In this document: positions 1 to 52,803 of the stretch, one piece after another
Position numbering within the stretch: the first letter of the stretch is position 1
How the letters are laid out: the number at the start of each line of letters is the position of its first letter
Source: a virus
DNA: 52,803 bases
IMG/VR virus record: IMGVR_UViG_3300008114_000045
Span: 1-52,803 of that record
Reading direction: 5' to 3' (one strand)
Notes under the pieces: model-generated
The model's input: only the letters and a program-made list of their open reading frames with translations
Database searches by the model: none
What the model was told of the DNA's origin: nothing
Position numbers and translations under genes: made by a program

Positions 1-3000
1 GTATTAAATATTGAATTTGATTATTTATTTAAATATGATTGTGCTAAATTAGGTGAAATTGCAATGAATGGTCAAGAAGATTCAACTTCTGAGATAAACA
101 TTTTAAGACAACAAATAGCGCAACAACAAGTTAAATGTGAAGCAATCACACAAGAAATTGATACTTTAAATAATAAGTATAGAAACACAGCTTATTCAGT
201 AGAATGTACAAATTTTGCTTCACTTTTAACACCTAGAACTGCGGTAATACCATTAGACTTTGATATAGCATATAATTGTAATGATTCATCTAGAATAGGT
301 ATAACAGCTTCTATTTCTAATATTACTGGTGGATATCCACCGTATCAAATACAAGGGACATTTGCATATAAAAATCAAGCAGCTGCTTTAGCAAATACTA
401 GTTGGGTAAACTACACAGATAATAATATAATTTCATGTTATTTAGGTATTGATAATTGGTTTGCAATCAGAGATTCAAAAGGTAATGTATTTACTAAATC
501 TATTTTTCCTTTATGTGCTCAAGCACCTACAACACCAACAACTACGACAACTACAACTGGTGCTGGTGGTACATCAACTACAAATGGTACAACAACAACA
601 ACAACAAGAACACCATCTTATCCAGATGTTGAAACTGGATATATACCTTCACCATATTTACCAGACTGGGAACCAAGAATTATTTGGTATAATGACCCTT
701 ATACTAGAAACACAACGTATAATTACACAAATAAACCTTATGTAAACCCAATTACACCAACTAGAATTGTTTCAACAAACAATTTTAATAATACTGGATT
801 TGGTGACATAACAAACATATCACCTTTTGCGTTTTATGAATTTAATGATGTAGCAACTAAAACAATATTTTGTATTACAGAACCAGATGGTTTAACTGAA
901 TGGAATAGAATAATAGGTTATGTAAATTATCAAAAATTTATCAACGGTGACCCAACGTCATATACATGTGAACAAGTTGCTACATTATACAAATTACAAG
1001 AAACAAATGGTGCTATTTATTTAACTGAATGTACAACACCATTTGGTACTAAAACAAATATTAAAAATCAAATTGACGCTAAAGTTAAAGAACAAACAAA
1101 CTGTAATGCTGAAATAGCACGTTTAAATGCTCAATTAACATCTTTGTTAAATCAACCAGTAACACAAACATCATGTAAAACAATTCTTGATGCTTTAGAA
1201 ACACTAGATGTTAGTTTTGTTTTAGATGTAGTTGAATCAGATGGTTCATTAACAACGGTACTTGAACAAGAATTATTCCCTAGCATAGGTTCTGGTAACT
1301 TATACGATTATCTATTAGAAAAACAAGATAGTAGTGGTTTCTATATCTGTGGTACACCAAATCAAGAAGAATTGGTTTGGGCTGACGCTAATGAATGTTA
1401 TTCAATCATTTATAGAAAAGATGAGTTTTATGGGCCATCAGCGCCATTAGGATTTTATTTATTTGAATGTACTGGTAGAATAACTATGGGTGATGTTTGT
1501 AACGTTTCTTCATGTAGATTTACTAAAGATATGTTAGGTAGAGGCTTATACAACCAGTCTGGTTATGATTTTACTGAAATAGAAACGTTTAAAGCTTCAT
1601 TATCACCAAAAGTTTTTTCATCACAATGGTTAAAATATAGTGAAGTAATTACTGACACTAATATATTAGAAACAATCGCTAACAAAAAAATTAAAATATC
1701 ACTTAAAGTAAATAATACATGTAGTGATATTTGTGTGATGTTAGATGATATTAAACTTAACAAAGAATGTGTTAACGGTACTGAAGGTGCTGTTACATTG
1801 ACTAAATCTCCAGGTTTTAATTTAACAAAAATAGTTGATAATAAAAAGTCATGGAATAGCAACACATCATATGTTAACAGAGAATTTGTAATCTCAAATG
1901 CAACTGGTGGTACAACTATTAGGAACACTGATTATGGTGTGTTAGATGAAAGATTAGTAATCAACACTAAAGAGATTGATTTAAACATGAATATTGCATC
2001 AGCAATTGAAACTGATGTGTGGTGTTATGTTAACGATAATAATGATATTTTAAACGTTTATAGCGCATTATGTGTAAATTCAACTAGTGTAACATTTAGT
2101 TGTCCTAATGGGTATACACAATCACCATCAAATGATAGTTGTTATTCATCATCAACAATTGCTGCAACATACAGTGGAACAATGTTTACCGCTTATACTG
2201 GTCAAAAATTCACATCATATAACAATTTAGGTGCTAGATTTTATGGCAACATTGATAATTATACTTTCCCAATAACTTTACCTTCTGGTACTGTTGTGGA
2301 TTCAAGCAGTGTGCCAATACCAATACAGAAAACAGTTAGTTCTGGAAATACATTTTGGGCGAATGATGCTATGAATTATTCCGATGGTAGATTAAATGAT
2401 GCTGGTGTTTGGGGTACGTATTTACCAAATCCAAGTGGTGGGGGTACAAACTATCCAGAATTTAAATGGATAGGTTTTACTGTTTGTATTGACATTCCAG
2501 AACCTAAAACATATTATTTAGGGTTAGCTTCAGATAACTGGCTTAGATTTAAAATAAACGGTGAATTAATTGTTAGTTTTACAGTTACAGATGGTAGAAA
2601 CTTTAATTATTTACATGTATTCCCAATTAGCATCCCTTCTGGTCCTACAATTATTGAAATGGAAGGGTATAATGCTGGTAGCCAAGCAGCATTTGTTGCT
2701 GAAATTTATGACCCAAACAGTTTAGAAGACCTAACAGCTTCAACGTCAACTGGAACAACTGGTTTGATTTTCTCAACTAAACAAATGATTGGTAGTGAAT
2801 TTTTATTGAGTGTGACAAATGGTTATTCATGTCCAGATGGTTATTCACTAAATAACTGTAGTGGTGGAACACCAGTTTGTACATCTATTGGCAGAAGTGT
2901 TATTTCAGCGGCAACTGGTACTACTATAGTAAAAACTGATTCGTGTGGTTGTGGAACAGATTGTATAAGTTATAGTTCATTAACATCAACTAAATTAACA

Positions 3001-5211
3001 AACATTCCAAGTGATGTTAATTTCAAAGAAATTGTATCAACTGAAATGATTGACGTTAAGAATAGAAAAACAATTTCTAAATACGCAACGTTAAGAGCTT
3101 TCTATGACAAATACTTACAGTCATCTTTGTATACGACAAACGTAAGTTTAGCTTATACATATGACAAAATGAGAAGTTTAACAGACATGGTCGGTAATTA
3201 TTGGACTGATGTTGTTGAACAAGTTATCCCATCGACAACAATATGGGGTAATACTATCATTTATGGTAATACATTATTTGACCAACAAAAATTCCAATAC
3301 AAGACTGGTAATTTAGAAACTTGTATAAATGGTTTTGAACACCCAAGCAATACATCATGGGACTTCTTAAATGATTGTGTATTTGACCAAATACAAAAAT
3401 TCTATTCAACTTGTGGTGGTTGCGAAGGCGGTAATTGTAACGATTATTTTAGTATAACTTTAATAGATTTTATGGATGACCCATATACAATGCCTACGGA
3501 TAAAGAATTAAGTTCATTTGTTTCTAGTACATGTGGTGAATGTGATTACACTTCTTTACAAACTGTAATTGATAGTCATGATACAGAAGCTACGTTAGAT
3601 TTACTAGGTATAGCTAGTTCCCAATTTAATTCGTTCCAACGACAAGCATTGGAATATAATGAATTAAATGTATTAGGGTTTTGTAATGATGATTTAATCC
3701 AACATTATCCAGATATCAATTTAATCTTAAAATATACAGCAACTAGCACATCATTTAGTTTCCCTAATAATTTCTTCTATAAAGGTAAACCAAGAAAAGT
3801 AAGAGGTTACCGAAGACCTAAAGCGATAACAAGTTCTTCATGGTATGGAGGTATTGGGTTTGTTTTATCAGCATACACTGATGATGTCAGATATATCAAA
3901 TCTGTTAAAACTGCTGCTGAATTACCAACTGTTGGTAATGCTGGTGATTTAATTATGGTCGGAACACCTACTTCACATGTAGGTTACGCATGGGACCCAA
4001 GAACAAATGAATGGTCAACAACATTATATACTTATATCAATGATGATATTTTAGGTGAAGCTAGAGAAAAAGAAAACGCATTTTTAAAAGCTAAAAATGA
4101 ATTATTCTTAGCAATGAAACCATTTACATGGGCTAATAATTATTTATTACTTCACCCCATTAAAAAATGGGTTTTACAAAATGCGCCAATCGTAACTGGT
4201 AAAGAAATTATTGAAAGTAAAGGTTCAGTATTACCATGTCCATATAAAATTGAACCATATGAATGTACACTAGATTCATTCTGTGGACCATTTAAATATG
4301 TAGAAGAACCAAATTGTAATGATGCTGAAATACAACCGTATATAAACTTTAGGAATTTAGATTTAATGGATAGTCTAAATAACATGCCAAGCGGTTCAGA
4401 TATGGATTTATTATATTATACTGGAACGTCATGTGATTTCTCTTCTATAGATACATTAAGACCAAATAAAGGACCAAACGGTTCTGGTGATTTTGGAGAT
4501 ACAACTTTAGAATATATAACTTATGTAAATGAACAAGAACAAAATATAAACGATATAGTTGATGGTTTATATTTAGGGTTTAAAAAATCAGATTTCCCAT
4601 CAGTTAATTATAATCAACCAATACAACCTATTACCAATCTTAGTAAATATTACAGTAGTGGCACTATGAGACGTATTAAATATACATGGTGGTCTAGAGC
4701 ATCAGCTTATACAGAATGGAATACAGTTAATTACCCAACACATGGTGTCCCATTAAGTAGTTTATTAAGTGGTGTTAGTGATGTAAAATATTTAAGTGCG
4801 GTATCAACGGTTAGTGAATTACCAACAACAGCTAGTAAAGGTGATTTAATTATGGTTGGAACACCTACTTCACATGTAGGTTACGCATGGGACCCAATAT
4901 TAAACAGTTGGAGCACTGCATTACATGATTTTATTGAAGACCAAATTTTCATCCAAAGAAGACTACAAAAACAAGATTCAATGGATAAAAAAAGAAACAT
5001 GGTTTTATCGATAAAACCAATGTTATGGGCTAGTGAATATTTTATTAGTGATATGACTAGAAACTGGCAATTAAGCAATGTTTCTGGTTACACCGTTAAT
5101 ACAATACCAGAGTTAATAGCAACCAACGGTGTTAATTTACCACCTAAATATTCAATAACAGCAAGTACTCATACATTATCTGGCTTTACTGCAACAACAA
5201 TAATATATTAA
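1..5211 (+). CDS. Giant virion structural protein, 5' end outside window
   Basis: The reading frame is open from base 1, so the first visible ATG (base 64) is probably internal and the true start lies upstream; 1736 residues are visible. After a short coiled-coil-like N-terminal part there is a Thr-rich linker (about residues 175-205) of the kind that joins modules in fibres. About residues 720-910 look like a PA14/GLEYA-type beta sandwich (YYLGLASDNWLRFKINGEL core), a fold often used for carbohydrate binding. The last 440 residues carry two copies of a roughly 115-residue module with the shared core VGTPTSHVGYAWDP. Many Cys residues. It precedes other tail genes, so a tail, fibre or baseplate role is inferred. 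Function in the virion is not proven. Confidence 0.8.
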   Translation, partial: VLNIEFDYLFKYDCAKLGEIAMNGQEDSTSEINILRQQIAQQQVKCEAITQEIDTLNNKYRNTAYSVECTNFASLLTPRTAVIPLDFDIAYNCNDSSRIGITASISNITGGYPPYQIQGTFAYKNQAAALANTSWVNYTDNNIISCYLGIDNWFAIRDSKGNVFTKSIFPLCAQAPTTPTTTTTTTGAGGTSTTNGTTTTTTRTPSYPDVETGYIPSPYLPDWEPRIIWYNDPYTRNTTYNYTNKPYVNPITPTRIVSTNNFNNTGFGDITNISPFAFYEFNDVATKTIFCITEPDGLTEWNRIIGYVNYQKFINGDPTSYTCEQVATLYKLQETNGAIYLTECTTPFGTKTNIKNQIDAKVKEQTNCNAEIARLNAQLTSLLNQPVTQTSCKTILDALETLDVSFVLDVVESDGSLTTVLEQELFPSIGSGNLYDYLLEKQDSSGFYICGTPNQEELVWADANECYSIIYRKDEFYGPSAPLGFYLFECTGRITMGDVCNVSSCRFTKDMLGRGLYNQSGYDFTEIETFKASLSPKVFSSQWLKYSEVITDTNILETIANKKIKISLKVNNTCSDICVMLDDIKLNKECVNGTEGAVTLTKSPGFNLTKIVDNKKSWNSNTSYVNREFVISNATGGTTIRNTDYGVLDERLVINTKEIDLNMNIASAIETDVWCYVNDNNDILNVYSALCVNSTSVTFSCPNGYTQSPSNDSCYSSSTIAATYSGTMFTAYTGQKFTSYNNLGARFYGNIDNYTFPITLPSGTVVDSSSVPIPIQKTVSSGNTFWANDAMNYSDGRLNDAGVWGTYLPNPSGGGTNYPEFKWIGFTVCIDIPEPKTYYLGLASDNWLRFKINGELIVSFTVTDGRNFNYLHVFPISIPSGPTIIEMEGYNAGSQAAFVAEIYDPNSLEDLTASTSTGTTGLIFSTKQMIGSEFLLSVTNGYSCPDGYSLNNCSGGTPVCTSIGRSVISAATGTTIVKTDSCGCGTDCISYSSLTSTKLTNIPSDVNFKEIVSTEMIDVKNRKTISKYATLRAFYDKYLQSSLYTTNVSLAYTYDKMRSLTDMVGNYWTDVVEQVIPSTTIWGNTIIYGNTLFDQQKFQYKTGNLETCINGFEHPSNTSWDFLNDCVFDQIQKFYSTCGGCEGGNCNDYFSITLIDFMDDPYTMPTDKELSSFVSSTCGECDYTSLQTVIDSHDTEATLDLLGIASSQFNSFQRQALEYNELNVLGFCNDDLIQHYPDINLILKYTATSTSFSFPNNFFYKGKPRKVRGYRRPKAITSSSWYGGIGFVLSAYTDDVRYIKSVKTAAELPTVGNAGDLIMVGTPTSHVGYAWDPRTNEWSTTLYTYINDDILGEAREKENAFLKAKNELFLAMKPFTWANNYLLLHPIKKWVLQNAPIVTGKEIIESKGSVLPCPYKIEPYECTLDSFCGPFKYVEEPNCNDAEIQPYINFRNLDLMDSLNNMPSGSDMDLLYYTGTSCDFSSIDTLRPNKGPNGSGDFGDTTLEYITYVNEQEQNINDIVDGLYLGFKKSDFPSVNYNQPIQPITNLSKYYSSGTMRRIKYTWWSRASAYTEWNTVNYPTHGVPLSSLLSGVSDVKYLSAVSTVSELPTTASKGDLIMVGTPTSHVGYAWDPILNSWSTALHDFIEDQIFIQRRLQKQDSMDKKRNMVLSIKPMLWASEYFISDMTRNWQLSNVSGYTVNTIPELIATNGVNLPPKYSITASTHTLSGFTATTIIY
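3943..3998 (+). repeat. Internal duplication, copy 1
   Basis: Core of the first copy of the duplicated C-terminal module of the giant structural protein. The match to copy 2 (4840-4895) is almost perfect at DNA level over about 50 bases, while flanking parts of the module match only at protein level. This suggests recent gene conversion or strong constraint. Confidence 0.8.
4840..4895 (+). repeat. Internal duplication, copy 2
   Basis: Second copy of the core coding for VGTPTSHVGYAWDP; see copy 1 at 3943. The surrounding protein module continues to about base 5140 and ends the giant structural protein. Confidence 0.8.
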
Positions 5212-5227
5212 TTAAAAATTTTTAAAT

Positions 5228-5908
5228 ATGTATTTTTTTGACATAGAAGATTACGCAACAACAACTAGAGCAGCCTTTGACGCTGACGCAAAAGCTGGTA
5301 AAGGTGGTGGTGGTATTAACTATTGTGGTAGAGGTATGTACGGTTCATCATTTGAAGACCTAGTTACTACTGCTGGGGCGACTAGAGTTGCACACATTTT
5401 TGCGGTTCATCAATGGTTTACAGCAACAACAGTTAATATTGGTAATTCAACAAATACTTTAGCTAGAGACATTTATTATAATCAGTTATTACCAAATTGG
5501 TTACAATATAATATAGATTGGCGTAAATACGTTAATCAAGTGTCATTCACTGAAAAAAAATGGAGAAGTGCGTGTATTGATAATAAAGTAAATATTGGTT
5601 TTACTTGTACAAGCTATAAAGATGCATGGTCTAGTTATGCTAAATCTGGGTCATTAAATGACCCTAGTAGTTATTATTCATCAGCTAATGTACCTTATAC
5701 TGGGTCAACAACATATAGTAGTTTTTCAGCTGACCCATCAACAAATAGTGGTACAACTGTTAATTTCACAATAGTACACCCACAATATAATGATTGGAAT
5801 GATTCATATTATTATAACCAAAACAATTCATTAAGAAAATATATGGGTAGCCTTAAAGCGTTAATGAAGGCAATAGATAACGATACTTTTGAAGAGTATA
5901 CAATATAA
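5228..5908 (+). CDS. Virion-associated protein, tandem family member 1
   Basis: 226 residues, starting MYFFDIEDY. This start is shared in form with the next two genes (MYFFDLYDY and MYLFDLEDF), and the C-terminal end (LKALMKAIDNDTFEEY) resembles that of the second (VKNMMAVIDGDTFDEL). Rich in Tyr, Ser, Asn and aromatic residues, as in exposed structural proteins. Sits 16 bases after the giant structural protein, so likely an attachment or assembly partner. No catalytic motif seen. The family is not one I recognise. Confidence 0.75.
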   Translation: MYFFDIEDYATTTRAAFDADAKAGKGGGGINYCGRGMYGSSFEDLVTTAGATRVAHIFAVHQWFTATTVNIGNSTNTLARDIYYNQLLPNWLQYNIDWRKYVNQVSFTEKKWRSACIDNKVNIGFTCTSYKDAWSSYAKSGSLNDPSSYYSSANVPYTGSTTYSSFSADPSTNSGTTVNFTIVHPQYNDWNDSYYYNQNNSLRKYMGSLKALMKAIDNDTFEEYTI

Positions 5909-5913
5909 GATAA

Positions 5914-5921
5914 TATTTATT
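5914..5921 (+). promoter_or_regulatory. Late-type motif TATTTATT
   Basis: Variant of the recurring TATTTATA motif, 15 bases before the ATG of the next gene. See the entry in findings on the candidate late promoter. Confidence 0.35.
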
Positions 5922-5936
5922 TAAAAACAAACAATT

Positions 5937-6668
5937 ATGTATTTTTTCGATTTATACGATTATTACACATATAATTCAGATGAGACAACATGGTACAATA
6001 CTGGTAGAAATTATGTAGGTGTTGGTTGTGCTGGATTTATTAAACCAAATGATTTTGCTGATTATGGAACTACAGCTGATGCTACTAGAGACGCTTTCCT
6101 TAAAGCATTATCGGAATGGTTTTTAGCGTCAAGTGCTAGTGGTAACGCATATATAGACGGCTTTACACCAATAAATTATAGACCAGATTCTGGATGTACA
6201 CCAACATATAATGAAATATGGGTTAATTGTATGTATGATTATTGTGATTGGCAAGTGTCAAAATATGAATTAATGGGTACAATTAATTTAAATAGATATT
6301 ACTATAATGCCTTTACAAATCCACCACTTAACTATCCAGATTTTGTAGGTAAAACATATGAAGAATTTTTAGATTATATGATAACTTATGAAGATTCTTA
6401 CACTGGAGTATCAACAGTAAATATAAGTATATATAACCCATACACTAGCTCAGCCAGCGCTATTACTAAAACTGTTAATTTTGGTACTAGTTTTGAAATT
6501 TCAGATTTAAAAGTTAAAGTTAATAATTATGATAATTTGATGAAAAAATTTATGTGTAGTGTTAAAAATATGATGGCAGTAATAGATGGTGACACATTTG
6601 ATGAACTACCTTATGATAATAACTTGAATTTTTCACCAAACAATGGAGAAAATTATACAATATGGTAA
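5937..6668 (+). CDS. Virion-associated protein, tandem family member 2
   Basis: 243 residues, N-terminus MYFFDLYDYY, aromatic and Asn-rich. Paralogue of the preceding gene by its N-terminal motif and its C-terminal GDTFDEL segment. Middle parts differ strongly, suggesting a conserved docking N-terminus and a variable body. No enzyme motif. Part of the tail gene block. Confidence 0.75.
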   Translation: MYFFDLYDYYTYNSDETTWYNTGRNYVGVGCAGFIKPNDFADYGTTADATRDAFLKALSEWFLASSASGNAYIDGFTPINYRPDSGCTPTYNEIWVNCMYDYCDWQVSKYELMGTINLNRYYYNAFTNPPLNYPDFVGKTYEEFLDYMITYEDSYTGVSTVNISIYNPYTSSASAITKTVNFGTSFEISDLKVKVNNYDNLMKKFMCSVKNMMAVIDGDTFDELPYDNNLNFSPNNGENYTIW

Positions 6669-6695
6669 AATTATATTTAATTTAATAATAAATTT

Positions 6696-7283
6696 ATGTA
6701 TTTATTTGATTTAGAAGATTTTTATAACTCTGGTGTTTGTGGTGCAAACATGACAAAAACAACTCCATCACAATGGGAAGATGTTTTTACTACATTTAGG
6801 TCAATTATTGACTATAATAGTAAATCGTTTAACGATTATTATTTAGAAGAAATTGCTAATTTCCCAGCATCTGATTGTAAAAATAAAATTATTGATTTGT
6901 ACAATGAATGGTTTGTGTTTGTAGATTACGAACCAATAGGTCCATTAAGACAAGCGTTGGCTGATTTAGAAAGTTCTTTGGTAAATGGTACTTTTGACCA
7001 ATGTGGTTATACTGAATGGAATGCTTATATGGATGCTTTTAACCAAAACAAAGAGTTACAAAGACAAATTGTATTTTTATTAGACACAAATTGCGATGTT
7101 CAAGCATATGATTTTAACACATGTTCTGAAATTACAACAATAACTGATGAAAAACCAGTAACAAGTAAATGTTGCGGTATATATATTAAAAGAATTGATA
7201 TTGGTTCTGAATTTAGAGGTACTGTAACAGACAGTAATAGCTCATCACAAACATCTGGTGGAATATCAATTGTTAACAATTAA
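6696..7283 (+). CDS. Virion-associated protein, tandem family member 3
   Basis: 195 residues, N-terminus MYLFDLEDFYNS. More distant relative of the two preceding genes: it keeps the N-terminal motif and a short LVNGTFDQ segment like the GDTFDE ends of its neighbours, but has more acidic helix-like sequence and several Cys residues (TNCDV, NTCSE, SKCCG). Ends in a Ser/Gly-rich tail. Function unknown; location suggests a tail component. Confidence 0.7.
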   Translation: MYLFDLEDFYNSGVCGANMTKTTPSQWEDVFTTFRSIIDYNSKSFNDYYLEEIANFPASDCKNKIIDLYNEWFVFVDYEPIGPLRQALADLESSLVNGTFDQCGYTEWNAYMDAFNQNKELQRQIVFLLDTNCDVQAYDFNTCSEITTITDEKPVTSKCCGIYIKRIDIGSEFRGTVTDSNSSSQTSGGISIVNN

Positions 7284-7302
7284 CAAATTTAAAATTTAAA
7301 TA

Positions 7303-7310
7303 TATTTATA
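7303..7310 (+). promoter_or_regulatory. Late-type motif TATTTATA
   Basis: Exact copy of the recurring motif, only 3 bases before the ATG at 7314. If it is a promoter here, the transcript would begin at or inside the start codon, so this copy may be fortuitous or give a leaderless message. Confidence 0.3.
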
Positions 7311-7313
7311 GTT

Positions 7314-7556
7314 ATGTTGGTATTATTAAAAAATATAGTTGGAGAAGTTGTAACTGAATACAATGGTTCTGTTAATTTGGTTAAAAATGTTGTTTGTGAT
7401 ATTCAAACTGAAGATTACATAAACATGTATGGATTAACTGCTTTTTTACAAGACTTTTCTAGAATTGAATATACTAGTAGAGCTAATACACCTATTGTTT
7501 ATGGATTAAAAAACCAATATGATGTTGAAATTAAAGATATAGAAATAAGCTACTAA
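7314..7556 (+). CDS. Small hypothetical protein in tail block
   Basis: 80 residues, starting MLVLLKNIVGEVV. Mixed hydrophobic and acidic, predicted by eye as alpha/beta and not membrane-spanning. Its stop overlaps the start of the next gene by one base, which indicates translational coupling with the fibre-like protein downstream. I do not recognise the family. Confidence 0.65.
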   Translation: MLVLLKNIVGEVVTEYNGSVNLVKNVVCDIQTEDYINMYGLTAFLQDFSRIEYTSRANTPIVYGLKNQYDVEIKDIEISY

Positions 7557-8989
7557 TGAGATACCAAGAAAGAATATATTCACAAACACAACATTCTGGG
7601 CGTAGAAACAAAAAAGACAATAATGTCAACATGAGTTCAGATATATGTATTTTTCAATCACCTTTATTCAACATAACTGGTGCGACAAAAATAGATTGTA
7701 CTGGAACAACTATGTCTGCTGGTACTCACATAGTAACTACTAGTTTAACACAAACAATACCATTATCATTTGGGTTTACAGCAAACACTCAAACATTTAT
7801 TGATACAGAAGCTACATTTAAATTTTCAATATATAAATACGAAGATGTTTTTACTGGGTTTACAACGACACCGATATTTTCATCAAACATTATTAGTTAT
7901 TCAGCTTTTAGTGCGACAAATACAACAACACAATATATACCAACTAGTGGACTAACATTAGACGGTGAATACTTAGTTAAAGGATTTTTTGAATATAGTG
8001 CATGCACTGATTATTTAAGAAGGTTAGGTAAAAAAATAGACACATCATTTTATTTATTCGGAAATGAATATAGCATTTACAATGGTGATGTTGATTATTA
8101 CTTCTTAGCAATGACATCAGCAGCAACACCTACATTATTCACAGCTGGTCAAGGAATCCCAGTTAACTCATTATACCAATCAGTAATATTACCAGAACCT
8201 AATACAACTCAAATATTATTACCTAATAATCCAAGTGGCGATTTTGTTGTAACATTAAATGGTTTAACTTTAGCCAAAGATTACGATTACATATACAGCG
8301 CAAATGTAATCACATTAAGCGCAGCAACTGTTGTTGATGATATAGTAACGTTGATATATGTACCTACAGAATCATCACAATTAACAATTGATTATATTGA
8401 TGTTGTTGGACCTATACCTAGCGGACCTACAAACGGTGAAGGTAGTAATAACTATTATTATAACACAACAACAAATAAATATGAGGTTTATACATCTGTT
8501 AACCCAGATACATTATCAAAAATAATTGTAATGATAAACGGGGCTACATTAGCTGATAATGTTGATTATTACAAATCAACTACTAACCCAAAACGTATTA
8601 TTTTAGAAGGTGATATATATGATGGTGATATGATTACATTGGTTTATTTTCCTTTGATACAATTTTCAAATGGTATAAACACAAATTTAGTAACGGTAAA
8701 TTGGACAATAGACCCAGCACCACAAACAAACAATGGTGAATTTACATTAGAAGTAGGTTATGACAATACATTTAGTTCTTTTTATTTTACTGGAACGACA
8801 AATTACATTGAAAATGTAAATGTATATACAAATAGTTTTAACGTTACTGGTAGTGTTGGAACTCAATATTTCTATAGAGTTAAAAATAATAAGAAATACA
8901 CTACTTTATGTGGTGATGAAATAAACAATATTAGTTATAGTGATACCATTCCTATAAAAATAACAACTAATTCTGTAAATTCGTATTAA
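7556..8989 (+). CDS. Fibre-like structural protein with beta-sandwich repeats
   Basis: 477 residues. Two related segments with the pattern VTLNG-LxLAKDYDY-xxxxITL-DxVTLIYxP (about residues 225-285 and 320-370) are beta repeats common in phage fibres and neck appendages. The C-terminal 110 residues look like a fibronectin type III domain (VTVNWTIDP start, FYRVKNN strand). Start overlaps the previous stop by one base. Likely a tail fibre or appendage subunit; the receptor is unknown. Confidence 0.7.
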   Translation: MRYQERIYSQTQHSGRRNKKDNNVNMSSDICIFQSPLFNITGATKIDCTGTTMSAGTHIVTTSLTQTIPLSFGFTANTQTFIDTEATFKFSIYKYEDVFTGFTTTPIFSSNIISYSAFSATNTTTQYIPTSGLTLDGEYLVKGFFEYSACTDYLRRLGKKIDTSFYLFGNEYSIYNGDVDYYFLAMTSAATPTLFTAGQGIPVNSLYQSVILPEPNTTQILLPNNPSGDFVVTLNGLTLAKDYDYIYSANVITLSAATVVDDIVTLIYVPTESSQLTIDYIDVVGPIPSGPTNGEGSNNYYYNTTTNKYEVYTSVNPDTLSKIIVMINGATLADNVDYYKSTTNPKRIILEGDIYDGDMITLVYFPLIQFSNGINTNLVTVNWTIDPAPQTNNGEFTLEVGYDNTFSSFYFTGTTNYIENVNVYTNSFNVTGSVGTQYFYRVKNNKKYTTLCGDEINNISYSDTIPIKITTNSVNSY

Positions 8990-9006
8990 TATTATTTACT
9001 ATTGAA

Positions 9007-9014
9007 TATTTATA
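9007..9014 (+). promoter_or_regulatory. Late-type motif TATTTATA
   Basis: Exact motif in the 71-base gap before the next gene, 46 bases from its ATG. The gap marks a transcription break in the tail block, which fits a promoter. The longer distance is unusual compared with other copies. Confidence 0.4.
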
Positions 9015-9060
9015 ATTAAAATAAAAAAAAGATATAATAAAAAACAAAATATAAAATAAT

Positions 9061-11253
9061 ATGTCATATATTATAAAAAGTACAAGTCCATTTGTTTCAA
9101 TCAAATTAACTGAAATAGGAAGAACACAATTAGCGTTAGGTAAACTTAATTTTTCTTATTGGGCTATTGGTGACTCAGAAATAAATTATGGTAGAGAAGC
9201 TATAGTTGATGCAAATCCTACAGACGTAACTTTATCAGCAACAAGTGTTATTTTTAGACCTTTTGATAAACAACCTAACTTAAAATCGTTTATCCTACCT
9301 TCAACAACTTCTGACCCTTTACAAGTTGTTGACAGTTCAATTATTAGTGTTGTTAGGTCAGTAGTAAACAACCAAGCAGACACAAAAGGTTTCTTTGATT
9401 ATAGTGGTGGTACTTTTACAACCAAAACTGGTTCGACATATGTAAAATATACTTCGTTTAATGACCCTAGCGCAGTAGGTAGCTCTATATTTAGTGGAAC
9501 AACAAGACTTTACATTAATTCTACTGGTATAACAACTGGTGATTATGTATTGATTAAATATAGTAACTATAAAGGAACACTTTCTGGTGGTACATTAACA
9601 GCAAATAGTAACGATAAACCATTACAAAACTTATGGTATAAGATTCAAAGTATGACAGCAGCCACTACTGGTTATTATGTTAATTTAGATAGACAATTAC
9701 CAAACTTCAATTTAAGTAACTTTAGTGGTTATTCACAAATTTTTGTTTATGGTGGTGGTGAAGTTAATGATACGTTTGGCGCTGAAACACAAACAGCATA
9801 TTGGGATTCTAACACATTATCATTTGATTCGTTATGTCCAGTTAACTGTGAAGAAGTTCCAGTTTGGAATATGAATAATGTATGGTGTGAAACGTTGGCT
9901 GGTGTAACTGGTTTATCAACAACAAACTTATACGAAGATTATACAAAATATGGTTCTTATAGTTATTTAGGTAGCAAATACCCTTATTTTAATTTACCTT
10001 GTATTTCTTCAGCTAACGCAATACAATTAACGAACCAAGCTTGTGATACTCCAGGTAAAAGCGTGTTGGATGATGTAACGAAATCAATCTCAATCATTCA
10101 CTATACCAACAATATGGTGTCTAGTATTTACGGTGAGTTTTTCTACACTGATATAGTAAACAACAAATATCTTTATTTAGATTTACCAGATTTGATGTAT
10201 CACAGAAGAGATTTTGCTTCTGGATTTGGTACTCAAATGGGTATGAGATTTATCGGTAGTGGTATTACAAACGCTATGGATAACGGTTTAGAATACATTG
10301 ATTTAATAGAAGACCCAACAAGAATTCCATCAAGTGAAACTCCTTTGGTTGTAGGTAAAATATTCCCACAACTTAAAACAGTTGTTTTCCATGACGATGA
10401 GATTGTTGCTGCAATGTCTTATAAATCAAATAGAAACTGGACGTTACCAGAATTAACAGCAACATTATCGGCACCAAGTGGTGGTACATCAACTGGTATT
10501 TTAGGTGTTAACGAAACAATGTATTTAACTTATTCATTGGACAATTTAGGTGTATCATCTGGATTTACTTCAGCGTTACCTTGTCAAAAATACATTAAAA
10601 TCACCAACACAACATCAACAGCTAAAGATGTTCAGTTTATGATTAATAGTGTTGATTTATTACCATATATGAGAAAATTAGAAGATGTTTCATATGATGG
10701 TTATGGATTCCATGCATATAAATTTAAATTATTATATCAAATAGTAACAAACATTAATGACAGACCAGATTCTGGCCTTTGGAAACAATTAGATTACACA
10801 TCAACAGCAATTACTGGTGTGTCTGGAGAAACAATTAACCCTAGTTTATTAGAGGTTCAAATACCATTAACAAATGGTTTCGTATTAGATTTAATAAAAG
10901 ATGCTTCTTCATCAATATTTGCATTAAATGGTTTAGTTAGTTATGTACCAAACATAAGCCCAAGTAACTTACAATTTGGTGATGAAAGATTCTTTTACGG
11001 TAATTTAAACACACACATTGGTGCGACTATCTTTAAGACAATTTTTGATATCAGAGTTAATTCTAGCCAATTTAATTCAACTACAAACATTACTAGAAGT
11101 AGTGACGTAACAACTAACCCACCAAATATTAAAGTAAGTGAAGTGGGTATTTATGATTCAGATAGGAATCTAGTTTGTATTGGTAAATTAAGCACACCAG
11201 TTGCTTTAGCCAATAATAATACAATAACATTAGAATTATCAATTGACTTCTAA
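9061..11253 (+). CDS. Tail-fibre-like protein A
   Basis: 730 residues. The N-terminal segment (VSIKLTEIGRTQLALG then YWAIGDSEINY) resembles the start of phage tail-collar fibre proteins, which have a LTxxG..L helix and a GDG/GDS turn. The C-terminal segment (KVSEVGIYDSDRNLVCIGK) is the typical EVGlyd-G-LiaigK signature of the same class. The next gene has both features, so the two are paralogues. Likely baseplate- or tail-tip-proximal fibre subunit. Confidence 0.7.
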   Translation: MSYIIKSTSPFVSIKLTEIGRTQLALGKLNFSYWAIGDSEINYGREAIVDANPTDVTLSATSVIFRPFDKQPNLKSFILPSTTSDPLQVVDSSIISVVRSVVNNQADTKGFFDYSGGTFTTKTGSTYVKYTSFNDPSAVGSSIFSGTTRLYINSTGITTGDYVLIKYSNYKGTLSGGTLTANSNDKPLQNLWYKIQSMTAATTGYYVNLDRQLPNFNLSNFSGYSQIFVYGGGEVNDTFGAETQTAYWDSNTLSFDSLCPVNCEEVPVWNMNNVWCETLAGVTGLSTTNLYEDYTKYGSYSYLGSKYPYFNLPCISSANAIQLTNQACDTPGKSVLDDVTKSISIIHYTNNMVSSIYGEFFYTDIVNNKYLYLDLPDLMYHRRDFASGFGTQMGMRFIGSGITNAMDNGLEYIDLIEDPTRIPSSETPLVVGKIFPQLKTVVFHDDEIVAAMSYKSNRNWTLPELTATLSAPSGGTSTGILGVNETMYLTYSLDNLGVSSGFTSALPCQKYIKITNTTSTAKDVQFMINSVDLLPYMRKLEDVSYDGYGFHAYKFKLLYQIVTNINDRPDSGLWKQLDYTSTAITGVSGETINPSLLEVQIPLTNGFVLDLIKDASSSIFALNGLVSYVPNISPSNLQFGDERFFYGNLNTHIGATIFKTIFDIRVNSSQFNSTTNITRSSDVTTNPPNIKVSEVGIYDSDRNLVCIGKLSTPVALANNNTITLELSIDF

Positions 11254-11255
11254 AA

Positions 11256-12473
11256 ATGGGATTTAATAGTTCAGCAACATCGATTACATTAACTGCTAAG
11301 TTAACACCAATAGGTAGAGAGAAATTAATATCTACTAATAATAATTTAATTAAGTATTTCAGTTTAGGTGATTCTGATGCTAATTACTATACTAGTTTAA
11401 CATTATCAACTGGTCAAGTACCATCTATAAATGGTAACATTGGTTATGGTAATACAACTAGTAATAGTACACCACCAGTTGTAGGTATTAAAAGTTTTTT
11501 AGTTGTAAATCAAAATGGTGATTTAACTAAACCAGTTTCACCTCAATCAATCAATATCTTAACTGAAACTGCAAATAATGGTTCAGTAACAATAAGTGGT
11601 GCTAATTTAACATATAACTTAGTAAATAGAAATAGCGTTAACTCAGACCCACTAGTTAATTTATTTAGTTCGTTTAACTTACCTTTAGACTCAATATCAG
11701 ATATTAATTATACTGGTGTTACAGCACAATCTGGTGGTTATTCAGATACTTGTTTTAGTGGTTTCGCAACTAATAGAGTATTATTTATTGGAATAAACAA
11801 TGCTACATATGGTGAAGTTATTGATGGTAAAACAGTTAAATTAGAGTTACCAACTAGTGCTGGTACATATACTTTATATAGCACATTCCAATCTAATTCT
11901 GGTAGTGTAAATGAACTAGATGCTAATTACAGAGACGTTGCTAATAATGTTGTTTATTTTGGTTTAAATGTTGCTCCATTATTCAGCGACACAATCAAAA
12001 AACCTAACGGTGATTCATCATTAAGTTGGGCTACTGGTTATGGATTATCAAAACCATTTAGCAATAACAACAAAAGAGCATATAATTTACAAACAAACAC
12101 AAATTTAGCAGCAACTGCTGACACAGCTGTTGGTATGGCTTATTTAGACAGTGGGTTTATAGCTATAACTAACCCAACAATTATAAATGATGTGTTAGTT
12201 TCTGGTACAACTTTATTTTCTGGTGTTACAGCAACAACATTAACGTTTGATAGTGTATCAACAAATGTAAGCCAAGTAATATCATGTATTGCAGAAAGAG
12301 GTGAATTTGGTGCATCAACTAGCATTTATTTTGGTAATGATGATATTCCAAAAATAACTGAAGTTGGGTTATATGATGATTTTGGTAATTTGATTGCTTA
12401 TGGTAAAACAGATAGACAAATCACTAAAAACGTTAACCAATTTTTAGCCTTATCAATAAAAATTACAATATAA
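11256..12473 (+). CDS. Tail-fibre-like protein B, paralogue of A
   Basis: 405 residues, starting 2 bases after the preceding stop. Shares the N-terminal LTPIGREKL and GDSDANYYTS pattern and the C-terminal EVGLYDDFGNLIAYGK pattern with the 730-residue neighbour, but lacks much of its central body. Probably arose by duplication and forms part of the same fibre or baseplate assembly. Confidence 0.7.
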   Translation: MGFNSSATSITLTAKLTPIGREKLISTNNNLIKYFSLGDSDANYYTSLTLSTGQVPSINGNIGYGNTTSNSTPPVVGIKSFLVVNQNGDLTKPVSPQSINILTETANNGSVTISGANLTYNLVNRNSVNSDPLVNLFSSFNLPLDSISDINYTGVTAQSGGYSDTCFSGFATNRVLFIGINNATYGEVIDGKTVKLELPTSAGTYTLYSTFQSNSGSVNELDANYRDVANNVVYFGLNVAPLFSDTIKKPNGDSSLSWATGYGLSKPFSNNNKRAYNLQTNTNLAATADTAVGMAYLDSGFIAITNPTIINDVLVSGTTLFSGVTATTLTFDSVSTNVSQVISCIAERGEFGASTSIYFGNDDIPKITEVGLYDDFGNLIAYGKTDRQITKNVNQFLALSIKITI

Positions 12474-12492
12474 CTATTTATTTTTTTTAATT

Positions 12493-12522
12493 TGATTTTA
12501 AATTAATACAAAATTAAAATCA
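12493..12522 (+). repeat. 9-bp inverted repeat reaching the resolvase start
   Basis: TGATTTTAA (12493-12501) and TTAAAATCA (12514-12522) are perfect inverted repeats with a 12-base spacer; the last A is the first base of the ATG. It could be an operator or an RNA hairpin that partly hides the start. In such AT-rich DNA a chance origin is possible. Confidence 0.35.
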
Positions 12523-13169
12523 TGAAAGAAAAACAAAGTTTTTTATTGGCGTTAGATGTTTCGACATCTACAATTGGTATTGCCTTATTTGAAGATTTTG
12601 GTAACAAAGGTGAATTAAGATTATTACACCATGTTTCACCAATAGTTAAACCAAAACCATCTAACAAGATGGAAGAGTTATTCAAAAAGGTTGAAATATT
12701 TGAAACAGAATTTTTATTTAAATACAAAGATATTGGTATTGATAAAGTTGTTATTGAAGAACCTTTATTACAATCAAACAACGTATATACAATTGCTACA
12801 TTATTAAGATTTAATGGTATGATATCTAAATCAGTATATGATACTTTAGGTATTGTACCAGAGTTTATTTCATCTTATGACGCTAGACAATATTCATTCC
12901 CAGAATTAATGGCTGTTAGAACATTTAAAAAAGATGGAACTCCTTTGAATGAAAAACAAATTGCTAAGAACAAACCAGTGTTATTTGGTGGTTATCCTTT
13001 TGACGTTGATAAAAAATATGTGCTTTGGGAAAAGGTTGCTGAATTAGAACCACAAGTAACTTGGTTCTATGACAAAAACAACAAACTTAAAAAAGAAACG
13101 TTTGACACATCAGATGCATATGTCGCTGGTATAGGGTTCATGTATAAAAATAATCTTTGGGATAGATAA
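12522..13169 (+). CDS. RuvC-like Holliday junction resolvase
   Basis: 215 residues with an RNase H-type fold as in RuvC. Visible acidic positions are the first-strand Asp (LALDVSTSTIG, D12), the Glu pair in VVIEEPLL, and the C-terminal Asp in DTSDAYVAG. Such enzymes cut branched DNA during recombination and before packaging. Opens the DNA metabolism block, ahead of primase and the gp46/gp47-like pair. Length is slightly above bacterial RuvC. The activity is inferred from the motif layout. Confidence 0.75.
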   Translation: MKEKQSFLLALDVSTSTIGIALFEDFGNKGELRLLHHVSPIVKPKPSNKMEELFKKVEIFETEFLFKYKDIGIDKVVIEEPLLQSNNVYTIATLLRFNGMISKSVYDTLGIVPEFISSYDARQYSFPELMAVRTFKKDGTPLNEKQIAKNKPVLFGGYPFDVDKKYVLWEKVAELEPQVTWFYDKNNKLKKETFDTSDAYVAGIGFMYKNNLWDR

Positions 13170-13186
13170 TTATTTTAAACAAATAT

Positions 13187-13217
13187 TTGTAAATGGTTTA
13201 TTATTTTTGTAATTTTG
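13187..13217 (+). promoter_or_regulatory. Host-type promoter for primase
   Basis: TTG at 13187-13189, 20-base spacer, TAATTTTG at 13210-13217, fitting the Bacteroidetes TTG / TAnnTTTG consensus. The GTG start follows after only 4 bases, so the message would be leaderless or nearly so. Confidence 0.5.
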
Positions 13218-13221
13218 AACC

Positions 13222-14163
13222 GTGAACGAATATTTGGTATACATACTAGAAAGTTTTTTAGGTCCTCATAGAAAATATAATGAGGAAACGGGGCAGATTG
13301 CCTTTGATTGTCCAGCATGCGCTGAAGACAAAGATATGCCAGAGGGTGACGGTAAAGGTAACTTAGAAGTTAACTACGAAGAATCAGTTTTTAAATGTTG
13401 GTCATGTAAAGAAAAAAACAACATGTATGGTTCAGTATACAAATTACTTAAACGTTACGGTTCACCAAAAAACTTACGTGATTATGTATTGATTAAACCA
13501 GATATCAGCATATCTGAAAAGGAAAAAAAGAAAATCATACTTACATTACCAGAAGGTTATAAAGAACTATCTAAATGCAAAGGTAATGAATACAGATACA
13601 ATCAAGCTATTGGATATTTACGTGAAAGAGGAATCACTGATGAAATAATCAAAGATTATAAAATAGGGTTTACTACCAGCGGTAAGTATTTCAACAGAGT
13701 AATAATACCATCTTATGATTCAGAAGGTGAATTAAATTATTTTATAGCTAGATGGTTTCCAAAAGATTTTACTAAACTTAAATATTTAAACCCAGATGTT
13801 GAAAAGCAAGAAATAGTTTTTAATGAAGGTAAAATAAATTGGGATTCTACAATATATTTGGTTGAAGGTGCAACAGACCATATAGTCACACCTAACTCAA
13901 TACCGTTATTGGGGAAATACTTACCAGAACAATTATTGGACTTGTTACAAGAAAAAGCAAAAGCGTATGTTGTTATCGTAATGGATGATGACGCTTATGA
14001 CGATACTGTTAGGTTATACCATGAAATTAACTTTGGTGAGCTTAGAGGCAAAGTTAAGGTGGTTAAGTGTCCAGAGGGTTATGACCCATCTAAACTATTT
14101 GAAAAGTTTGGTAGTAAAGGTATTATTCAATTACTTAAAAGTGCGTATAAGTTAACTATTTGA
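13222..14163 (+). CDS. DnaG-type DNA primase (T4 gp61-like)
   Basis: 313 residues, with a GTG start. An N-terminal zinc-binding site (CPAC about residue 31 and CWSC about residue 59) is followed by a TOPRIM domain with the Glu motif LVEGATDHI and the acidic motif VIVMDDDAYDD. It would make RNA primers for lagging-strand synthesis with a phage helicase that is not in this window. Length matches small phage primases. Stop is TGA. Promoter elements end 4 bases before the start. Confidence 0.85.
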   Translation: MNEYLVYILESFLGPHRKYNEETGQIAFDCPACAEDKDMPEGDGKGNLEVNYEESVFKCWSCKEKNNMYGSVYKLLKRYGSPKNLRDYVLIKPDISISEKEKKKIILTLPEGYKELSKCKGNEYRYNQAIGYLRERGITDEIIKDYKIGFTTSGKYFNRVIIPSYDSEGELNYFIARWFPKDFTKLKYLNPDVEKQEIVFNEGKINWDSTIYLVEGATDHIVTPNSIPLLGKYLPEQLLDLLQEKAKAYVVIVMDDDAYDDTVRLYHEINFGELRGKVKVVKCPEGYDPSKLFEKFGSKGIIQLLKSAYKLTI

Positions 14164-14164
14164 A

Positions 14165-14671
14165 TTATTTCATAAAATCAATTAACTGATTTTTAATAGG
14201 ATTATCAATTAAAGTGACTAAAATACCTTTACTAGATTCAATACATTCTAATTTAGAATCAGTTTTACAGAACTTATTAAACATACCAAATAAATTAGGG
14301 TTGATTGTTCTACCTTTGCTTAAATATGCATGACCAAATTCATAAATAAATTTTTTAAGTATCTTAGAACCTATTTTTTTATTTTCTAAATTTTTATTTA
14401 AGAAAATATGGGGATGATATATAAAATCTTTTATTATTTGAACATAAAATTGAATTGAATCAGATAATATTTCTAAACTTGGGTCGTTAAATTTAATTTT
14501 TAAATACATTTTATCGTTACCGTCATCACCATTTTCTAAAATTTCAAAATCGTTTAAACCTATTGTTGATATTTTAGTTAATAACTCAGAATCAATATCT
14601 ATGTGTTTAGGTAACTCAAATGATTTATCATCTAACATCTCTTTTAATAATTTTTTAATAAATGTTTTCAT
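14165..14671 (-). CDS. Putative internal virion protein with capsid-targeting-like N-terminus
   Basis: 168 residues from the chosen ATG (MKTFIKKLLKEML). The frame is open to an ATG at 14701, but a late-type motif sits at 14687-14694 on this strand, inside that longer frame and 15 bases before the chosen start, so the shorter form is preferred. The N-terminus matches a short basic amphipathic leader seen in several other genes here (25043, 26831, 36370, 48446). Rest of the protein is unrecognised. It is one of the few - strand genes. Confidence 0.65.
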   Translation of the reverse strand: MKTFIKKLLKEMLDDKSFELPKHIDIDSELLTKISTIGLNDFEILENGDDGNDKMYLKIKFNDPSLEILSDSIQFYVQIIKDFIYHPHIFLNKNLENKKIGSKILKKFIYEFGHAYLSKGRTINPNLFGMFNKFCKTDSKLECIESSKGILVTLIDNPIKNQLIDFMK

Positions 14672-14686
14672 TAAATAAAGTTTATT

Positions 14687-14694
14687 GATAAATA
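14687..14694 (-). promoter_or_regulatory. Late-type motif TATTTATC on - strand
   Basis: Read on the - strand, 15 bases before the ATG at 14671. It shows that the motif follows gene orientation, which supports a promoter role. Confidence 0.4.
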
Positions 14695-14695
14695 G

Positions 14696-14726
14696 TTGCA
14701 AAGTGATTAAAAATATAGTATATTTG
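14696..14726 (+). promoter_or_regulatory. Host-type promoter for RecB-like nuclease operon
   Basis: TTG at 14696-14698, 20-base spacer, TATATTTG at 14719-14726. Drives the rightward nuclease genes and is back to back with the leftward late-type motif, a compact divergent control region. Confidence 0.55.
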
Positions 14727-14743
14727 CATTAAAATAAAATAAA

Positions 14744-15526
14744 ATGAGTAAAGCAAGATTATGGGAAGGTCCAGTATATCTAGAACCTATTGAACATAAA
14801 TATCATCATAGAGTAACTGGTAAAATATATAAATCAGTTACTACTACTTTGACATCTATAGAACCACATTTTGATTCAGAAGCGGTTTCTATGGCTATTG
14901 TCAATCAAGCTGATAATGTTAAACAAGAGAAATATATCGGTATGTCTCAACAACAAATATTAGAATATTGGCAAATGTTAAATGATGAAGCGAACATTTA
15001 CGGTTCTAAAGTTCACGACATCGTTGAAAGATATTTATTAGCAAACAAATGGTATTTCCCAGATGACACTGAAGACGGTCAATTTGAACAAAAAGTTATT
15101 GATGGGTATGAAGCGTTAAAAATTGATGAAGGTGTTGCCATATGGCCAGAAAGAATATTATTTGCTGAACAATATGAGTTAGCTGGTATGTCTGACCTTA
15201 TTATTGATATTGATGATGTATATTTTGATGTTTGGGACTGGAAGACAAACCGAGAGTTTAATTTCTTTGACCCATTTGGTTTTAAAACGCTTTTTAAGCC
15301 ATTTGACCACATGCAAGCATGTCAATGGTCAGTTTATACATTACAGTTGTCTGTATACGCTTATATGTACGAATTAGAGTTCCCTAAAAGAAAATGTAGA
15401 CAAATTAGAATTGGATATTGGGATAAAGAAAAAATGTCATTTGAAAAGATACAAATAATGTATATGAAAAACGAAGCTAAGAAGTTAGTTGAAATGCATT
15501 ACTATAACTTAATGAAAAACGCATAA
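14744..15526 (+). CDS. PD-(D/E)XK nuclease, RecB/Cas4-like exonuclease
   Basis: 260 residues. The RecB-family motifs are visible in order: GSKVHDIVERYL (His/Glu helix), LAGMSDLIID (motif II Asp), VWDWKTNREF (motif III D-x-K) and QLSVYAYMYE (QxxxY helix). The enzymes degrade or trim DNA ends. First gene of an operon running into the Mre11/Rad50-like pair, so a role in recombination or host DNA breakdown is likely. Confidence 0.8.
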   Translation: MSKARLWEGPVYLEPIEHKYHHRVTGKIYKSVTTTLTSIEPHFDSEAVSMAIVNQADNVKQEKYIGMSQQQILEYWQMLNDEANIYGSKVHDIVERYLLANKWYFPDDTEDGQFEQKVIDGYEALKIDEGVAIWPERILFAEQYELAGMSDLIIDIDDVYFDVWDWKTNREFNFFDPFGFKTLFKPFDHMQACQWSVYTLQLSVYAYMYELEFPKRKCRQIRIGYWDKEKMSFEKIQIMYMKNEAKKLVEMHYYNLMKNA

Positions 15527-15527
15527 T

Positions 15528-15887
15528 ATGATAAAGAATAAAGATAAGATAATTGAAAGTGATTTACTAACAGAAAATGAAAAGAAATTAATTTTATTTG
15601 TTTTGGGTAGACAATTTATAATGGGTGAATGTGTCGTAACTAATGAGGAATTAATTGAAGAATTAGAATTAACCAAATATCATTTATCAAAAGTTACAAA
15701 ATCATTAAATGCTAAGAAATTTTTTAAAAGTGGTGGTGATGTAGCTGGTTATAGCCATATAAAACACTATGGTTATAATGGTTTTAGAAATATTGGTAAA
15801 AATAAAAGAATAATAATAAATGAAATATTATTAGAAAGTTTTTTAGATGGTAAAGAATTAGAGATTGAAAAAATACAAAAAAAATAA
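15528..15887 (+). CDS. Winged-helix-like small protein
   Basis: 119 residues, one base after the nuclease. The segment VVTNEELIEELELTKYHLSKVTKSLNAKKFF reads as a helix-turn-helix with a following wing, similar to small DNA-binding regulators. It may regulate this operon or be an accessory DNA-binding protein. Family not recognised. Confidence 0.6.
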   Translation: MIKNKDKIIESDLLTENEKKLILFVLGRQFIMGECVVTNEELIEELELTKYHLSKVTKSLNAKKFFKSGGDVAGYSHIKHYGYNGFRNIGKNKRIIINEILLESFLDGKELEIEKIQKK

Positions 15888-15893
15888 TTATAA

Positions 15894-16706
15894 ATGATAA
15901 AAAAAGTAGTACACTTAGCTGATATACATATCAGAACACTTAGAATGCATGATGAATACAAAGATGTGTTCAAAACATTATTGGGTGATTTGAGAGAATT
16001 ATTAGCTGATTATAGCAGAGAAGAAATTAGAATAGTTATTGCTGGTGATTTGGTTCACCAAAAGATTGTTATTTCTAATGAGATGTTAATTTTAGGTACA
16101 TGGTTCCTAAGAAAGTTAGAAGAGATAGCACCAGTTATTATAATTGCTGGTAACCATGATTTATTAGAAAATAACGCTAATCGTATGGATAGTATTTCAC
16201 CTATGGTACAATTCTTGGGTGATAAAGAAATAAACTATTTCAAAGAATCTAAATGTTATTTAGATGACAATATTGTTTGGTGTGCGTATTCTATTTTTGA
16301 AGAAAACGCTAGACCAGACATTGAAGGTGCTAGAATTGAATTTGGAGATGACAAAACATATATCGGTTTGTTTCATGCGCCAATAATCAACGCTAAAACT
16401 GATATTGGTTATGAAATCGACCATGGTGCTGAATTAGATATATTTGAAGGTTGTGATATTGCAATGTTAGGTGATATACATAAACGACAAATATTTAACC
16501 ATAAAGGTATTATGATAGCTTACCCATCATCACTGATTCAACAAAATTTTGGTGAGAATGTTAGTAAACATGGTTTCTTATTATGGGATGTCGAAACTAA
16601 AACATATACTGAACATGATGTTGATAACAAATATCCATTCTATCAATTTAAAATAACATCATTGGAAGATATTGAAAATGGTGAAGAAAAACTAACTAAT
16701 TTATGA
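15894..16706 (+). CDS. gp47: SbcD/Mre11-like nuclease subunit (T4 gp47-like)
   Basis: 270 residues with all metallophosphoesterase motifs: DIHIR (D10, H12), GDLVHQ, GNHDLLE, LFHAPI and GDIHKRQ. Together with the Rad50-like partner at 17323 it forms the recombination nuclease that processes DNA ends and feeds strand invasion. Stop codon overlaps the next start as ATGA, pointing to coupled translation. Confidence 0.9.
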   Translation: MIKKVVHLADIHIRTLRMHDEYKDVFKTLLGDLRELLADYSREEIRIVIAGDLVHQKIVISNEMLILGTWFLRKLEEIAPVIIIAGNHDLLENNANRMDSISPMVQFLGDKEINYFKESKCYLDDNIVWCAYSIFEENARPDIEGARIEFGDDKTYIGLFHAPIINAKTDIGYEIDHGAELDIFEGCDIAMLGDIHKRQIFNHKGIMIAYPSSLIQQNFGENVSKHGFLLWDVETKTYTEHDVDNKYPFYQFKITSLEDIENGEEKLTNL

Positions 16707-16933
16707 AACTAAGCGAATTAAAAGAGTTTATTAACTCTCTACCAGAAGAAATGAATGATTTCACCGTTGTTAATGGTGAATATGGGTTTGTAGACCCAGA
16801 AAACGAAGAAGGATTTATCTATAGAGTTGATAAACCAGTATTAGCAATAAATGTTGATGAGAAAGACCATGAAGTTGTGTTGCTACATCAAACACGTGAA
16901 GATTTAACAAAAGTGGACCTTGGAGATATCTAA
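16703..16933 (+). CDS. Small acidic hypothetical protein between gp47- and gp46-like genes
   Basis: 76 residues, Glu/Asp-rich, start MKLSELKEFINSL. Overlaps the upstream gene by 4 bases and the downstream one by about 14, so it is part of the recombination operon. No known motif. Could be an accessory factor of the nuclease complex. Confidence 0.65.
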   Translation: MKLSELKEFINSLPEEMNDFTVVNGEYGFVDPENEEGFIYRVDKPVLAINVDEKDHEVVLLHQTREDLTKVDLGDI

Positions 16934-17333
16934 ACAATTAAAAGATGAGATTTGGGATTATTGCAGAGCCAATAATATAACCAATATTGACGAATTCACA
17001 ATGAAAATTCTTAGACAAGGATTTACCGTTGAGAAATTTGGCGCTACACCACAAACTGTAGAGAAAGTGGTTGAAAAGGTAGTCGAAGTTCCAGTTGAAA
17101 AGATTGTTGAAAAAATAGTGGAAGTAAAAGTTGAAGTTCCAGTTGAAAAGGAAGTTTATATAACTGATAATTCTAATAACGAAGAATTAGCGAACAAAAT
17201 AAAAGACCTAGAAGCTGAACGTAACAAATACAAAGAAGAGTCTAAAGACTTTGAACAAAAATGGAACGATACTTTAGAAAAATTAAGAGAAGAGTTAAAA
17301 AAGAAAAACAAAAGAGATTTATATGGAGAATAG
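16920..17333 (+). CDS. Coiled-coil protein with Val-Glu-Lys repeats, TAG stop
   Basis: 137 residues from a TTG start that overlaps the previous gene. The middle (about residues 45-80) is a run of VEK/VEVPVEK repeats, then a charged coiled coil. Ends in TAG, which is rare in this window; if that TAG is read through, translation goes 20 more codons to TGA. The start could also lie further in. Sits inside the gp46/gp47 operon, so it may bind the nuclease. Confidence 0.6.
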   Translation: MEISKQLKDEIWDYCRANNITNIDEFTMKILRQGFTVEKFGATPQTVEKVVEKVVEVPVEKIVEKIVEVKVEVPVEKEVYITDNSNNEELANKIKDLEAERNKYKEESKDFEQKWNDTLEKLREELKKKNKRDLYGE

Positions 17334-19692
17334 TATTGTAGTATCAGATATCAAAGCGATATCACCTTATGCGAAGATAAAAGTTTATTGGGATGACCAA
17401 CCACATAATTACAGCAGAGAAGCTAAAAACAAAATTAGAAATTACTTTGCTACTAAATATGGTGTTAACAAAAACAACATAAACGTAATATATCGTCCAG
17501 TTAAAAAGACTGCCAATGGTGACCTTATTGAAATCACTGGCGCTGGTATTGAAAACATAATGGATGTTAACTATCAAAGAGCCCTTATGAAGGAGTTAAT
17601 TGATAGAGATGGTAAGAATGTTGACTTTAATAGAATACTTGCGTTAGATGACAAAGTTAACGGTGAATTAAACGTTGATGTTAATGAAACACAACATAGA
17701 AGTTGGAGTGTTAAATGGTTAATGATTAATAACCTATTATCATTTGGTGAAGATAACTATATTCCATTTACAAAATTAAGAGGGTTGAACATAGTAAATT
17801 CAATCCCATCTAACCAAGGTGGTAAAACTACAATGACTATTGACGCTATGAAGTTTTTGTTACATGGTAATACGACAAAAACAGATACTAATGAACAAGT
17901 ATTTAATCAATATAGTGACAAAAATGAATTGACTGTTCGTGGTATGATTGAAATCGAAGGTGAAGAAATCATCATTGAACGTAAGATGAAAAGAACTGCT
18001 AAGAAAGGTGGTGGTTGGACTATTGTTAACAAAGTTAATTATTATGAGTTATTACCAGATGGTGAAGAAAAACAATTAAATGAAGAAGACGCTACTAGAA
18101 CAACCAAAAAGATAAAAGAAAGTATTGGTAGTGAAAAAGACTTTGAGATGCTTGTATTGGCAACTGAAAATAATCTAGATGATTTGATTGGTTTAACAAC
18201 AACTGAATCTGGTAAAGTATTGACTAGACTTATTGGTTTAGAAATATTAGAACTTAAAGAAAAAGCTGTTAGAGAAATGTATAACGAATTCGCTAGAAAG
18301 AAAAAATCTAATGAATATGATGTTATTACACTTACTGAAGAAATAGATGACCATAATGAAAAGGGTCAATTGGCTGCTGAATTAGAAATTAGTTTAAATG
18401 AGAAGTTAGAAAAAGCTAAAACAGATATTGCTGATTTAAACGCTGAAAATGATAAATTAATAAACAGCAAAGAAAAAATAGATGTTACTATTTCTGAATT
18501 AAACCCATCTAACTTAGAAAAAGAAATTGCTGATTTGATTGAAAAAGGTGTTAAACTAAAAGAAAGTGTTGATGAATATGTTGTTAAAATAAATGAGATT
18601 GGTGAGGTATCTTTTGATGAAGACCATCATCATGAGTTAACAAAAGAGTTATCATCACAAACATCTTCAAAGGCTGTTAAAGAAGCTGAAATAACTAGAC
18701 TTGAAAAAGTTGTTACCGACTTAATTGCTGGAGGTATCTGTCAATCATGTAACAGAAAATTAGATGATGTTGATAACTCTGAACACATTGCTAAACATGA
18801 ATCAGATATTGAAAAAATCAAAAAAGAAGTTACTAAACTAGATGCTAGTATCAAGAATATAAATAAAGAATTAGAAACGTTAAATAAGACCAAAGAACTT
18901 ATTGATGACAAAAACAAATATGAATTAAATAGAGATAGATTAGAAGTTCAGATTGGTTCATTAAAAAATGATATTGTCGCTAAACGTAATGATTTGAAAA
19001 AATACAAACTTAATTTAGATGCTATTGAATTAAACAAGAAAATTGATAGTGAACTATCTAAAATTAAAACAGATATTTCTGTGTTGGAATTTTCTAAAGA
19101 TGATATTATCGCTAAAATAGAACGTGTTAAAACTGAAATTAAAAACCACAAACTTGGTGTTGAAACTAAAACCAAATTGATTGAGACTATTAAAAAAGAA
19201 GAAGAAATAGATAAGATTTTTAAAATCTATATTGATTTGGTTGGTAAAAAAGGAATTAGCAAATTAGTGTTGCGTTCTGTGTTACCAATTATAAATTCTG
19301 AAATACAAAGATTGTTAGATGAAGTTGTAGATTTCGATGTTGAGATATTTATTAATGATAAGAATGATGTTCAGTTTTTATTAGTTAAAGACGGTGTGTC
19401 AAAATTATTAAAATCTGGTTCTGGTTTAGAGAAAACAGCGGCTAGTTTAGCGTTAAGAGCTGTGTTAGGTAAACTATCAACTCTACCAATGCCAAATTTT
19501 ATAACGTTTGATGAAGTTTTAGGTAAAGTAGCACAAGACAACATTGAGAAGTTAAAAACGTTATTTGATAAAATAAAAGAAATGTATGAAATAGTGTTCT
19601 TTATAACACACAATGATATTGTTAAAGATTGGGGTGACAATGTAGTTACAGTAATCAAAAAAGATAACATATCAAAAATAACTATTAAATAA
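17323..19692 (+). CDS. gp46: SbcC/Rad50-like ATPase subunit (T4 gp46-like)
   Basis: 789 residues. Walker A (SNQGGKTT, about 163-170), two long coiled coils around a zinc hook CQSC (473-476), the ABC signature region (SGSGLEKTAASLALRAV), and Walker B (FITFDEVLGK) then a THND motif. Partner of the gp47-like nuclease. Odd: about 130 residues precede the usual N-terminal strand (WLMINNLLSFGED), making it longer than T4 gp46. The extension has no motif I know. Start overlaps the upstream gene by 11 bases. Confidence 0.9.
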   Translation: MENSIVVSDIKAISPYAKIKVYWDDQPHNYSREAKNKIRNYFATKYGVNKNNINVIYRPVKKTANGDLIEITGAGIENIMDVNYQRALMKELIDRDGKNVDFNRILALDDKVNGELNVDVNETQHRSWSVKWLMINNLLSFGEDNYIPFTKLRGLNIVNSIPSNQGGKTTMTIDAMKFLLHGNTTKTDTNEQVFNQYSDKNELTVRGMIEIEGEEIIIERKMKRTAKKGGGWTIVNKVNYYELLPDGEEKQLNEEDATRTTKKIKESIGSEKDFEMLVLATENNLDDLIGLTTTESGKVLTRLIGLEILELKEKAVREMYNEFARKKKSNEYDVITLTEEIDDHNEKGQLAAELEISLNEKLEKAKTDIADLNAENDKLINSKEKIDVTISELNPSNLEKEIADLIEKGVKLKESVDEYVVKINEIGEVSFDEDHHHELTKELSSQTSSKAVKEAEITRLEKVVTDLIAGGICQSCNRKLDDVDNSEHIAKHESDIEKIKKEVTKLDASIKNINKELETLNKTKELIDDKNKYELNRDRLEVQIGSLKNDIVAKRNDLKKYKLNLDAIELNKKIDSELSKIKTDISVLEFSKDDIIAKIERVKTEIKNHKLGVETKTKLIETIKKEEEIDKIFKIYIDLVGKKGISKLVLRSVLPIINSEIQRLLDEVVDFDVEIFINDKNDVQFLLVKDGVSKLLKSGSGLEKTAASLALRAVLGKLSTLPMPNFITFDEVLGKVAQDNIEKLKTLFDKIKEMYEIVFFITHNDIVKDWGDNVVTVIKKDNISKITIK

Positions 19693-19723
19693 TTGCATAT
19701 TTAATATTAAAATTGTACATTAG
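19693..19723 (+). promoter_or_regulatory. Host-type promoter
   Basis: TTG at 19693-19695, 20-base spacer, TACATTAG at 19716-19723, a slight variant of TAnnTTTG. Followed by an unusual G run just before the next ATG, one of the few purine-rich leaders here. Confidence 0.5.
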
Positions 19724-19739
19724 TTAAAAAAAAGGGGGT

Positions 19740-20273
19740 ATGGAATTTAAAAATTATTGTGTAATAATAATGGGTGATACTAAAAATGTTATCGCTGAGA
19801 TAGAAAAAATCAGCGATAATAAACCCAATATATTGGATGCCAAAGGTATCATTATTGCTACACTATCATCAGCGTTAACGGTTGGCGAAATAAACGAGTG
19901 GTTTAAATTACAAAACAGAAGTTTTTTTGTTTTTGATTTAAATCCTAAATCTTCTGGATATCACATTGCAAAAGAAGAAATCCATGAAGGGTTATTTGGT
20001 TTTTTAAAAGAATCTGATTCTATCTTAACTAAAAGAATGAATGATTTATTAGATGCTATTGAAGACGCTAAAATCATCAAAGAAAATAGTAAAAAAATAA
20101 AATTAGAAGTTAAAGAAGTTAAAGGTAGTATAAGACCAAGAAGGTTAACTGAAGAAGAAATTGAAAATATGACTCTTAAAGAAAAACAAGAAGCGATGAA
20201 TAAAATCATAGATTCTGGGGTTGAAAAATTAACAGATTATGATAAAAAAATGTTGACCCTTTTGGCTAAATAA
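19740..20273 (+). CDS. Hypothetical protein upstream of sigma factor
   Basis: 177 residues. N-terminal half is alpha/beta (YCVIIMGDTKNV, GIIIATLSSALTVGEINEW, RSFFVFDLNP) and C-terminal half is charged and helical with LTEEEIENMTLKEKQEAM. The first part could be a small nucleotide- or nucleic-acid-binding fold, but I do not recognise the family. Own promoter and G-rich leader. Confidence 0.65.
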   Translation: MEFKNYCVIIMGDTKNVIAEIEKISDNKPNILDAKGIIIATLSSALTVGEINEWFKLQNRSFFVFDLNPKSSGYHIAKEEIHEGLFGFLKESDSILTKRMNDLLDAIEDAKIIKENSKKIKLEVKEVKGSIRPRRLTEEEIENMTLKEKQEAMNKIIDSGVEKLTDYDKKMLTLLAK

Positions 20274-20316
20274 AGGATATAAAGTATTGACTTTTAAGAA
20301 AATATCCTTATATTTA
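20273..20316 (+). promoter_or_regulatory. Sigma gene promoter framed by inverted repeat
   Basis: AAGGATAT (20273-20280) and ATATCCTT (20302-20309) form an 8-bp inverted repeat that brackets TTGAC (20287-20291) and touches a TATATTTA element (20309-20316). It may be an operator over the promoter of the phage sigma gene, or a weak hairpin. Confidence 0.4.
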
Positions 20317-20327
20317 AAAAGAATAAC

Positions 20328-20357
20328 ATGAAGAGTAACAATAGTATTAATGAATAA
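20328..20357 (+). CDS. 9-codon upstream ORF overlapping sigma start
   Basis: ATG at 20328 codes for MKSNNSINE and stops at 20355-20357, 5-7 bases past the A of the sigma ATG (20350). Overlapping leader ORFs of this kind can couple or limit translation of the next gene. Evidence is positional only. Confidence 0.3.
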   Translation: MKSNNSINE

Positions 20358-21171
20358 AAAGTTTGTAAATTTTGAAAACAACGACAGCATATCAAAATAT
20401 TTTAAGGAAGTAAGAAAATCAGTAGTTTTAACTAAAAACGAAGAAATAAGTTTAGCGAAAAGAATTAAAAAAGGCGACACAAAAGCGATTGAGACTTTGG
20501 TTAAAGCAAATTTAAAATTTGTTGTGTCAGTAGCTAAAGAATATCAAGGGCAAGGTTTGCAATTGCAAGATTTAATAAATGAAGGTAATTACGGATTAGT
20601 TAAAGCAGCAACAAGATTTGATTACAAAAAAGGTTTCAGATTCATCTCTTATGCAGTATGGTGGATAAGACAATCTATTATTCAAAGTCTAAATGATAAC
20701 GCTAGAATGGTAAGATTACCTTCAAATGTTATTAATAAGATTTCTAAGTTAAATAAAGAAATATCAAAAATTGAATTATTAGACGATGCTGATTTCACAG
20801 TTAATGATATTGATAACTTTGATTTAAACTTAATTAATTACCCAAAATGTACATCACTTAATGAACACATCAATGAAGAAGGTGACGAGTTAATAGAACT
20901 AATACCTTTTGATAATGGTGATGAAGACAAATTAATCATTGACGAAAGAATCAAAAATCAAATAGATATAACGTTATCTATTTTAAGTGAAAGAGAAAAA
21001 GAAATTATAAAATGTTATTTTGGTATCGATACAAATTGCGAAGCTATGACTTTAGAAGCGATTGGTGATAGATACGGTTTAACAAAAGAAAGAATTAGAC
21101 AAATAAAAGAAAAAGCTATTAGAAAATTAAGACATAATGCTCATGATTTATTTGATTTAATAAATGAATAA
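20350..21171 (+). CDS. Sigma-70 family RNA polymerase sigma factor
   Basis: 273 residues. Region 1.2 (DSISKYFKEVRK), region 2 (ANLKFVVSVAKEYQGQGLQ, then FRFISYAVWWIRQSI, the core and -10 binding part), region 3 and region 4 helix-turn-helix (TLEAIGDRYGLTKERIRQIKEKA) are all present. Close in size and layout to Bacteroidetes primary sigma factors. It can redirect host RNA polymerase; the recurring TATTTATA motif is a candidate target. Possible control by an overlapping leader ORF and an inverted repeat in the promoter. Confidence 0.9.
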   Translation: MNKKFVNFENNDSISKYFKEVRKSVVLTKNEEISLAKRIKKGDTKAIETLVKANLKFVVSVAKEYQGQGLQLQDLINEGNYGLVKAATRFDYKKGFRFISYAVWWIRQSIIQSLNDNARMVRLPSNVINKISKLNKEISKIELLDDADFTVNDIDNFDLNLINYPKCTSLNEHINEEGDELIELIPFDNGDEDKLIIDERIKNQIDITLSILSEREKEIIKCYFGIDTNCEAMTLEAIGDRYGLTKERIRQIKEKAIRKLRHNAHDLFDLINE

Positions 21172-21174
21172 ACT

Positions 21175-21196
21175 AAGGGTCTATGACCCTTTTTTT
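21175..21196 (+). terminator. Rho-independent terminator after sigma gene
   Basis: AAGGGTC / GACCCTT stem with a 3-base loop, followed by a T run. Confidence 0.85.
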
Positions 21197-21205
21197 AGTT
21201 TTTAG

Positions 21206-21213
21206 TATTTATA
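21206..21213 (+). promoter_or_regulatory. Late-type motif TATTTATA
   Basis: Directly after a terminator and 12 bases before the next ATG, so it is placed as a promoter would be. Confidence 0.45.
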
Positions 21214-21225
21214 AAATAAAAGTAT

Positions 21226-22548
21226 ATGAAAGTAAAATTTAGTTACATAATGTTAATTTTAGCACTAACCGTTGCTGGTTGTGCTGCTTATTTTTCTGTG
21301 TGGGGTTTAAGTCAGTTATTTGCTGGCGCTAGCACAGCTGTAATTATAATGGCCACAACATTAGAAGTTGGTAAAGTGGTTACGACAACTGCGTTACACA
21401 CATATTGGCATAAACTAGCCAAAGGGTTAAAGTTTTATTTAACAATTAGTGTTGCGATTCTTATGGTTATAACGTCTGTAGGTATTTACGGTTTCTTATC
21501 TAACGCTTATCAATCGACAGCAAATAAGTTAGAGATACATGAAGGTCAATTAGGTGTGTTAGAAGCGAAAAAACAAACGTTTGAAAAGACTATTGCTGAT
21601 AATACAAAAATCATTGAAACTAAAACTAAACGTGTTGACCAATTAAACAACCTTAGAGGTAACCAAGAAACTCGTTTAGACAACTCAACTGATAATAGAA
21701 ATCAAAGAAACGCTAGACGTGATATTGAGAGTTCAGATAAACAAATTCAACTATTGAACGCTGAGATAGACGCTATCAACGCTAAGAATATTGTTTTGTC
21801 AGATTCAGTTAACGCTTATAACGTTAAAGCTATTGAATTAAAATCTGGAAGTGAAATTGCTGGTGAAGTTGGTCCTCTTAAATACATATCAGAGTTGACT
21901 GGCATTCCTATGGCTAATGTTGTTAACTATCTTATTTTGTTACTTATATTCGTATTTGACCCATTGGCAATTGCGTTAGTGTTAGCAACAAATAAAGTGT
22001 TTGAATTGGAAGGTAAACAAACACCATTAGAACCTAAAATAAATCACGTACCATCTGGTGAAACACCAACAACTATTATCGAAATGATTAAAGAAAAAAG
22101 TAACGATGAGGGAATAACTGAGGGTGTAAATGAGGGTGTAAATGAGGGTGTAAATTTTGATGAAGACCATGCGTTAAGTGAAGTTATGAATCAGATGGTT
22201 GAAGATTTGGAAATAGAAGATATCATTATACCAATTGAAGAAGAACATGATGACACTGTAAATGACACTGTAATTGAGGCTGTAAATGACCAAATAACTG
22301 ATGCTGTAACTCAAGTAGAACCATCAACAACTGTTAGTGAAAAAAATATTGAAGTACCAGTTTATAAAAAACAACCAGTAATACCAACTGGTAAAGTTAA
22401 TTTAGAAGACATAAGAGAAATTAAAGAAGGTAGAGGGTTTTCTGTTGACGTTCCAAAACCTAAAACTAGCAACACGATAGAAAGAATAGGTTCAAATAAA
22501 ATAATCAAAAATGGTGATGATAACAAAATATTTTATAAACGTGGTTAA
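21226..22548 (+). CDS. Polytopic membrane protein with coiled coil and acidic tail
   Basis: 440 residues. About four membrane segments by eye (residues 5-27, 33-52, 68-92, 236-262) with a coiled coil (about 100-200) between the third and fourth. The C-terminal third is acidic and disordered and contains three exact 12-base repeats (22119-22154) coding for an EGVN unit. Topology suggests a large loop in the periplasm or cytoplasm. Function unknown; it overlaps the amidase-like gene by one base, so a role at the envelope is plausible. Confidence 0.75.
   Translation: MKVKFSYIMLILALTVAGCAAYFSVWGLSQLFAGASTAVIIMATTLEVGKVVTTTALHTYWHKLAKGLKFYLTISVAILMVITSVGIYGFLSNAYQSTANKLEIHEGQLGVLEAKKQTFEKTIADNTKIIETKTKRVDQLNNLRGNQETRLDNSTDNRNQRNARRDIESSDKQIQLLNAEIDAINAKNIVLSDSVNAYNVKAIELKSGSEIAGEVGPLKYISELTGIPMANVVNYLILLLIFVFDPLAIALVLATNKVFELEGKQTPLEPKINHVPSGETPTTIIEMIKEKSNDEGITEGVNEGVNEGVNFDEDHALSEVMNQMVEDLEIEDIIIPIEEEHDDTVNDTVIEAVNDQITDAVTQVEPSTTVSEKNIEVPVYKKQPVIPTGKVNLEDIREIKEGRGFSVDVPKPKTSNTIERIGSNKIIKNGDDNKIFYKRG
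22119..22154 (+). repeat. Three 12-bp tandem repeats
   Basis: Unit tgagggtgtaaa, three exact copies, in frame in the disordered tail of the membrane protein. Likely slippage-prone. Confidence 0.9.
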
Positions 22549-23156
22549 TGGTAATAGAAGATAAAAAATATTCATTAGAAGAAAAACATTACATACCTAT
22601 AGAATGTATAAAAAAACAAATAGTTATTGGTAATACTTATAGTAACAATATGAACCATGTTATAGGTTGGAAAACTAGGTTAAATGGGAATAACAAAAAG
22701 ACTGCTGCGTTTACCATAGATAAATCTGGTGTAATACATAAACATTTTGAACCTTCGTATTTATCAAAGTATTTTCCAAAGTTAGAGCAAAACACAAAAT
22801 CGATTGTTATTTTATTGGAAAATGAAGGGTGGTTAACTAGAAATTTACCAGATGAACGATTTTATGATTGGAAAGGTAATATTTATAATGGTATAGTCTT
22901 AGGTAGAAATTGGAAAGGTCACAATAAATGGGCTGTTTATACACAAGAACAAATGGACGCTTGTGTTGAACTAGTTAACGATTTATGTGAAGAATTCTTT
23001 ATACCAAAGATAGCTATGAGCCACAACACAAAATTGGATGATACTAGTAGTTTTAATGGTGTATTATACAAAAGTAATTTGAATAAACACTATTTTGATG
23101 TATCACCAGCATGGAACTGTGAAGAATTTAAAAATAAACTAGAAAGTAAAAACTAA
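22548..23156 (+). CDS. N-acetylmuramoyl-L-alanine amidase-like protein
   Basis: 202 residues with the Amidase_2/PGRP outline: KQIVIGNTYS strand, AFTIDKSGVIHKHFEP, SIVILLENEGWL, AMSHNTKLDD and HYFDVSPAWN. In active amidases the first strand usually ends in a zinc His pair; here it reads GNT. So one metal ligand seems missing or moved, and the protein may bind rather than cut peptidoglycan. Overlaps the upstream gene by one base. Confidence 0.6.
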   Translation: MVIEDKKYSLEEKHYIPIECIKKQIVIGNTYSNNMNHVIGWKTRLNGNNKKTAAFTIDKSGVIHKHFEPSYLSKYFPKLEQNTKSIVILLENEGWLTRNLPDERFYDWKGNIYNGIVLGRNWKGHNKWAVYTQEQMDACVELVNDLCEEFFIPKIAMSHNTKLDDTSSFNGVLYKSNLNKHYFDVSPAWNCEEFKNKLESKN

Positions 23157-23160
23157 ACAA

Positions 23161-23691
23161 ATGAAAGAAAACATCAACGAACACGACATGACAAAAAAAA
23201 TGATGTCTGTAATTAGAGGGTTTAAACAACAATTAATAAAAGAAGATGATGCACCAGTAACTGCGTCAGTTCCTAAATTTGAAAAAGGGGATGATTTACC
23301 AGATACAGAAAATACTGAATTACCAAAAGATGGTCCAACACCTTTATTCCCAATTGAAGGTTATAAAAAATTAGAAAAACCCGATGAAAGGCTTGAAAAA
23401 ATATCTACAGCTATAGGTGGTATAAAATTAGGTATTAGAGTTACTAGTGTTTACGTTAAACCAAAAACAGAAGATTTTAACGGTGATATCATTATTACTG
23501 GTGAAAAAATAGTTGATGATGAAAATAAAATTGAATTTTCTTTATCATTTACACAAGGTTCTAAATTTAACTCGACTAGTGATGATAAATTAAATGAAGA
23601 AGAAATAAAAAATGGGTTAAAGGGTTATTTAGTTAATCTACAAAATGAACCTAAAGTAGAAGAAGAGTATTTTTATGATGTTAAAAAATAA
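23161..23691 (+). CDS. Putative virion protein with amphipathic N-terminus
   Basis: 176 residues. The N-terminal 28 residues (MKENINEHDMTKKMMSVIRG, then a basic helix ending in KED) resemble a cleavable targeting leader. Then a Pro/Asp-rich linker and a beta-rich domain (IKLGIRVTSVYVKPK, DIIITGEK). No known family. Its end overlaps the next gene by 17 bases. Confidence 0.6.
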   Translation: MKENINEHDMTKKMMSVIRGFKQQLIKEDDAPVTASVPKFEKGDDLPDTENTELPKDGPTPLFPIEGYKKLEKPDERLEKISTAIGGIKLGIRVTSVYVKPKTEDFNGDIIITGEKIVDDENKIEFSLSFTQGSKFNSTSDDKLNEEEIKNGLKGYLVNLQNEPKVEEEYFYDVKK

Positions 23692-24241
23692 AATATTAAT
23701 TGGATTAGTTTTATTAGTGATGTTTTTATTTACATCATTAGCTTTTTTATTTAAGTTATATAAAAATGAAAAAGAAGAAAGAACTAGATTTAGCAACAAC
23801 ATGGTTGCTTTAATCAAAAATAAATCTATGCAACAAGAATTAACTTTTAGAGAATTAAAAGACTTATACCCAAAGTATGATTCAATTGCAAAAGTTTTAA
23901 ATATAAAAACAAAATACATAACAAATATTGTTGACACAAAATATAGATTCAAAGATTCAACGTTATCTGTTACAGTTTTAAAAAAAGATAGCGTTTCAGA
24001 AAAAAGTTATTTTAACTTAACTGAAAAATGTTATAGTCTTTCTGGTTACATTAAGAAAGACTCTATATCATTTACAAAAAAAGAAGTTAATGATAAGTTA
24101 ACTACTTTTTTATATAAAGATTGGCATAAGAAATATTTATGGGGATTGTTAAAATTCAAACCATATTATAATGCCAAAGTTTATAGTGAATGCATGAAGG
24201 ACACTATGAGCGTCATAAATAACATAAAGATTAAAGAATAG
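23675..24241 (+). CDS. Single-pass membrane protein, spanin-like candidate, TAG stop
   Basis: 188 residues. N-terminal membrane anchor (KILIGLVLLVMFLFTSLAFLF), then a charged coiled-coil-like part and beta-rich C-terminus. The layout resembles small membrane proteins found near lysis genes in Bacteroidetes phages, and an inner-membrane spanin is one possibility. Ends in TAG with TAA one codon later. Overlaps the upstream gene. Confidence 0.55.
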   Translation: MMLKNKILIGLVLLVMFLFTSLAFLFKLYKNEKEERTRFSNNMVALIKNKSMQQELTFRELKDLYPKYDSIAKVLNIKTKYITNIVDTKYRFKDSTLSVTVLKKDSVSEKSYFNLTEKCYSLSGYIKKDSISFTKKEVNDKLTTFLYKDWHKKYLWGLLKFKPYYNAKVYSECMKDTMSVINNIKIKE

Positions 24242-24246
24242 TTTTA

Positions 24247-24963
24247 ATGAGCGAACCTAAACCAATTCAAGAAGGAACAACAAAATCAAACAAAAAGAAT
24301 TATAAACCTAGAACTAGGAGAAAAGCGCAACCACCAAAAGCGATTATATCTAAACCTTTACCAAAAGAGTATGTAGAACAAAAGAAAAATGAGATTCCTA
24401 TGTATGACCCTTTCACTGGTGAAGCTAACCCATATTATGAGGAATTAACTGGTAAAAAGAATCCATTGTTAGAAAAACCAAAAGACGCTTTATCTGACAC
24501 TAAAAATGGTACTAACCATAGAGTACCAACACTTAAATACGGTAAAGAAGTAGTAGCGCCAGAATTTGTTAGAAACAACAGATTTTTAGTAATATTACCA
24601 AAAGAATTGGGTATTGAACCTTTCTTTGTTTCATCTATAAGTGGACCAAAAGTTATTTTTGAAAATGTTAAAGTGTTGGGTATAAATACACATATAAAAA
24701 AATATGTTATTGAAGATATTGTTTTGAGATTTAAACCAACGATAACTAACAATATTAACAAGAAACTATTTGATATGGGTTATAATCAAAAATATTTTGG
24801 TATGAAAATCGAAATGTTAGACCCAACTGGTGTTGTTTTTGAAACATGGTTAATGACTGGTTGTCAAATCAAATCTGTTGATTTAGGAACTTTTGACTAT
24901 TCAAATAGTTCATTATCAGAATGTGAGGTGGTTATTTCATGTGGTGATTATATGATTAAATAA
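24247..24963 (+). CDS. Tail-tube-like protein (T4 gp19/gp54 fold candidate)
   Basis: 238 residues. The first 80 are Pro/Lys-rich and likely disordered. From about residue 105 the sequence follows the tail tube pattern: NRFLVILPKELGIEPFFVSS, VIEDIVLRFKP, a MLDPTGVVFETWLMTGCQIK strand pair, and SLSECEVVISCGD. That is the outline of T4-like tail tube and tube-initiator proteins. Could act as a tube initiator or a short tube variant. Ends before a terminator. Confidence 0.5.
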   Translation: MSEPKPIQEGTTKSNKKNYKPRTRRKAQPPKAIISKPLPKEYVEQKKNEIPMYDPFTGEANPYYEELTGKKNPLLEKPKDALSDTKNGTNHRVPTLKYGKEVVAPEFVRNNRFLVILPKELGIEPFFVSSISGPKVIFENVKVLGINTHIKKYVIEDIVLRFKPTITNNINKKLFDMGYNQKYFGMKIEMLDPTGVVFETWLMTGCQIKSVDLGTFDYSNSSLSECEVVISCGDYMIK

Positions 24964-24983
24964 TATTTATAGAATTAATAAAT

Positions 24984-25010
24984 AAAGCCCTAAGTTTAGG
25001 GCTTTTTTTG
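24984..25010 (+). terminator. Rho-independent terminator
   Basis: AAAGCCCTAA / TTAGGGCTTT stem, 3-base loop, T run. Confidence 0.9.
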
Positions 25011-25021
25011 TTTATTTACCA

Positions 25022-25029
25022 TATTTATA
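25022..25029 (+). promoter_or_regulatory. Late-type motif TATTTATA
   Basis: Just after the terminator and 13 bases before the ATG of the next gene. A further copy at 24965-24972 lies before the terminator and has no start nearby. Confidence 0.45.
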
Positions 25030-25042
25030 ATTAAAAGTCTAA

Positions 25043-25285
25043 ATGAGGGATATAATTAAAGAAGAGCTATCAAAAACAGATGTCAATAAACAAATTAAAG
25101 GTTATATTGATGGTGCTGAGTTCAAAAATAAAATAGAAAAGATAGTTAAAGAAAAATTAAAAAACGAAAAAGAATTAGAAGATAAAGTTGTTGAAATAAC
25201 TAAAAATGTTTTGACACAACTTTACAAAACTCTTTGGCTAAAAAGAAATACATGGATTGATAACCTTTCAAATAAAAATAATTAA
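25043..25285 (+). CDS. Small basic/acidic helical protein
   Basis: 80 residues, start MRDIIKEELSK, almost entirely charged helix. The N-terminus resembles the leader of other putative internal virion proteins here. Two bases before the next gene, so it belongs with the 498-residue protein. Confidence 0.6.
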   Translation: MRDIIKEELSKTDVNKQIKGYIDGAEFKNKIEKIVKEKLKNEKELEDKVVEITKNVLTQLYKTLWLKRNTWIDNLSNKNN

Positions 25286-25287
25286 TA

Positions 25288-26784
25288 ATGAGAAAACTAA
25301 TTTTAACCAAAAACCAATATAAAACATTATTAGAATCTCTAAACCAAGAACCTATAGTTAAAGGAGGGTTAGATAGAGTTGATGATATGGCTAAAAAATA
25401 TAACTTAAAAGAAGAATACAAAAACCTATTAGAATACCTATATGGTAAAAGTAAAAACCTATCAGAATTTTGGAATGAATGCAGCGTTAATTATGAATCA
25501 ATTCTAGAAGGTTTAAAAGATATCTTAGTAAAAGAAAAAGACGGTTATAAATTGTCAAAAAAATTAGGTTCACCACAAGATGCATTAAAAATATACGAAG
25601 AAAGATTAAATGAAATTGTTGGTGGAATAACTGAAGGTGATTGGTTTGATAATCACCCAGACAATCCAATTAACCAAGAACCTAATAAATTCCCAAGACC
25701 AACAGCGCAAGAAAGCGATATTGATATTAAATATAACAATGGTGAAATAGCTATAGTATCATCTGGGGATGAACAATTATTATTTGATTTAGACGATTAT
25801 AATAGTGAATTCATGAAAGCTGTTAGTGGTGATGAATCTGAGTTGAGTAGTATTGCTACTGAACTAGGTTATGCTGACGATAACAAGGATGGTTATTGGA
25901 CTAACAATGATGAACAAAGCAAACAAGTATTAAAAAACTACATTGAATCAAACTCTGATAAATTAAAATCTATTACCGATGAAGTTAAAAATGATTTGTT
26001 AGATTTTTATTCACATGATGAAAAATTGATAAAAGCGTTAAATGGTGAAGAAGAAGAATTAAATGAAATAGATAACGAAACGGCTAAAAACCAATTAGCT
26101 AAACAATTTCCACAAACACATAGAAAAAGTGATAAAACACCAGAAGAAATGAAAGCGGCATTAGACGCTAGAAAAAATATTACTGGTGACCATGAAACTG
26201 GTGGTTTTGGTGGTAATTATTTAAATAAAAATAAAAAAGTTTTACCTAAAGTTCAACCACAATCTAAAAACCCTCCTTCTACACAAACTAGACTACCTTT
26301 TGATGAAACAATGTCACTTGGTGGTGTTGGTGGTGGTGTTAGTGTTTTTGGTGGTGGTAAGTCTGGTGAGAGATTAAATATGCCAGTTGGTAAATATAAT
26401 GAACCACTTAAAAAAACTTTTAAAGAAGGGATAAAAGAAACTACACAAGGTGAAGGGTCGATAGGCGCATACGATGCAAACGCACTACCAATCGGTAGAA
26501 ATGGTGAATTTAAAAATGTTGGTAAAACAAAGGCTGAGAAAACACCACAATATGCTGGAGGTGCATTTGTTGAATTTAACGATTGTACAAAACTTAATAA
26601 TAAACCAGCTGGTTCTGGTTGTAGTACTGGTGCTGTAGATGGTGTTGTTAAACTAAAAAAAGCTAAAGGAAGTGTAAACGCACCTTCATTAGGTGAAAAC
26701 AAGATTTATGAAACGATAGCTAAAAAGACTGGTAAAACAATCGATGAAGTTAAAAGAATAATTGAATCAAAAAACAATAAGTAA
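25288..26784 (+). CDS. Putative internal virion protein
   Basis: 498 residues, N-terminus MRKLILTKNQYKTLLES, a basic helix ending in an LxxLLES site of the type cut by T4-like prohead proteases. The body is acidic and low in complexity, with a Gly-rich stretch (about residues 340-365) and a C-terminal basic segment. No enzyme motif. Location with two similar genes suggests a head-internal or scaffold role; this is inference. Confidence 0.55.
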   Translation: MRKLILTKNQYKTLLESLNQEPIVKGGLDRVDDMAKKYNLKEEYKNLLEYLYGKSKNLSEFWNECSVNYESILEGLKDILVKEKDGYKLSKKLGSPQDALKIYEERLNEIVGGITEGDWFDNHPDNPINQEPNKFPRPTAQESDIDIKYNNGEIAIVSSGDEQLLFDLDDYNSEFMKAVSGDESELSSIATELGYADDNKDGYWTNNDEQSKQVLKNYIESNSDKLKSITDEVKNDLLDFYSHDEKLIKALNGEEEELNEIDNETAKNQLAKQFPQTHRKSDKTPEEMKAALDARKNITGDHETGGFGGNYLNKNKKVLPKVQPQSKNPPSTQTRLPFDETMSLGGVGGGVSVFGGGKSGERLNMPVGKYNEPLKKTFKEGIKETTQGEGSIGAYDANALPIGRNGEFKNVGKTKAEKTPQYAGGAFVEFNDCTKLNNKPAGSGCSTGAVDGVVKLKKAKGSVNAPSLGENKIYETIAKKTGKTIDEVKRIIESKNNK

Positions 26785-26806
26785 TAAACTTTATTAAAAA
26801 CTAAGA

Positions 26807-26814
26807 TATTTATA
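26807..26814 (+). promoter_or_regulatory. Late-type motif TATTTATA
   Basis: 16 bases before the ATG at 26831. Confidence 0.45.
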
Positions 26815-26830
26815 ATTAAATCAATTTAAA

Positions 26831-28567
26831 ATGGATAAAAATATAATTAAAAAACATCTAGTAAACAAATTTGTTAATGAGGCTGAAACTCCAGGTATTG
26901 CAGTTACAGCAGCAGCTCAAAAAGCTTCTGAAAAAATTAACAAACAAGCAATAAAAGATGTTGATAAAGATTTAAACGGTTATGATAAAAATTTGAACAA
27001 AGGTATGGAAGTTACTGATGTTAACAACAAATTTAATTATAACAGTAACGAAGAAAAAGAATATCATGACCAAATGGAAATCATGAATGGTCAAGAGATG
27101 ATTCAATATGATAGAAATCCAAATAAAGAATTTAGTGATAGAGCTAAAGAAGCTATTGTTGGTTCTAGTAGAATGGGTAACAATCCAGAATGGGCTAATG
27201 TTATTCCAGCACAACAAGGATTTACTGGTCCAGATTTTGGAAAAAATCTAGCAGCGTCAATTGAAAAGTCACAAGAAATTAGAGCTAAAGAAACACCAAC
27301 AACAAAAATGTTTGGTGATGACTGGGAAGTTACGCCAGATAAAAGTCATAAGGCTTATGCATTTGAGAATAAAGATAACAATAAACCACAAATAAAAGAA
27401 GGAATGAAAAGACTTAAATTCAAAAAAGAGTTTAACGGTGTTGGAAATGCACTTAAAATGATACCAGAATCTTACAAAGTAGATAAAAAAGTATTTGAAA
27501 TGACTGATGGTGTTGAAAACTATAAAATCCGTTGGGAAGGTTCATTAACTGAAGGTAAAGCAGTTGTTCTTATGGCAGCTGACAAAAACATGGTTAATGA
27601 AGACATGCAAAAAATGAAACACCTAATGGGGTACAAATCTCAAGAAACATTAGGAACTGTAAAAGGTAGAGCTAGATTAGATGAAAACTCAACGTTTAAC
27701 GATATTTGGAAAAAAACAAAAATGTTAATGGAGATGGAAGACATCGAAGATGCTGATGCTAAAGAAGGTAACTGGGATGAAATCAAAGTTCCTCATGCTG
27801 CTGATGCAAAAAAACATGTTGAAGGTTCTGTAGCATCTGAAAAGAAAACTGAAGCGCCAAATCCAAAAACTGGTGAATTTGAAAAAATTAAAAAACATGC
27901 AGCTGAAGCTACTAAACATGTAACAATGAAAGAATCTGTTGAAGAAGAAGAAGTTGTTAAAGAAGAAGAAGAAGTAAAAGAAGAAACTACTAAATCAACA
28001 GAAACAGCATCTAAAGGTGGTAAAAATATCGAAGATGTGACAGCTAAAGAAGGTAACTGGGATGAAATCAAAGTTCCTCACGCTGCTGACGCTAAAAAAC
28101 ACATTCACATGGGTAAAGAATCAACTGCAAAAGTTGAAACTGAAGCTAAAGAAAACGAAGAAGGTTTATCTGAAGGTGTTGTAATTGGTGGAATTAAATT
28201 TGAACCAATCAACGAATCATGGATGGGTGAAGGTATGTATGAAGAAGGTATGTATGAAGAAGGTATGTACGAAGCTGAAGGTCTTAAAATAGGTTTTAAT
28301 GATTTCAGAGATATGATTAATAATAAATTAAGAAGTGTTTTTGGTAAAATAGCTGCAAACGAAAGAGTTACTTTATACAATATATTTGATAAATTAATTT
28401 CAGTATTTGATAATCCAGGTAATCAAGATACTGGTAAATTAGGTACACTTTTAGATAAATTTGATATGGTTGTTAGTGATATGAACGCTAAACAACCAGA
28501 CGCACAACAAAATATGGGTGCTGATACTAATATGGCGATGGGTGAAGGTATGAATGAAGAATACTAA
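26831..28567 (+). CDS. Repeat-rich acidic virion or scaffold protein
   Basis: 578 residues, N-terminus MDKNIIKKHLVNKFVNEAE. Strongly charged with few hydrophobic stretches. It contains a 20-residue unit (AKEGNWDEIKVPHAADAKKH) twice, separated by a Glu-rich spacer, and three EEGMY units. The last 110 residues look folded and helical (FRDMINNKLRSVFGKI onward). Composition and N-terminus fit an internal head or scaffold protein. Stands alone between a late-type motif and a terminator, as an abundant late protein would. Confidence 0.6.
   Translation: MDKNIIKKHLVNKFVNEAETPGIAVTAAAQKASEKINKQAIKDVDKDLNGYDKNLNKGMEVTDVNNKFNYNSNEEKEYHDQMEIMNGQEMIQYDRNPNKEFSDRAKEAIVGSSRMGNNPEWANVIPAQQGFTGPDFGKNLAASIEKSQEIRAKETPTTKMFGDDWEVTPDKSHKAYAFENKDNNKPQIKEGMKRLKFKKEFNGVGNALKMIPESYKVDKKVFEMTDGVENYKIRWEGSLTEGKAVVLMAADKNMVNEDMQKMKHLMGYKSQETLGTVKGRARLDENSTFNDIWKKTKMLMEMEDIEDADAKEGNWDEIKVPHAADAKKHVEGSVASEKKTEAPNPKTGEFEKIKKHAAEATKHVTMKESVEEEEVVKEEEEVKEETTKSTETASKGGKNIEDVTAKEGNWDEIKVPHAADAKKHIHMGKESTAKVETEAKENEEGLSEGVVIGGIKFEPINESWMGEGMYEEGMYEEGMYEAEGLKIGFNDFRDMINNKLRSVFGKIAANERVTLYNIFDKLISVFDNPGNQDTGKLGTLLDKFDMVVSDMNAKQPDAQQNMGADTNMAMGEGMNEEY
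27758..28100 (+). repeat. Direct repeat pair of about 58 bp
   Basis: Copies at 27758-27815 and 28043-28100, nearly identical, in frame, coding for the AKEGNWDEIKVPHAADAKKH unit. Confidence 0.85.
28229..28273 (+). repeat. Three 15-bp tandem repeats
   Basis: Unit gaaggtatgtatgaa, three copies with one change, coding for EGMYE. Confidence 0.9.
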
Positions 28568-28590
28568 ATATTTAATTAATTAAAATATAA

Positions 28591-28619
28591 AAAAGGTACT
28601 CATATGGGTACCTTTTTTT
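28591..28619 (+). terminator. Rho-independent terminator
   Basis: AAAAGGTAC / GTACCTTTT stem followed by T residues. Confidence 0.85.
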
Positions 28620-28629
28620 ATTGATACAA

Positions 28630-28637
28630 TATTTATG
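28630..28637 (+). promoter_or_regulatory. Late-type motif TATTTATG
   Basis: Between the terminator and the lysozyme remnant, 10 bases before its ATG. It is the original lysozyme promoter if the model of an invaded locus is right. Confidence 0.4.
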
Positions 28638-28647
28638 AATAAAAGTT

Positions 28648-28761
28648 ATGGAAAAGATTACAAAAACTGGTACAAAAGGTATCGAACTAATCAAGAAATT
28701 TGAAGGTTTCAGTGCAAAACCTTATAAATGTCCAGCTGGTGTACCAACAATAGCTAATTAA
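28648..28761 (+). pseudogene. 5' remnant of a GH24 lysozyme gene
   Basis: 37 codons reading as a lysozyme N-terminus (GIELIKKFEGFSAKPYKCPA, then GVPTI) and then AN and a stop, where an intact gene goes on with GYG. The GIY-YIG gene begins 3 bases later. It keeps the catalytic Glu helix but nothing else. It differs from the intact copy at 29450, so it is what is left of a separate allele. Confidence 0.8.
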
Positions 28762-28764
28762 TTA

Positions 28765-29463
28765 ATGGCGGTAGTATATAGACATAGACGATTAGATACT
28801 AATGAAATTTTTTATATTGGTATTGGTGTAAAAGAAAAAAGAGCATATGAAAAACGTTCTAGAAATAAATTATGGGAAAATATAGTTAATAAAACTGAAT
28901 ATAAAGTTGAGATAATAGTTAAAGATATTGATTATGAATCAGCAAAAGAACTTGAAATATTATTAATAGAAACATATGGTAGACGTGATTTAGGTTTAGG
29001 TAGTTTAGTTAACATGACCAATGGTGGTGATGGTAATAAAGGTATGAGTCAAGAACAAAAAAATATAATCTCAGAAAAACTAACTGGTAAGAAACAATCT
29101 GAAGAAACAAAGAAAAAACGAAGTGAAACTTCAAAAAAAACTTGGTCGGACCCTAAATTAAAAGAACTTAAAAGTAAACAAACTTACGAACTAAACAAGT
29201 TAGGTGTTATTGGAACTAAAGGTAAAGAGTCAAAAAAGAAGGGTATTAAATTAAGTGAAGAAACGAAAGAAAAGACTTCAAAAGGGCTTAAAAAATATTA
29301 TGAGAATAACAAACCACATAATTTTAAAATAATAGAAGAAAATATAAAAAATGATATAATTATAGATTATAATAATGGTATAAATAAATTACAATTACAT
29401 AAGAAATATAATTTATCTAGAAACATAATAAATAGAATAATTAAAGAATATGAAAATAACTAA
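28765..29463 (+). CDS. GIY-YIG homing endonuclease 1
   Basis: 232 residues. GIY-YIG domain (VVYRHRR, IFYIGIG, metal Glu in LLIETYG) followed by NUMOD3-type repeats (GMSQEQKNIISEKLTGKK, KGIKLSEETKEKTSKGLK) and a C-terminal helix-turn-helix-like end. Sits exactly between a lysozyme remnant and an intact lysozyme whose start it overlaps. Paralogue of the gene at 29913. Free-standing homing enzymes of this class spread with flanking sequence. Confidence 0.9.
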   Translation: MAVVYRHRRLDTNEIFYIGIGVKEKRAYEKRSRNKLWENIVNKTEYKVEIIVKDIDYESAKELEILLIETYGRRDLGLGSLVNMTNGGDGNKGMSQEQKNIISEKLTGKKQSEETKKKRSETSKKTWSDPKLKELKSKQTYELNKLGVIGTKGKESKKKGIKLSEETKEKTSKGLKKYYENNKPHNFKIIEENIKNDIIIDYNNGINKLQLHKKYNLSRNIINRIIKEYENN

Positions 29464-29911
29464 AATTAGTGAAAATGGTATAAACTTAATAAAAAGTTTT
29501 GAAGGCTTTTCTAGTAAGCCTTATTTATGTCCAGCAAAAATTTGTACTATCGGATATGGCGCAACTTTTTACCCTAATGGTAAGAAAGTTACTATGGCTG
29601 ACAAAGCTGTAACAGAAGCTGAAGGTGTTGAATTGTTAAAATCTATGTTAATAAAATTTGAACAATATGTTGATTCATACTGTATAGACAAAATAACACA
29701 AAATCAGTTCGATGCGTTGGTGTCTTTTTGTTATAATTTAGGACCAGCAAATTTAAAAGCGTCAACATTATTAAAAAAAGTTAATAAAAACCCTAACGAT
29801 GAAACAATCAGAGCAGAATTTATGAAATGGACAAAAGCTTCAAATAAAGTATTAAAAGGTCTAGTTGTTAGACGACAAGCGGAAGCTGATTTATATTTTA
29901 AAAAGGATTGA
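29450..29911 (+). CDS. GH24 lysozyme (T4-type endolysin)
   Basis: 153 residues. Catalytic Glu in SFEGF (E18), TIGYGAT motif, QNQFDALVSFCYNLG and the conserved C-terminal RRQAEADLYF. The usual Asp after the first helix is a Cys here (SSKPYLCPA), as in other phage lysozymes of this subgroup. Cleaves peptidoglycan at lysis. No export signal, so a holin is needed; a candidate lies at 45518. Start overlaps the upstream endonuclease by 14 bases; no own promoter seen. Confidence 0.9.
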   Translation: MKITKISENGINLIKSFEGFSSKPYLCPAKICTIGYGATFYPNGKKVTMADKAVTEAEGVELLKSMLIKFEQYVDSYCIDKITQNQFDALVSFCYNLGPANLKASTLLKKVNKNPNDETIRAEFMKWTKASNKVLKGLVVRRQAEADLYFKKD

Positions 29912-29912
29912 A

Positions 29913-30578
29913 ATGGCGGTTGTTTATAGACATGTACGTTTAGATACTAACGAAGTTTTTTATGTTGGTATTGGTAAAACTATAGCTAGGGCTTACCAAA
30001 AAAGTAAAACAAAACGTTCAATTTTTTGGTTAAACATTATAAATAAAACTAATTATAAAGTTGAAATATTAGCTGAAGATTTATCATGGGAAGAAGCTTG
30101 TGAGATGGAAAAAAAATTAATTTACGAATATGGTAGAAAAGATTTAGGTACTGGCACTTTAGTTAATTTAACTGATGGTGGTGAAAATCCACCATTGATG
30201 TTAGGTGATAAGAACTATTCTAAAACTATTGAAGGTAGGAGAAAAATTTCAGATAGAATGAAAGGTAAGGTAATGTCTGATGAAACTAAATCCAAATTAT
30301 CAAAAAATGCGAAAGAAAAAGGTTTTGTACCACCATCACAAAAAGGTAAAACTAAAAGTATTGAAACTAAAATAAAACATTCAAATTCAATTAGTGGTGG
30401 TAAACATTGTAATGCTAAAAAAATTATTTGTATTGAAAACGGTAAAATTTGGGATTCAATTAAAGAATGTGCTAAAGATACTAATATAAGTTATAGTACT
30501 TTAGTTAATAAATTAAATGGCTTTAGAAAGAATGATACTACGTTTAAGTATTTGTCGAACATTGAAAGGTTTAGTTAG
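29913..30578 (+). CDS. GIY-YIG homing endonuclease 2, TAG stop
   Basis: 221 residues from the ATG one base after the lysozyme stop. VVYRHVRLDTNEVFYVGIG, the metal Glu in KKLIYEYG, a NUMOD3 segment (GRRKISDRMKGKVMSDET) and a NUMOD1-like end (IICIENGKIWDSIKECAKD). The N-terminal 20 residues closely match endonuclease 1. Its last codons are read in another frame of a lysozyme 3' remnant. Ends in TAG; TGA follows 7 codons later. Confidence 0.9.
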   Translation: MAVVYRHVRLDTNEVFYVGIGKTIARAYQKSKTKRSIFWLNIINKTNYKVEILAEDLSWEEACEMEKKLIYEYGRKDLGTGTLVNLTDGGENPPLMLGDKNYSKTIEGRRKISDRMKGKVMSDETKSKLSKNAKEKGFVPPSQKGKTKSIETKIKHSNSISGGKHCNAKKIICIENGKIWDSIKECAKDTNISYSTLVNKLNGFRKNDTTFKYLSNIERFS

Positions 30579-30618
30579 AAGAAGAACAGCAGAAGCTGAT
30601 TTATATTTCACAAAATAA
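30562..30618 (+). pseudogene. 3' remnant of a lysozyme gene
   Basis: Reads LKGLVRRRTAEADLYFTK and stop, matching the end of the intact lysozyme (LKGLVVRRQAEADLYF). It overlaps the end of endonuclease 2 in a different frame. With the 5' remnant at 28648 it brackets the two endonucleases and the intact lysozyme. Confidence 0.8.
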
Positions 30619-30639
30619 AATTATAAACAAAAAAACAAT

Positions 30640-30667
30640 AAAAACCCTGGCAATTGCTGGGGTTTTT
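30640..30667 (+). terminator. Rho-independent terminator of lysozyme locus
   Basis: AAAACCC / GGGTTTT outer stem with a GCAATTGC inner palindrome, followed by T residues. Confidence 0.75.
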
Positions 30668-30681
30668 CAGTTTTTTTTAAA

Positions 30682-30689
30682 TATTTATA
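30682..30689 (+). promoter_or_regulatory. Late-type motif TATTTATA for signalling operon
   Basis: Just after the terminator and 15 bases before the histidine kinase ATG. It suggests the two-component genes are expressed late. Confidence 0.45.
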
Positions 30690-30704
30690 TTAAAAACTTA
30701 CAAC

Positions 30705-32468
30705 ATGGATAAACTTAACAAATTATATATCGGTATTGGTTCTATTATCATGATGCTTTATATTTTAACACATACCTTTATAATGTTAGATTATATTCCA
30801 TTATGTAAAGAGATTGCAATATTCAATTATTTATCAATTATCCTTTTTTCTATCCCAGCAGTATTATTCGTAAGAAACTATATAAAGAAAAGCAAACAAT
30901 CAGAGAATTTAAATTATTACGCTAAATCATTAAACGAAACGTTAATACATCAATCACACAATCAATTGTTTTATGATGGGAATATTGTTGATGGTGCCAA
31001 ACTATTAACCAAAGAAGTGACGTTATGTGCAAATGTTGATAGATGTTCTATTTGGTTATACAACAACGATAAAACAAGTATCATTTGTCAACAACTATAC
31101 ATTAAAAGTGATGATAAATGGATTGAAGGGTTAACATTAAATAAAAAAGATTATGAACCTTATTTTAATGCGCTAAGTGTTAATCCAATTATTGTTGCTG
31201 ATGACGCTGAAACACATCCATCAACAAAATGTTTTAAAGATGGTTATTTGATTCCATTAGGTGTTAAATCTATGTTAGATGTTCCAATACTTTATAAAGG
31301 TAAAGTAATAGGTGTAATTTGTATTGAATCATTAACACCTAGAGAATGGCATAAAGTTGAAATTAATTTTGCCGAAATGTTATCTTCATTATATTCTTTT
31401 ATGTATTCAGTAAAAGAAAATAAAATGGTTGAACAAAATCTTGTTGATTTCCAAGATTTCATAAATGAAACAGCGTTGGTTTCAAAAACAGACAAACATG
31501 GTAAAATAACATACGCCAATAAAAAATTTTCAGAAGTATGTGGTTACACAAAAAGAGAATTAATTGGTAAAGACCATAATTTGGTTAATTCTGGTTTCCA
31601 TGATAAAAAATTCTGGGCTAAGATGTATAAAACTACAGTCAACGATAAGAAGATTTGGCATAGTTTGGTTGTGAATAAAAGAAAGAATGGTAGTTTATAT
31701 TATGTTGATACATATATTAAAGCAGAGTTTGACCATGATACGAATGAATTAATCGGTTTCTCATCAATAAGACAAGATATGACTGAGTTATATGAATCAT
31801 TGAATGAGTTAAACAAAAAGAACACCTATTTAGAGCACGCTGCGAAGATTCTAAGACACGATATGCATTCTGGTATAAATACATATATCCCAAGAGGAAT
31901 TAATTCATTACAACGAAGATTAACACCAGAAATAATTGAAGTAAATAAATTAGAAGCACCATTGAAGATGCTTAAAGAAGGTTTGAAACATACACAGAAA
32001 GTTTATAAAGGTGTTTATGAGTTTACAAATTTGGTTAAAAAAGACGCTGTGTTAGCTAAAGATTATCATAACTTAAAAGAAATTTTAACAACCTTTTTAA
32101 AATCAACAGCATATTTCAGTCAAGTTAAAATACATGATTTACCTAATTTTGAAGTTAACGAATCATTGTTTTGTACAGCAATTGATAATCTTATTAGAAA
32201 TGGTTTAAAATACAATGACTCAAGCAATAAATTGGTCAACATTTACATGGAAGATGATGAAACGCTAGTTGTTGAAGATAATGGTAGAGGATTAACACAA
32301 GACCAATTTGAAGAATATTCTAAACCATATAATAGAAATAAAAACCAAAAAGAACCTGGTACGGGGTTAGGGTTAAATATTTGTATAGCAATACTTAAAG
32401 AACATGGTTTTGAAATTTTTTCAGAAAAAATTGTTAATGGTACTAAAATAAAAATAAAATTAAAATAG
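30705..32468 (+). CDS. Membrane sensor histidine kinase (GAF-PAS-HisKA-HATPase)
   Basis: 587 residues. Two membrane segments (about 7-28 and 38-57), a GAF domain (about 85-235), a PAS domain (about 255-365), a dimerisation/phosphoacceptor helix with H385 (ILRHDMHSG), and a HATPase_c domain with N box (DNLIRNGLKYND), G1 (VEDNGRGL) and G2 (GTGLGLN). All catalytic motifs are intact, so it should be active at the host inner membrane. The signal is unknown. Ends in TAG with TGA one codon on. First of a tight operon with a response regulator. Rare in phages. Confidence 0.95.
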   Translation: MDKLNKLYIGIGSIIMMLYILTHTFIMLDYIPLCKEIAIFNYLSIILFSIPAVLFVRNYIKKSKQSENLNYYAKSLNETLIHQSHNQLFYDGNIVDGAKLLTKEVTLCANVDRCSIWLYNNDKTSIICQQLYIKSDDKWIEGLTLNKKDYEPYFNALSVNPIIVADDAETHPSTKCFKDGYLIPLGVKSMLDVPILYKGKVIGVICIESLTPREWHKVEINFAEMLSSLYSFMYSVKENKMVEQNLVDFQDFINETALVSKTDKHGKITYANKKFSEVCGYTKRELIGKDHNLVNSGFHDKKFWAKMYKTTVNDKKIWHSLVVNKRKNGSLYYVDTYIKAEFDHDTNELIGFSSIRQDMTELYESLNELNKKNTYLEHAAKILRHDMHSGINTYIPRGINSLQRRLTPEIIEVNKLEAPLKMLKEGLKHTQKVYKGVYEFTNLVKKDAVLAKDYHNLKEILTTFLKSTAYFSQVKIHDLPNFEVNESLFCTAIDNLIRNGLKYNDSSNKLVNIYMEDDETLVVEDNGRGLTQDQFEEYSKPYNRNKNQKEPGTGLGLNICIAILKEHGFEIFSEKIVNGTKIKIKLK

Positions 32469-32470
32469 TT

Positions 32471-32908
32471 ATGATAGATTCAATATTATTAGTGGATGAT
32501 GAAGATTTATTTCACTTAGTTTTCGAAGACGCATGTAGTCTTTTAGATATAACACTTTCTTTACAAAGCGTTTCTTCAGCAGATGAAGCTGAAAAAATGT
32601 TTAAGAAATGGTATGAAACAAATAAAACAGATGAACGACCAGAATGTGTGTTCGTTGATTTAAATATGATAGGTTCTACTTTTGATGGGATTGAATTGGT
32701 TAGAAGAATTAATTTTGAATATGGTAACCATGTTGTTATAGGAATTATTTCATCAAGTGACGAAGCAGAAGAACAAGCAAAAGCGGTAAAAGCTGGAGCG
32801 CAATTTTGGATTGTTAAATCAGATGAGATTGAACCTAGGTTAGAAGATTTCAAAAAAGATTTTGAAAACTATAAAAAAGGTAAAGGAAAATTTAGAGTGT
32901 ATAGATGA
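32471..32908 (+). CDS. Single-domain response regulator
   Basis: 145 residues, a receiver domain only: acidic pocket LLVDDED, phosphoacceptor D63 (VFVDLNM), switch Ser (GIISSSDE) and Lys (WIVKSDE). There is no DNA-binding output domain, so it should act by protein contact, as CheY does. Two bases after the kinase; overlaps the next gene as ATGA. The natural partner is the coiled-coil membrane protein that follows. Confidence 0.95.
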   Translation: MIDSILLVDDEDLFHLVFEDACSLLDITLSLQSVSSADEAEKMFKKWYETNKTDERPECVFVDLNMIGSTFDGIELVRRINFEYGNHVVIGIISSSDEAEEQAKAVKAGAQFWIVKSDEIEPRLEDFKKDFENYKKGKGKFRVYR

Positions 32909-33459
32909 TAAAATTAGATAAAAATACAATGGAGCAATTAATCCATCTTTATGAAACCAGAAAAATAGGTTTGGAGGGTAATATTGCTAAATTGATTGAA
33001 ACTGATGACGATAATTTTCAACAATATCTTAGAACATGTATATCTAACGACAACGATAATAGAAGAAAAAGATTAACAATAACCAAACAAGTTCAATCAC
33101 AAAACACTGAATTAAAAAAAGCTAAAGAAGAAAACGAAAGAATAAACGCAGAATTAAAAATAGCGTTGGATGTTGCTGAAAAAGCTAGAGAAAATGCTGA
33201 AAATGATTTAGAACTTCTTCAAAAGAAAACACAATTTGAGTTAATAGGGTTGATTGTTAAAATTTCTTTATCTATAATTATTGGTGTAGGTTTATTTACT
33301 AGCTTTATGTATTTATATGTAATATATTTAGGTGGCGACACTACAGTTATACAATCAACATGGGCTAACATATTTGGTATATTATTAACAAATAGTTTTA
33401 GTATAATAGGAACAATAATGGGGGTTAAATATGCCTCTGATAAAAATAAAAAAAGATAA
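32905..33459 (+). CDS. Coiled-coil membrane protein, possible signalling output
   Basis: 184 residues. About 100 residues of charged coiled coil, then two membrane segments (about 112-135 and 148-172) and a short basic tail. Overlaps the response regulator by 4 bases and lies 3 bases before an L,D-transpeptidase-like gene. It could be a holin-like or lysis-control effector driven by the regulator. No family recognised. Confidence 0.7.
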   Translation: MIKLDKNTMEQLIHLYETRKIGLEGNIAKLIETDDDNFQQYLRTCISNDNDNRRKRLTITKQVQSQNTELKKAKEENERINAELKIALDVAEKARENAENDLELLQKKTQFELIGLIVKISLSIIIGVGLFTSFMYLYVIYLGGDTTVIQSTWANIFGILLTNSFSIIGTIMGVKYASDKNKKR

Positions 33460-33462
33460 AAT

Positions 33463-34074
33463 ATGAGTTACACAAGAGAACAGATTAAAGCTGCGGTTGA
33501 ATCAAAAGGTTACAGATGGTTTAACGATGACGCTAATAAAACTTATGATGTAAATATTGTAGGTATTCGTAATGCAGCAACTGGTAAAAAAGTTACAAAC
33601 GTATTTGATGACATTCTTACTATTTCATTTAAAGATGAAAAAGGCGCTTGGCAATTTTATGCATGGGCGGCAACAACAGACCCAGGTAAAAAATCCATGT
33701 TAGAATGGAATAAAATGGGTATTAAAGGTGGTTGTGCAAGATTAGTACCAAATCAATATAGAAGTGTTTGGAGAATAGATAAACATCAAGGAAAATATGA
33801 TGCGTTATGTCAAAGAAATGGAAACGTAAGAGTTTACCGTGATGCTGACTTTGATTTAGAATATGATGAAAATAAAATCACTGAAGGTATGTACGGAATT
33901 AACATACATAAAGCTGGTAGAGATTCTACATGGGTGGAAAACTGGTCAGCTGGTTGTCAAGTATTTAAAAGAGTAATGGATTTTGATGCGTTTATGAGTA
34001 TAGTTAGAAAAGCGGCTAAAATACATGGTAATTCATTCACTTACACATTATTAAATTCAACTGATATTAAATAA
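33463..34074 (+). CDS. L,D-transpeptidase (YkuD)-like cell wall protein
   Basis: 203 residues. Contains a His motif (GMYGINIHKAG) followed by WSAGCQVFKRV; the H...S-x-GC arrangement is that of YkuD-type enzymes with a catalytic Cys. N-terminal segment (MSYTREQIKAAVESKGYRWF) is typical of a phage family often found next to endolysins. No signal peptide. May modify or cut peptidoglycan at lysis. Assignment rests on the motif only. Confidence 0.55.
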   Translation: MSYTREQIKAAVESKGYRWFNDDANKTYDVNIVGIRNAATGKKVTNVFDDILTISFKDEKGAWQFYAWAATTDPGKKSMLEWNKMGIKGGCARLVPNQYRSVWRIDKHQGKYDALCQRNGNVRVYRDADFDLEYDENKITEGMYGINIHKAGRDSTWVENWSAGCQVFKRVMDFDAFMSIVRKAAKIHGNSFTYTLLNSTDIK

Positions 34075-34079
34075 TTATA

Positions 34080-34550
34080 ATGAGCAATAATTTTAATAAA
34101 TTAAATTTATTGGCTTATATTCATAACCCAGTAAGTTTTGATACTATGTTAAAGATATATAAAACACATAATATCTTATTTGATAAATGTGAGTTATATG
34201 GAGATTTTACATTATCTCTTATCGAATTAGTGTTCACAACTTACTTGGGTGATGATTTAACGACAGATGAACAGCGTTTTAAACATTTTGAATGGTGTTG
34301 GAAAAAGACTGTTGACAATTTTGAAAAAGAAGACATAACTATCAACAGCGACAAGTTATATCAATATTTTTTAGAATTTGTGTTAGAGTTGTATTATTCA
34401 GACCCAAATAAAGATGAAAACTTAAACAAAACTTTATTGGTGATATGGACCAATATTTTTGATTATGAGAGAGAAAAGACAAACGCTGACATTGATACAT
34501 TATTAGAATTATACAAAATATTTGAAATTTCGCTAAAAAAAACGTTTTAA
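34080..34550 (+). CDS. Hypothetical helical protein
   Basis: 156 residues, all-helical by eye, rich in aromatic and acidic residues (FEWCWKKTVDNFEKED). Six bases after the transpeptidase-like gene, so the last gene of the signalling operon. No motif recognised. Confidence 0.6.
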   Translation: MSNNFNKLNLLAYIHNPVSFDTMLKIYKTHNILFDKCELYGDFTLSLIELVFTTYLGDDLTTDEQRFKHFEWCWKKTVDNFEKEDITINSDKLYQYFLEFVLELYYSDPNKDENLNKTLLVIWTNIFDYEREKTNADIDTLLELYKIFEISLKKTF

Positions 34551-34551
34551 C

Positions 34552-34559
34552 TATTTATT
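34552..34559 (+). promoter_or_regulatory. Late-type motif TATTTATT
   Basis: 29 bases before the next ATG, in the gap after the signalling operon. No terminator is visible in that gap. Confidence 0.3.
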
Positions 34560-34588
34560 TTTAGAAAAAATGCATTAGTTTTAAAAAT

Positions 34589-34816
34589 ATGAATACTGAA
34601 AGAATTATTAATTTGGTCATGATGGAAATGACCATGGATAAAATGAAACTCGAAGATGACATCGAAAGTGCCATCAACCGAAACGATATTTCTATTGAAG
34701 AAAGGACTAATACACTTAAATCTTTAGTATATAGACTTTCAACAGTAGAAAACGCTATTGCTACGTTTAGCAATATGTTAAATAATAATAATAACACAAA
34801 AGAAAAAGAAAATTAA
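34589..34816 (+). CDS. Small helical hypothetical protein
   Basis: 75 residues, Met- and Asn-rich with a poly-Asn end. Predicted coiled coil. Two bases before the histone-like gene. No known family. Confidence 0.6.
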   Translation: MNTERIINLVMMEMTMDKMKLEDDIESAINRNDISIEERTNTLKSLVYRLSTVENAIATFSNMLNNNNNTKEKEN

Positions 34817-34818
34817 AA

Positions 34819-35001
34819 ATGGAAAAGTACGAAGAATTAAAAAACTTGGTAGCATCTATGGAAGATGACGCAACAAAATTTTACGAAAAAGGTAACAAAG
34901 CTGCTGGTGTAAGATTAAGAAAATCATTACAAGATGTTAAAACTTTAGCACAAAACATTCGTTTAGATGTTTCTACAAAAACTAAAACAGTTAAAGCTTA
35001 A
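34819..35001 (+). CDS. Histone H1-like (Hc1-type) DNA-binding protein
   Basis: 60 residues. The pattern EELKNLVASMEDDATKFYEK, then GNKAAGVRLRKSLQDVK and Lys-rich end, matches small histone H1-like proteins found in flavobacteria. Those proteins bind and compact DNA. In a phage it may fold the genome in the head or take over host chromatin. It looks host-derived. The assignment relies on recalled family features. Confidence 0.75.
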   Translation: MEKYEELKNLVASMEDDATKFYEKGNKAAGVRLRKSLQDVKTLAQNIRLDVSTKTKTVKA

Positions 35002-35012
35002 AAAATAAAAAT

Positions 35013-35225
35013 ATGTTTATAGTTATACTTAATAAATTACTTATCGTTTTATTCATGTTAGCATGTTTAAACGTGGTTAGACACGCTTATTACTTTATTC
35101 AAGCTGTTGTAACTTCAACCGAAGAAGAACCTAAGAAATATAAAATGCCTAAATTACAGTTAAATTTATTAGGTATATCTATAGCATATATTTTATCAGT
35201 GCTTATTACTGGAATCACAATTTAA
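35013..35225 (+). CDS. Small two-pass membrane protein
   Basis: 70 residues with membrane segments at about 3-24 and 49-69 around a short charged loop (TEEEPKKYKMPK). Size and topology fit a holin or antiholin, but no sequence family is recognised. Lies 11 bases after the histone-like gene. Confidence 0.6.
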   Translation: MFIVILNKLLIVLFMLACLNVVRHAYYFIQAVVTSTEEEPKKYKMPKLQLNLLGISIAYILSVLITGITI

Positions 35226-35234
35226 ATTATTAAA

Positions 35235-35927
35235 ATGTCAAATATACAAAAAACATTAGATTCTTTACAACCATATGTTATAGGTATAAGATATCTAGAA
35301 GGGACACCATTAGTTGATGCTGTGTTCAAAGAAGGTTGGACTGTACCAGATGACAATAAGGTTAAAAAAGTCAGAGGTAACGAAGAAATGAATTACTATA
35401 TGCTTTTTAGTGAAGTTGCTGGTGTTGGTTTGGATGATTTATTAGATTATGTTAAGAAAACAATTGATTTAAATATTGAGCGTGAAAAGAAACATGATTT
35501 ACTAAAGGAAAAAGTTAATGAGTTAAAAGAAATTTTTAAGAAAACTAGTTTAGATAAATTAAAAAGACTTAAATTTAATTTTAGCGAAGAAGACTTAGTT
35601 CCTAGGTTAGATGATTTTGACGCTGAAATAGAAGAAGCATTAAACGAAGACGCTATAATTGATGAACCAATACAAACAACCAACCCATCTGATTTTTATC
35701 CAGAAAATGTTGAAGAATATGCGACATCTGGTGAGAAAGAATTTGAAGAAACAATTATCCCATCTTATTTAGACGAAAATGGTAACCCAATTGAGTTAAC
35801 TGAAGAAGAAATGGAAATGATTGAAGAAGAAAAAAGAGCATTACGAAACATGGAATTGCTAAAAAACAAAAAACAAAGTGAAAAACTAAAAGCAATATCT
35901 AGTAAAGTAGAATTACCACCTAGATAA
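35235..35927 (+). CDS. Acidic hypothetical protein
   Basis: 230 residues. N-terminal folded part (YVIGIRYLEGTPLVDAVFKE) then long acidic helices (EELTEEEMEMIEEEKRALRN). Ends before a shared terminator. No motif recognised. Confidence 0.65.
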   Translation: MSNIQKTLDSLQPYVIGIRYLEGTPLVDAVFKEGWTVPDDNKVKKVRGNEEMNYYMLFSEVAGVGLDDLLDYVKKTIDLNIEREKKHDLLKEKVNELKEIFKKTSLDKLKRLKFNFSEEDLVPRLDDFDAEIEEALNEDAIIDEPIQTTNPSDFYPENVEEYATSGEKEFEETIIPSYLDENGNPIELTEEEMEMIEEEKRALRNMELLKNKKQSEKLKAISSKVELPPR

Positions 35928-35943
35928 TAAACAACAACAAACA

Positions 35944-35970
35944 AAAAAAGCCCCTTAATGGGGCTTTTTT
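35944..35970. terminator. Bidirectional terminator
   Basis: AAAAAAGCCCC / GGGGCTTTTTT hairpin between convergent genes; works in both directions. Confidence 0.9.
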
Positions 35971-36307
35971 ATTTTGAGAAAGCTCGTTCAAAAGCTTCTT
36001 GTACTGTATGTGTTAACCACACGCCAGCTGCGGAAATTAATCCATTAAAAAAAACGATTAAAATAGGTGATTCTACACCCAAACTACCCATAGGGGTTAA
36101 TTTACTGTATCCAAAATAAATCATAATTCCAGAAACCGCAAAACCCATCCAAGTACCCAAACACATAAAACACGTGAATAGTTTATGAATACTGTAACCG
36201 CCAGTACCCATCTTTGCTAGAAAGTTTCTCCAACCTTCAAAAACAGAGCCATAAATTAAATTGTTACAAGCCCCATAACAAATAAGAATAAAAATTAATG
36301 TTGTCAT
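35969..36307 (-). CDS. Membrane protein with CxxC motif (DUF1360-like)
   Basis: 112 residues with three probable membrane segments and LFTCFMCLGTWMGF in the middle. That Cys-x-x-Cys-LG-W-G pattern resembles the DUF1360 family, common in bacteria and phages, function unknown. On the - strand, converging on a shared terminator. Confidence 0.65.
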   Translation of the reverse strand: MTTLIFILICYGACNNLIYGSVFEGWRNFLAKMGTGGYSIHKLFTCFMCLGTWMGFAVSGIMIYFGYSKLTPMGSLGVESPILIVFFNGLISAAGVWLTHTVQEAFERAFSK

Positions 36308-36349
36308 AAGTTTTTATTTAAATATAATATTTATAGCGCATATAGTCAA

Positions 36350-36357
36350 TATTTATA
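36350..36357 (+). promoter_or_regulatory. Late-type motif TATTTATA
   Basis: 12 bases before the ATG at 36370. A second copy at 36328-36335 lies in the same divergent gap. Confidence 0.45.
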
Positions 36358-36369
36358 ATAAAAAAGAAT

Positions 36370-36639
36370 ATGAAAAAATTCATAAAATATAAATTAAATG
36401 TTTTGCTTACCGAAAGTAAAAAAGATGAGTATCAATATCAAATGAGAGATATTGGTGGTTCTAACGTTTATTATCGAAAAAAGAAAAAAGACAAACATTG
36501 GACTATTATTGATGAAAAAGAATTTGAAATTACTTGTAAAAAATGTGATTGGCATTGGTTAGCGTCTGAATCAAATAAATCTGATTTATTTGTTTGTCAT
36601 AAATGTGACCATGACAATGAATCTTCTTATGTTAAATAA
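36370..36639 (+). CDS. Zinc-ribbon protein with capsid-targeting-like leader
   Basis: 89 residues. N-terminus MKKFIKYKLNVLLTESKK, then a small domain ending in a four-Cys zinc ribbon (ITCKKCDWHW and FVCHKCDHDN). The leader ends in an LLTES site like prohead protease sites. Possible virion or nucleic-acid-binding protein. Confidence 0.65.
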   Translation: MKKFIKYKLNVLLTESKKDEYQYQMRDIGGSNVYYRKKKKDKHWTIIDEKEFEITCKKCDWHWLASESNKSDLFVCHKCDHDNESSYVK

Positions 36640-36684
36640 TTTACAATGTAAAAACTAATACATATATTTGATAAAAAGAAAAAT

Positions 36685-36903
36685 ATGAACGATAAGATGA
36701 TTAACCGTGAAATTCAGATGATTGAAAACGAAATGGTGGCTGATAAATTAATCACCGACATCAAAAAAAAGAATTTCATTAATGACATAAAAACTAACTT
36801 GGGTACTGAAATTAAGAAAAACCCAAATAAAGTTAAAGTGATAACAAAATCAAAAAAAGAAAGATTTTTTGATTTTATAAAAAGTTTATTTACAAAGTTT
36901 TAA
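36685..36903 (+). CDS. Small basic hypothetical protein
   Basis: 72 residues, Lys-rich, with an amphipathic C-terminal helix (FFDFIKSLFTKF) that could lie on a membrane. A TATATTTG element (36663-36670) lies just upstream but without a clear TTG partner. Confidence 0.55.
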   Translation: MNDKMINREIQMIENEMVADKLITDIKKKNFINDIKTNLGTEIKKNPNKVKVITKSKKERFFDFIKSLFTKF

Positions 36904-36904
36904 T

Positions 36905-37126
36905 ATGAAATACGAAGACTTAATAGAAACAGTTTCAGAAATAATCAATAATGAAAAAATTAATAAAAATGGGTTAATTATTACTTATGTTTTAGACGAA
37001 GAAAAACATAATAAAATGAATGAACATCTTTATTATCTGTCTAACCCTAATGGAACTGATTATGAAAAAAACAATGAGTTTGAAGTTGAAATAGATGGAC
37101 TAATTGTTAAATTTATTAAAAAATAA
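36905..37126 (+). CDS. Small acidic hypothetical protein
   Basis: 73 residues starting one base after the previous stop. Alternating helices and strands (GLIITYVLDEEK, FEVEIDGLIVKFI). No known motif. Confidence 0.6.
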   Translation: MKYEDLIETVSEIINNEKINKNGLIITYVLDEEKHNKMNEHLYYLSNPNGTDYEKNNEFEVEIDGLIVKFIKK

Positions 37127-37127
37127 T

Positions 37128-37157
37128 TTGTTACGTAATTATCTTTTTGTACATTTG
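37128..37157 (+). promoter_or_regulatory. Host-type promoter for rnhB
   Basis: TTG at 37128-37130, 19-base spacer, TACATTTG at 37150-37157; ATG 14 bases on. Confidence 0.6.
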
Positions 37158-37171
37158 TAAAAAAAAGACAA

Positions 37172-37780
37172 ATGGCTAAAAAATTATTAGAAGAATATGG
37201 TGACTATAAATTAGTCGCTGGGTTAGATGAAGTTGGTAGAGGCTGTGGTGCTGGACCAGTTGTAACAGCAGCTGTTATATTACCAAAAGGTTTTAATTCA
37301 CCACTTATCAGAGATTCAAAGAAACTATCACCAAAACAAAGAGATGAAGCATACACATTGATAATGGAAAATGCTATTGCTGTATCATGCCACGCTGGTT
37401 CAGTGAAAGAAATTGATGAAATAGGTATCAACCCATCAACATTTAATACTATGTATAAGTGTCTAGATGAATTATCAGTTAAACCAGAACATATATTAAT
37501 AGATGGGACTGTTTGGACTGAACGTGAACAAGACGCTGAAGTAACATTAGTACCAAAAGGTGATGATACATATACATGCATTGCTGCCGCTGCTATCGTT
37601 GCTAAAGTAAGACGTGACGAATATATGTGTAAATTACATTTATTACACCCACAATACAATTGGTGTAAAAATAAAGGTTATTTAACGCCAGACCATATTG
37701 AAGCGTTGAAAGAACATGGGTCAAATAAGTATCACAGAAAACAATATGTGAGAAATTTTGTAAAAAATTTGGTAGATTAA
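37172..37780 (+). CDS. rnhB: Ribonuclease HII
   Basis: 202 residues. AGLDEVGRGCGAGP carries the catalytic D19-E20 pair; SKKLSPKQR, ILIDGT (third Asp), CIAAAAIVAKVRRDEYM (fourth acidic site) and NWCKNKGY are all in place. Removes RNA primers or ribonucleotides from DNA. Full bacterial length, so functional and host-like. Own host-type promoter, a sign of early or middle expression. Confidence 0.95.
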   Translation: MAKKLLEEYGDYKLVAGLDEVGRGCGAGPVVTAAVILPKGFNSPLIRDSKKLSPKQRDEAYTLIMENAIAVSCHAGSVKEIDEIGINPSTFNTMYKCLDELSVKPEHILIDGTVWTEREQDAEVTLVPKGDDTYTCIAAAAIVAKVRRDEYMCKLHLLHPQYNWCKNKGYLTPDHIEALKEHGSNKYHRKQYVRNFVKNLVD

Positions 37781-37799
37781 AAAATTATACTTACATTTG
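37769..37799 (+). promoter_or_regulatory. Host-type promoter for lipoprotein genes
   Basis: TTG at 37769-37771 (inside the end of rnhB), 20-base spacer, TACATTTG at 37792-37799. The ATG follows after 4 bases: a leaderless message. Confidence 0.55.
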
Positions 37800-37803
37800 T
37801 AAT

Positions 37804-38316
37804 ATGAAAACAGAAACTAAAATATCATTATTTATAATTTCGCTTTGTGTAGTGACTTGCTTGTTTTTAGCGTCATGTAAGAAAATAACTCCAGGTAGTT
37901 ACGCTCAGAATGAACCTAAACCAGAAGACACGACAACATGGGAGTGGAAATATACATACAAAGGAACGTTACCTAATTGGGGTGGTTCTACAAATAATGA
38001 ATTAGTAGGTACAAGATGGGTATTAACAAAAGTAGTAACTGCATTTGCAACGTCATATCCAAATGACACGATTGAATTTGTTTCAAACAATCAATATAAG
38101 TGTAATTTCTATGCGTTAAGAACATATACATTAACTGCTGGTGTTGCATCAACAAATAAGACTTTGACATTAAATTATTTTTTACCTTTTGGCGGTAGCC
38201 ATTATAGTGGCGAAGTTGGACAATACTTTGTTAGTGATGGACAAATAAACAACGCTGAGTTTAAGAATATACAAAACTCTACTGCAACAGTAAGGGCATG
38301 GTTTTTAAAATTATAA
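37804..38316 (+). CDS. Phage lipoprotein 1
   Basis: 170 residues. Signal peptide with lipobox LFLASC; the Cys is about residue 26 and is followed by KK. Mature part is beta-rich with a lipocalin-like feel (TRWVLTKVV, DTIEFVSNNQYKCNF). Early-type promoter plus a lipid anchor fits a superinfection-exclusion protein that blocks a receptor, as T5 Llp does. That role is inference. Confidence 0.7.
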   Translation: MKTETKISLFIISLCVVTCLFLASCKKITPGSYAQNEPKPEDTTTWEWKYTYKGTLPNWGGSTNNELVGTRWVLTKVVTAFATSYPNDTIEFVSNNQYKCNFYALRTYTLTAGVASTNKTLTLNYFLPFGGSHYSGEVGQYFVSDGQINNAEFKNIQNSTATVRAWFLKL

Positions 38317-38327
38317 ATAAAAATAAA

Positions 38328-38804
38328 ATGAAAAGAAGTAAATTTTTAGTGTTAGGATTAATATTATCCTTAACTAGTTGTGCCGATACTGAAATCGAAA
38401 CAACACCTATTTTAAGAGAAAAAGCAGTTGTGGTGACAACATTATATACACCATCAGAACATCGTACTGAAATAAGACGAACAATGGTTGACCATGGTGG
38501 GTTTACTGGTACTGATTATAACGGAAATACTGGTGTTAAAGTAGGTAGAAACCATCAATTAACAACAACTACTATACCAGAACGTTTTGGTGTTGCTTTT
38601 CAATGTGAGCATGGCACGTTTACAGTTGAAGGTAAAGAAACTAAACATAGAGTACTTCATGATAAACTAATAGCGTCTATTGGTGACACTGTAACGATTC
38701 TTTATCAAGAACATTACATTAGAACTTATGAGAAAGTAAACGGTATTAGAAAACTAGTTAAACGTGAATTATATGATATGGATTTCTTAGATGCACAAAA
38801 ATAA
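38328..38804 (+). CDS. Phage lipoprotein 2
   Basis: 158 residues from the ATG chosen because a classic signal peptide starts there (MKRSKFLVLGLILSLTSCAD); an upstream in-frame ATG at 38298 overlaps the previous gene. Lipobox LTSC. The mature part is small and beta-rich. Follows lipoprotein 1, so both may form an outer membrane complex in the infected cell. Confidence 0.7.
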   Translation: MKRSKFLVLGLILSLTSCADTEIETTPILREKAVVVTTLYTPSEHRTEIRRTMVDHGGFTGTDYNGNTGVKVGRNHQLTTTTIPERFGVAFQCEHGTFTVEGKETKHRVLHDKLIASIGDTVTILYQEHYIRTYEKVNGIRKLVKRELYDMDFLDAQK

Positions 38805-38857
38805 TTAGATAAAAATCAACAAATTAAAAAATAATTTAAAAAAAGTTTAAAAAAAAC

Positions 38858-38888
38858 TTGCAAAAACAAAAAAGTGTTCGTACATTTG
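38858..38888 (+). promoter_or_regulatory. Host-type promoter for DUF2828 gene
   Basis: TTG at 38858-38860, 20-base spacer, TACATTTG at 38881-38888. About 35 bases of leader before the ATG. Confidence 0.6.
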
Positions 38889-38923
38889 CAACACTTAATT
38901 ATAAATCTTAAAAATAAAATATT

Positions 38924-40363
38924 ATGAGCACATTTTTAAAAGCAATGCAAACAGCGGATTCGTTAACTGAAAACGGAATGGCTACAAACTCATCATCTTT
39001 GAACCACTGTGTAGATTTATTCTTCCAAATCGGTGCAATGAGAGGTCAAGACAAGCAAAGATTAATCAATGCTTTCACGAAAGCTTTTGCTGAGAATCCA
39101 TTACATGCAATGAAATTGTTATTTTGGGCTCGTGACGTAAGGGGTGGTGCTGGTGAAAGACAAATCTTTAGAGATATTGTTGCTTACTTAGCTGAGAACC
39201 GTACAGAGATATTAAGTAAAAACTTACACTTGTTTAACGAGTATGGTCGTTGGGATGATTTACTAACTCTTGTTGGTACACCATTACAAACTACAGCGTT
39301 GAACTTAATCTCAGCAGCGTTAGATAGAAAAGATGGTTTGGCAGCTAAATGGATGCCACGTCCAAACGTATCTAACCGTGAGAAGAAAAGATGGGCGAAT
39401 GCTTTAAGAAAGCATTTGGGGTTAACACCAAAGCAATACCGTAAGTTATTGACTGAAAACTCTAACACAGTTGAGCAATTAATGTGTGCTAGAGAATACT
39501 CTAAAATCGAGTACTCTAAATTGCCATCAAAAGCGATGAGTGATTACATGAAAGCGTTCTCTAAGAACGATTTAGAGAGATTCCAAGCGTATTTAGCTTC
39601 TCTTGAAAAAGGTGAAACTAAAATCAACGCTGGTGCGGTGTACCCATATGACATCGTTAAAAACTTGAAACATGGAAATGCTAAAGGTGCTAACGAACAA
39701 TGGAAAGCGTTACCAAACTACATGGAAACTAACGAAGAGTATGTTTTACCAGTAGTTGACGTTTCTGGGTCAATGTCATGCCCAGCTGGTGGTAACCCTA
39801 ACGTTACTTGTATGGATGTAGCAATCTCATTGGGATTATACATCTCTGAAAGAAACGTTGGTCCTTTCCAAGATGCTTTTGTTACTTTCTCTGAAAGTCC
39901 AAAATTACAAATCTTGAAAGGTAATTTAAATGAGCGTTACAATCAACTTCAAAGAGCTGATTGGGATATGTCAACAAACTTGGAAGCTGTATTTAAGGTA
40001 ATACTTAAACAAGCTAAACAGTCTAACGTTCCTCAATCAGAAATGCCGACAATGATTTTAATCTTGTCAGACATGGAGTTTAATTCTGCTTTAAGAGGTA
40101 GAGGTTGGAACCCAACTGCTCAAAAAATGATTGAATCAATGTATGCAGAAGCTGGATATAAAACTCCAAAAGTTGTATACTGGAACATTCAATCAAGAGG
40201 TGATAACAACAAACCAGTACACTTTGATACAAATGGTACTGCATTGGTATCTGGATTCTCACCAGCCTTGTTAACAAACTTGTTAGCTGGTCGTGATTTA
40301 AACCCAATATCAATGATGTTGAGTGTTATCGACTCTGAGCGTTACTCACCAGTAACAATCTAA
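38924..40363 (+). CDS. DUF2828/TROVE-type Ro60-like protein with vWA domain
   Basis: 479 residues. Helical N-terminal part (LFFQIGAMRGQDKQRLINAF, LLFWARDVRGGAGERQ, NEYGRWDDLL) and a C-terminal von Willebrand A domain with an intact metal site (PVVDVSGSMS). This is the layout of DUF2828 proteins, which resemble Ro60. Ro60 proteins bind Y RNAs and misfolded RNA. Codon use is slightly richer in G/C than in neighbours. Downstream lies a structured RNA segment (40400-40594). RNA binding itself is inferred from the family. Confidence 0.8.
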   Translation: MSTFLKAMQTADSLTENGMATNSSSLNHCVDLFFQIGAMRGQDKQRLINAFTKAFAENPLHAMKLLFWARDVRGGAGERQIFRDIVAYLAENRTEILSKNLHLFNEYGRWDDLLTLVGTPLQTTALNLISAALDRKDGLAAKWMPRPNVSNREKKRWANALRKHLGLTPKQYRKLLTENSNTVEQLMCAREYSKIEYSKLPSKAMSDYMKAFSKNDLERFQAYLASLEKGETKINAGAVYPYDIVKNLKHGNAKGANEQWKALPNYMETNEEYVLPVVDVSGSMSCPAGGNPNVTCMDVAISLGLYISERNVGPFQDAFVTFSESPKLQILKGNLNERYNQLQRADWDMSTNLEAVFKVILKQAKQSNVPQSEMPTMILILSDMEFNSALRGRGWNPTAQKMIESMYAEAGYKTPKVVYWNIQSRGDNNKPVHFDTNGTALVSGFSPALLTNLLAGRDLNPISMMLSVIDSERYSPVTI

Positions 40364-40365
40364 GA

Positions 40366-40393
40366 GGTTGGGGTGTAAAAGCCCCAATTTTCT
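40366..40393 (+). terminator. Weak terminator after DUF2828 gene
   Basis: TTGGGG / CCCCAA 6-bp stem, 8-base loop, followed by TTTTC. The short T run may allow read-through into the RNA segment. Confidence 0.5.
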
Positions 40394-40399
40394 TCAAAT

Positions 40400-40594
40400 G
40401 TTTGTATAGAAAAATGCATTCTGCAACTTAAAAAAATTTATACAATTAATATAGTTCAGTAACAACCTTAAAATTAACACCTTCGGGAGATTTTAGGGTA
40501 AAAATAGGAGTCAAAGCCTAATAAAAAAATTGACACTTCTTTATTGAGTTTAGAAGGTTAAAACTACTCCAGCATTTTGTTACAAACACTAATT
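40400..40594 (+). ncRNA. Candidate structured RNA, possible Y RNA
   Basis: No ORF. Several helices can be drawn: TTGTATA with TATACAA closing an early loop; ACCTTAAAAT (40465-40474) with ATTTTAGGGT (40490-40499), a 10-bp stem enclosing a CC-TTCG-GG tetraloop; GTCAA/TTGAC (40510/40530); CTTCT/AGAAG (40536/40552); and GGAGT/ACTCC (40507/40566), which competes with one of them. A strong terminator follows. Position next to a Ro60-like gene is where bacterial Y RNAs sit. No promoter of its own is clear, and no Y RNA signature was confirmed. Confidence 0.45.
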
Positions 40595-40628
40595 AAAAGG
40601 ACTCATTTTGGGTCCTTTTTTTGTTTTT
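40595..40628 (+). terminator. Strong rho-independent terminator
   Basis: AAAAGGAC / GTCCTTTT stem with a long T run; ends the structured RNA segment. Confidence 0.85.
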
Positions 40629-40698
40629 ATGCTTTACAATGTGAAAAAAAATCGATAAACTTAAATTAAATAATAATAATTTAATATTTAAAGTATAA

Positions 40699-40971
40699 AT
40701 GAAAAGAATTGTTGTAAAAGAAATTGATAAACTAAAAAGTTCTACGTTTGATGATAAATCGATTAGTGAATACCTAATCTATCTGATTCTAAATCTAGGT
40801 GAAGGTGATATAATACTAAATGGTTTTACTGAGTATGGTAGTAAAAACAAAGACGCTAAAGTTGATGAATTAATAATAGAACATTTTGTTACAAATGAAA
40901 GTTTAGAAACGATTGATAAACAAAACATAATCGAAGAAATAAGTTTCTCCGAATACATTAAAAACAAATAA
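40699..40971 (+). CDS. Hypothetical protein
   Basis: 90 residues, start MKRIVVKEIDKLK, mixed alpha/beta and acidic. Two bases before the next gene. The 70 bases upstream are very AT-rich with a TATTTAAA variant of the late motif near the ATG. No family recognised. Confidence 0.6.
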   Translation: MKRIVVKEIDKLKSSTFDDKSISEYLIYLILNLGEGDIILNGFTEYGSKNKDAKVDELIIEHFVTNESLETIDKQNIIEEISFSEYIKNK

Positions 40972-40973
40972 AA

Positions 40974-41324
40974 ATGAGTGAAAATTATCCGTTGATTATA
41001 GTGTTCTATTTGGACGCTGAGATGATGAAAATTAAAGAAATCATCCAACCATTCACAGAATCAGTTAACATGATGTTAAATCAAAAAAAAGCTAACGCTA
41101 TGGCATTCTTCTTACCGACAAACGGTGAAGAAAGAGTTGAATGTATCAACCCTTTGGTAGTTCCAAAAGATGAAATGGAGAAAATAAACAAAATAATTGA
41201 AGACGTTAAAAAGAGTTTCTCAATTGGTGAAGATATTGATATCCCAGAAGAAATCATTGAATTAGAAGAAAAACCATGTGACTGTGGTAATAACCCAGAT
41301 GGTAAATGCAAATGTAATGAATAG
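40974..41324 (+). CDS. Hypothetical protein with Cys-rich tail, TAG stop
   Basis: 116 residues. Folded N-terminal half (YPLIIVFYLDAEMMKIKEI) and an end with four Cys (CDCGNN then KCKCNE) that could bind a metal. Stop is TAG and overlaps the next start. Read-through would meet a second TAG after four codons and TGA soon after. Confidence 0.6.
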   Translation: MSENYPLIIVFYLDAEMMKIKEIIQPFTESVNMMLNQKKANAMAFFLPTNGEERVECINPLVVPKDEMEKINKIIEDVKKSFSIGEDIDIPEEIIELEEKPCDCGNNPDGKCKCNE

Positions 41325-41508
41325 AGAAGACAAAGCTAGATTATACGATGAATACGTAAGAGAAAGTGATATATTACAAAGAGAAATATCTAAAATAAAA
41401 TCTGAATACGTATTTGAGATTCCTACAGATAAACAAGAAATTATAGATAGGAATAACGCTAGAATAGAAGTTCTAGTTAAAAACTTAGAAAGACTGTATA
41501 TTGATTAA
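41317..41508 (+). CDS. Small coiled-coil protein
   Basis: 63 residues from the ATG overlapping the previous stop; an earlier in-frame ATG at 41278 lies inside the previous gene and is less likely. Almost entirely charged helix. Ends overlapping the convergent gene by 4 bases. Confidence 0.55.
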   Translation: MNREDKARLYDEYVRESDILQREISKIKSEYVFEIPTDKQEIIDRNNARIEVLVKNLERLYID

Positions 41509-42158
41509 GGTCTAGTACTAGTCCTTCTTATTTTGGTGTATGGCCAACCAGTTTCTTCATGTATGATATCATACATTCGACCAATCTGTGCTGGTTGCGC
41601 TGTACCCATAAATAATAAACTTTTAATTTTTTGTTTTTTAACAATTTTTGCCAGCGTATGATGTAATCTTTGAGCGTCCTCTAAATTTTTACAAATAATC
41701 ATATCAAACTGGTCTTCATTATAAATTACAAGTTTATTATAAACAACCAATACTTGTTTAACCATTTTTTTAGCGTGAGCACCTAACATAAGTCGTTTAA
41801 CAACTTCTCTTATTGTTGGTCGTTCATCACCTTCATAACCATAGATATAAAACGTTTCTTCAATATTATATTCATCAGAAACTAATATTGTCCAATCGCC
41901 CAAAGGTTGTTCAGTGTATAATTTGCCATAATCATCCCTTAACAATCTAAAAGTATCATCTTCTTCAGTAGGTTTAGTAACACAAATTTCATATTTAACT
42001 TTTTTAATTCCGTTTGTGTTTAAAAATCTTTTTGGATAAAGGACATTATTTTCTTCTTTCATTTTGTGAAATTTAAGAAAAGCGTTTTGTTTGGTTTTAC
42101 ATTTATATAACGTTTTTTTATATTTTCCATTTGATAATAACACAATTCTATAACTCAT
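41505..42158 (-). CDS. Hypothetical protein, - strand
   Basis: 217 residues. Beta-rich start (MSYRIVLLSNGKYKKTLY) and middle (DWTILVSDEYNIEETFYIYG), then helices and a basic C-terminus. One of few - strand genes; convergent with the small coiled-coil gene and divergent from dnaJ. No domain recognised. Confidence 0.65.
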   Translation of the reverse strand: MSYRIVLLSNGKYKKTLYKCKTKQNAFLKFHKMKEENNVLYPKRFLNTNGIKKVKYEICVTKPTEEDDTFRLLRDDYGKLYTEQPLGDWTILVSDEYNIEETFYIYGYEGDERPTIREVVKRLMLGAHAKKMVKQVLVVYNKLVIYNEDQFDMIICKNLEDAQRLHHTLAKIVKKQKIKSLLFMGTAQPAQIGRMYDIIHEETGWPYTKIRRTSTRP

Positions 42159-42212
42159 ATACTTGCTTTTTTATATAAAAATATGTAGTTTAGACAAAAA
42201 ATAAAGATTAAC

Positions 42213-43235
42213 ATGAGTAAAAGAGATTATTACGAAGTATTAGGTGTTAAAAAAGGTGCTAGTGCTGATGAAATTAAAAAAGCGTATAGAAAACTAGCAA
42301 AAGAACATCACCCAGACAAAGGCGGTGACGAACAAAGATTCAAAGAGATATCAGAAGCATACGAAACATTGTCAGATAGCAGCAAAAAGGCTAATTATGA
42401 CCAATTTGGTCATTCTAGTGGTAGACAAGGTTTCGACCCATTCGGTGGATTTAGAAATCCGTTTGGTGGAAGAAACCCATTTGGTGGGTTTGACCAACCT
42501 AGATATGGTTCAAATATTTCGTTAGTCGTTAAACTAACGTTAGAAGATATTTTTAATGGTGTTAATAAGAGCTATAAATACACTAGAAAAGCCAAATGTG
42601 GTACGTGTGATGGTCATGGTGGTGAAAACACTGTAGATTGTCACGTTTGTGGTGGTTCTGGTCAAATGGTTCACGTTATGAAGACACCTATGGGTATAAT
42701 TCAGCAAATGACTGCTTGTAATCATTGTTCTGGCACTGGTAAAACATACACAAAAGAATGTGGGAAGTGTAAAGGAAATGGTGTTGTTGATAAAGAAGAA
42801 ATGGTTGAAGTTGAAGTTCCATCTGGTGTTATTGATGGTATGTCATTTGTTATGGAAGGTAAAGGTCATTGTGTTAAAAATGGTGAGGAAGGTGATTTAA
42901 TAATAAAGATTTTAGAATTACCACATAAATTATTCACTAGAAACGGTAAAGATTTAAAATTAACGTTAAAAGTACCTTTTCCAACAATGGTTTTAGGTGG
43001 TAAGATGGAAATACCTACAATTGAAGGTAACAACATTAGAATAACTATCCCAGAACATAGTGAAGTAGGACAAACGTTAAGAATTCCATTCAAAGGTATT
43101 AAAGTGTATGGTGATGATGGTAGAGGTGATATTTTTGTTAACCTATCTGTTGACATACCTAAAGAGATTGATGATGAAACAAAATCTGTTATCATTGATT
43201 TAAAAGAAAAATTACTTGCAACACAAAATTCTTAA
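42213..43235 (+). CDS. dnaJ: DnaJ-type co-chaperone
   Basis: 340 residues, a full type I DnaJ: J domain with HPD (33-35), Gly/Phe-rich linker (about 65-95), four CxxCxGxG zinc motifs ([32 protein letters not shown]) and the C-terminal substrate domains. It would recruit host DnaK. No phage DnaK in the window. Complete phage DnaJ proteins are uncommon. With ClpP, SlyD and tmRNA it forms a quality-control set. Confidence 0.95.
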
Positions 43236-43240
43236 TTTGC

Positions 43241-43271
43241 TTGTAATTCATATAATAAAATTGTATATTAG
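43241..43271 (+). promoter_or_regulatory. Host-type promoter upstream of clpP operon
   Basis: TTG at 43241-43243, 20-base spacer, TATATTAG at 43264-43271. Confidence 0.5.
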
Positions 43272-43305
43272 GAAAAATAAAGTAAAATAAATAAAAAAGT
43301 AAATT

Positions 43306-43758
43306 ATGGCAAAATTTGAAGAACCATTTGAAGACACGTTGGATTTATACAACGAAGTAATTAAAAATGTTGGTTTAGACCAATATGTTAATATCAGTGT
43401 ATTGGTTAACAACAAATCTAAAGAATTGTTTAAAGTTAACAAAGCAAATGAATTGTTAAAATACAAAACTGGTGACGACATAATCATCGTTATCAATGAA
43501 AGAATTTTTGAACAATTAACTGATGAACAACGCAGAATTGTTGTTGAGGAATCTTTATCTAGTATCCATTATGATATGGAAAATGATAAATTAATTATCA
43601 GCAAACCAGATGTTGTAACATTTAGTGGTGTATTATCTAAACATACGTTTGATAAATGGAATACATTACGTGAGTCTATTAAATCTTTATACGAAGCTGA
43701 AAAACAAGCTGAAGATGAGGCTGCTAATGCTACTAGTAAAAAAGCAAAAGCATACTAA
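43306..43758 (+). CDS. Degenerate metallopeptidase-like protein
   Basis: 150 residues. The core (IIIVINERIFEQLTDEQRRI, then VVEESLSSIHYD) resembles phage proteins with an HExxH zinc site that follow a LTDEQR helix, but here the site reads EESLSS, so it is unlikely to be an active protease. Ends in a charged helix. First gene of an operon ending with clpP. Assignment is weak. Confidence 0.55.
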   Translation: MAKFEEPFEDTLDLYNEVIKNVGLDQYVNISVLVNNKSKELFKVNKANELLKYKTGDDIIIVINERIFEQLTDEQRRIVVEESLSSIHYDMENDKLIISKPDVVTFSGVLSKHTFDKWNTLRESIKSLYEAEKQAEDEAANATSKKAKAY

Positions 43759-44066
43759 TGAGTAGAGAAGAAGTAGAAGAACTATTGGCTGAGTCAAACC
43801 CAGAAGCGTTATTCATGGATGGGTTTGACGATGCTATAATAGGTATAGCTGAAAGACCTAATTTTGGTCCTATAGTAGCTTACGATGAAGAAAAAATAAT
43901 TGAGATTCTATTCCATCAAATGGAAGCATCACCAGAAGATTTAGTTGATAGAACCAAAGATGAAGTTTGTTTAGAAATGGCTTTAGAATACTATTACTAC
44001 AACGTAAAATCAACATGGATGGGTGAAAACACACCAATTATTATAACGACAAAATTTTATGAATAA
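43758..44066 (+). CDS. Conserved-looking small phage protein
   Basis: 102 residues, acidic. The FMDGFDDAIIGIAERPNFGP segment, then YDEEKIIEILF, is a pattern I recall from many phage hypothetical proteins. Function unknown. Start overlaps the previous stop by one base and its end overlaps clpP by 8. Confidence 0.65.
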   Translation: MSREEVEELLAESNPEALFMDGFDDAIIGIAERPNFGPIVAYDEEKIIEILFHQMEASPEDLVDRTKDEVCLEMALEYYYYNVKSTWMGENTPIIITTKFYE

Positions 44067-44784
44067 TATGAATTTAACTAATGAATTTAGAGATTATGCT
44101 ATTAAGCATATGGGTGTTTCATCTTTAGAGTTTCACCAATGGGAACAAATGCAAGAAAAGCTTTATGGTTCTCAAGCGTCATTAATGGTGCCATCAGCAT
44201 CATTAACGCCTTACATTCTTGAAGAAAGAGAATTAAGAGCAACACAAATGGATATCTTTTCAAGAATGATGATGGATAGAATCATTTGGTTAGCTGGCCC
44301 AGTTAACGACAGAATGAGCACAGTTGTACAAGCACAACTTATGTTTTTGGATAACTTAGAAACAAAAGATATTACTTTACATGTCGATTCTCCAGGTGGT
44401 TCAGTAAAATCTGGTTTATCAATCGTTGACGTAATGGATTATATCACATCTGATTGCGTAACAATTAACACTGGTATGGCTGCAAGTATGGGAAGTATCT
44501 TATTGGGTGCTGGCACAAAAGGTAAACGTTATACATTACGTTTCAGTAGAGTAATGCTACACCAAGTTTCGACTGGAGCTCAAGGTAACATCCAAGACAT
44601 TAGACGTTCAATTGCTGAAGGTGAAAAGTATAATGACATTTTATTTGGTTTGTTAGGTCAATATACTGATAAAGACCCAAAACAAGTAATGGAAGATGCA
44701 AGTCGTGATTTATGGTTAAATGCTGATGAAGCTTTAGCTTATGGAATCGTTGATAACATTATTACAGCTAAAAAGAAAAAATAA
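44059..44784 (+). CDS. clpP: ClpP-like serine protease
   Basis: 241 residues. The ClpP triad is visible: Ser in GMAASMGSILLG, His in VMLHQVSTG, Asp in EDASRDLWL. HVDSPGGSVKSGLSI marks the oxyanion region. The N-terminal 50 residues are longer than in bacterial ClpP. No Clp ATPase in the window, so it may pair with a host unfoldase or act elsewhere, such as in head maturation. An alternative ATG lies 9 bases in. Confidence 0.9.
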   Translation: MNNMNLTNEFRDYAIKHMGVSSLEFHQWEQMQEKLYGSQASLMVPSASLTPYILEERELRATQMDIFSRMMMDRIIWLAGPVNDRMSTVVQAQLMFLDNLETKDITLHVDSPGGSVKSGLSIVDVMDYITSDCVTINTGMAASMGSILLGAGTKGKRYTLRFSRVMLHQVSTGAQGNIQDIRRSIAEGEKYNDILFGLLGQYTDKDPKQVMEDASRDLWLNADEALAYGIVDNIITAKKKK

Positions 44785-44796
44785 TTGCAAAATTAC

Positions 44797-44827
44797 TTGC
44801 ATTATTTAAAAAATGTTTGTACATTTG
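44797..44827 (+). promoter_or_regulatory. Host-type promoter for tmRNA unit
   Basis: TTG at 44797-44799, 20-base spacer, TACATTTG at 44820-44827. A leader hairpin GTGGGTTT / AAACCCAC (44846-44868) follows, then a small ORF and the tmRNA. Confidence 0.6.
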
Positions 44828-44870
44828 TAATAAGAAAATAAATAAGTGGGTTTTTTAACAGAAACCCACA

Positions 44871-44878
44871 TATTTATA
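44871..44878 (+). promoter_or_regulatory. Late-type motif TATTTATA
   Basis: 9 bases before the small ORF ATG, directly after the leader hairpin. It would give the tmRNA unit a second, late promoter. Confidence 0.4.
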
Positions 44879-44887
44879 AAACACATT

Positions 44888-45022
44888 ATGAATACAATAA
44901 AAATAATTAACAATTCAGTTTTCTTAATATATGAAAACGAAACTTTAGAATTTTCTAAGTCATCAAAAATTTTTAATTATTTTATTAAACTTAATGGTGA
45001 AATTTATTATTTAGTAAAATAA
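44888..45022 (+). CDS. 44-residue hypothetical peptide
   Basis: MNTIKIINNSVFLIYENETL at the start, ending IYYLVK. Short, with alternating hydrophobic residues. It lies between a promoter and the tmRNA, ending 19 bases before the mature RNA. It has a late-type motif upstream. May be a real small protein or only leader sequence. Confidence 0.45.
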   Translation: MNTIKIINNSVFLIYENETLEFSKSSKIFNYFIKLNGEIYYLVK

Positions 45023-45025
45023 TAC

Positions 45026-45035
45026 ACGTTCTTTA
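45026..45035 (+). promoter_or_regulatory. boxA-like 10-mer before tmRNA
   Basis: ACGTTCTTTA, identical to 46384-46393 before the second large RNA. It resembles boxA antitermination sites in leaders of stable RNAs, and Bacteroidetes rRNA leaders have a similar GTTCTTTGA. Confidence 0.45.
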
Positions 45036-45041
45036 ATTTAT

Positions 45042-45401
45042 GGGGTATTTAAGGTATTGACTGGGTATAGTCGTAGGTAGTAAGCATGTAGTGCTAGATT
45101 GGAAGCACTTTAAACTGTCTATTAGAACAAGAATTGACAACGATTTAATCGTATCAGAAAATTTCCTTGATGAAGCGACATTCGTTTCTAACGGAGAGCT
45201 TGCAGTAGCCTAATATTGCATATGGTAGTAACCTACCGATGGTGGTAATCCACTAAGATAATGGTAATCCATCTGGTGTGAAGCTTAAATTACACGGTAA
45301 AAAGAGGTAGCGAAATTTCGGATAGTTTGAAAACTATGTCCTAAACATGTAGAAAGCATTGAAGAATATTCAACACACGGGTTCGATTCCCGTATACTCC
45401 A
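45042..45401 (+). ncRNA. ssrA: tmRNA (transfer-messenger RNA), phage-encoded
   Basis: 360 bases. GGGGTAT (45042-45048) pairs with ATACTCC (45394-45400) as a 7-bp acceptor stem containing the G3-U70 wobble needed for alanine charging. T arm ACGGG-TTCGATT-CCCGT (45377-45393). An internal frame ends at TAA 45211-45213 and finishes ...NGELAVA, a typical small hydrophobic degradation tag; counted from GAC at 45136 the tag has 25 codons, but the resume point is not certain. Three hairpins with TAAC/TAAT loops follow. CCA is not encoded. It rescues stalled ribosomes and tags the unfinished protein. Confidence 0.93.
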
Positions 45402-45450
45402 CTCTTAACAGATTCATTCTCAAACAAATATCCGTGAGTAATGAAATTAT

Positions 45451-45490
45451 TACCCTCAGTAAGTCGCTTTACTGGGGGTTTTTTATTTTT
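45451..45490 (+). terminator. Rho-independent terminator after tmRNA
   Basis: CCCTCAGTAA pairs with TTACTGGGGG (10 bp) around a short loop, with T run. Confidence 0.9.
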
Positions 45491-45495
45491 TAGCA

Positions 45496-45503
45496 TATTT
45501 ATA
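45496..45503 (+). promoter_or_regulatory. Late-type motif TATTTATA
   Basis: Straight after the tmRNA terminator and 14 bases before the holin candidate. Confidence 0.45.
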
Positions 45504-45517
45504 TTAAAAACAAAACT

Positions 45518-45883
45518 ATGGAAAAAATAAAACAATTTTTATTAAAAGCTTTAAGTTCAAAAAGTGATGTATCTAGTAAAAGATTAATTTCATTTTTAGC
45601 GTTTACAATGATGTCAATTGGTTTTATAAGCAATTTATATTTTGGGTTAAAAGTTGAAGAACACATGTTTAAATCAATGGAATGGATAGTTGAAATAGGT
45701 ATGGGTACTGTACTATTAGACCCTTTGACAAGAAGATTTGGAAGTAATAATTTAGGTGGTGAACCGCAACCACCACAACCTCAAACACCAACAAGTGGAG
45801 GTACTCAAACACAAACAGTATCTACTGGTGATACGCAAACCCAATCAGTAGATATGCCAACTGGACCAGACCCAGTAGAATAA
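45518..45883 (+). CDS. Holin candidate
   Basis: 121 residues. N-terminal SSKSDVSSKRLISFLAFTMM and two membrane segments (about 25-46 and 54-72), then a Pro/Gln/Thr-rich tail. The pattern is like small holins in Bacteroidetes phages. It would form the pores that release the lysozyme. Late-type motif upstream fits lysis timing. Lies far from the lysozyme gene, which is common in large phages. Confidence 0.65.
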   Translation: MEKIKQFLLKALSSKSDVSSKRLISFLAFTMMSIGFISNLYFGLKVEEHMFKSMEWIVEIGMGTVLLDPLTRRFGSNNLGGEPQPPQPQTPTSGGTQTQTVSTGDTQTQSVDMPTGPDPVE

Positions 45884-45918
45884 AAAAAGGACTCTAAATT
45901 AGAGTCCTTTATTTTTTA
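45883..45918. terminator. Bidirectional terminator
   Basis: AAAGGACTC / GAGTCCTTT perfect stem with A and T runs on both sides, between convergent genes. It supports the small - strand gene that follows. Confidence 0.9.
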
Positions 45919-45929
45919 TAACCACCATA

Positions 45930-46004
45930 TTATTTACTAGTTGGTGTAACTGGTGGTGGAGTAGTAGTTTCTACTGTTCTTGGTTTTCCGCATCCGCAAC
46001 CCAT
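45930..46004 (-). CDS. 24-residue Cys/Pro peptide, - strand
   Basis: Reads MGCGCGKPRTVETTTPPPVT, ending PTSK. Two Cys near the start and a Thr/Pro tail. Convergent with the holin candidate across a bidirectional terminator. Without conservation data it could be chance; the terminator is the main support. Confidence 0.35.
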   Translation of the reverse strand: MGCGCGKPRTVETTTPPPVTPTSK

Positions 46005-46081
46005 AGTTTCTAAGATTTAATTAATTGTTATTTTATAATAATAAATATTGACTATAAAGAAAAATAATCATATATTTAAAT

Positions 46082-46312
46082 ATGTTTTCGACTAAATATA
46101 ATGCGACATTATTGGATAGTAAATGGAATCCAATAAAAAATAACGTTAAATTTAACGTTATACCTAGAAAAAATGAATATATCTATTATATTGATAGATA
46201 TTATCATGTTGTTAATGTGATTCATGATTTAACGACTAAACATAACGTTTTAGTTGTTTTAGAGGAACTTACAAACGATAAACAGAATGAAATGGGTGGT
46301 ACAAAAAAATAA
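46082..46312 (+). CDS. Small hypothetical protein
   Basis: 76 residues, beta-rich and aromatic (NEYIYYIDRYYHVVNVIHDL), a form seen in small adaptor or Tudor-like folds, but no family is recognised. Preceded by a TATTTAAA variant of the late motif. Confidence 0.6.
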   Translation: MFSTKYNATLLDSKWNPIKNNVKFNVIPRKNEYIYYIDRYYHVVNVIHDLTTKHNVLVVLEELTNDKQNEMGGTKK

Positions 46313-46335
46313 ATTAAAAATATTTTTGATTTTAC

Positions 46336-46366
46336 TTGACAAACCACATATTTATTAGTACATTTG
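46336..46366 (+). promoter_or_regulatory. Host-type promoter for large RNA and tRNA-Met
   Basis: TTG of TTGAC at 46336, 20-base spacer, TACATTTG at 46359-46366. Start of transcription expected near 46372. Confidence 0.65.
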
Positions 46367-46371
46367 TAATA

Positions 46372-46865
46372 TAATTAAAAACAACGTTCTTTACATATTA
46401 AAAATATTATCTAAAAAGATGGGTTCTGCAACCAAAACAGATACAATTACTATGAGAGTTTAGTTGGTATGCCAGAAAGACAATATGACCTTTGAAAGAA
46501 GGACTCGGATGGTTTTTACTGCAACGGAATTAAACAAAATTGGTTAGGTTTCCAATTAAAACAAAAACCACGTCACAACCACCCCAATAGGTGCAAGTAG
46601 GATGTAGTCGAATAACAGTAGACTCTCGCCAAAGCGTAGCCGAAGACGTAAAAAGGGTTAATCCGCTGGGATGAAAAAACACAAAAAACCATCTTGAGAT
46701 AAACTTATTGGCAGAAAGAATCTATTCAGCAATTTAACTATACTATATTCTAAGCAAAGTAAAAAAAACAGATTCTGGCCAACTATGCTCTAGAAGTTTA
46801 GACTTTATCAGATGGGTATCGAAAGATATCTATGGGATAACTGGTTCGTAGCCAGTCTAGGGCAC
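46372..46865 (+). ncRNA. Large structured RNA of unknown class with tRNA-like 3' end
   Basis: About 490 bases with no ORF, a promoter in front and a tRNA right after. A long-range helix joins GATGGTTTTT (46508-46517) to AAAAACCATC (46684-46693). Local hairpins include GGTT-CTGC-AACC, AATTGG/CCAATT and CACC/GGTG. The 3' end (46787-46864) folds like a tRNA: GCTCTAG/CTAGGGC 7-bp acceptor, ACTGG-TTCGTAG-CCAGT T arm, a D-like arm, but the anticodon arm is a 9-bp stem with a GAAA tetraloop. It does not look like RNase P RNA or tmRNA. Phage RNAs next to tRNAs such as GOLLD and ROOL are possible relatives. Confidence 0.7.
46384..46393 (+). promoter_or_regulatory. boxA-like 10-mer before large RNA
   Basis: ACGTTCTTTA, exact copy of the one before tmRNA. 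Placed about 12 bases into the expected transcript. Confidence 0.45.
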
Positions 46866-46869
46866 ACAT

Positions 46870-46941
46870 TGCGGAGTAGAGCAGAGGTAGCTCGCAAGGC
46901 TCATAACCTTGAGGTCGGGGGTTCGATTCCTTCCTCCGCTA
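46870..46941 (+). tRNA. tRNA-Met (CAT), initiator type
   Basis: 72 bases. Acceptor TGCGGAG/CTCCGCT with the first pair mismatched (T-T), D arm GAGC/GCTC, anticodon stem CAAGG/CCTTG with loop CTCATAA (anticodon 46902-46904), T arm GGGGG-TTCGATT-CCTTC. The unpaired first position and the GAGC D stem are marks of bacterial initiator tRNA. Only two of the three usual G-C pairs of the anticodon stem are kept. CCA not encoded. Co-transcribed with the large RNA. Confidence 0.9.
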
Positions 46942-46989
46942 GATAACCGAAATTAACTCACTTGCACGTAGTGGTTATTGCACACCTAA

Positions 46990-47535
46990 ATGGTGACTAA
47001 GAAGTTAATAAATTTTAAAAGTATTTGTATGAGTATTGAAGTAAGCAAACAAGAGTTAATAACCAAATTAAGTGTTGATAAAGGTTATTCAGTTGATAAA
47101 GATGGTAAAGTCTTTAATAAAGATGGTCAAGAAATCTCAATTGGAAAATCTAAAAAAGGTTATTTATCTTTTAACATTAGAGTAGAAAAGGGTTCAAACC
47201 CAACTAGGTCTTTTGTTCACAGATTACAAGCTTATCAAAAATTTGGTGATAAAATTTTTGAAACTGGTATTGTTGTCAGACATTTAAACGGAATATCAAC
47301 GGATAATTCGTATGATAATATAGGGATTGGTACATATAGTGAAAATTCTTTAGACGTACCTAAAGAAAAAAGAATTAAGTTATCTAGTAAAGCTAACTTA
47401 AAATATAACCATGAAGCTATTATCAATGATAAAAAGAATGGTTTAAGTTTTAGTGAAATAATGGCTAAACATGGGATATCTTCTAAAGGGACAATCTCAT
47501 TTATACTAAAAAAGTCACTAGAATCCACCAAATAA
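46990..47535 (+). CDS. HNH homing endonuclease
   Basis: 181 residues. HNH core SFVHRLQAYQKFGDKIF, GIVVRHLNGISTDNSYDNIG and a C-terminal helix-turn-helix (SFSEIMAKHGISSKGTISFI) of the homing type. An internal ATG at 47029 (MSIEVSKQELI) may be the true start. The first codons (MVTKKL) resemble the broken gene just after it (VKKLTSENL), so the enzyme probably inserted near that gene's start. Confidence 0.85.
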   Translation: MVTKKLINFKSICMSIEVSKQELITKLSVDKGYSVDKDGKVFNKDGQEISIGKSKKGYLSFNIRVEKGSNPTRSFVHRLQAYQKFGDKIFETGIVVRHLNGISTDNSYDNIGIGTYSENSLDVPKEKRIKLSSKANLKYNHEAIINDKKNGLSFSEIMAKHGISSKGTISFILKKSLESTK

Positions 47536-47540
47536 TATAT

Positions 47541-47801
47541 TGCGTAAAAAAATTAACTAGCGAAAATTTAGAGTTATTTATCGACACTTATAAAACCAAA
47601 CATAAAGAAGGTTTTACTGGTTATGAAATCGTGACCATATTAGAAAAATACAAAATCGATAAAGATAAGTTTTATGAAGCGTTAGGTGTTAACACATGTA
47701 TGAATATTGGTGGTGATTTTATCACTTATCATTGTGACGTTGAAAAAGGGTTACGTTGTGTTATTGAAGACCGTGACCAAAATATTTTAGAATGGGATTA
47801 A
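47541..47801 (+). pseudogene. Gene fragment without start codon, broken by HNH insertion
   Basis: 86 sense codons in a frame with no ATG, GTG or TTG start before the conserved-looking part: CVKKLTSENLELFIDTYKTK, GFTGYEIVTILEKYKIDKD and C-terminal VEKGLRCVIEDRDQNILEWD. The frame is intact to its stop, which overlaps the next gene by 10 bases. It may be dead, or start at a rare codon. I do not recognise the family. Confidence 0.6.
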
Positions 47802-48358
47802 ATATAAATTATATGGATGCAGAAACAAAAATGTTAGAAAGACTAACTGGTAAAACAAGAAAACCTAAGTTACTAATCATAGGTAACATGAGACATGGGA
47901 AAGATACATTAGCTGAAATCTTCAATGAAGAATTTGGTTATACGTTTGAATCATCATCTCAATCAGCAGCAAATATCTTTTTGTATGACTTATTAAAAGA
48001 CAAATATGGTTATTCAACACCAGAAGAATGTTTTGAAGATAGAGTTAACCACAGACAAGAATGGTATGAAGCTATTTGTGATTATAACAAAGATGATAGA
48101 GCTAAATTAGCTAAAGGTATCTTACAACGTTCAGATTGTTATGTAGGAATGCGTGACAGAGATGAAATTGAAGAATGTTTAAGACAAGGTATTTTTGATT
48201 TGGTTATTTGGGTGGATGCATCTGAAAGACTACCAAACGAAGACGCTAGTTCATTCAACATTGATAGAACATGTGCAGACATTGTTATTGAAAACAATGG
48301 TACTTATGAGCAATTTAAAGCAAGTGCGTTAAGATTAGGAAAAATTTTATTCAAATAA
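47792..48358 (+). CDS. P-loop kinase, deoxynucleoside monophosphate kinase-like (T4 gp1-like)
   Basis: 188 residues. Walker A variant LLIIGNMRHGKDTLAEIF near residue 30, Arg-rich VGMRDRDEIEECLRQG, and VIWVDASER before the lid, as in T4 dNMP kinase. Would phosphorylate dNMPs, supplying precursors for replication. Alternative ATG at 47813. Ends before a terminator. Confidence 0.65.
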   Translation: MGLNINYMDAETKMLERLTGKTRKPKLLIIGNMRHGKDTLAEIFNEEFGYTFESSSQSAANIFLYDLLKDKYGYSTPEECFEDRVNHRQEWYEAICDYNKDDRAKLAKGILQRSDCYVGMRDRDEIEECLRQGIFDLVIWVDASERLPNEDASSFNIDRTCADIVIENNGTYEQFKASALRLGKILFK

Positions 48359-48387
48359 AAAATATAGGGATAAAATAAATATTATAA

Positions 48388-48424
48388 AAAAAAAAGCATA
48401 GACATTATCTATGCTTTTTTTTAT
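48388..48424 (+). terminator. Rho-independent terminator
   Basis: AAAAAGCATAGA / TCTATGCTTTTT stem with 5-base loop and long T run. Confidence 0.9.
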
Positions 48425-48434
48425 TTTCATTAGA

Positions 48435-48442
48435 TATTTATT
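48435..48442 (+). promoter_or_regulatory. Late-type motif TATTTATT
   Basis: After the terminator, 3 bases before the ATG at 48446, so any transcript would be leaderless. Confidence 0.4.
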
Positions 48443-48445
48443 TAT

Positions 48446-50065
48446 ATGAAACAGTTAATTAAAAAATTATTTAAAGAATCTATAAAAAATATAAAAAATG
48501 ATAAATTAATAATTGAAAGGCAAAAAATTGTTAATTTAAATAAATTATTTTTAATATTGGAAAAAGAAATCAAAGTTGGTGATAATTTAACTAAAAAATT
48601 AAATATCATTAACACACCTTTATCTAAAAAATTATTAGCGTTTTTAAATAGTGATAAAATAAAAGATGACGCTAATGTCGAATATGTTGATTATGACAAA
48701 AAAAATGAAAAATTAATCACTTTAGGATATACTGATATTAATGGTAATACTAAAGAAAGATTGTTTAAGATTAATAAACTTCTCAATTATCTAGGTAGTA
48801 ACATAAAAGATATTAAAGACTATGAAATAGAAGACCTTATTGGTCATCTTAAAACAGCTGATACATCACAATTAAAAATGGTTGAAGGTGATGATATTCT
48901 AAAAGCATATCACTGTGGTAATTATGAAGATGGTGAAACTATGGGTTCATGTATGAGATTTAGTAGAGCGCAAGAATATCTTAAAATTTATACTGATAAC
49001 CCTAATGAAGTTAAATGTCTTGTATTATTAAATCCAGAAACAAAAAAAGTTAGAGGTAGAGCGCTTATTTGGCATATGGATAACGACCAGTACTTTATGG
49101 ATAGGATTTATACAACAAATAAAGAATTTAACACATTCTTCAACAATTATGCTGAAGAACATGGTTTTAGTAATAGAGCTAATTCGACAGTAACGCTTGA
49201 GAATGGTGGTGAATATGACACATACCCATTTATGGATACATTTGAGTATTATAATCCAGAAACTAGCACATTAGCGACTAGTGGAGAACAAGGTTGGATT
49301 CGATTACAAGACTCTCATGGTGGTCATTCAGAGGCTGGGGTTTATATTGAATATGGTGACCATGAAGGTGAGACTGTAGATGAAGATGAAGCGTTTTATT
49401 TATCATATAGAACACCAAATGGGTATGTAGAAGGTTACGCACACCAAGATGATATAGTATCAATAGATGGTGGTGTATACTTAATTGATGACTGTATTAA
49501 AACATATGACCATGAATGGATATATAAATATGATGATGATTCAGTACACGTAGAATTAACCTATGGTAGATACGAAGGCGAATATGCTAAATTAGATGAT
49601 ACCATAGAATTAGAACCAAATTACTATGGTGAAAATCAATATATAACAACTGATGACGACTATGTAACGTTAGATGACGACATTTATGAAATACCATATG
49701 CTTTTAGTGATGATACTGTAGAAACATATGATGAAAAAACAATATTAAAATCTGACGCTGTTGAATTATACAGAGCACATTATGGTGAGGCAATGTTTGC
49801 ACACCCAAATGACGCAACAAAAGTAAATACGAATGATTACGGTGACGTATGGGTGTTGGATACTGATTTAGATGAGTTCGAAGAAAAGGAAAGAGAACGA
49901 GAAGAAAGGGATAAAAACATAGATTTAGAAAATTTGGCACAAAACCTTAAAAATGGTCTTATCACACAAAGCGAATACGATGAATTTGTTAGAAGAAAAT
50001 CAAAACATAATGTTACTGAGAATAAAAAATTAATAAAAAAATTATTAAAGAATAAATTTGCATAA
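48446..50065 (+). CDS. Large acidic virion-type protein with targeting-like leader
   Basis: 539 residues. N-terminus MKQLIKKLFKESIKN is the clearest example of the basic leader shared by several genes here. Residues about 150-270 form a folded domain with AYHCGNYEDGETMGSCMRFS and a RALIW-RIYTT core that I recall from hypothetical proteins of other phages. Then Asp/Tyr-rich beta repeats (YVTLDDDIYEIPYAF type). C-terminus LIKKLLKNKFA echoes the leader. Catalytic role unknown; the conserved GSCM and HC could be an active site. Confidence 0.6.
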   Translation: MKQLIKKLFKESIKNIKNDKLIIERQKIVNLNKLFLILEKEIKVGDNLTKKLNIINTPLSKKLLAFLNSDKIKDDANVEYVDYDKKNEKLITLGYTDINGNTKERLFKINKLLNYLGSNIKDIKDYEIEDLIGHLKTADTSQLKMVEGDDILKAYHCGNYEDGETMGSCMRFSRAQEYLKIYTDNPNEVKCLVLLNPETKKVRGRALIWHMDNDQYFMDRIYTTNKEFNTFFNNYAEEHGFSNRANSTVTLENGGEYDTYPFMDTFEYYNPETSTLATSGEQGWIRLQDSHGGHSEAGVYIEYGDHEGETVDEDEAFYLSYRTPNGYVEGYAHQDDIVSIDGGVYLIDDCIKTYDHEWIYKYDDDSVHVELTYGRYEGEYAKLDDTIELEPNYYGENQYITTDDDYVTLDDDIYEIPYAFSDDTVETYDEKTILKSDAVELYRAHYGEAMFAHPNDATKVNTNDYGDVWVLDTDLDEFEEKEREREERDKNIDLENLAQNLKNGLITQSEYDEFVRRKSKHNVTENKKLIKKLLKNKFA

Positions 50066-50088
50066 TTAAAAAATCTTTTGTACATTTG
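50058..50088 (+). promoter_or_regulatory. Host-type promoter for suppressor tRNA
   Basis: TTG at 50058-50060, 20-base spacer, TACATTTG at 50081-50088. The tRNA begins 13 bases on. Confidence 0.65.
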
Positions 50089-50101
50089 TACTATAAGATT
50101 T

Positions 50102-50172
50102 GGTCTTATGATGTAACGGCAGCGTAACGGTCTCTAAAACCGATAGTGAGGGTTCGATTCCCTCTAAGACCA
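50102..50172 (+). tRNA. Amber suppressor tRNA, anticodon CTA
   Basis: 71 bases. Acceptor GGTCTTA/TAAGACC with discriminator A; short D stem ATG/CGT with GG in the loop; anticodon stem ACGGT/ACCGA with a 7-base loop CTCTAAA, giving anticodon CTA (50134-50136) after the invariant T33; T arm GAGGG-TTCGATT-CCCTC. It should read UAG. The outermost anticodon pair is an A-A mismatch. Overall layout is like Bacteroidetes tRNA-Gln, so Gln is the likely charge, but this is not proven. CCA not encoded. Own host-type promoter; PTH2 gene with in-frame TAG follows. Confidence 0.9.
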
Positions 50173-50205
50173 CAAATAATGTTTACTTTGGCATTATTAT
50201 TGATA

Positions 50206-50213
50206 TATTTATT
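50206..50213 (+). promoter_or_regulatory. Late-type motif TATTTATT for PTH2 gene
   Basis: 11 bases before the ATG at 50225. It suggests PTH2 is expressed late, after the suppressor tRNA has built up. Confidence 0.4.
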
Positions 50214-50224
50214 AAAAAAAAGTT

Positions 50225-50575
50225 ATGAAATAGGTTAACGAAAAATTAAGAGTTGTCACAAGACGCGACTTATCATTACCGACACAAGCGGTACAATCGG
50301 CACATGCTGCCATAGATTTCCAACACGCTCATCCTATAGAAGCGACAGAATGGCAATCAAAATCAAATTATCTGGCATTATTGACAGTCGCTAACGAAGA
50401 AGAATTAGTTAGACTATCAGAGAAAGCTGATTCTAGAGGAATCAAGTACACAATATTTAGAGAGCCAAACATCAACAATGAAATAACAGCAATAGCATTT
50501 GAACCTTCTGATTCTAGCAGAAGACTAACTAGTTCTTTTCCATTATTGGGAAGGGAGATAAATAACAACGTTTAA
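50225..50575 (+). CDS. PTH2-type peptidyl-tRNA hydrolase with in-frame TAG at codon 3
   Basis: Reads ATG AAA TAG then an open frame to TAA. After the TAG comes VNEKLRVVTRRDLSLPTQAV, then QSAHAAIDFQHAHP, and YLALLTVANEEEL, KYTIFREP, EITAIAFEPS: a complete PTH2-like domain of about 116 residues. No ATG, GTG or TTG lies between the TAG and the conserved core; the first is a TTG 50 codons in. So the intact enzyme needs TAG read-through, or initiation at a rare codon. The enzyme frees tRNA from aborted peptides. The early part uses more G/C-ending codons than its neighbours. Confidence 0.8.
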
Positions 50576-50638
50576 ATTTTAATACTATGATGTAGATATA
50601 CAGAGCTCCACCTTAAATTTATTTTAACATAGACAATA

Positions 50639-50659
50639 ACATAGACACAGTGTCTATGT
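50639..50659. repeat. Perfect 10-bp inverted repeat, operator-like
   Basis: ACATAGACAC / GTGTCTATGT around one central A, with a further half site ACATAGACA just before it (50628-50636). No T run follows, so an operator is more likely than a terminator. The remaining 50576-50694 gap has no ORF. Confidence 0.5.
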
Positions 50660-50694
50660 ATAAAAATAATAACTAAAAATAAAATAAATTTAAT

Positions 50695-51114
50695 ATGAAA
50701 ACAGTAGAGCAAAAACAATTAGAAGTTAAAAATTATTTAACTAAAACAGAATTACACTTATTCAAAAATAAAAAAAGTGAATTATTCAAAATAATACCAT
50801 TTGAAGTTGATGGTGAATTATATGTTACTAAAATAACTATAAAAAGTGATAACACTGTTGAATCAAAAGTAAGAAAAGTATTTAGAAATGAATATTATGA
50901 TTTAAAAAGTGTTTGGAAATACATATTCTTTCCTTCATCAATTTATGAAAAAGAAAATGTTATTGCAATAAAACACTTTAAAACTATAAATAAATTTTTT
51001 GGTCTTTTACATGGTAATTTGACGATAGATGATGTTAAAAATGTTGAATATATGAATAAAATTATTGACGCTTATAAATTAATTTTAAATTTTGTTGACA
51101 AAACGAATAATTAA
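50695..51114 (+). CDS. Hypothetical protein
   Basis: 139 residues, basic, alpha/beta (FKIIPFEVDGELYVTKITIK, then a helical half). Preceded by a palindrome that may control it. No family recognised. Confidence 0.6.
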   Translation: MKTVEQKQLEVKNYLTKTELHLFKNKKSELFKIIPFEVDGELYVTKITIKSDNTVESKVRKVFRNEYYDLKSVWKYIFFPSSIYEKENVIAIKHFKTINKFFGLLHGNLTIDDVKNVEYMNKIIDAYKLILNFVDKTNN

Positions 51115-51125
51115 TAGTATATTAG
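51095..51125 (+). promoter_or_regulatory. Host-type promoter for SlyD-like gene
   Basis: TTGACA at 51095, 20-base spacer after TTG, TATATTAG at 51118-51125. Confidence 0.55.
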
Positions 51126-51154
51126 TAAAAATAATTTAAATTTAAACATAAAAT

Positions 51155-51571
51155 ATGGTAATTACAGAAAACAGTACTGTAAAAGTACATTACACTGGTA
51201 GATTAGATGATAACACAGTTTTTGATTCTTCTGCTGACAGAGAACCTCTATCTGCTGAATTAGGTAAAGGTATGTTAATCCCTGGATTTGAACAAGGATT
51301 ACACGGAATGAAAGTAGGTGATAAAAAAACTATCACAATTCCAGCTGAACAAGCTTATGGTCCAATTAGACCAGAAATGACGCAAGAAATCGAAAGAACA
51401 TTTGTTCCAGAAGGTGTTCAAGTTGGTCAACAATTGGTTTCAGAAGGGCCAAAAGGGCAAATGGTTGTAACAGTTGCTGAAGTTAAAGAAGAAACTGTTG
51501 TGTTAGATGCTAATCACCCTTTAGCTGGTAAAGACTTAATCTTCGATTTAGAAGTAGTTGAAATAGCTTAA
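51155..51571 (+). CDS. FKBP-type peptidyl-prolyl isomerase, SlyD-like
   Basis: 138 residues. FKBP core (VKVHYTGRLDDNTVFDSS, IPGFEQGLHGMKVGDKKTIT, QAYGP) with an inserted flap of the SlyD type and the end VLDANHPLAGKDLIFDLEVV that is typical of SlyD. No His-rich metal tail. Cytoplasmic folding helper; rare in phages. Flanked by its own promoter and terminator. Confidence 0.9.
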   Translation: MVITENSTVKVHYTGRLDDNTVFDSSADREPLSAELGKGMLIPGFEQGLHGMKVGDKKTITIPAEQAYGPIRPEMTQEIERTFVPEGVQVGQQLVSEGPKGQMVVTVAEVKEETVVLDANHPLAGKDLIFDLEVVEIA

Positions 51572-51591
51572 TTAAAAAAAATAAAAATATA

Positions 51592-51619
51592 AAACCCAGA
51601 TTTACGTCTGGGTTTTTTT
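51592..51619 (+). terminator. Rho-independent terminator
   Basis: AAACCCAGA / TCTGGGTTT stem with T run; the T run adjoins the -33 TTG of the next promoter. Confidence 0.9.
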
Positions 51620-51648
51620 GTTTTATTAAAATTTTATTATTACATTTG
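51618..51648 (+). promoter_or_regulatory. Host-type promoter for CCA-adding enzyme
   Basis: TTG at 51618-51620, 20-base spacer, TACATTTG at 51641-51648; ATG only 4 bases later, so probably leaderless. Confidence 0.6.
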
Positions 51649-51652
51649 TACT

Positions 51653-52783
51653 ATGGAAAAGAGAATTATATTTGATATGCCAATACCAAAAGACATTTTA
51701 CAAATAAAAGATGTTTTTAAGCAAAATGGTTTTAACCTATATGTTGTAGGTGGTGCAGTGCGTGATGCGTTGTTAGGTAAAACACCTAAAGATTACGATT
51801 TGGCAACCGATGCTATCCCAGACCAAGTGGAAGACATAATGGCTAAAGGTGGTTTTAGAACTTTACCAACTGGTAAAGCATTTGGTGTTATCAACGTCTT
51901 TACTGATATGGGTGAATACGAAATCGCAACTTTTAGGGAAGACTTATCTAGCGGTAGAAGACCAGATGGTGTTAGTTTTACAGATATAGTAGGTGACGTT
52001 AAAAGACGTGACTTAACAATCAACGCATTATTTTACGATATAGACACGTCAGAAGTTGTTGATTTGGTTGATGGTATAGAAGACCTTAAAAACAGTGTTG
52101 TAAGGACTGTAGGTGCAGCTGAAGATAGATTTGGTGAAGATAGATTACGTATATTAAGAGCAATTAGATTTGCTGGTAGATTTGGTAGTGAATTAGACCC
52201 ATCAGTTGACGCTGCATTGCAAAAAGATGCTAGTTTGGAAGGTATATCTGGTGAAAGAATCAGAGATGAGTTTTTGAAAGGTATCAAATCAGCAAAATCT
52301 GTAAAATCGTTTTTAAAAATGATTGACAAATACAATTTATTTGATTGGGTTTTTAAAGATGTTAATGTTAATAAAAATTTCATTGAAGATAATGATATAA
52401 TTATTGTTTTAGCAATGTTGTTAAAGAATAATAAAGTTGATTTATTAACAAAACAATTGAACAAATTAAAATACTCAATTGATGAAATAAGAGCTATTAC
52501 ATTTTTGATTAGTCTATTGAATTTGTCGATTGATACAGCTGTAACGCTTAAAAAAGCTGAAAAGACATCTGGTGTAACAGCAGAACAAATAACTAGATTT
52601 GCTCAATTAAGTGGTATTGATGTAAAGATTATAGATACATTTTTATTATTTAAATTAACGGTTAATGGTTCAGACCTAATGACAAAGATGGGGTTAAAAC
52701 AAGGACCAGAATTAGGTAAAGAAATACAAAGACTAGAAACTGATAATTTTAAAAAACTTTATCTAGATATATTTATTTTTTGA
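51653..52783 (+). CDS. cca: CCA tRNA nucleotidyltransferase
   Basis: 376 residues. Class II poly(A) polymerase/CCA fold: VVGGAVRDALLG, metal motif DYDLAT, FREDLSSGRR, VKRRDLTINALFYD and the tRNA-binding LRAIRFAGRFG. It adds CCA to tRNA 3' ends; the two tRNAs and the tmRNA here all lack an encoded CCA. Slightly shorter at the C-terminus than bacterial enzymes. Stop TGA. Only 20 bases of AT-rich DNA follow in the window. Confidence 0.95.
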   Translation: MEKRIIFDMPIPKDILQIKDVFKQNGFNLYVVGGAVRDALLGKTPKDYDLATDAIPDQVEDIMAKGGFRTLPTGKAFGVINVFTDMGEYEIATFREDLSSGRRPDGVSFTDIVGDVKRRDLTINALFYDIDTSEVVDLVDGIEDLKNSVVRTVGAAEDRFGEDRLRILRAIRFAGRFGSELDPSVDAALQKDASLEGISGERIRDEFLKGIKSAKSVKSFLKMIDKYNLFDWVFKDVNVNKNFIEDNDIIIVLAMLLKNNKVDLLTKQLNKLKYSIDEIRAITFLISLLNLSIDTAVTLKKAEKTSGVTAEQITRFAQLSGIDVKIIDTFLLFKLTVNGSDLMTKMGLKQGPELGKEIQRLETDNFKKLYLDIFIF

Positions 52784-52803
52784 TATTATAATATTATATT
52801 TAT

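What the first reader, a model, noticed from the sequence alone, without database searches (positions are those of the whole stretch)
50058..50575. Amber suppressor tRNA beside a peptidyl-tRNA hydrolase gene gated by an in-frame TAG
The tRNA has a clear CTA anticodon. 53 bases after it, the PTH2 gene reads ATG AAA TAG and then a full domain. No standard start codon lies between the TAG and the conserved core. So full-length enzyme would be made only when the suppressor is active. The tRNA has a host-type promoter and PTH2 a late-type motif, so the tRNA would come first. This could be a built-in switch: suppressor activity turns on an enzyme that deals with peptidyl-tRNA drop-off. I do not know of a described case of this pairing.
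Basis: partly seen in the sequence, partly recalled or inferred. Interest (0 to 1): 0.95.

Follow-up and report, generated by a model that had tools for sequence, protein, structure and literature searches.

The report
Phage enzyme gene locked by amber
Many large bacteria-infecting viruses begin their peptidyl-tRNA hydrolase gene with a stop codon and usually carry, often close by, a tRNA able to read that stop, which looks like a natural switch in which the virus's own tRNA unlocks the enzyme.

Summary
The window has a CTA-anticodon tRNA (50102-50173) and, 51 nt on, a PTH2 gene reading ATG AAA TAG and then a complete PTH2 fold; the next in-frame start codon lies 49 codons past the TAG, inside the fold. 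TAG is an ordinary stop elsewhere (5 of 60 window genes), so the code is not reassigned. The new evidence is conservation: of 90 distinct PTH2s with a readable N-terminus, 74 have a start codon, 0-6 further codons, then TAG; none has TAA or TGA in that place. Identity to the window runs from 99% to about 30%, and cultured phages of Tenacibaculum, Pectobacterium, Cronobacter, Serratia, Salmonella, Acinetobacter and Mycobacterium are included. A CTA tRNA was confirmed for 65 of the 74, a tRNA-like match for 3. Best reading: PTH2 is made only by suppressor readthrough, so its level reports charged CUA-tRNA against RF1. Charging, readthrough and the sensing role are inferred. Against: 16 PTH2s lack the TAG, six of 15 searched still have a CTA tRNA, and two huge phages scanned whole have the TAG but no such tRNA.

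The parts
50102..50173 (+). suppressor tRNA gene, anticodon CTA, 4-bp anticodon stem (top pair A.A), CCA not encoded
   Evidence: ARAGORN, Rfam tRNA 60.1 bits, RNA fold, stem check
50225..50575 (+). PTH2-type peptidyl-tRNA hydrolase gene, read through the in-frame TAG (116 aa)
   Evidence: translation with TAG read as a residue; Pfam PF01981 E 1.9e-9; PDB profile match 1rzw E 3.3e-8; AlphaFold pLDDT 93.8; Foldseek to PTH2 structures
50231..50233 (+). in-frame TAG, codon 3, the gate; the next base is a purine (G)
   Evidence: sequence; TAG at this place in 74 of 90 distinct homologues; +4 purine in 74 of the 75 rows with a TAG
50057..50088 (+). Bacteroidetes-type promoter-like site (TTTG-N20-TACATTTG) before the tRNA; weak evidence
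   Evidence: 8 in window, 4.1 expected by chance; a longer surrounding stretch resembles 37109-37159 and 44776-44835; the consensus itself is recalled
51653..52783 (+). CCA-adding tRNA nucleotidyltransferase gene; neighbour, could finish a tRNA whose gene lacks CCA (role inferred)
   Evidence: Pfam PolyA_pol E 2.6e-34, PolyA_pol_RNAbd, tRNA_NucTran2_2
45042..45402 (+). tmRNA gene with its own tag peptide: ribosome-rescue neighbourhood of the pair
   Evidence: ARAGORN, Rfam tmRNA 61.1 bits

Best explanation
This is a suppressor-gated gene. Ribosomes start at the ATG, read 0-6 more codons (one, AAA, in the window) and meet UAG. If release factor 1 wins, a 1-7 residue peptide is released and no PTH2 is made. 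If the phage's own charged CUA-tRNA wins, the full enzyme is made. PTH2 output therefore measures charged CUA-tRNA against RF1 at UAG codons. PTH2 frees tRNAs from peptidyl-tRNA that has dropped off ribosomes, so the phage makes its peptidyl-tRNA recycler only after its tRNA set is expressed and charged, and makes more when UAG termination is weak. Shown here: the anatomy, the intact fold behind the TAG, conservation of start + TAG over large divergence, absence of TAA/TGA at the site, and association with a CTA tRNA whose body varies. Inferred: charging, readthrough at this codon, hydrolase activity and the sensing role.
For: 74 of 90 distinct PTH2s with a readable N-terminus have a start codon, then TAG at codon 2 (5), 3 (38), 4 (24), 5 (6) or 8 (1); 73 of the 74 start with ATG, always in frame though spacing varies. 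No row has TAA or TGA between a start and the core. 70 of the 74 have no start codon between the TAG and the third codon of the matched core (exceptions L095, L121, L125, L132). The base after TAG is a purine in 74 of the 75 rows with a TAG, against 47 of 110 TAG stops of ORFs in six phages. ARAGORN finds a CTA tRNA in the locus or record of 65 of 74 TAG-bearing rows, against 6 of 15 TAG-less rows searched (Fisher p 0.0002, not corrected for kinship, and the TAG-less records were searched by pattern, not whole). Six of eight records scanned whole with ARAGORN have exactly one CTA tRNA, roughly 0.05-4 kb from PTH2. Myrna and Phabba have clearly different CTA tRNA bodies at the same place with the anticodon kept. 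Strand 1 of the fold starts about five residues after the TAG.
Against: No expression data. 16 tree rows lack the TAG; L109, L114 and L117 still have a CTA tRNA beside PTH2 and L123, L133 and L135 one elsewhere in the record, so the tRNA has other uses or the gate is dispensable. LR745206 (634 kb) and LR756502 (642 kb), sister rows, have the TAG but no tRNA with a stop anticodon among 59 and 46 ARAGORN calls. In the five mycobacteriophages read, a GTG follows the TAG directly, so initiation after the TAG is possible; L095 has an ATG there. The +4 purine may follow from the conserved Ile/Val codon after the TAG. TAG is used less as a stop than its share of stop triplets in five of six phages, but TGA is too in all six, so that is no specific support. 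What charges the tRNA is unknown; no synthetase was searched.
Confidence: 0.77

Rival explanations
1. UAG is the start codon: the CUA tRNA acts as an initiator and translation begins at the TAG.
For: A CUA initiator can start at UAG in engineered E. coli (recalled). The TAG stands right where the domain begins.
Against: 73 of 74 leaders keep an in-frame ATG (the other a GTG) at variable spacing with no stop between. SD-like motifs were seen in 20 of 75 rows, 14 of them 5-7 nt before the ATG.
Confidence: 0.04
2. The phage genome is broadly recoded (TAG as an amino acid, code 15) and PTH2 is just one of many genes with TAG.
For: Such phages exist (PMC13037316 and PMC7162821, passages seen; PMC9523058, search listing only). 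The PTH2 of the 735-kb phage has a second in-frame TAG.
Against: In the window, reading TAG as sense gave no merged neighbouring genes in the ORF lists compared, and 5 of 60 genes end with TAG. TAG ends 3-24% of ORFs of at least 100 aa in six phages.
Confidence: 0.05
3. Readthrough needs no phage tRNA: the TAG is a leaky stop read by near-cognate host tRNAs, giving a low constant level of PTH2. The tRNA neighbourhood reflects phage tRNA arrays only.
For: PTH2 and tRNA arrays co-occur in cluster C mycobacteriophages (PMC5966550, passages seen). Two huge phages scanned whole have the TAG and no stop-anticodon tRNA; four fragments of 10-30 kb have none either.
Against: TAG rather than TAA/TGA is kept at this site; 65 of 74 have a CTA tRNA; in six whole records the single CTA tRNA lies within about 4 kb of PTH2.
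Confidence: 0.1
4. The codon inserts a special residue (for instance pyrrolysine) needed by the enzyme.
For: Dedicated UAG decoding of one enzyme is known for pyrrolysine (recalled).
Against: The stretch before the core varies in length. TAG-less homologues such as L104, L106 and L112 start one or two codons before the core, so no residue is needed there. No synthetase search was made.
Confidence: 0.02
5. Negative feedback: PTH2 removes acylated or peptidyl CUA-tRNA, so it limits suppression that would otherwise extend proteins past UAG stops, in the manner of prfB autoregulation. This is a refinement of the main reading and shares its probability.
For: The gated product acts on tRNAs. PTH2 and a suppressor tRNA are neighbours even in some TAG-less loci. 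Some phages have an RF1-like gene near PTH2 with its own UAG frameshift-like site.
Against: No evidence that PTH2 prefers this tRNA.
Confidence: 0.3

Closest known systems
Engineered suppressor-tRNA feedforward 'leak dampener' (PMC7969014, abstract and outline seen)
   Same: Same logic: an amber codon in a gene and a suppressor tRNA that must be present before the protein is made.
   Different: Man-made in E. coli; here natural, conserved among phages, and the gated protein is a tRNA-acting enzyme by family.
prfB (RF2) autoregulation by in-frame UGA and +1 frameshift (PMC12421855, passages seen)
   Same: A stop codon in a gene of the termination/recycling machinery, used as a sensor of its own decoding.
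   Different: UAG instead of UGA, tRNA readthrough instead of frameshift, PTH2 instead of RF2. That survey found no TAG in the prfB motif in 8,164 genomes.
Phage stop-codon recoding with suppressor tRNAs (code 15; PMC13037316, PMC7162821, passages seen; Borges 2022 recalled, not held)
   Same: A phage CUA tRNA reads UAG.
   Different: There TAG is used inside many genes of a recoded genome; here TAG remains an ordinary stop and one conserved early TAG stands out.
Jumbo-phage XacN1 suppressor tRNAs (PMC5852040, passages seen)
   Same: CUA tRNAs plus a gene named peptidyl-tRNA hydrolase in a jumbo phage; its authors read through 18 amber stops and found no target.
   Different: The XacN1 PTH2-like domain that I read is fused to an upstream part and has no TAG. 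In the TAG-bearing phages the leader of 1-7 codons is too short to be called as an ORF.
Lambda bar minigene (PMC8012679, passage seen)
   Same: A dipeptide-encoding start-codon-stop, toxic through peptidyl-tRNA in cells deficient in Pth.
   Different: bar ends in UAA and is not the leader of a hydrolase gene (recalled); resemblance only.

Membership tests
PTH2 (Pfam PF01981) | score over the curated cut-off | tested here: met
   38.1 bits against 23
PTH2 (Pfam PF01981) | PTH2 fold | tested here: met
   model pLDDT 93.8; best-ranked chains of 2zv3, 3erj, 1q7s, 1xty with TM 0.75-0.81 on the query
PTH2 equivalog (TIGR00283 arch_pth2; NF003314 Pth2) | curated equivalog cut-offs | tested here: not met
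   29.5 bits against 82 and 32 against 126: a divergent phage branch
PTH2 (Pfam PF01981) | peptidyl-tRNA hydrolase activity | not testable with these tools
   a His and neighbouring residues are invariant in the 22 sequences of A1; no assay
amber suppressor tRNA | tRNA fold with CTA anticodon | tested here: met
amber suppressor tRNA | charged, and reads UAG in the cell | not testable with these tools
   needs experiment
code 15 phage (genome-wide TAG reassignment) | TAG inside many genes and not used as a stop | tested here: not met
   5 of 60 window genes end in TAG; gene frames are not merged under TAG=Q
prfB-type autoregulation | release factor gene with CTT TGA C and +1 shift | tested here: not met
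   PTH2 is not a release factor and its frame does not shift
pyrrolysine system | PylRS and Pyl biosynthesis genes | not tested
   no search made; the 'tRNA-Pyl' label comes from the anticodon only

The most novel reading that the evidence does not exclude
An old, widespread natural genetic switch: large phages of hosts in at least three bacterial phyla keep one amber codon at the start of their PTH2 gene and, as a rule, a CUA suppressor tRNA to open it, so that the UAG codon acts as a sensor of suppressor tRNA against RF1. In some of them a short RF1-like gene a few kb away carries its own prfB-like CTT TAG C site between two reading frames, so both arms of one circuit would be set by UAG decoding.
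Probability: 0.57. Interest if true: 0.95.

Novelty: new variant of a known kind. Interest (0 to 1): 0.92.

Why it matters
Why phages that use the standard code carry amber suppressor tRNAs is an open question; the XacN1 authors looked for targets and found none. A conserved target gives a direct, cheap test in phages already in culture. It would be a natural counterpart of the engineered suppressor-tRNA switch, and it links tRNA charging, RF1 activity and peptidyl-tRNA recycling in one circuit. It also explains why PTH2 is truncated or missing in several phage annotations.

Tried and rejected
Genome-wide code change: rejected for the window. Initiation after the TAG at a non-standard codon: rejected as a general rule, because the next codon is ATT (39 of 75), GTA (10), GTT (9), or one of ATA, AAT, ATC, GTG, CTT, GGC, ATG, GGA, AGA, ACT, AAC. 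UAG as start: disfavoured by the kept in-frame ATG. Assembly error: rejected by independent contigs and cultured phages. Assigning the amino acid from tRNA similarity: the nearest other phage tRNA scored at most 0.66 on a scale where 1 is identity, mostly under 0.6, with no consistent isotype, so left open. Other TAG-gated genes: a loose scan gave many hits in larger or GC-rich phages, for TAA and TGA too, so it is not informative there. No ribozyme or other RNA family besides two tRNAs and the tmRNA reached Rfam's gathering score in the window. Unpinned anticodon stem: 14 of 48 classifiable CTA tRNAs (25 of 73 dropped for inner mismatches) against 20 of 172 other phage tRNAs (29 of 201 dropped), p 0.006; kinship not corrected, so only a hint; passages of PMC13092985 say that such stems can raise UAG readthrough. 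Whether the finding is in print: searches of an open-access library showed no paper describing it in the listings and passages that I read; subscription papers and preprints are not held.

Limits of the counts: one search kept 80 of 131 relatives, so 51 were never read. Of 91 distinct bodies L062 (truncated) was dropped, and L092 (short) also from the tree. A first tally of CTA tRNAs by pattern (70 of 74 against 9 of 15, Fisher) was too generous: on checking with ARAGORN several pattern hits are tRNA-Arg (anticodon CCT or TCT) or no tRNA. The figures given here (65 confirmed, 3 tRNA-like, 6 none; 6 of 15 TAG-less) replace it. The three tRNA-like matches (L059, L065, L078) show acceptor, anticodon and T arms in the fold but no normal D arm and reach neither ARAGORN nor Rfam's threshold. 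A looser pattern matched no more often than its control and says nothing. In one search the IkeLoa and Arash distances were typed roughly (1.25 and 1.06 kb); the distances are about 0.6 and 1.3 kb.
Full report
WHAT IS THERE. The window is one whole IMG/VR virus record of 52,803 bases. At 50102-50173 lies a CTA-anticodon tRNA (Rfam 60.1 bits) and at 50225-50575 a gene reading ATG AAA TAG followed by 113 codons. It is a PTH2 peptidyl-tRNA hydrolase: Pfam E 1.9e-9, PDB profile match to AF2095 E 3.3e-8, an AlphaFold model of pLDDT 93.8 for the part that begins at the second codon after the TAG, with its first strand at residues 4-9, and Foldseek matches to solved PTH2s with TM up to 0.81. The first in-frame start codon after the TAG is 49 codons downstream, so no downstream start could give an intact enzyme. 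TAG ends 5 of 60 window genes and gene frames do not merge when TAG is read as sense, so the code is not generally changed.

CONSERVATION. Close relatives were fetched with the window protein (33 loci) and distant ones with a profile built only from sequence after the TAG (A1; one search kept 80 of 131; one search gave two bacterial MAG contigs). The search patterns lie in the core, so the TAG was not selected for. Named phages came from tblastn searches of phage records, of which I read 22 (one region twice for XacN1). Of 106 rows tabulated, 91 were distinct over the first 90 residues; one (L062) is truncated. Of the remaining 90, 74 have a start codon (73 ATG, 1 GTG) with TAG at codon 2 (5), 3 (38), 4 (24), 5 (6) or 8 (1). 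RaK2 has a TAG but no start before it and an ATG after it, and is counted as not gated. No row has TAA or TGA between a start and the core. 70 of the 74 have no start codon up to the third codon of the matched core (exceptions L095 with ATG; L121 and L125, mycobacteriophages with GTG; L132, ME3, with a GTG inside the core). On a tree of 89 proteins (73 with, 16 without) the trait needs at least 7 changes, against 15.0 in shuffles (0 of 500 as low; strongly supported branches force at least 3). The root is arbitrary and many forks are unresolved, so a single origin is neither shown nor excluded.

CULTURED CARRIERS. Tenacibaculum pT24 (ATG AAA TAG), Pectobacterium CBB and Cronobacter GAP32 (ATG GCA CAA TAG), Serratia BF (ATG ACG CAC TAG), Salmonella Arash (ATG CTG TAG), Acinetobacter ME3 (ATG ACT TAG), Mycobacterium IkeLoa, LinStu and HyRo (ATG TAG GTG) and Myrna and Phabba (GTG TAG GTG); also five uncultured huge-phage records of 462-735 kb, LR756500, LR756501, LR745206, LR756511 and LR756502. 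In pT24, CBB and Arash the annotated gene starts inside the domain, and in BF none is annotated over it.

THE tRNA. ARAGORN finds a CTA tRNA in 59 of the 74 loci, all on the PTH2 strand (most other genes there are too, so this is weak), 29 upstream (24 within 300 nt) and 30 downstream. Of the 15 others, six have one elsewhere in the record: CBB, L082, L088, L124, GAP32 and BF. Three (L059, L065, L078) have a CTA-bearing tRNA-like fold 0.05-1.2 kb upstream without a normal D arm, which neither ARAGORN nor Rfam accepts. Six have none: four fragments of 10-30 kb, and LR745206 and LR756502, whose 59 and 46 ARAGORN tRNAs include no stop anticodon. Of 15 TAG-less rows searched, six have a CTA tRNA: L109, L114 and L117 beside PTH2, Lak-A1, XacN1 and RAS14 elsewhere. 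Fisher p 0.0002 for 65 of 74 against 6 of 15, uncorrected for kinship and with a weaker search of the TAG-less records. Of eight records scanned whole, six have exactly one CTA tRNA and two none. The 73 distinct CTA tRNAs then held, a few of them from TAG-less loci or second copies, have no common isotype. Myrna and Phabba carry clearly different bodies at the same place, with the same anticodon. This suggests selection on codon and anticodon rather than on the inserted residue. TAG-less homologues begin one or two codons before the core (e.g. L104, L106, L112), so a residue at the TAG is not needed by the fold.

CONTEXT OF THE CODON. The base after TAG is a purine in 74 of the 75 rows with TAG (51 A, 23 G, 1 C), against 47 of 110 for TAG stops of ORFs of at least 100 aa in six phages. 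A purine there is held to favour suppression (recalled), and +4U is held to reduce read-through (PMC5289835, abstract). The bias may also come from the conserved Ile/Val codon. TAG is below its share of stop triplets as a stop in five of six phages and in the window, but TGA is below its share in all of these too, so TAG is not specially avoided.

HOW IT MOST LIKELY WORKS. Ribosomes start at ATG, meet UAG within a few codons and either release the short peptide or accept the phage's CUA tRNA. PTH2 appears only in the second case. Pth enzymes recycle peptidyl-tRNA; the start-codon-stop gene lambda bar is toxic without Pth (PMC8012679, passage), so the leader resembles a source of the enzyme's own substrate. 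That is a resemblance, not a test. The window keeps a tmRNA (45042-45402) and a CCA-adding enzyme gene (51653-52783) in the same region, which fits a translation-rescue neighbourhood. Steps shown: anatomy, fold, conservation, association. Steps inferred: charging, readthrough, activity, sensing.

A RELATED SITE. Ten of 18 records and ten of 19 further records carry a gene with an RF-1 domain; the window and its 126-kb relative do not. In nine of the first ten it lies about 1.4-3.6 kb from PTH2, in the tenth (IkeLoa) some 24 kb away. The L005 copy matches RF1 models better than RF2 models (100 against 65 bits), with a PPT motif and GGQ. In 7 of 17 copies read for the junction (L007, L008, L012, L021, L035, L245, L250) the upstream frame ends at CTT TAG C and the domain continues in the +1 frame, which is the prfB slip site with UAG. 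The other ten differ: L005, L010 and L248 have an in-frame stop there, L241 and L242 are full-length and RF2-like, the rest show neither clearly. A survey of bacterial prfB found no TAG in that motif in 8,164 genomes, and no conserved frameshift in prfA (PMC12421855, passages).

AGAINST THE READING. 16 tree rows lack the TAG; six of 15 searched still have a CTA tRNA, and L104, L105, L112 and two Lak phages have a TTA-anticodon tRNA near PTH2. Two huge phages have the TAG and no stop-reading tRNA found. The mycobacteriophage copies can start at GTG after the TAG. No expression data exist here.

WHAT IS KNOWN. Phage PTH2s are described in jumbo phages (PMC7824862, passages) and in cluster C mycobacteriophage tRNA arrays (PMC5966550, passages). 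The XacN1 authors sought and did not find targets of their CUA tRNAs (PMC5852040, passages). An engineered circuit uses the same logic (PMC7969014, abstract). No listing or passage that I read, in the ten searches named in Tried and rejected, describes an amber codon in phage PTH2.

VERDICT. Observation confirmed; interpretation supported in its core and unsupported on timing. A natural, conserved, suppressor-gated gene is a new variant of stop-codon recoding and is testable now in phages in culture.

Noticed in passing
L007, L008, L012, L021, L035, L245, L250 (upstream of the RF-1 domain): RF1-like gene whose two halves lie in different frames, joined at CTT TAG C: a prfB-like +1 frameshift site with UAG instead of UGA. 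Seen in 7 of 17 copies read.
   Followed up: partly
L005, L010, L021 in the same RF1-like gene: In-frame TGA where relatives have TGC (Cys), and in L005 and L010 a TGA near the junction that the continuing frame would have to pass.
   Followed up: no
L104 3607-3697, L105 1355-1430, L112 3676-3766, L123 2245-2317, L126 2353-2425: tRNAs with a TTA anticodon (ochre suppressors) near TAG-less PTH2 genes, including Prevotella Lak phages; no TAA lies between a start and the core.
   Followed up: partly
L120 (LR745206) and L139 (LR756502): Sister huge phages with the PTH2 TAG but no tRNA with a stop anticodon in the whole record by ARAGORN.
   Followed up: partly
L059 near 2921, L065 near 2910, L078 near 1816: CTA-bearing tRNA-like folds with acceptor, anticodon and T arms but no normal D arm, upstream of PTH2; not accepted by ARAGORN or Rfam.
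   Followed up: partly
L119 (735-kb phage LR756501), PTH2 frame: A second in-frame TAG inside the PTH2 domain, so this phage may use TAG more widely.
   Followed up: no
L121 (Myrna) 2466-2537 and L253 (Phabba) 1665-1735: Syntenic CTA tRNAs with clearly different bodies but the same anticodon; Phabba's is annotated as tRNA-Arg(tct) and the HyRo copy (L254 1814-1887) is not annotated.
   Followed up: yes
window 45042-45402: Phage-encoded tmRNA with a 20-residue tag, near ClpP (44059-44784) and DnaJ (42213-43235) genes.
   Followed up: no
window 37109-37159, 44776-44835, 50036-50098: Similar stretches (77-78% identity) that each span a gene end and the following gap; the copies at 37 kb and 50 kb contain a TTTG-N19/20-TACATTTG promoter-like element.
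   Followed up: partly
L116 (Phycisphaerales MAG contig) 2219: A PTH2 with ATG TAG and a CTA tRNA just upstream in a contig binned as a bacterium, possibly a phage contig.
   Followed up: no
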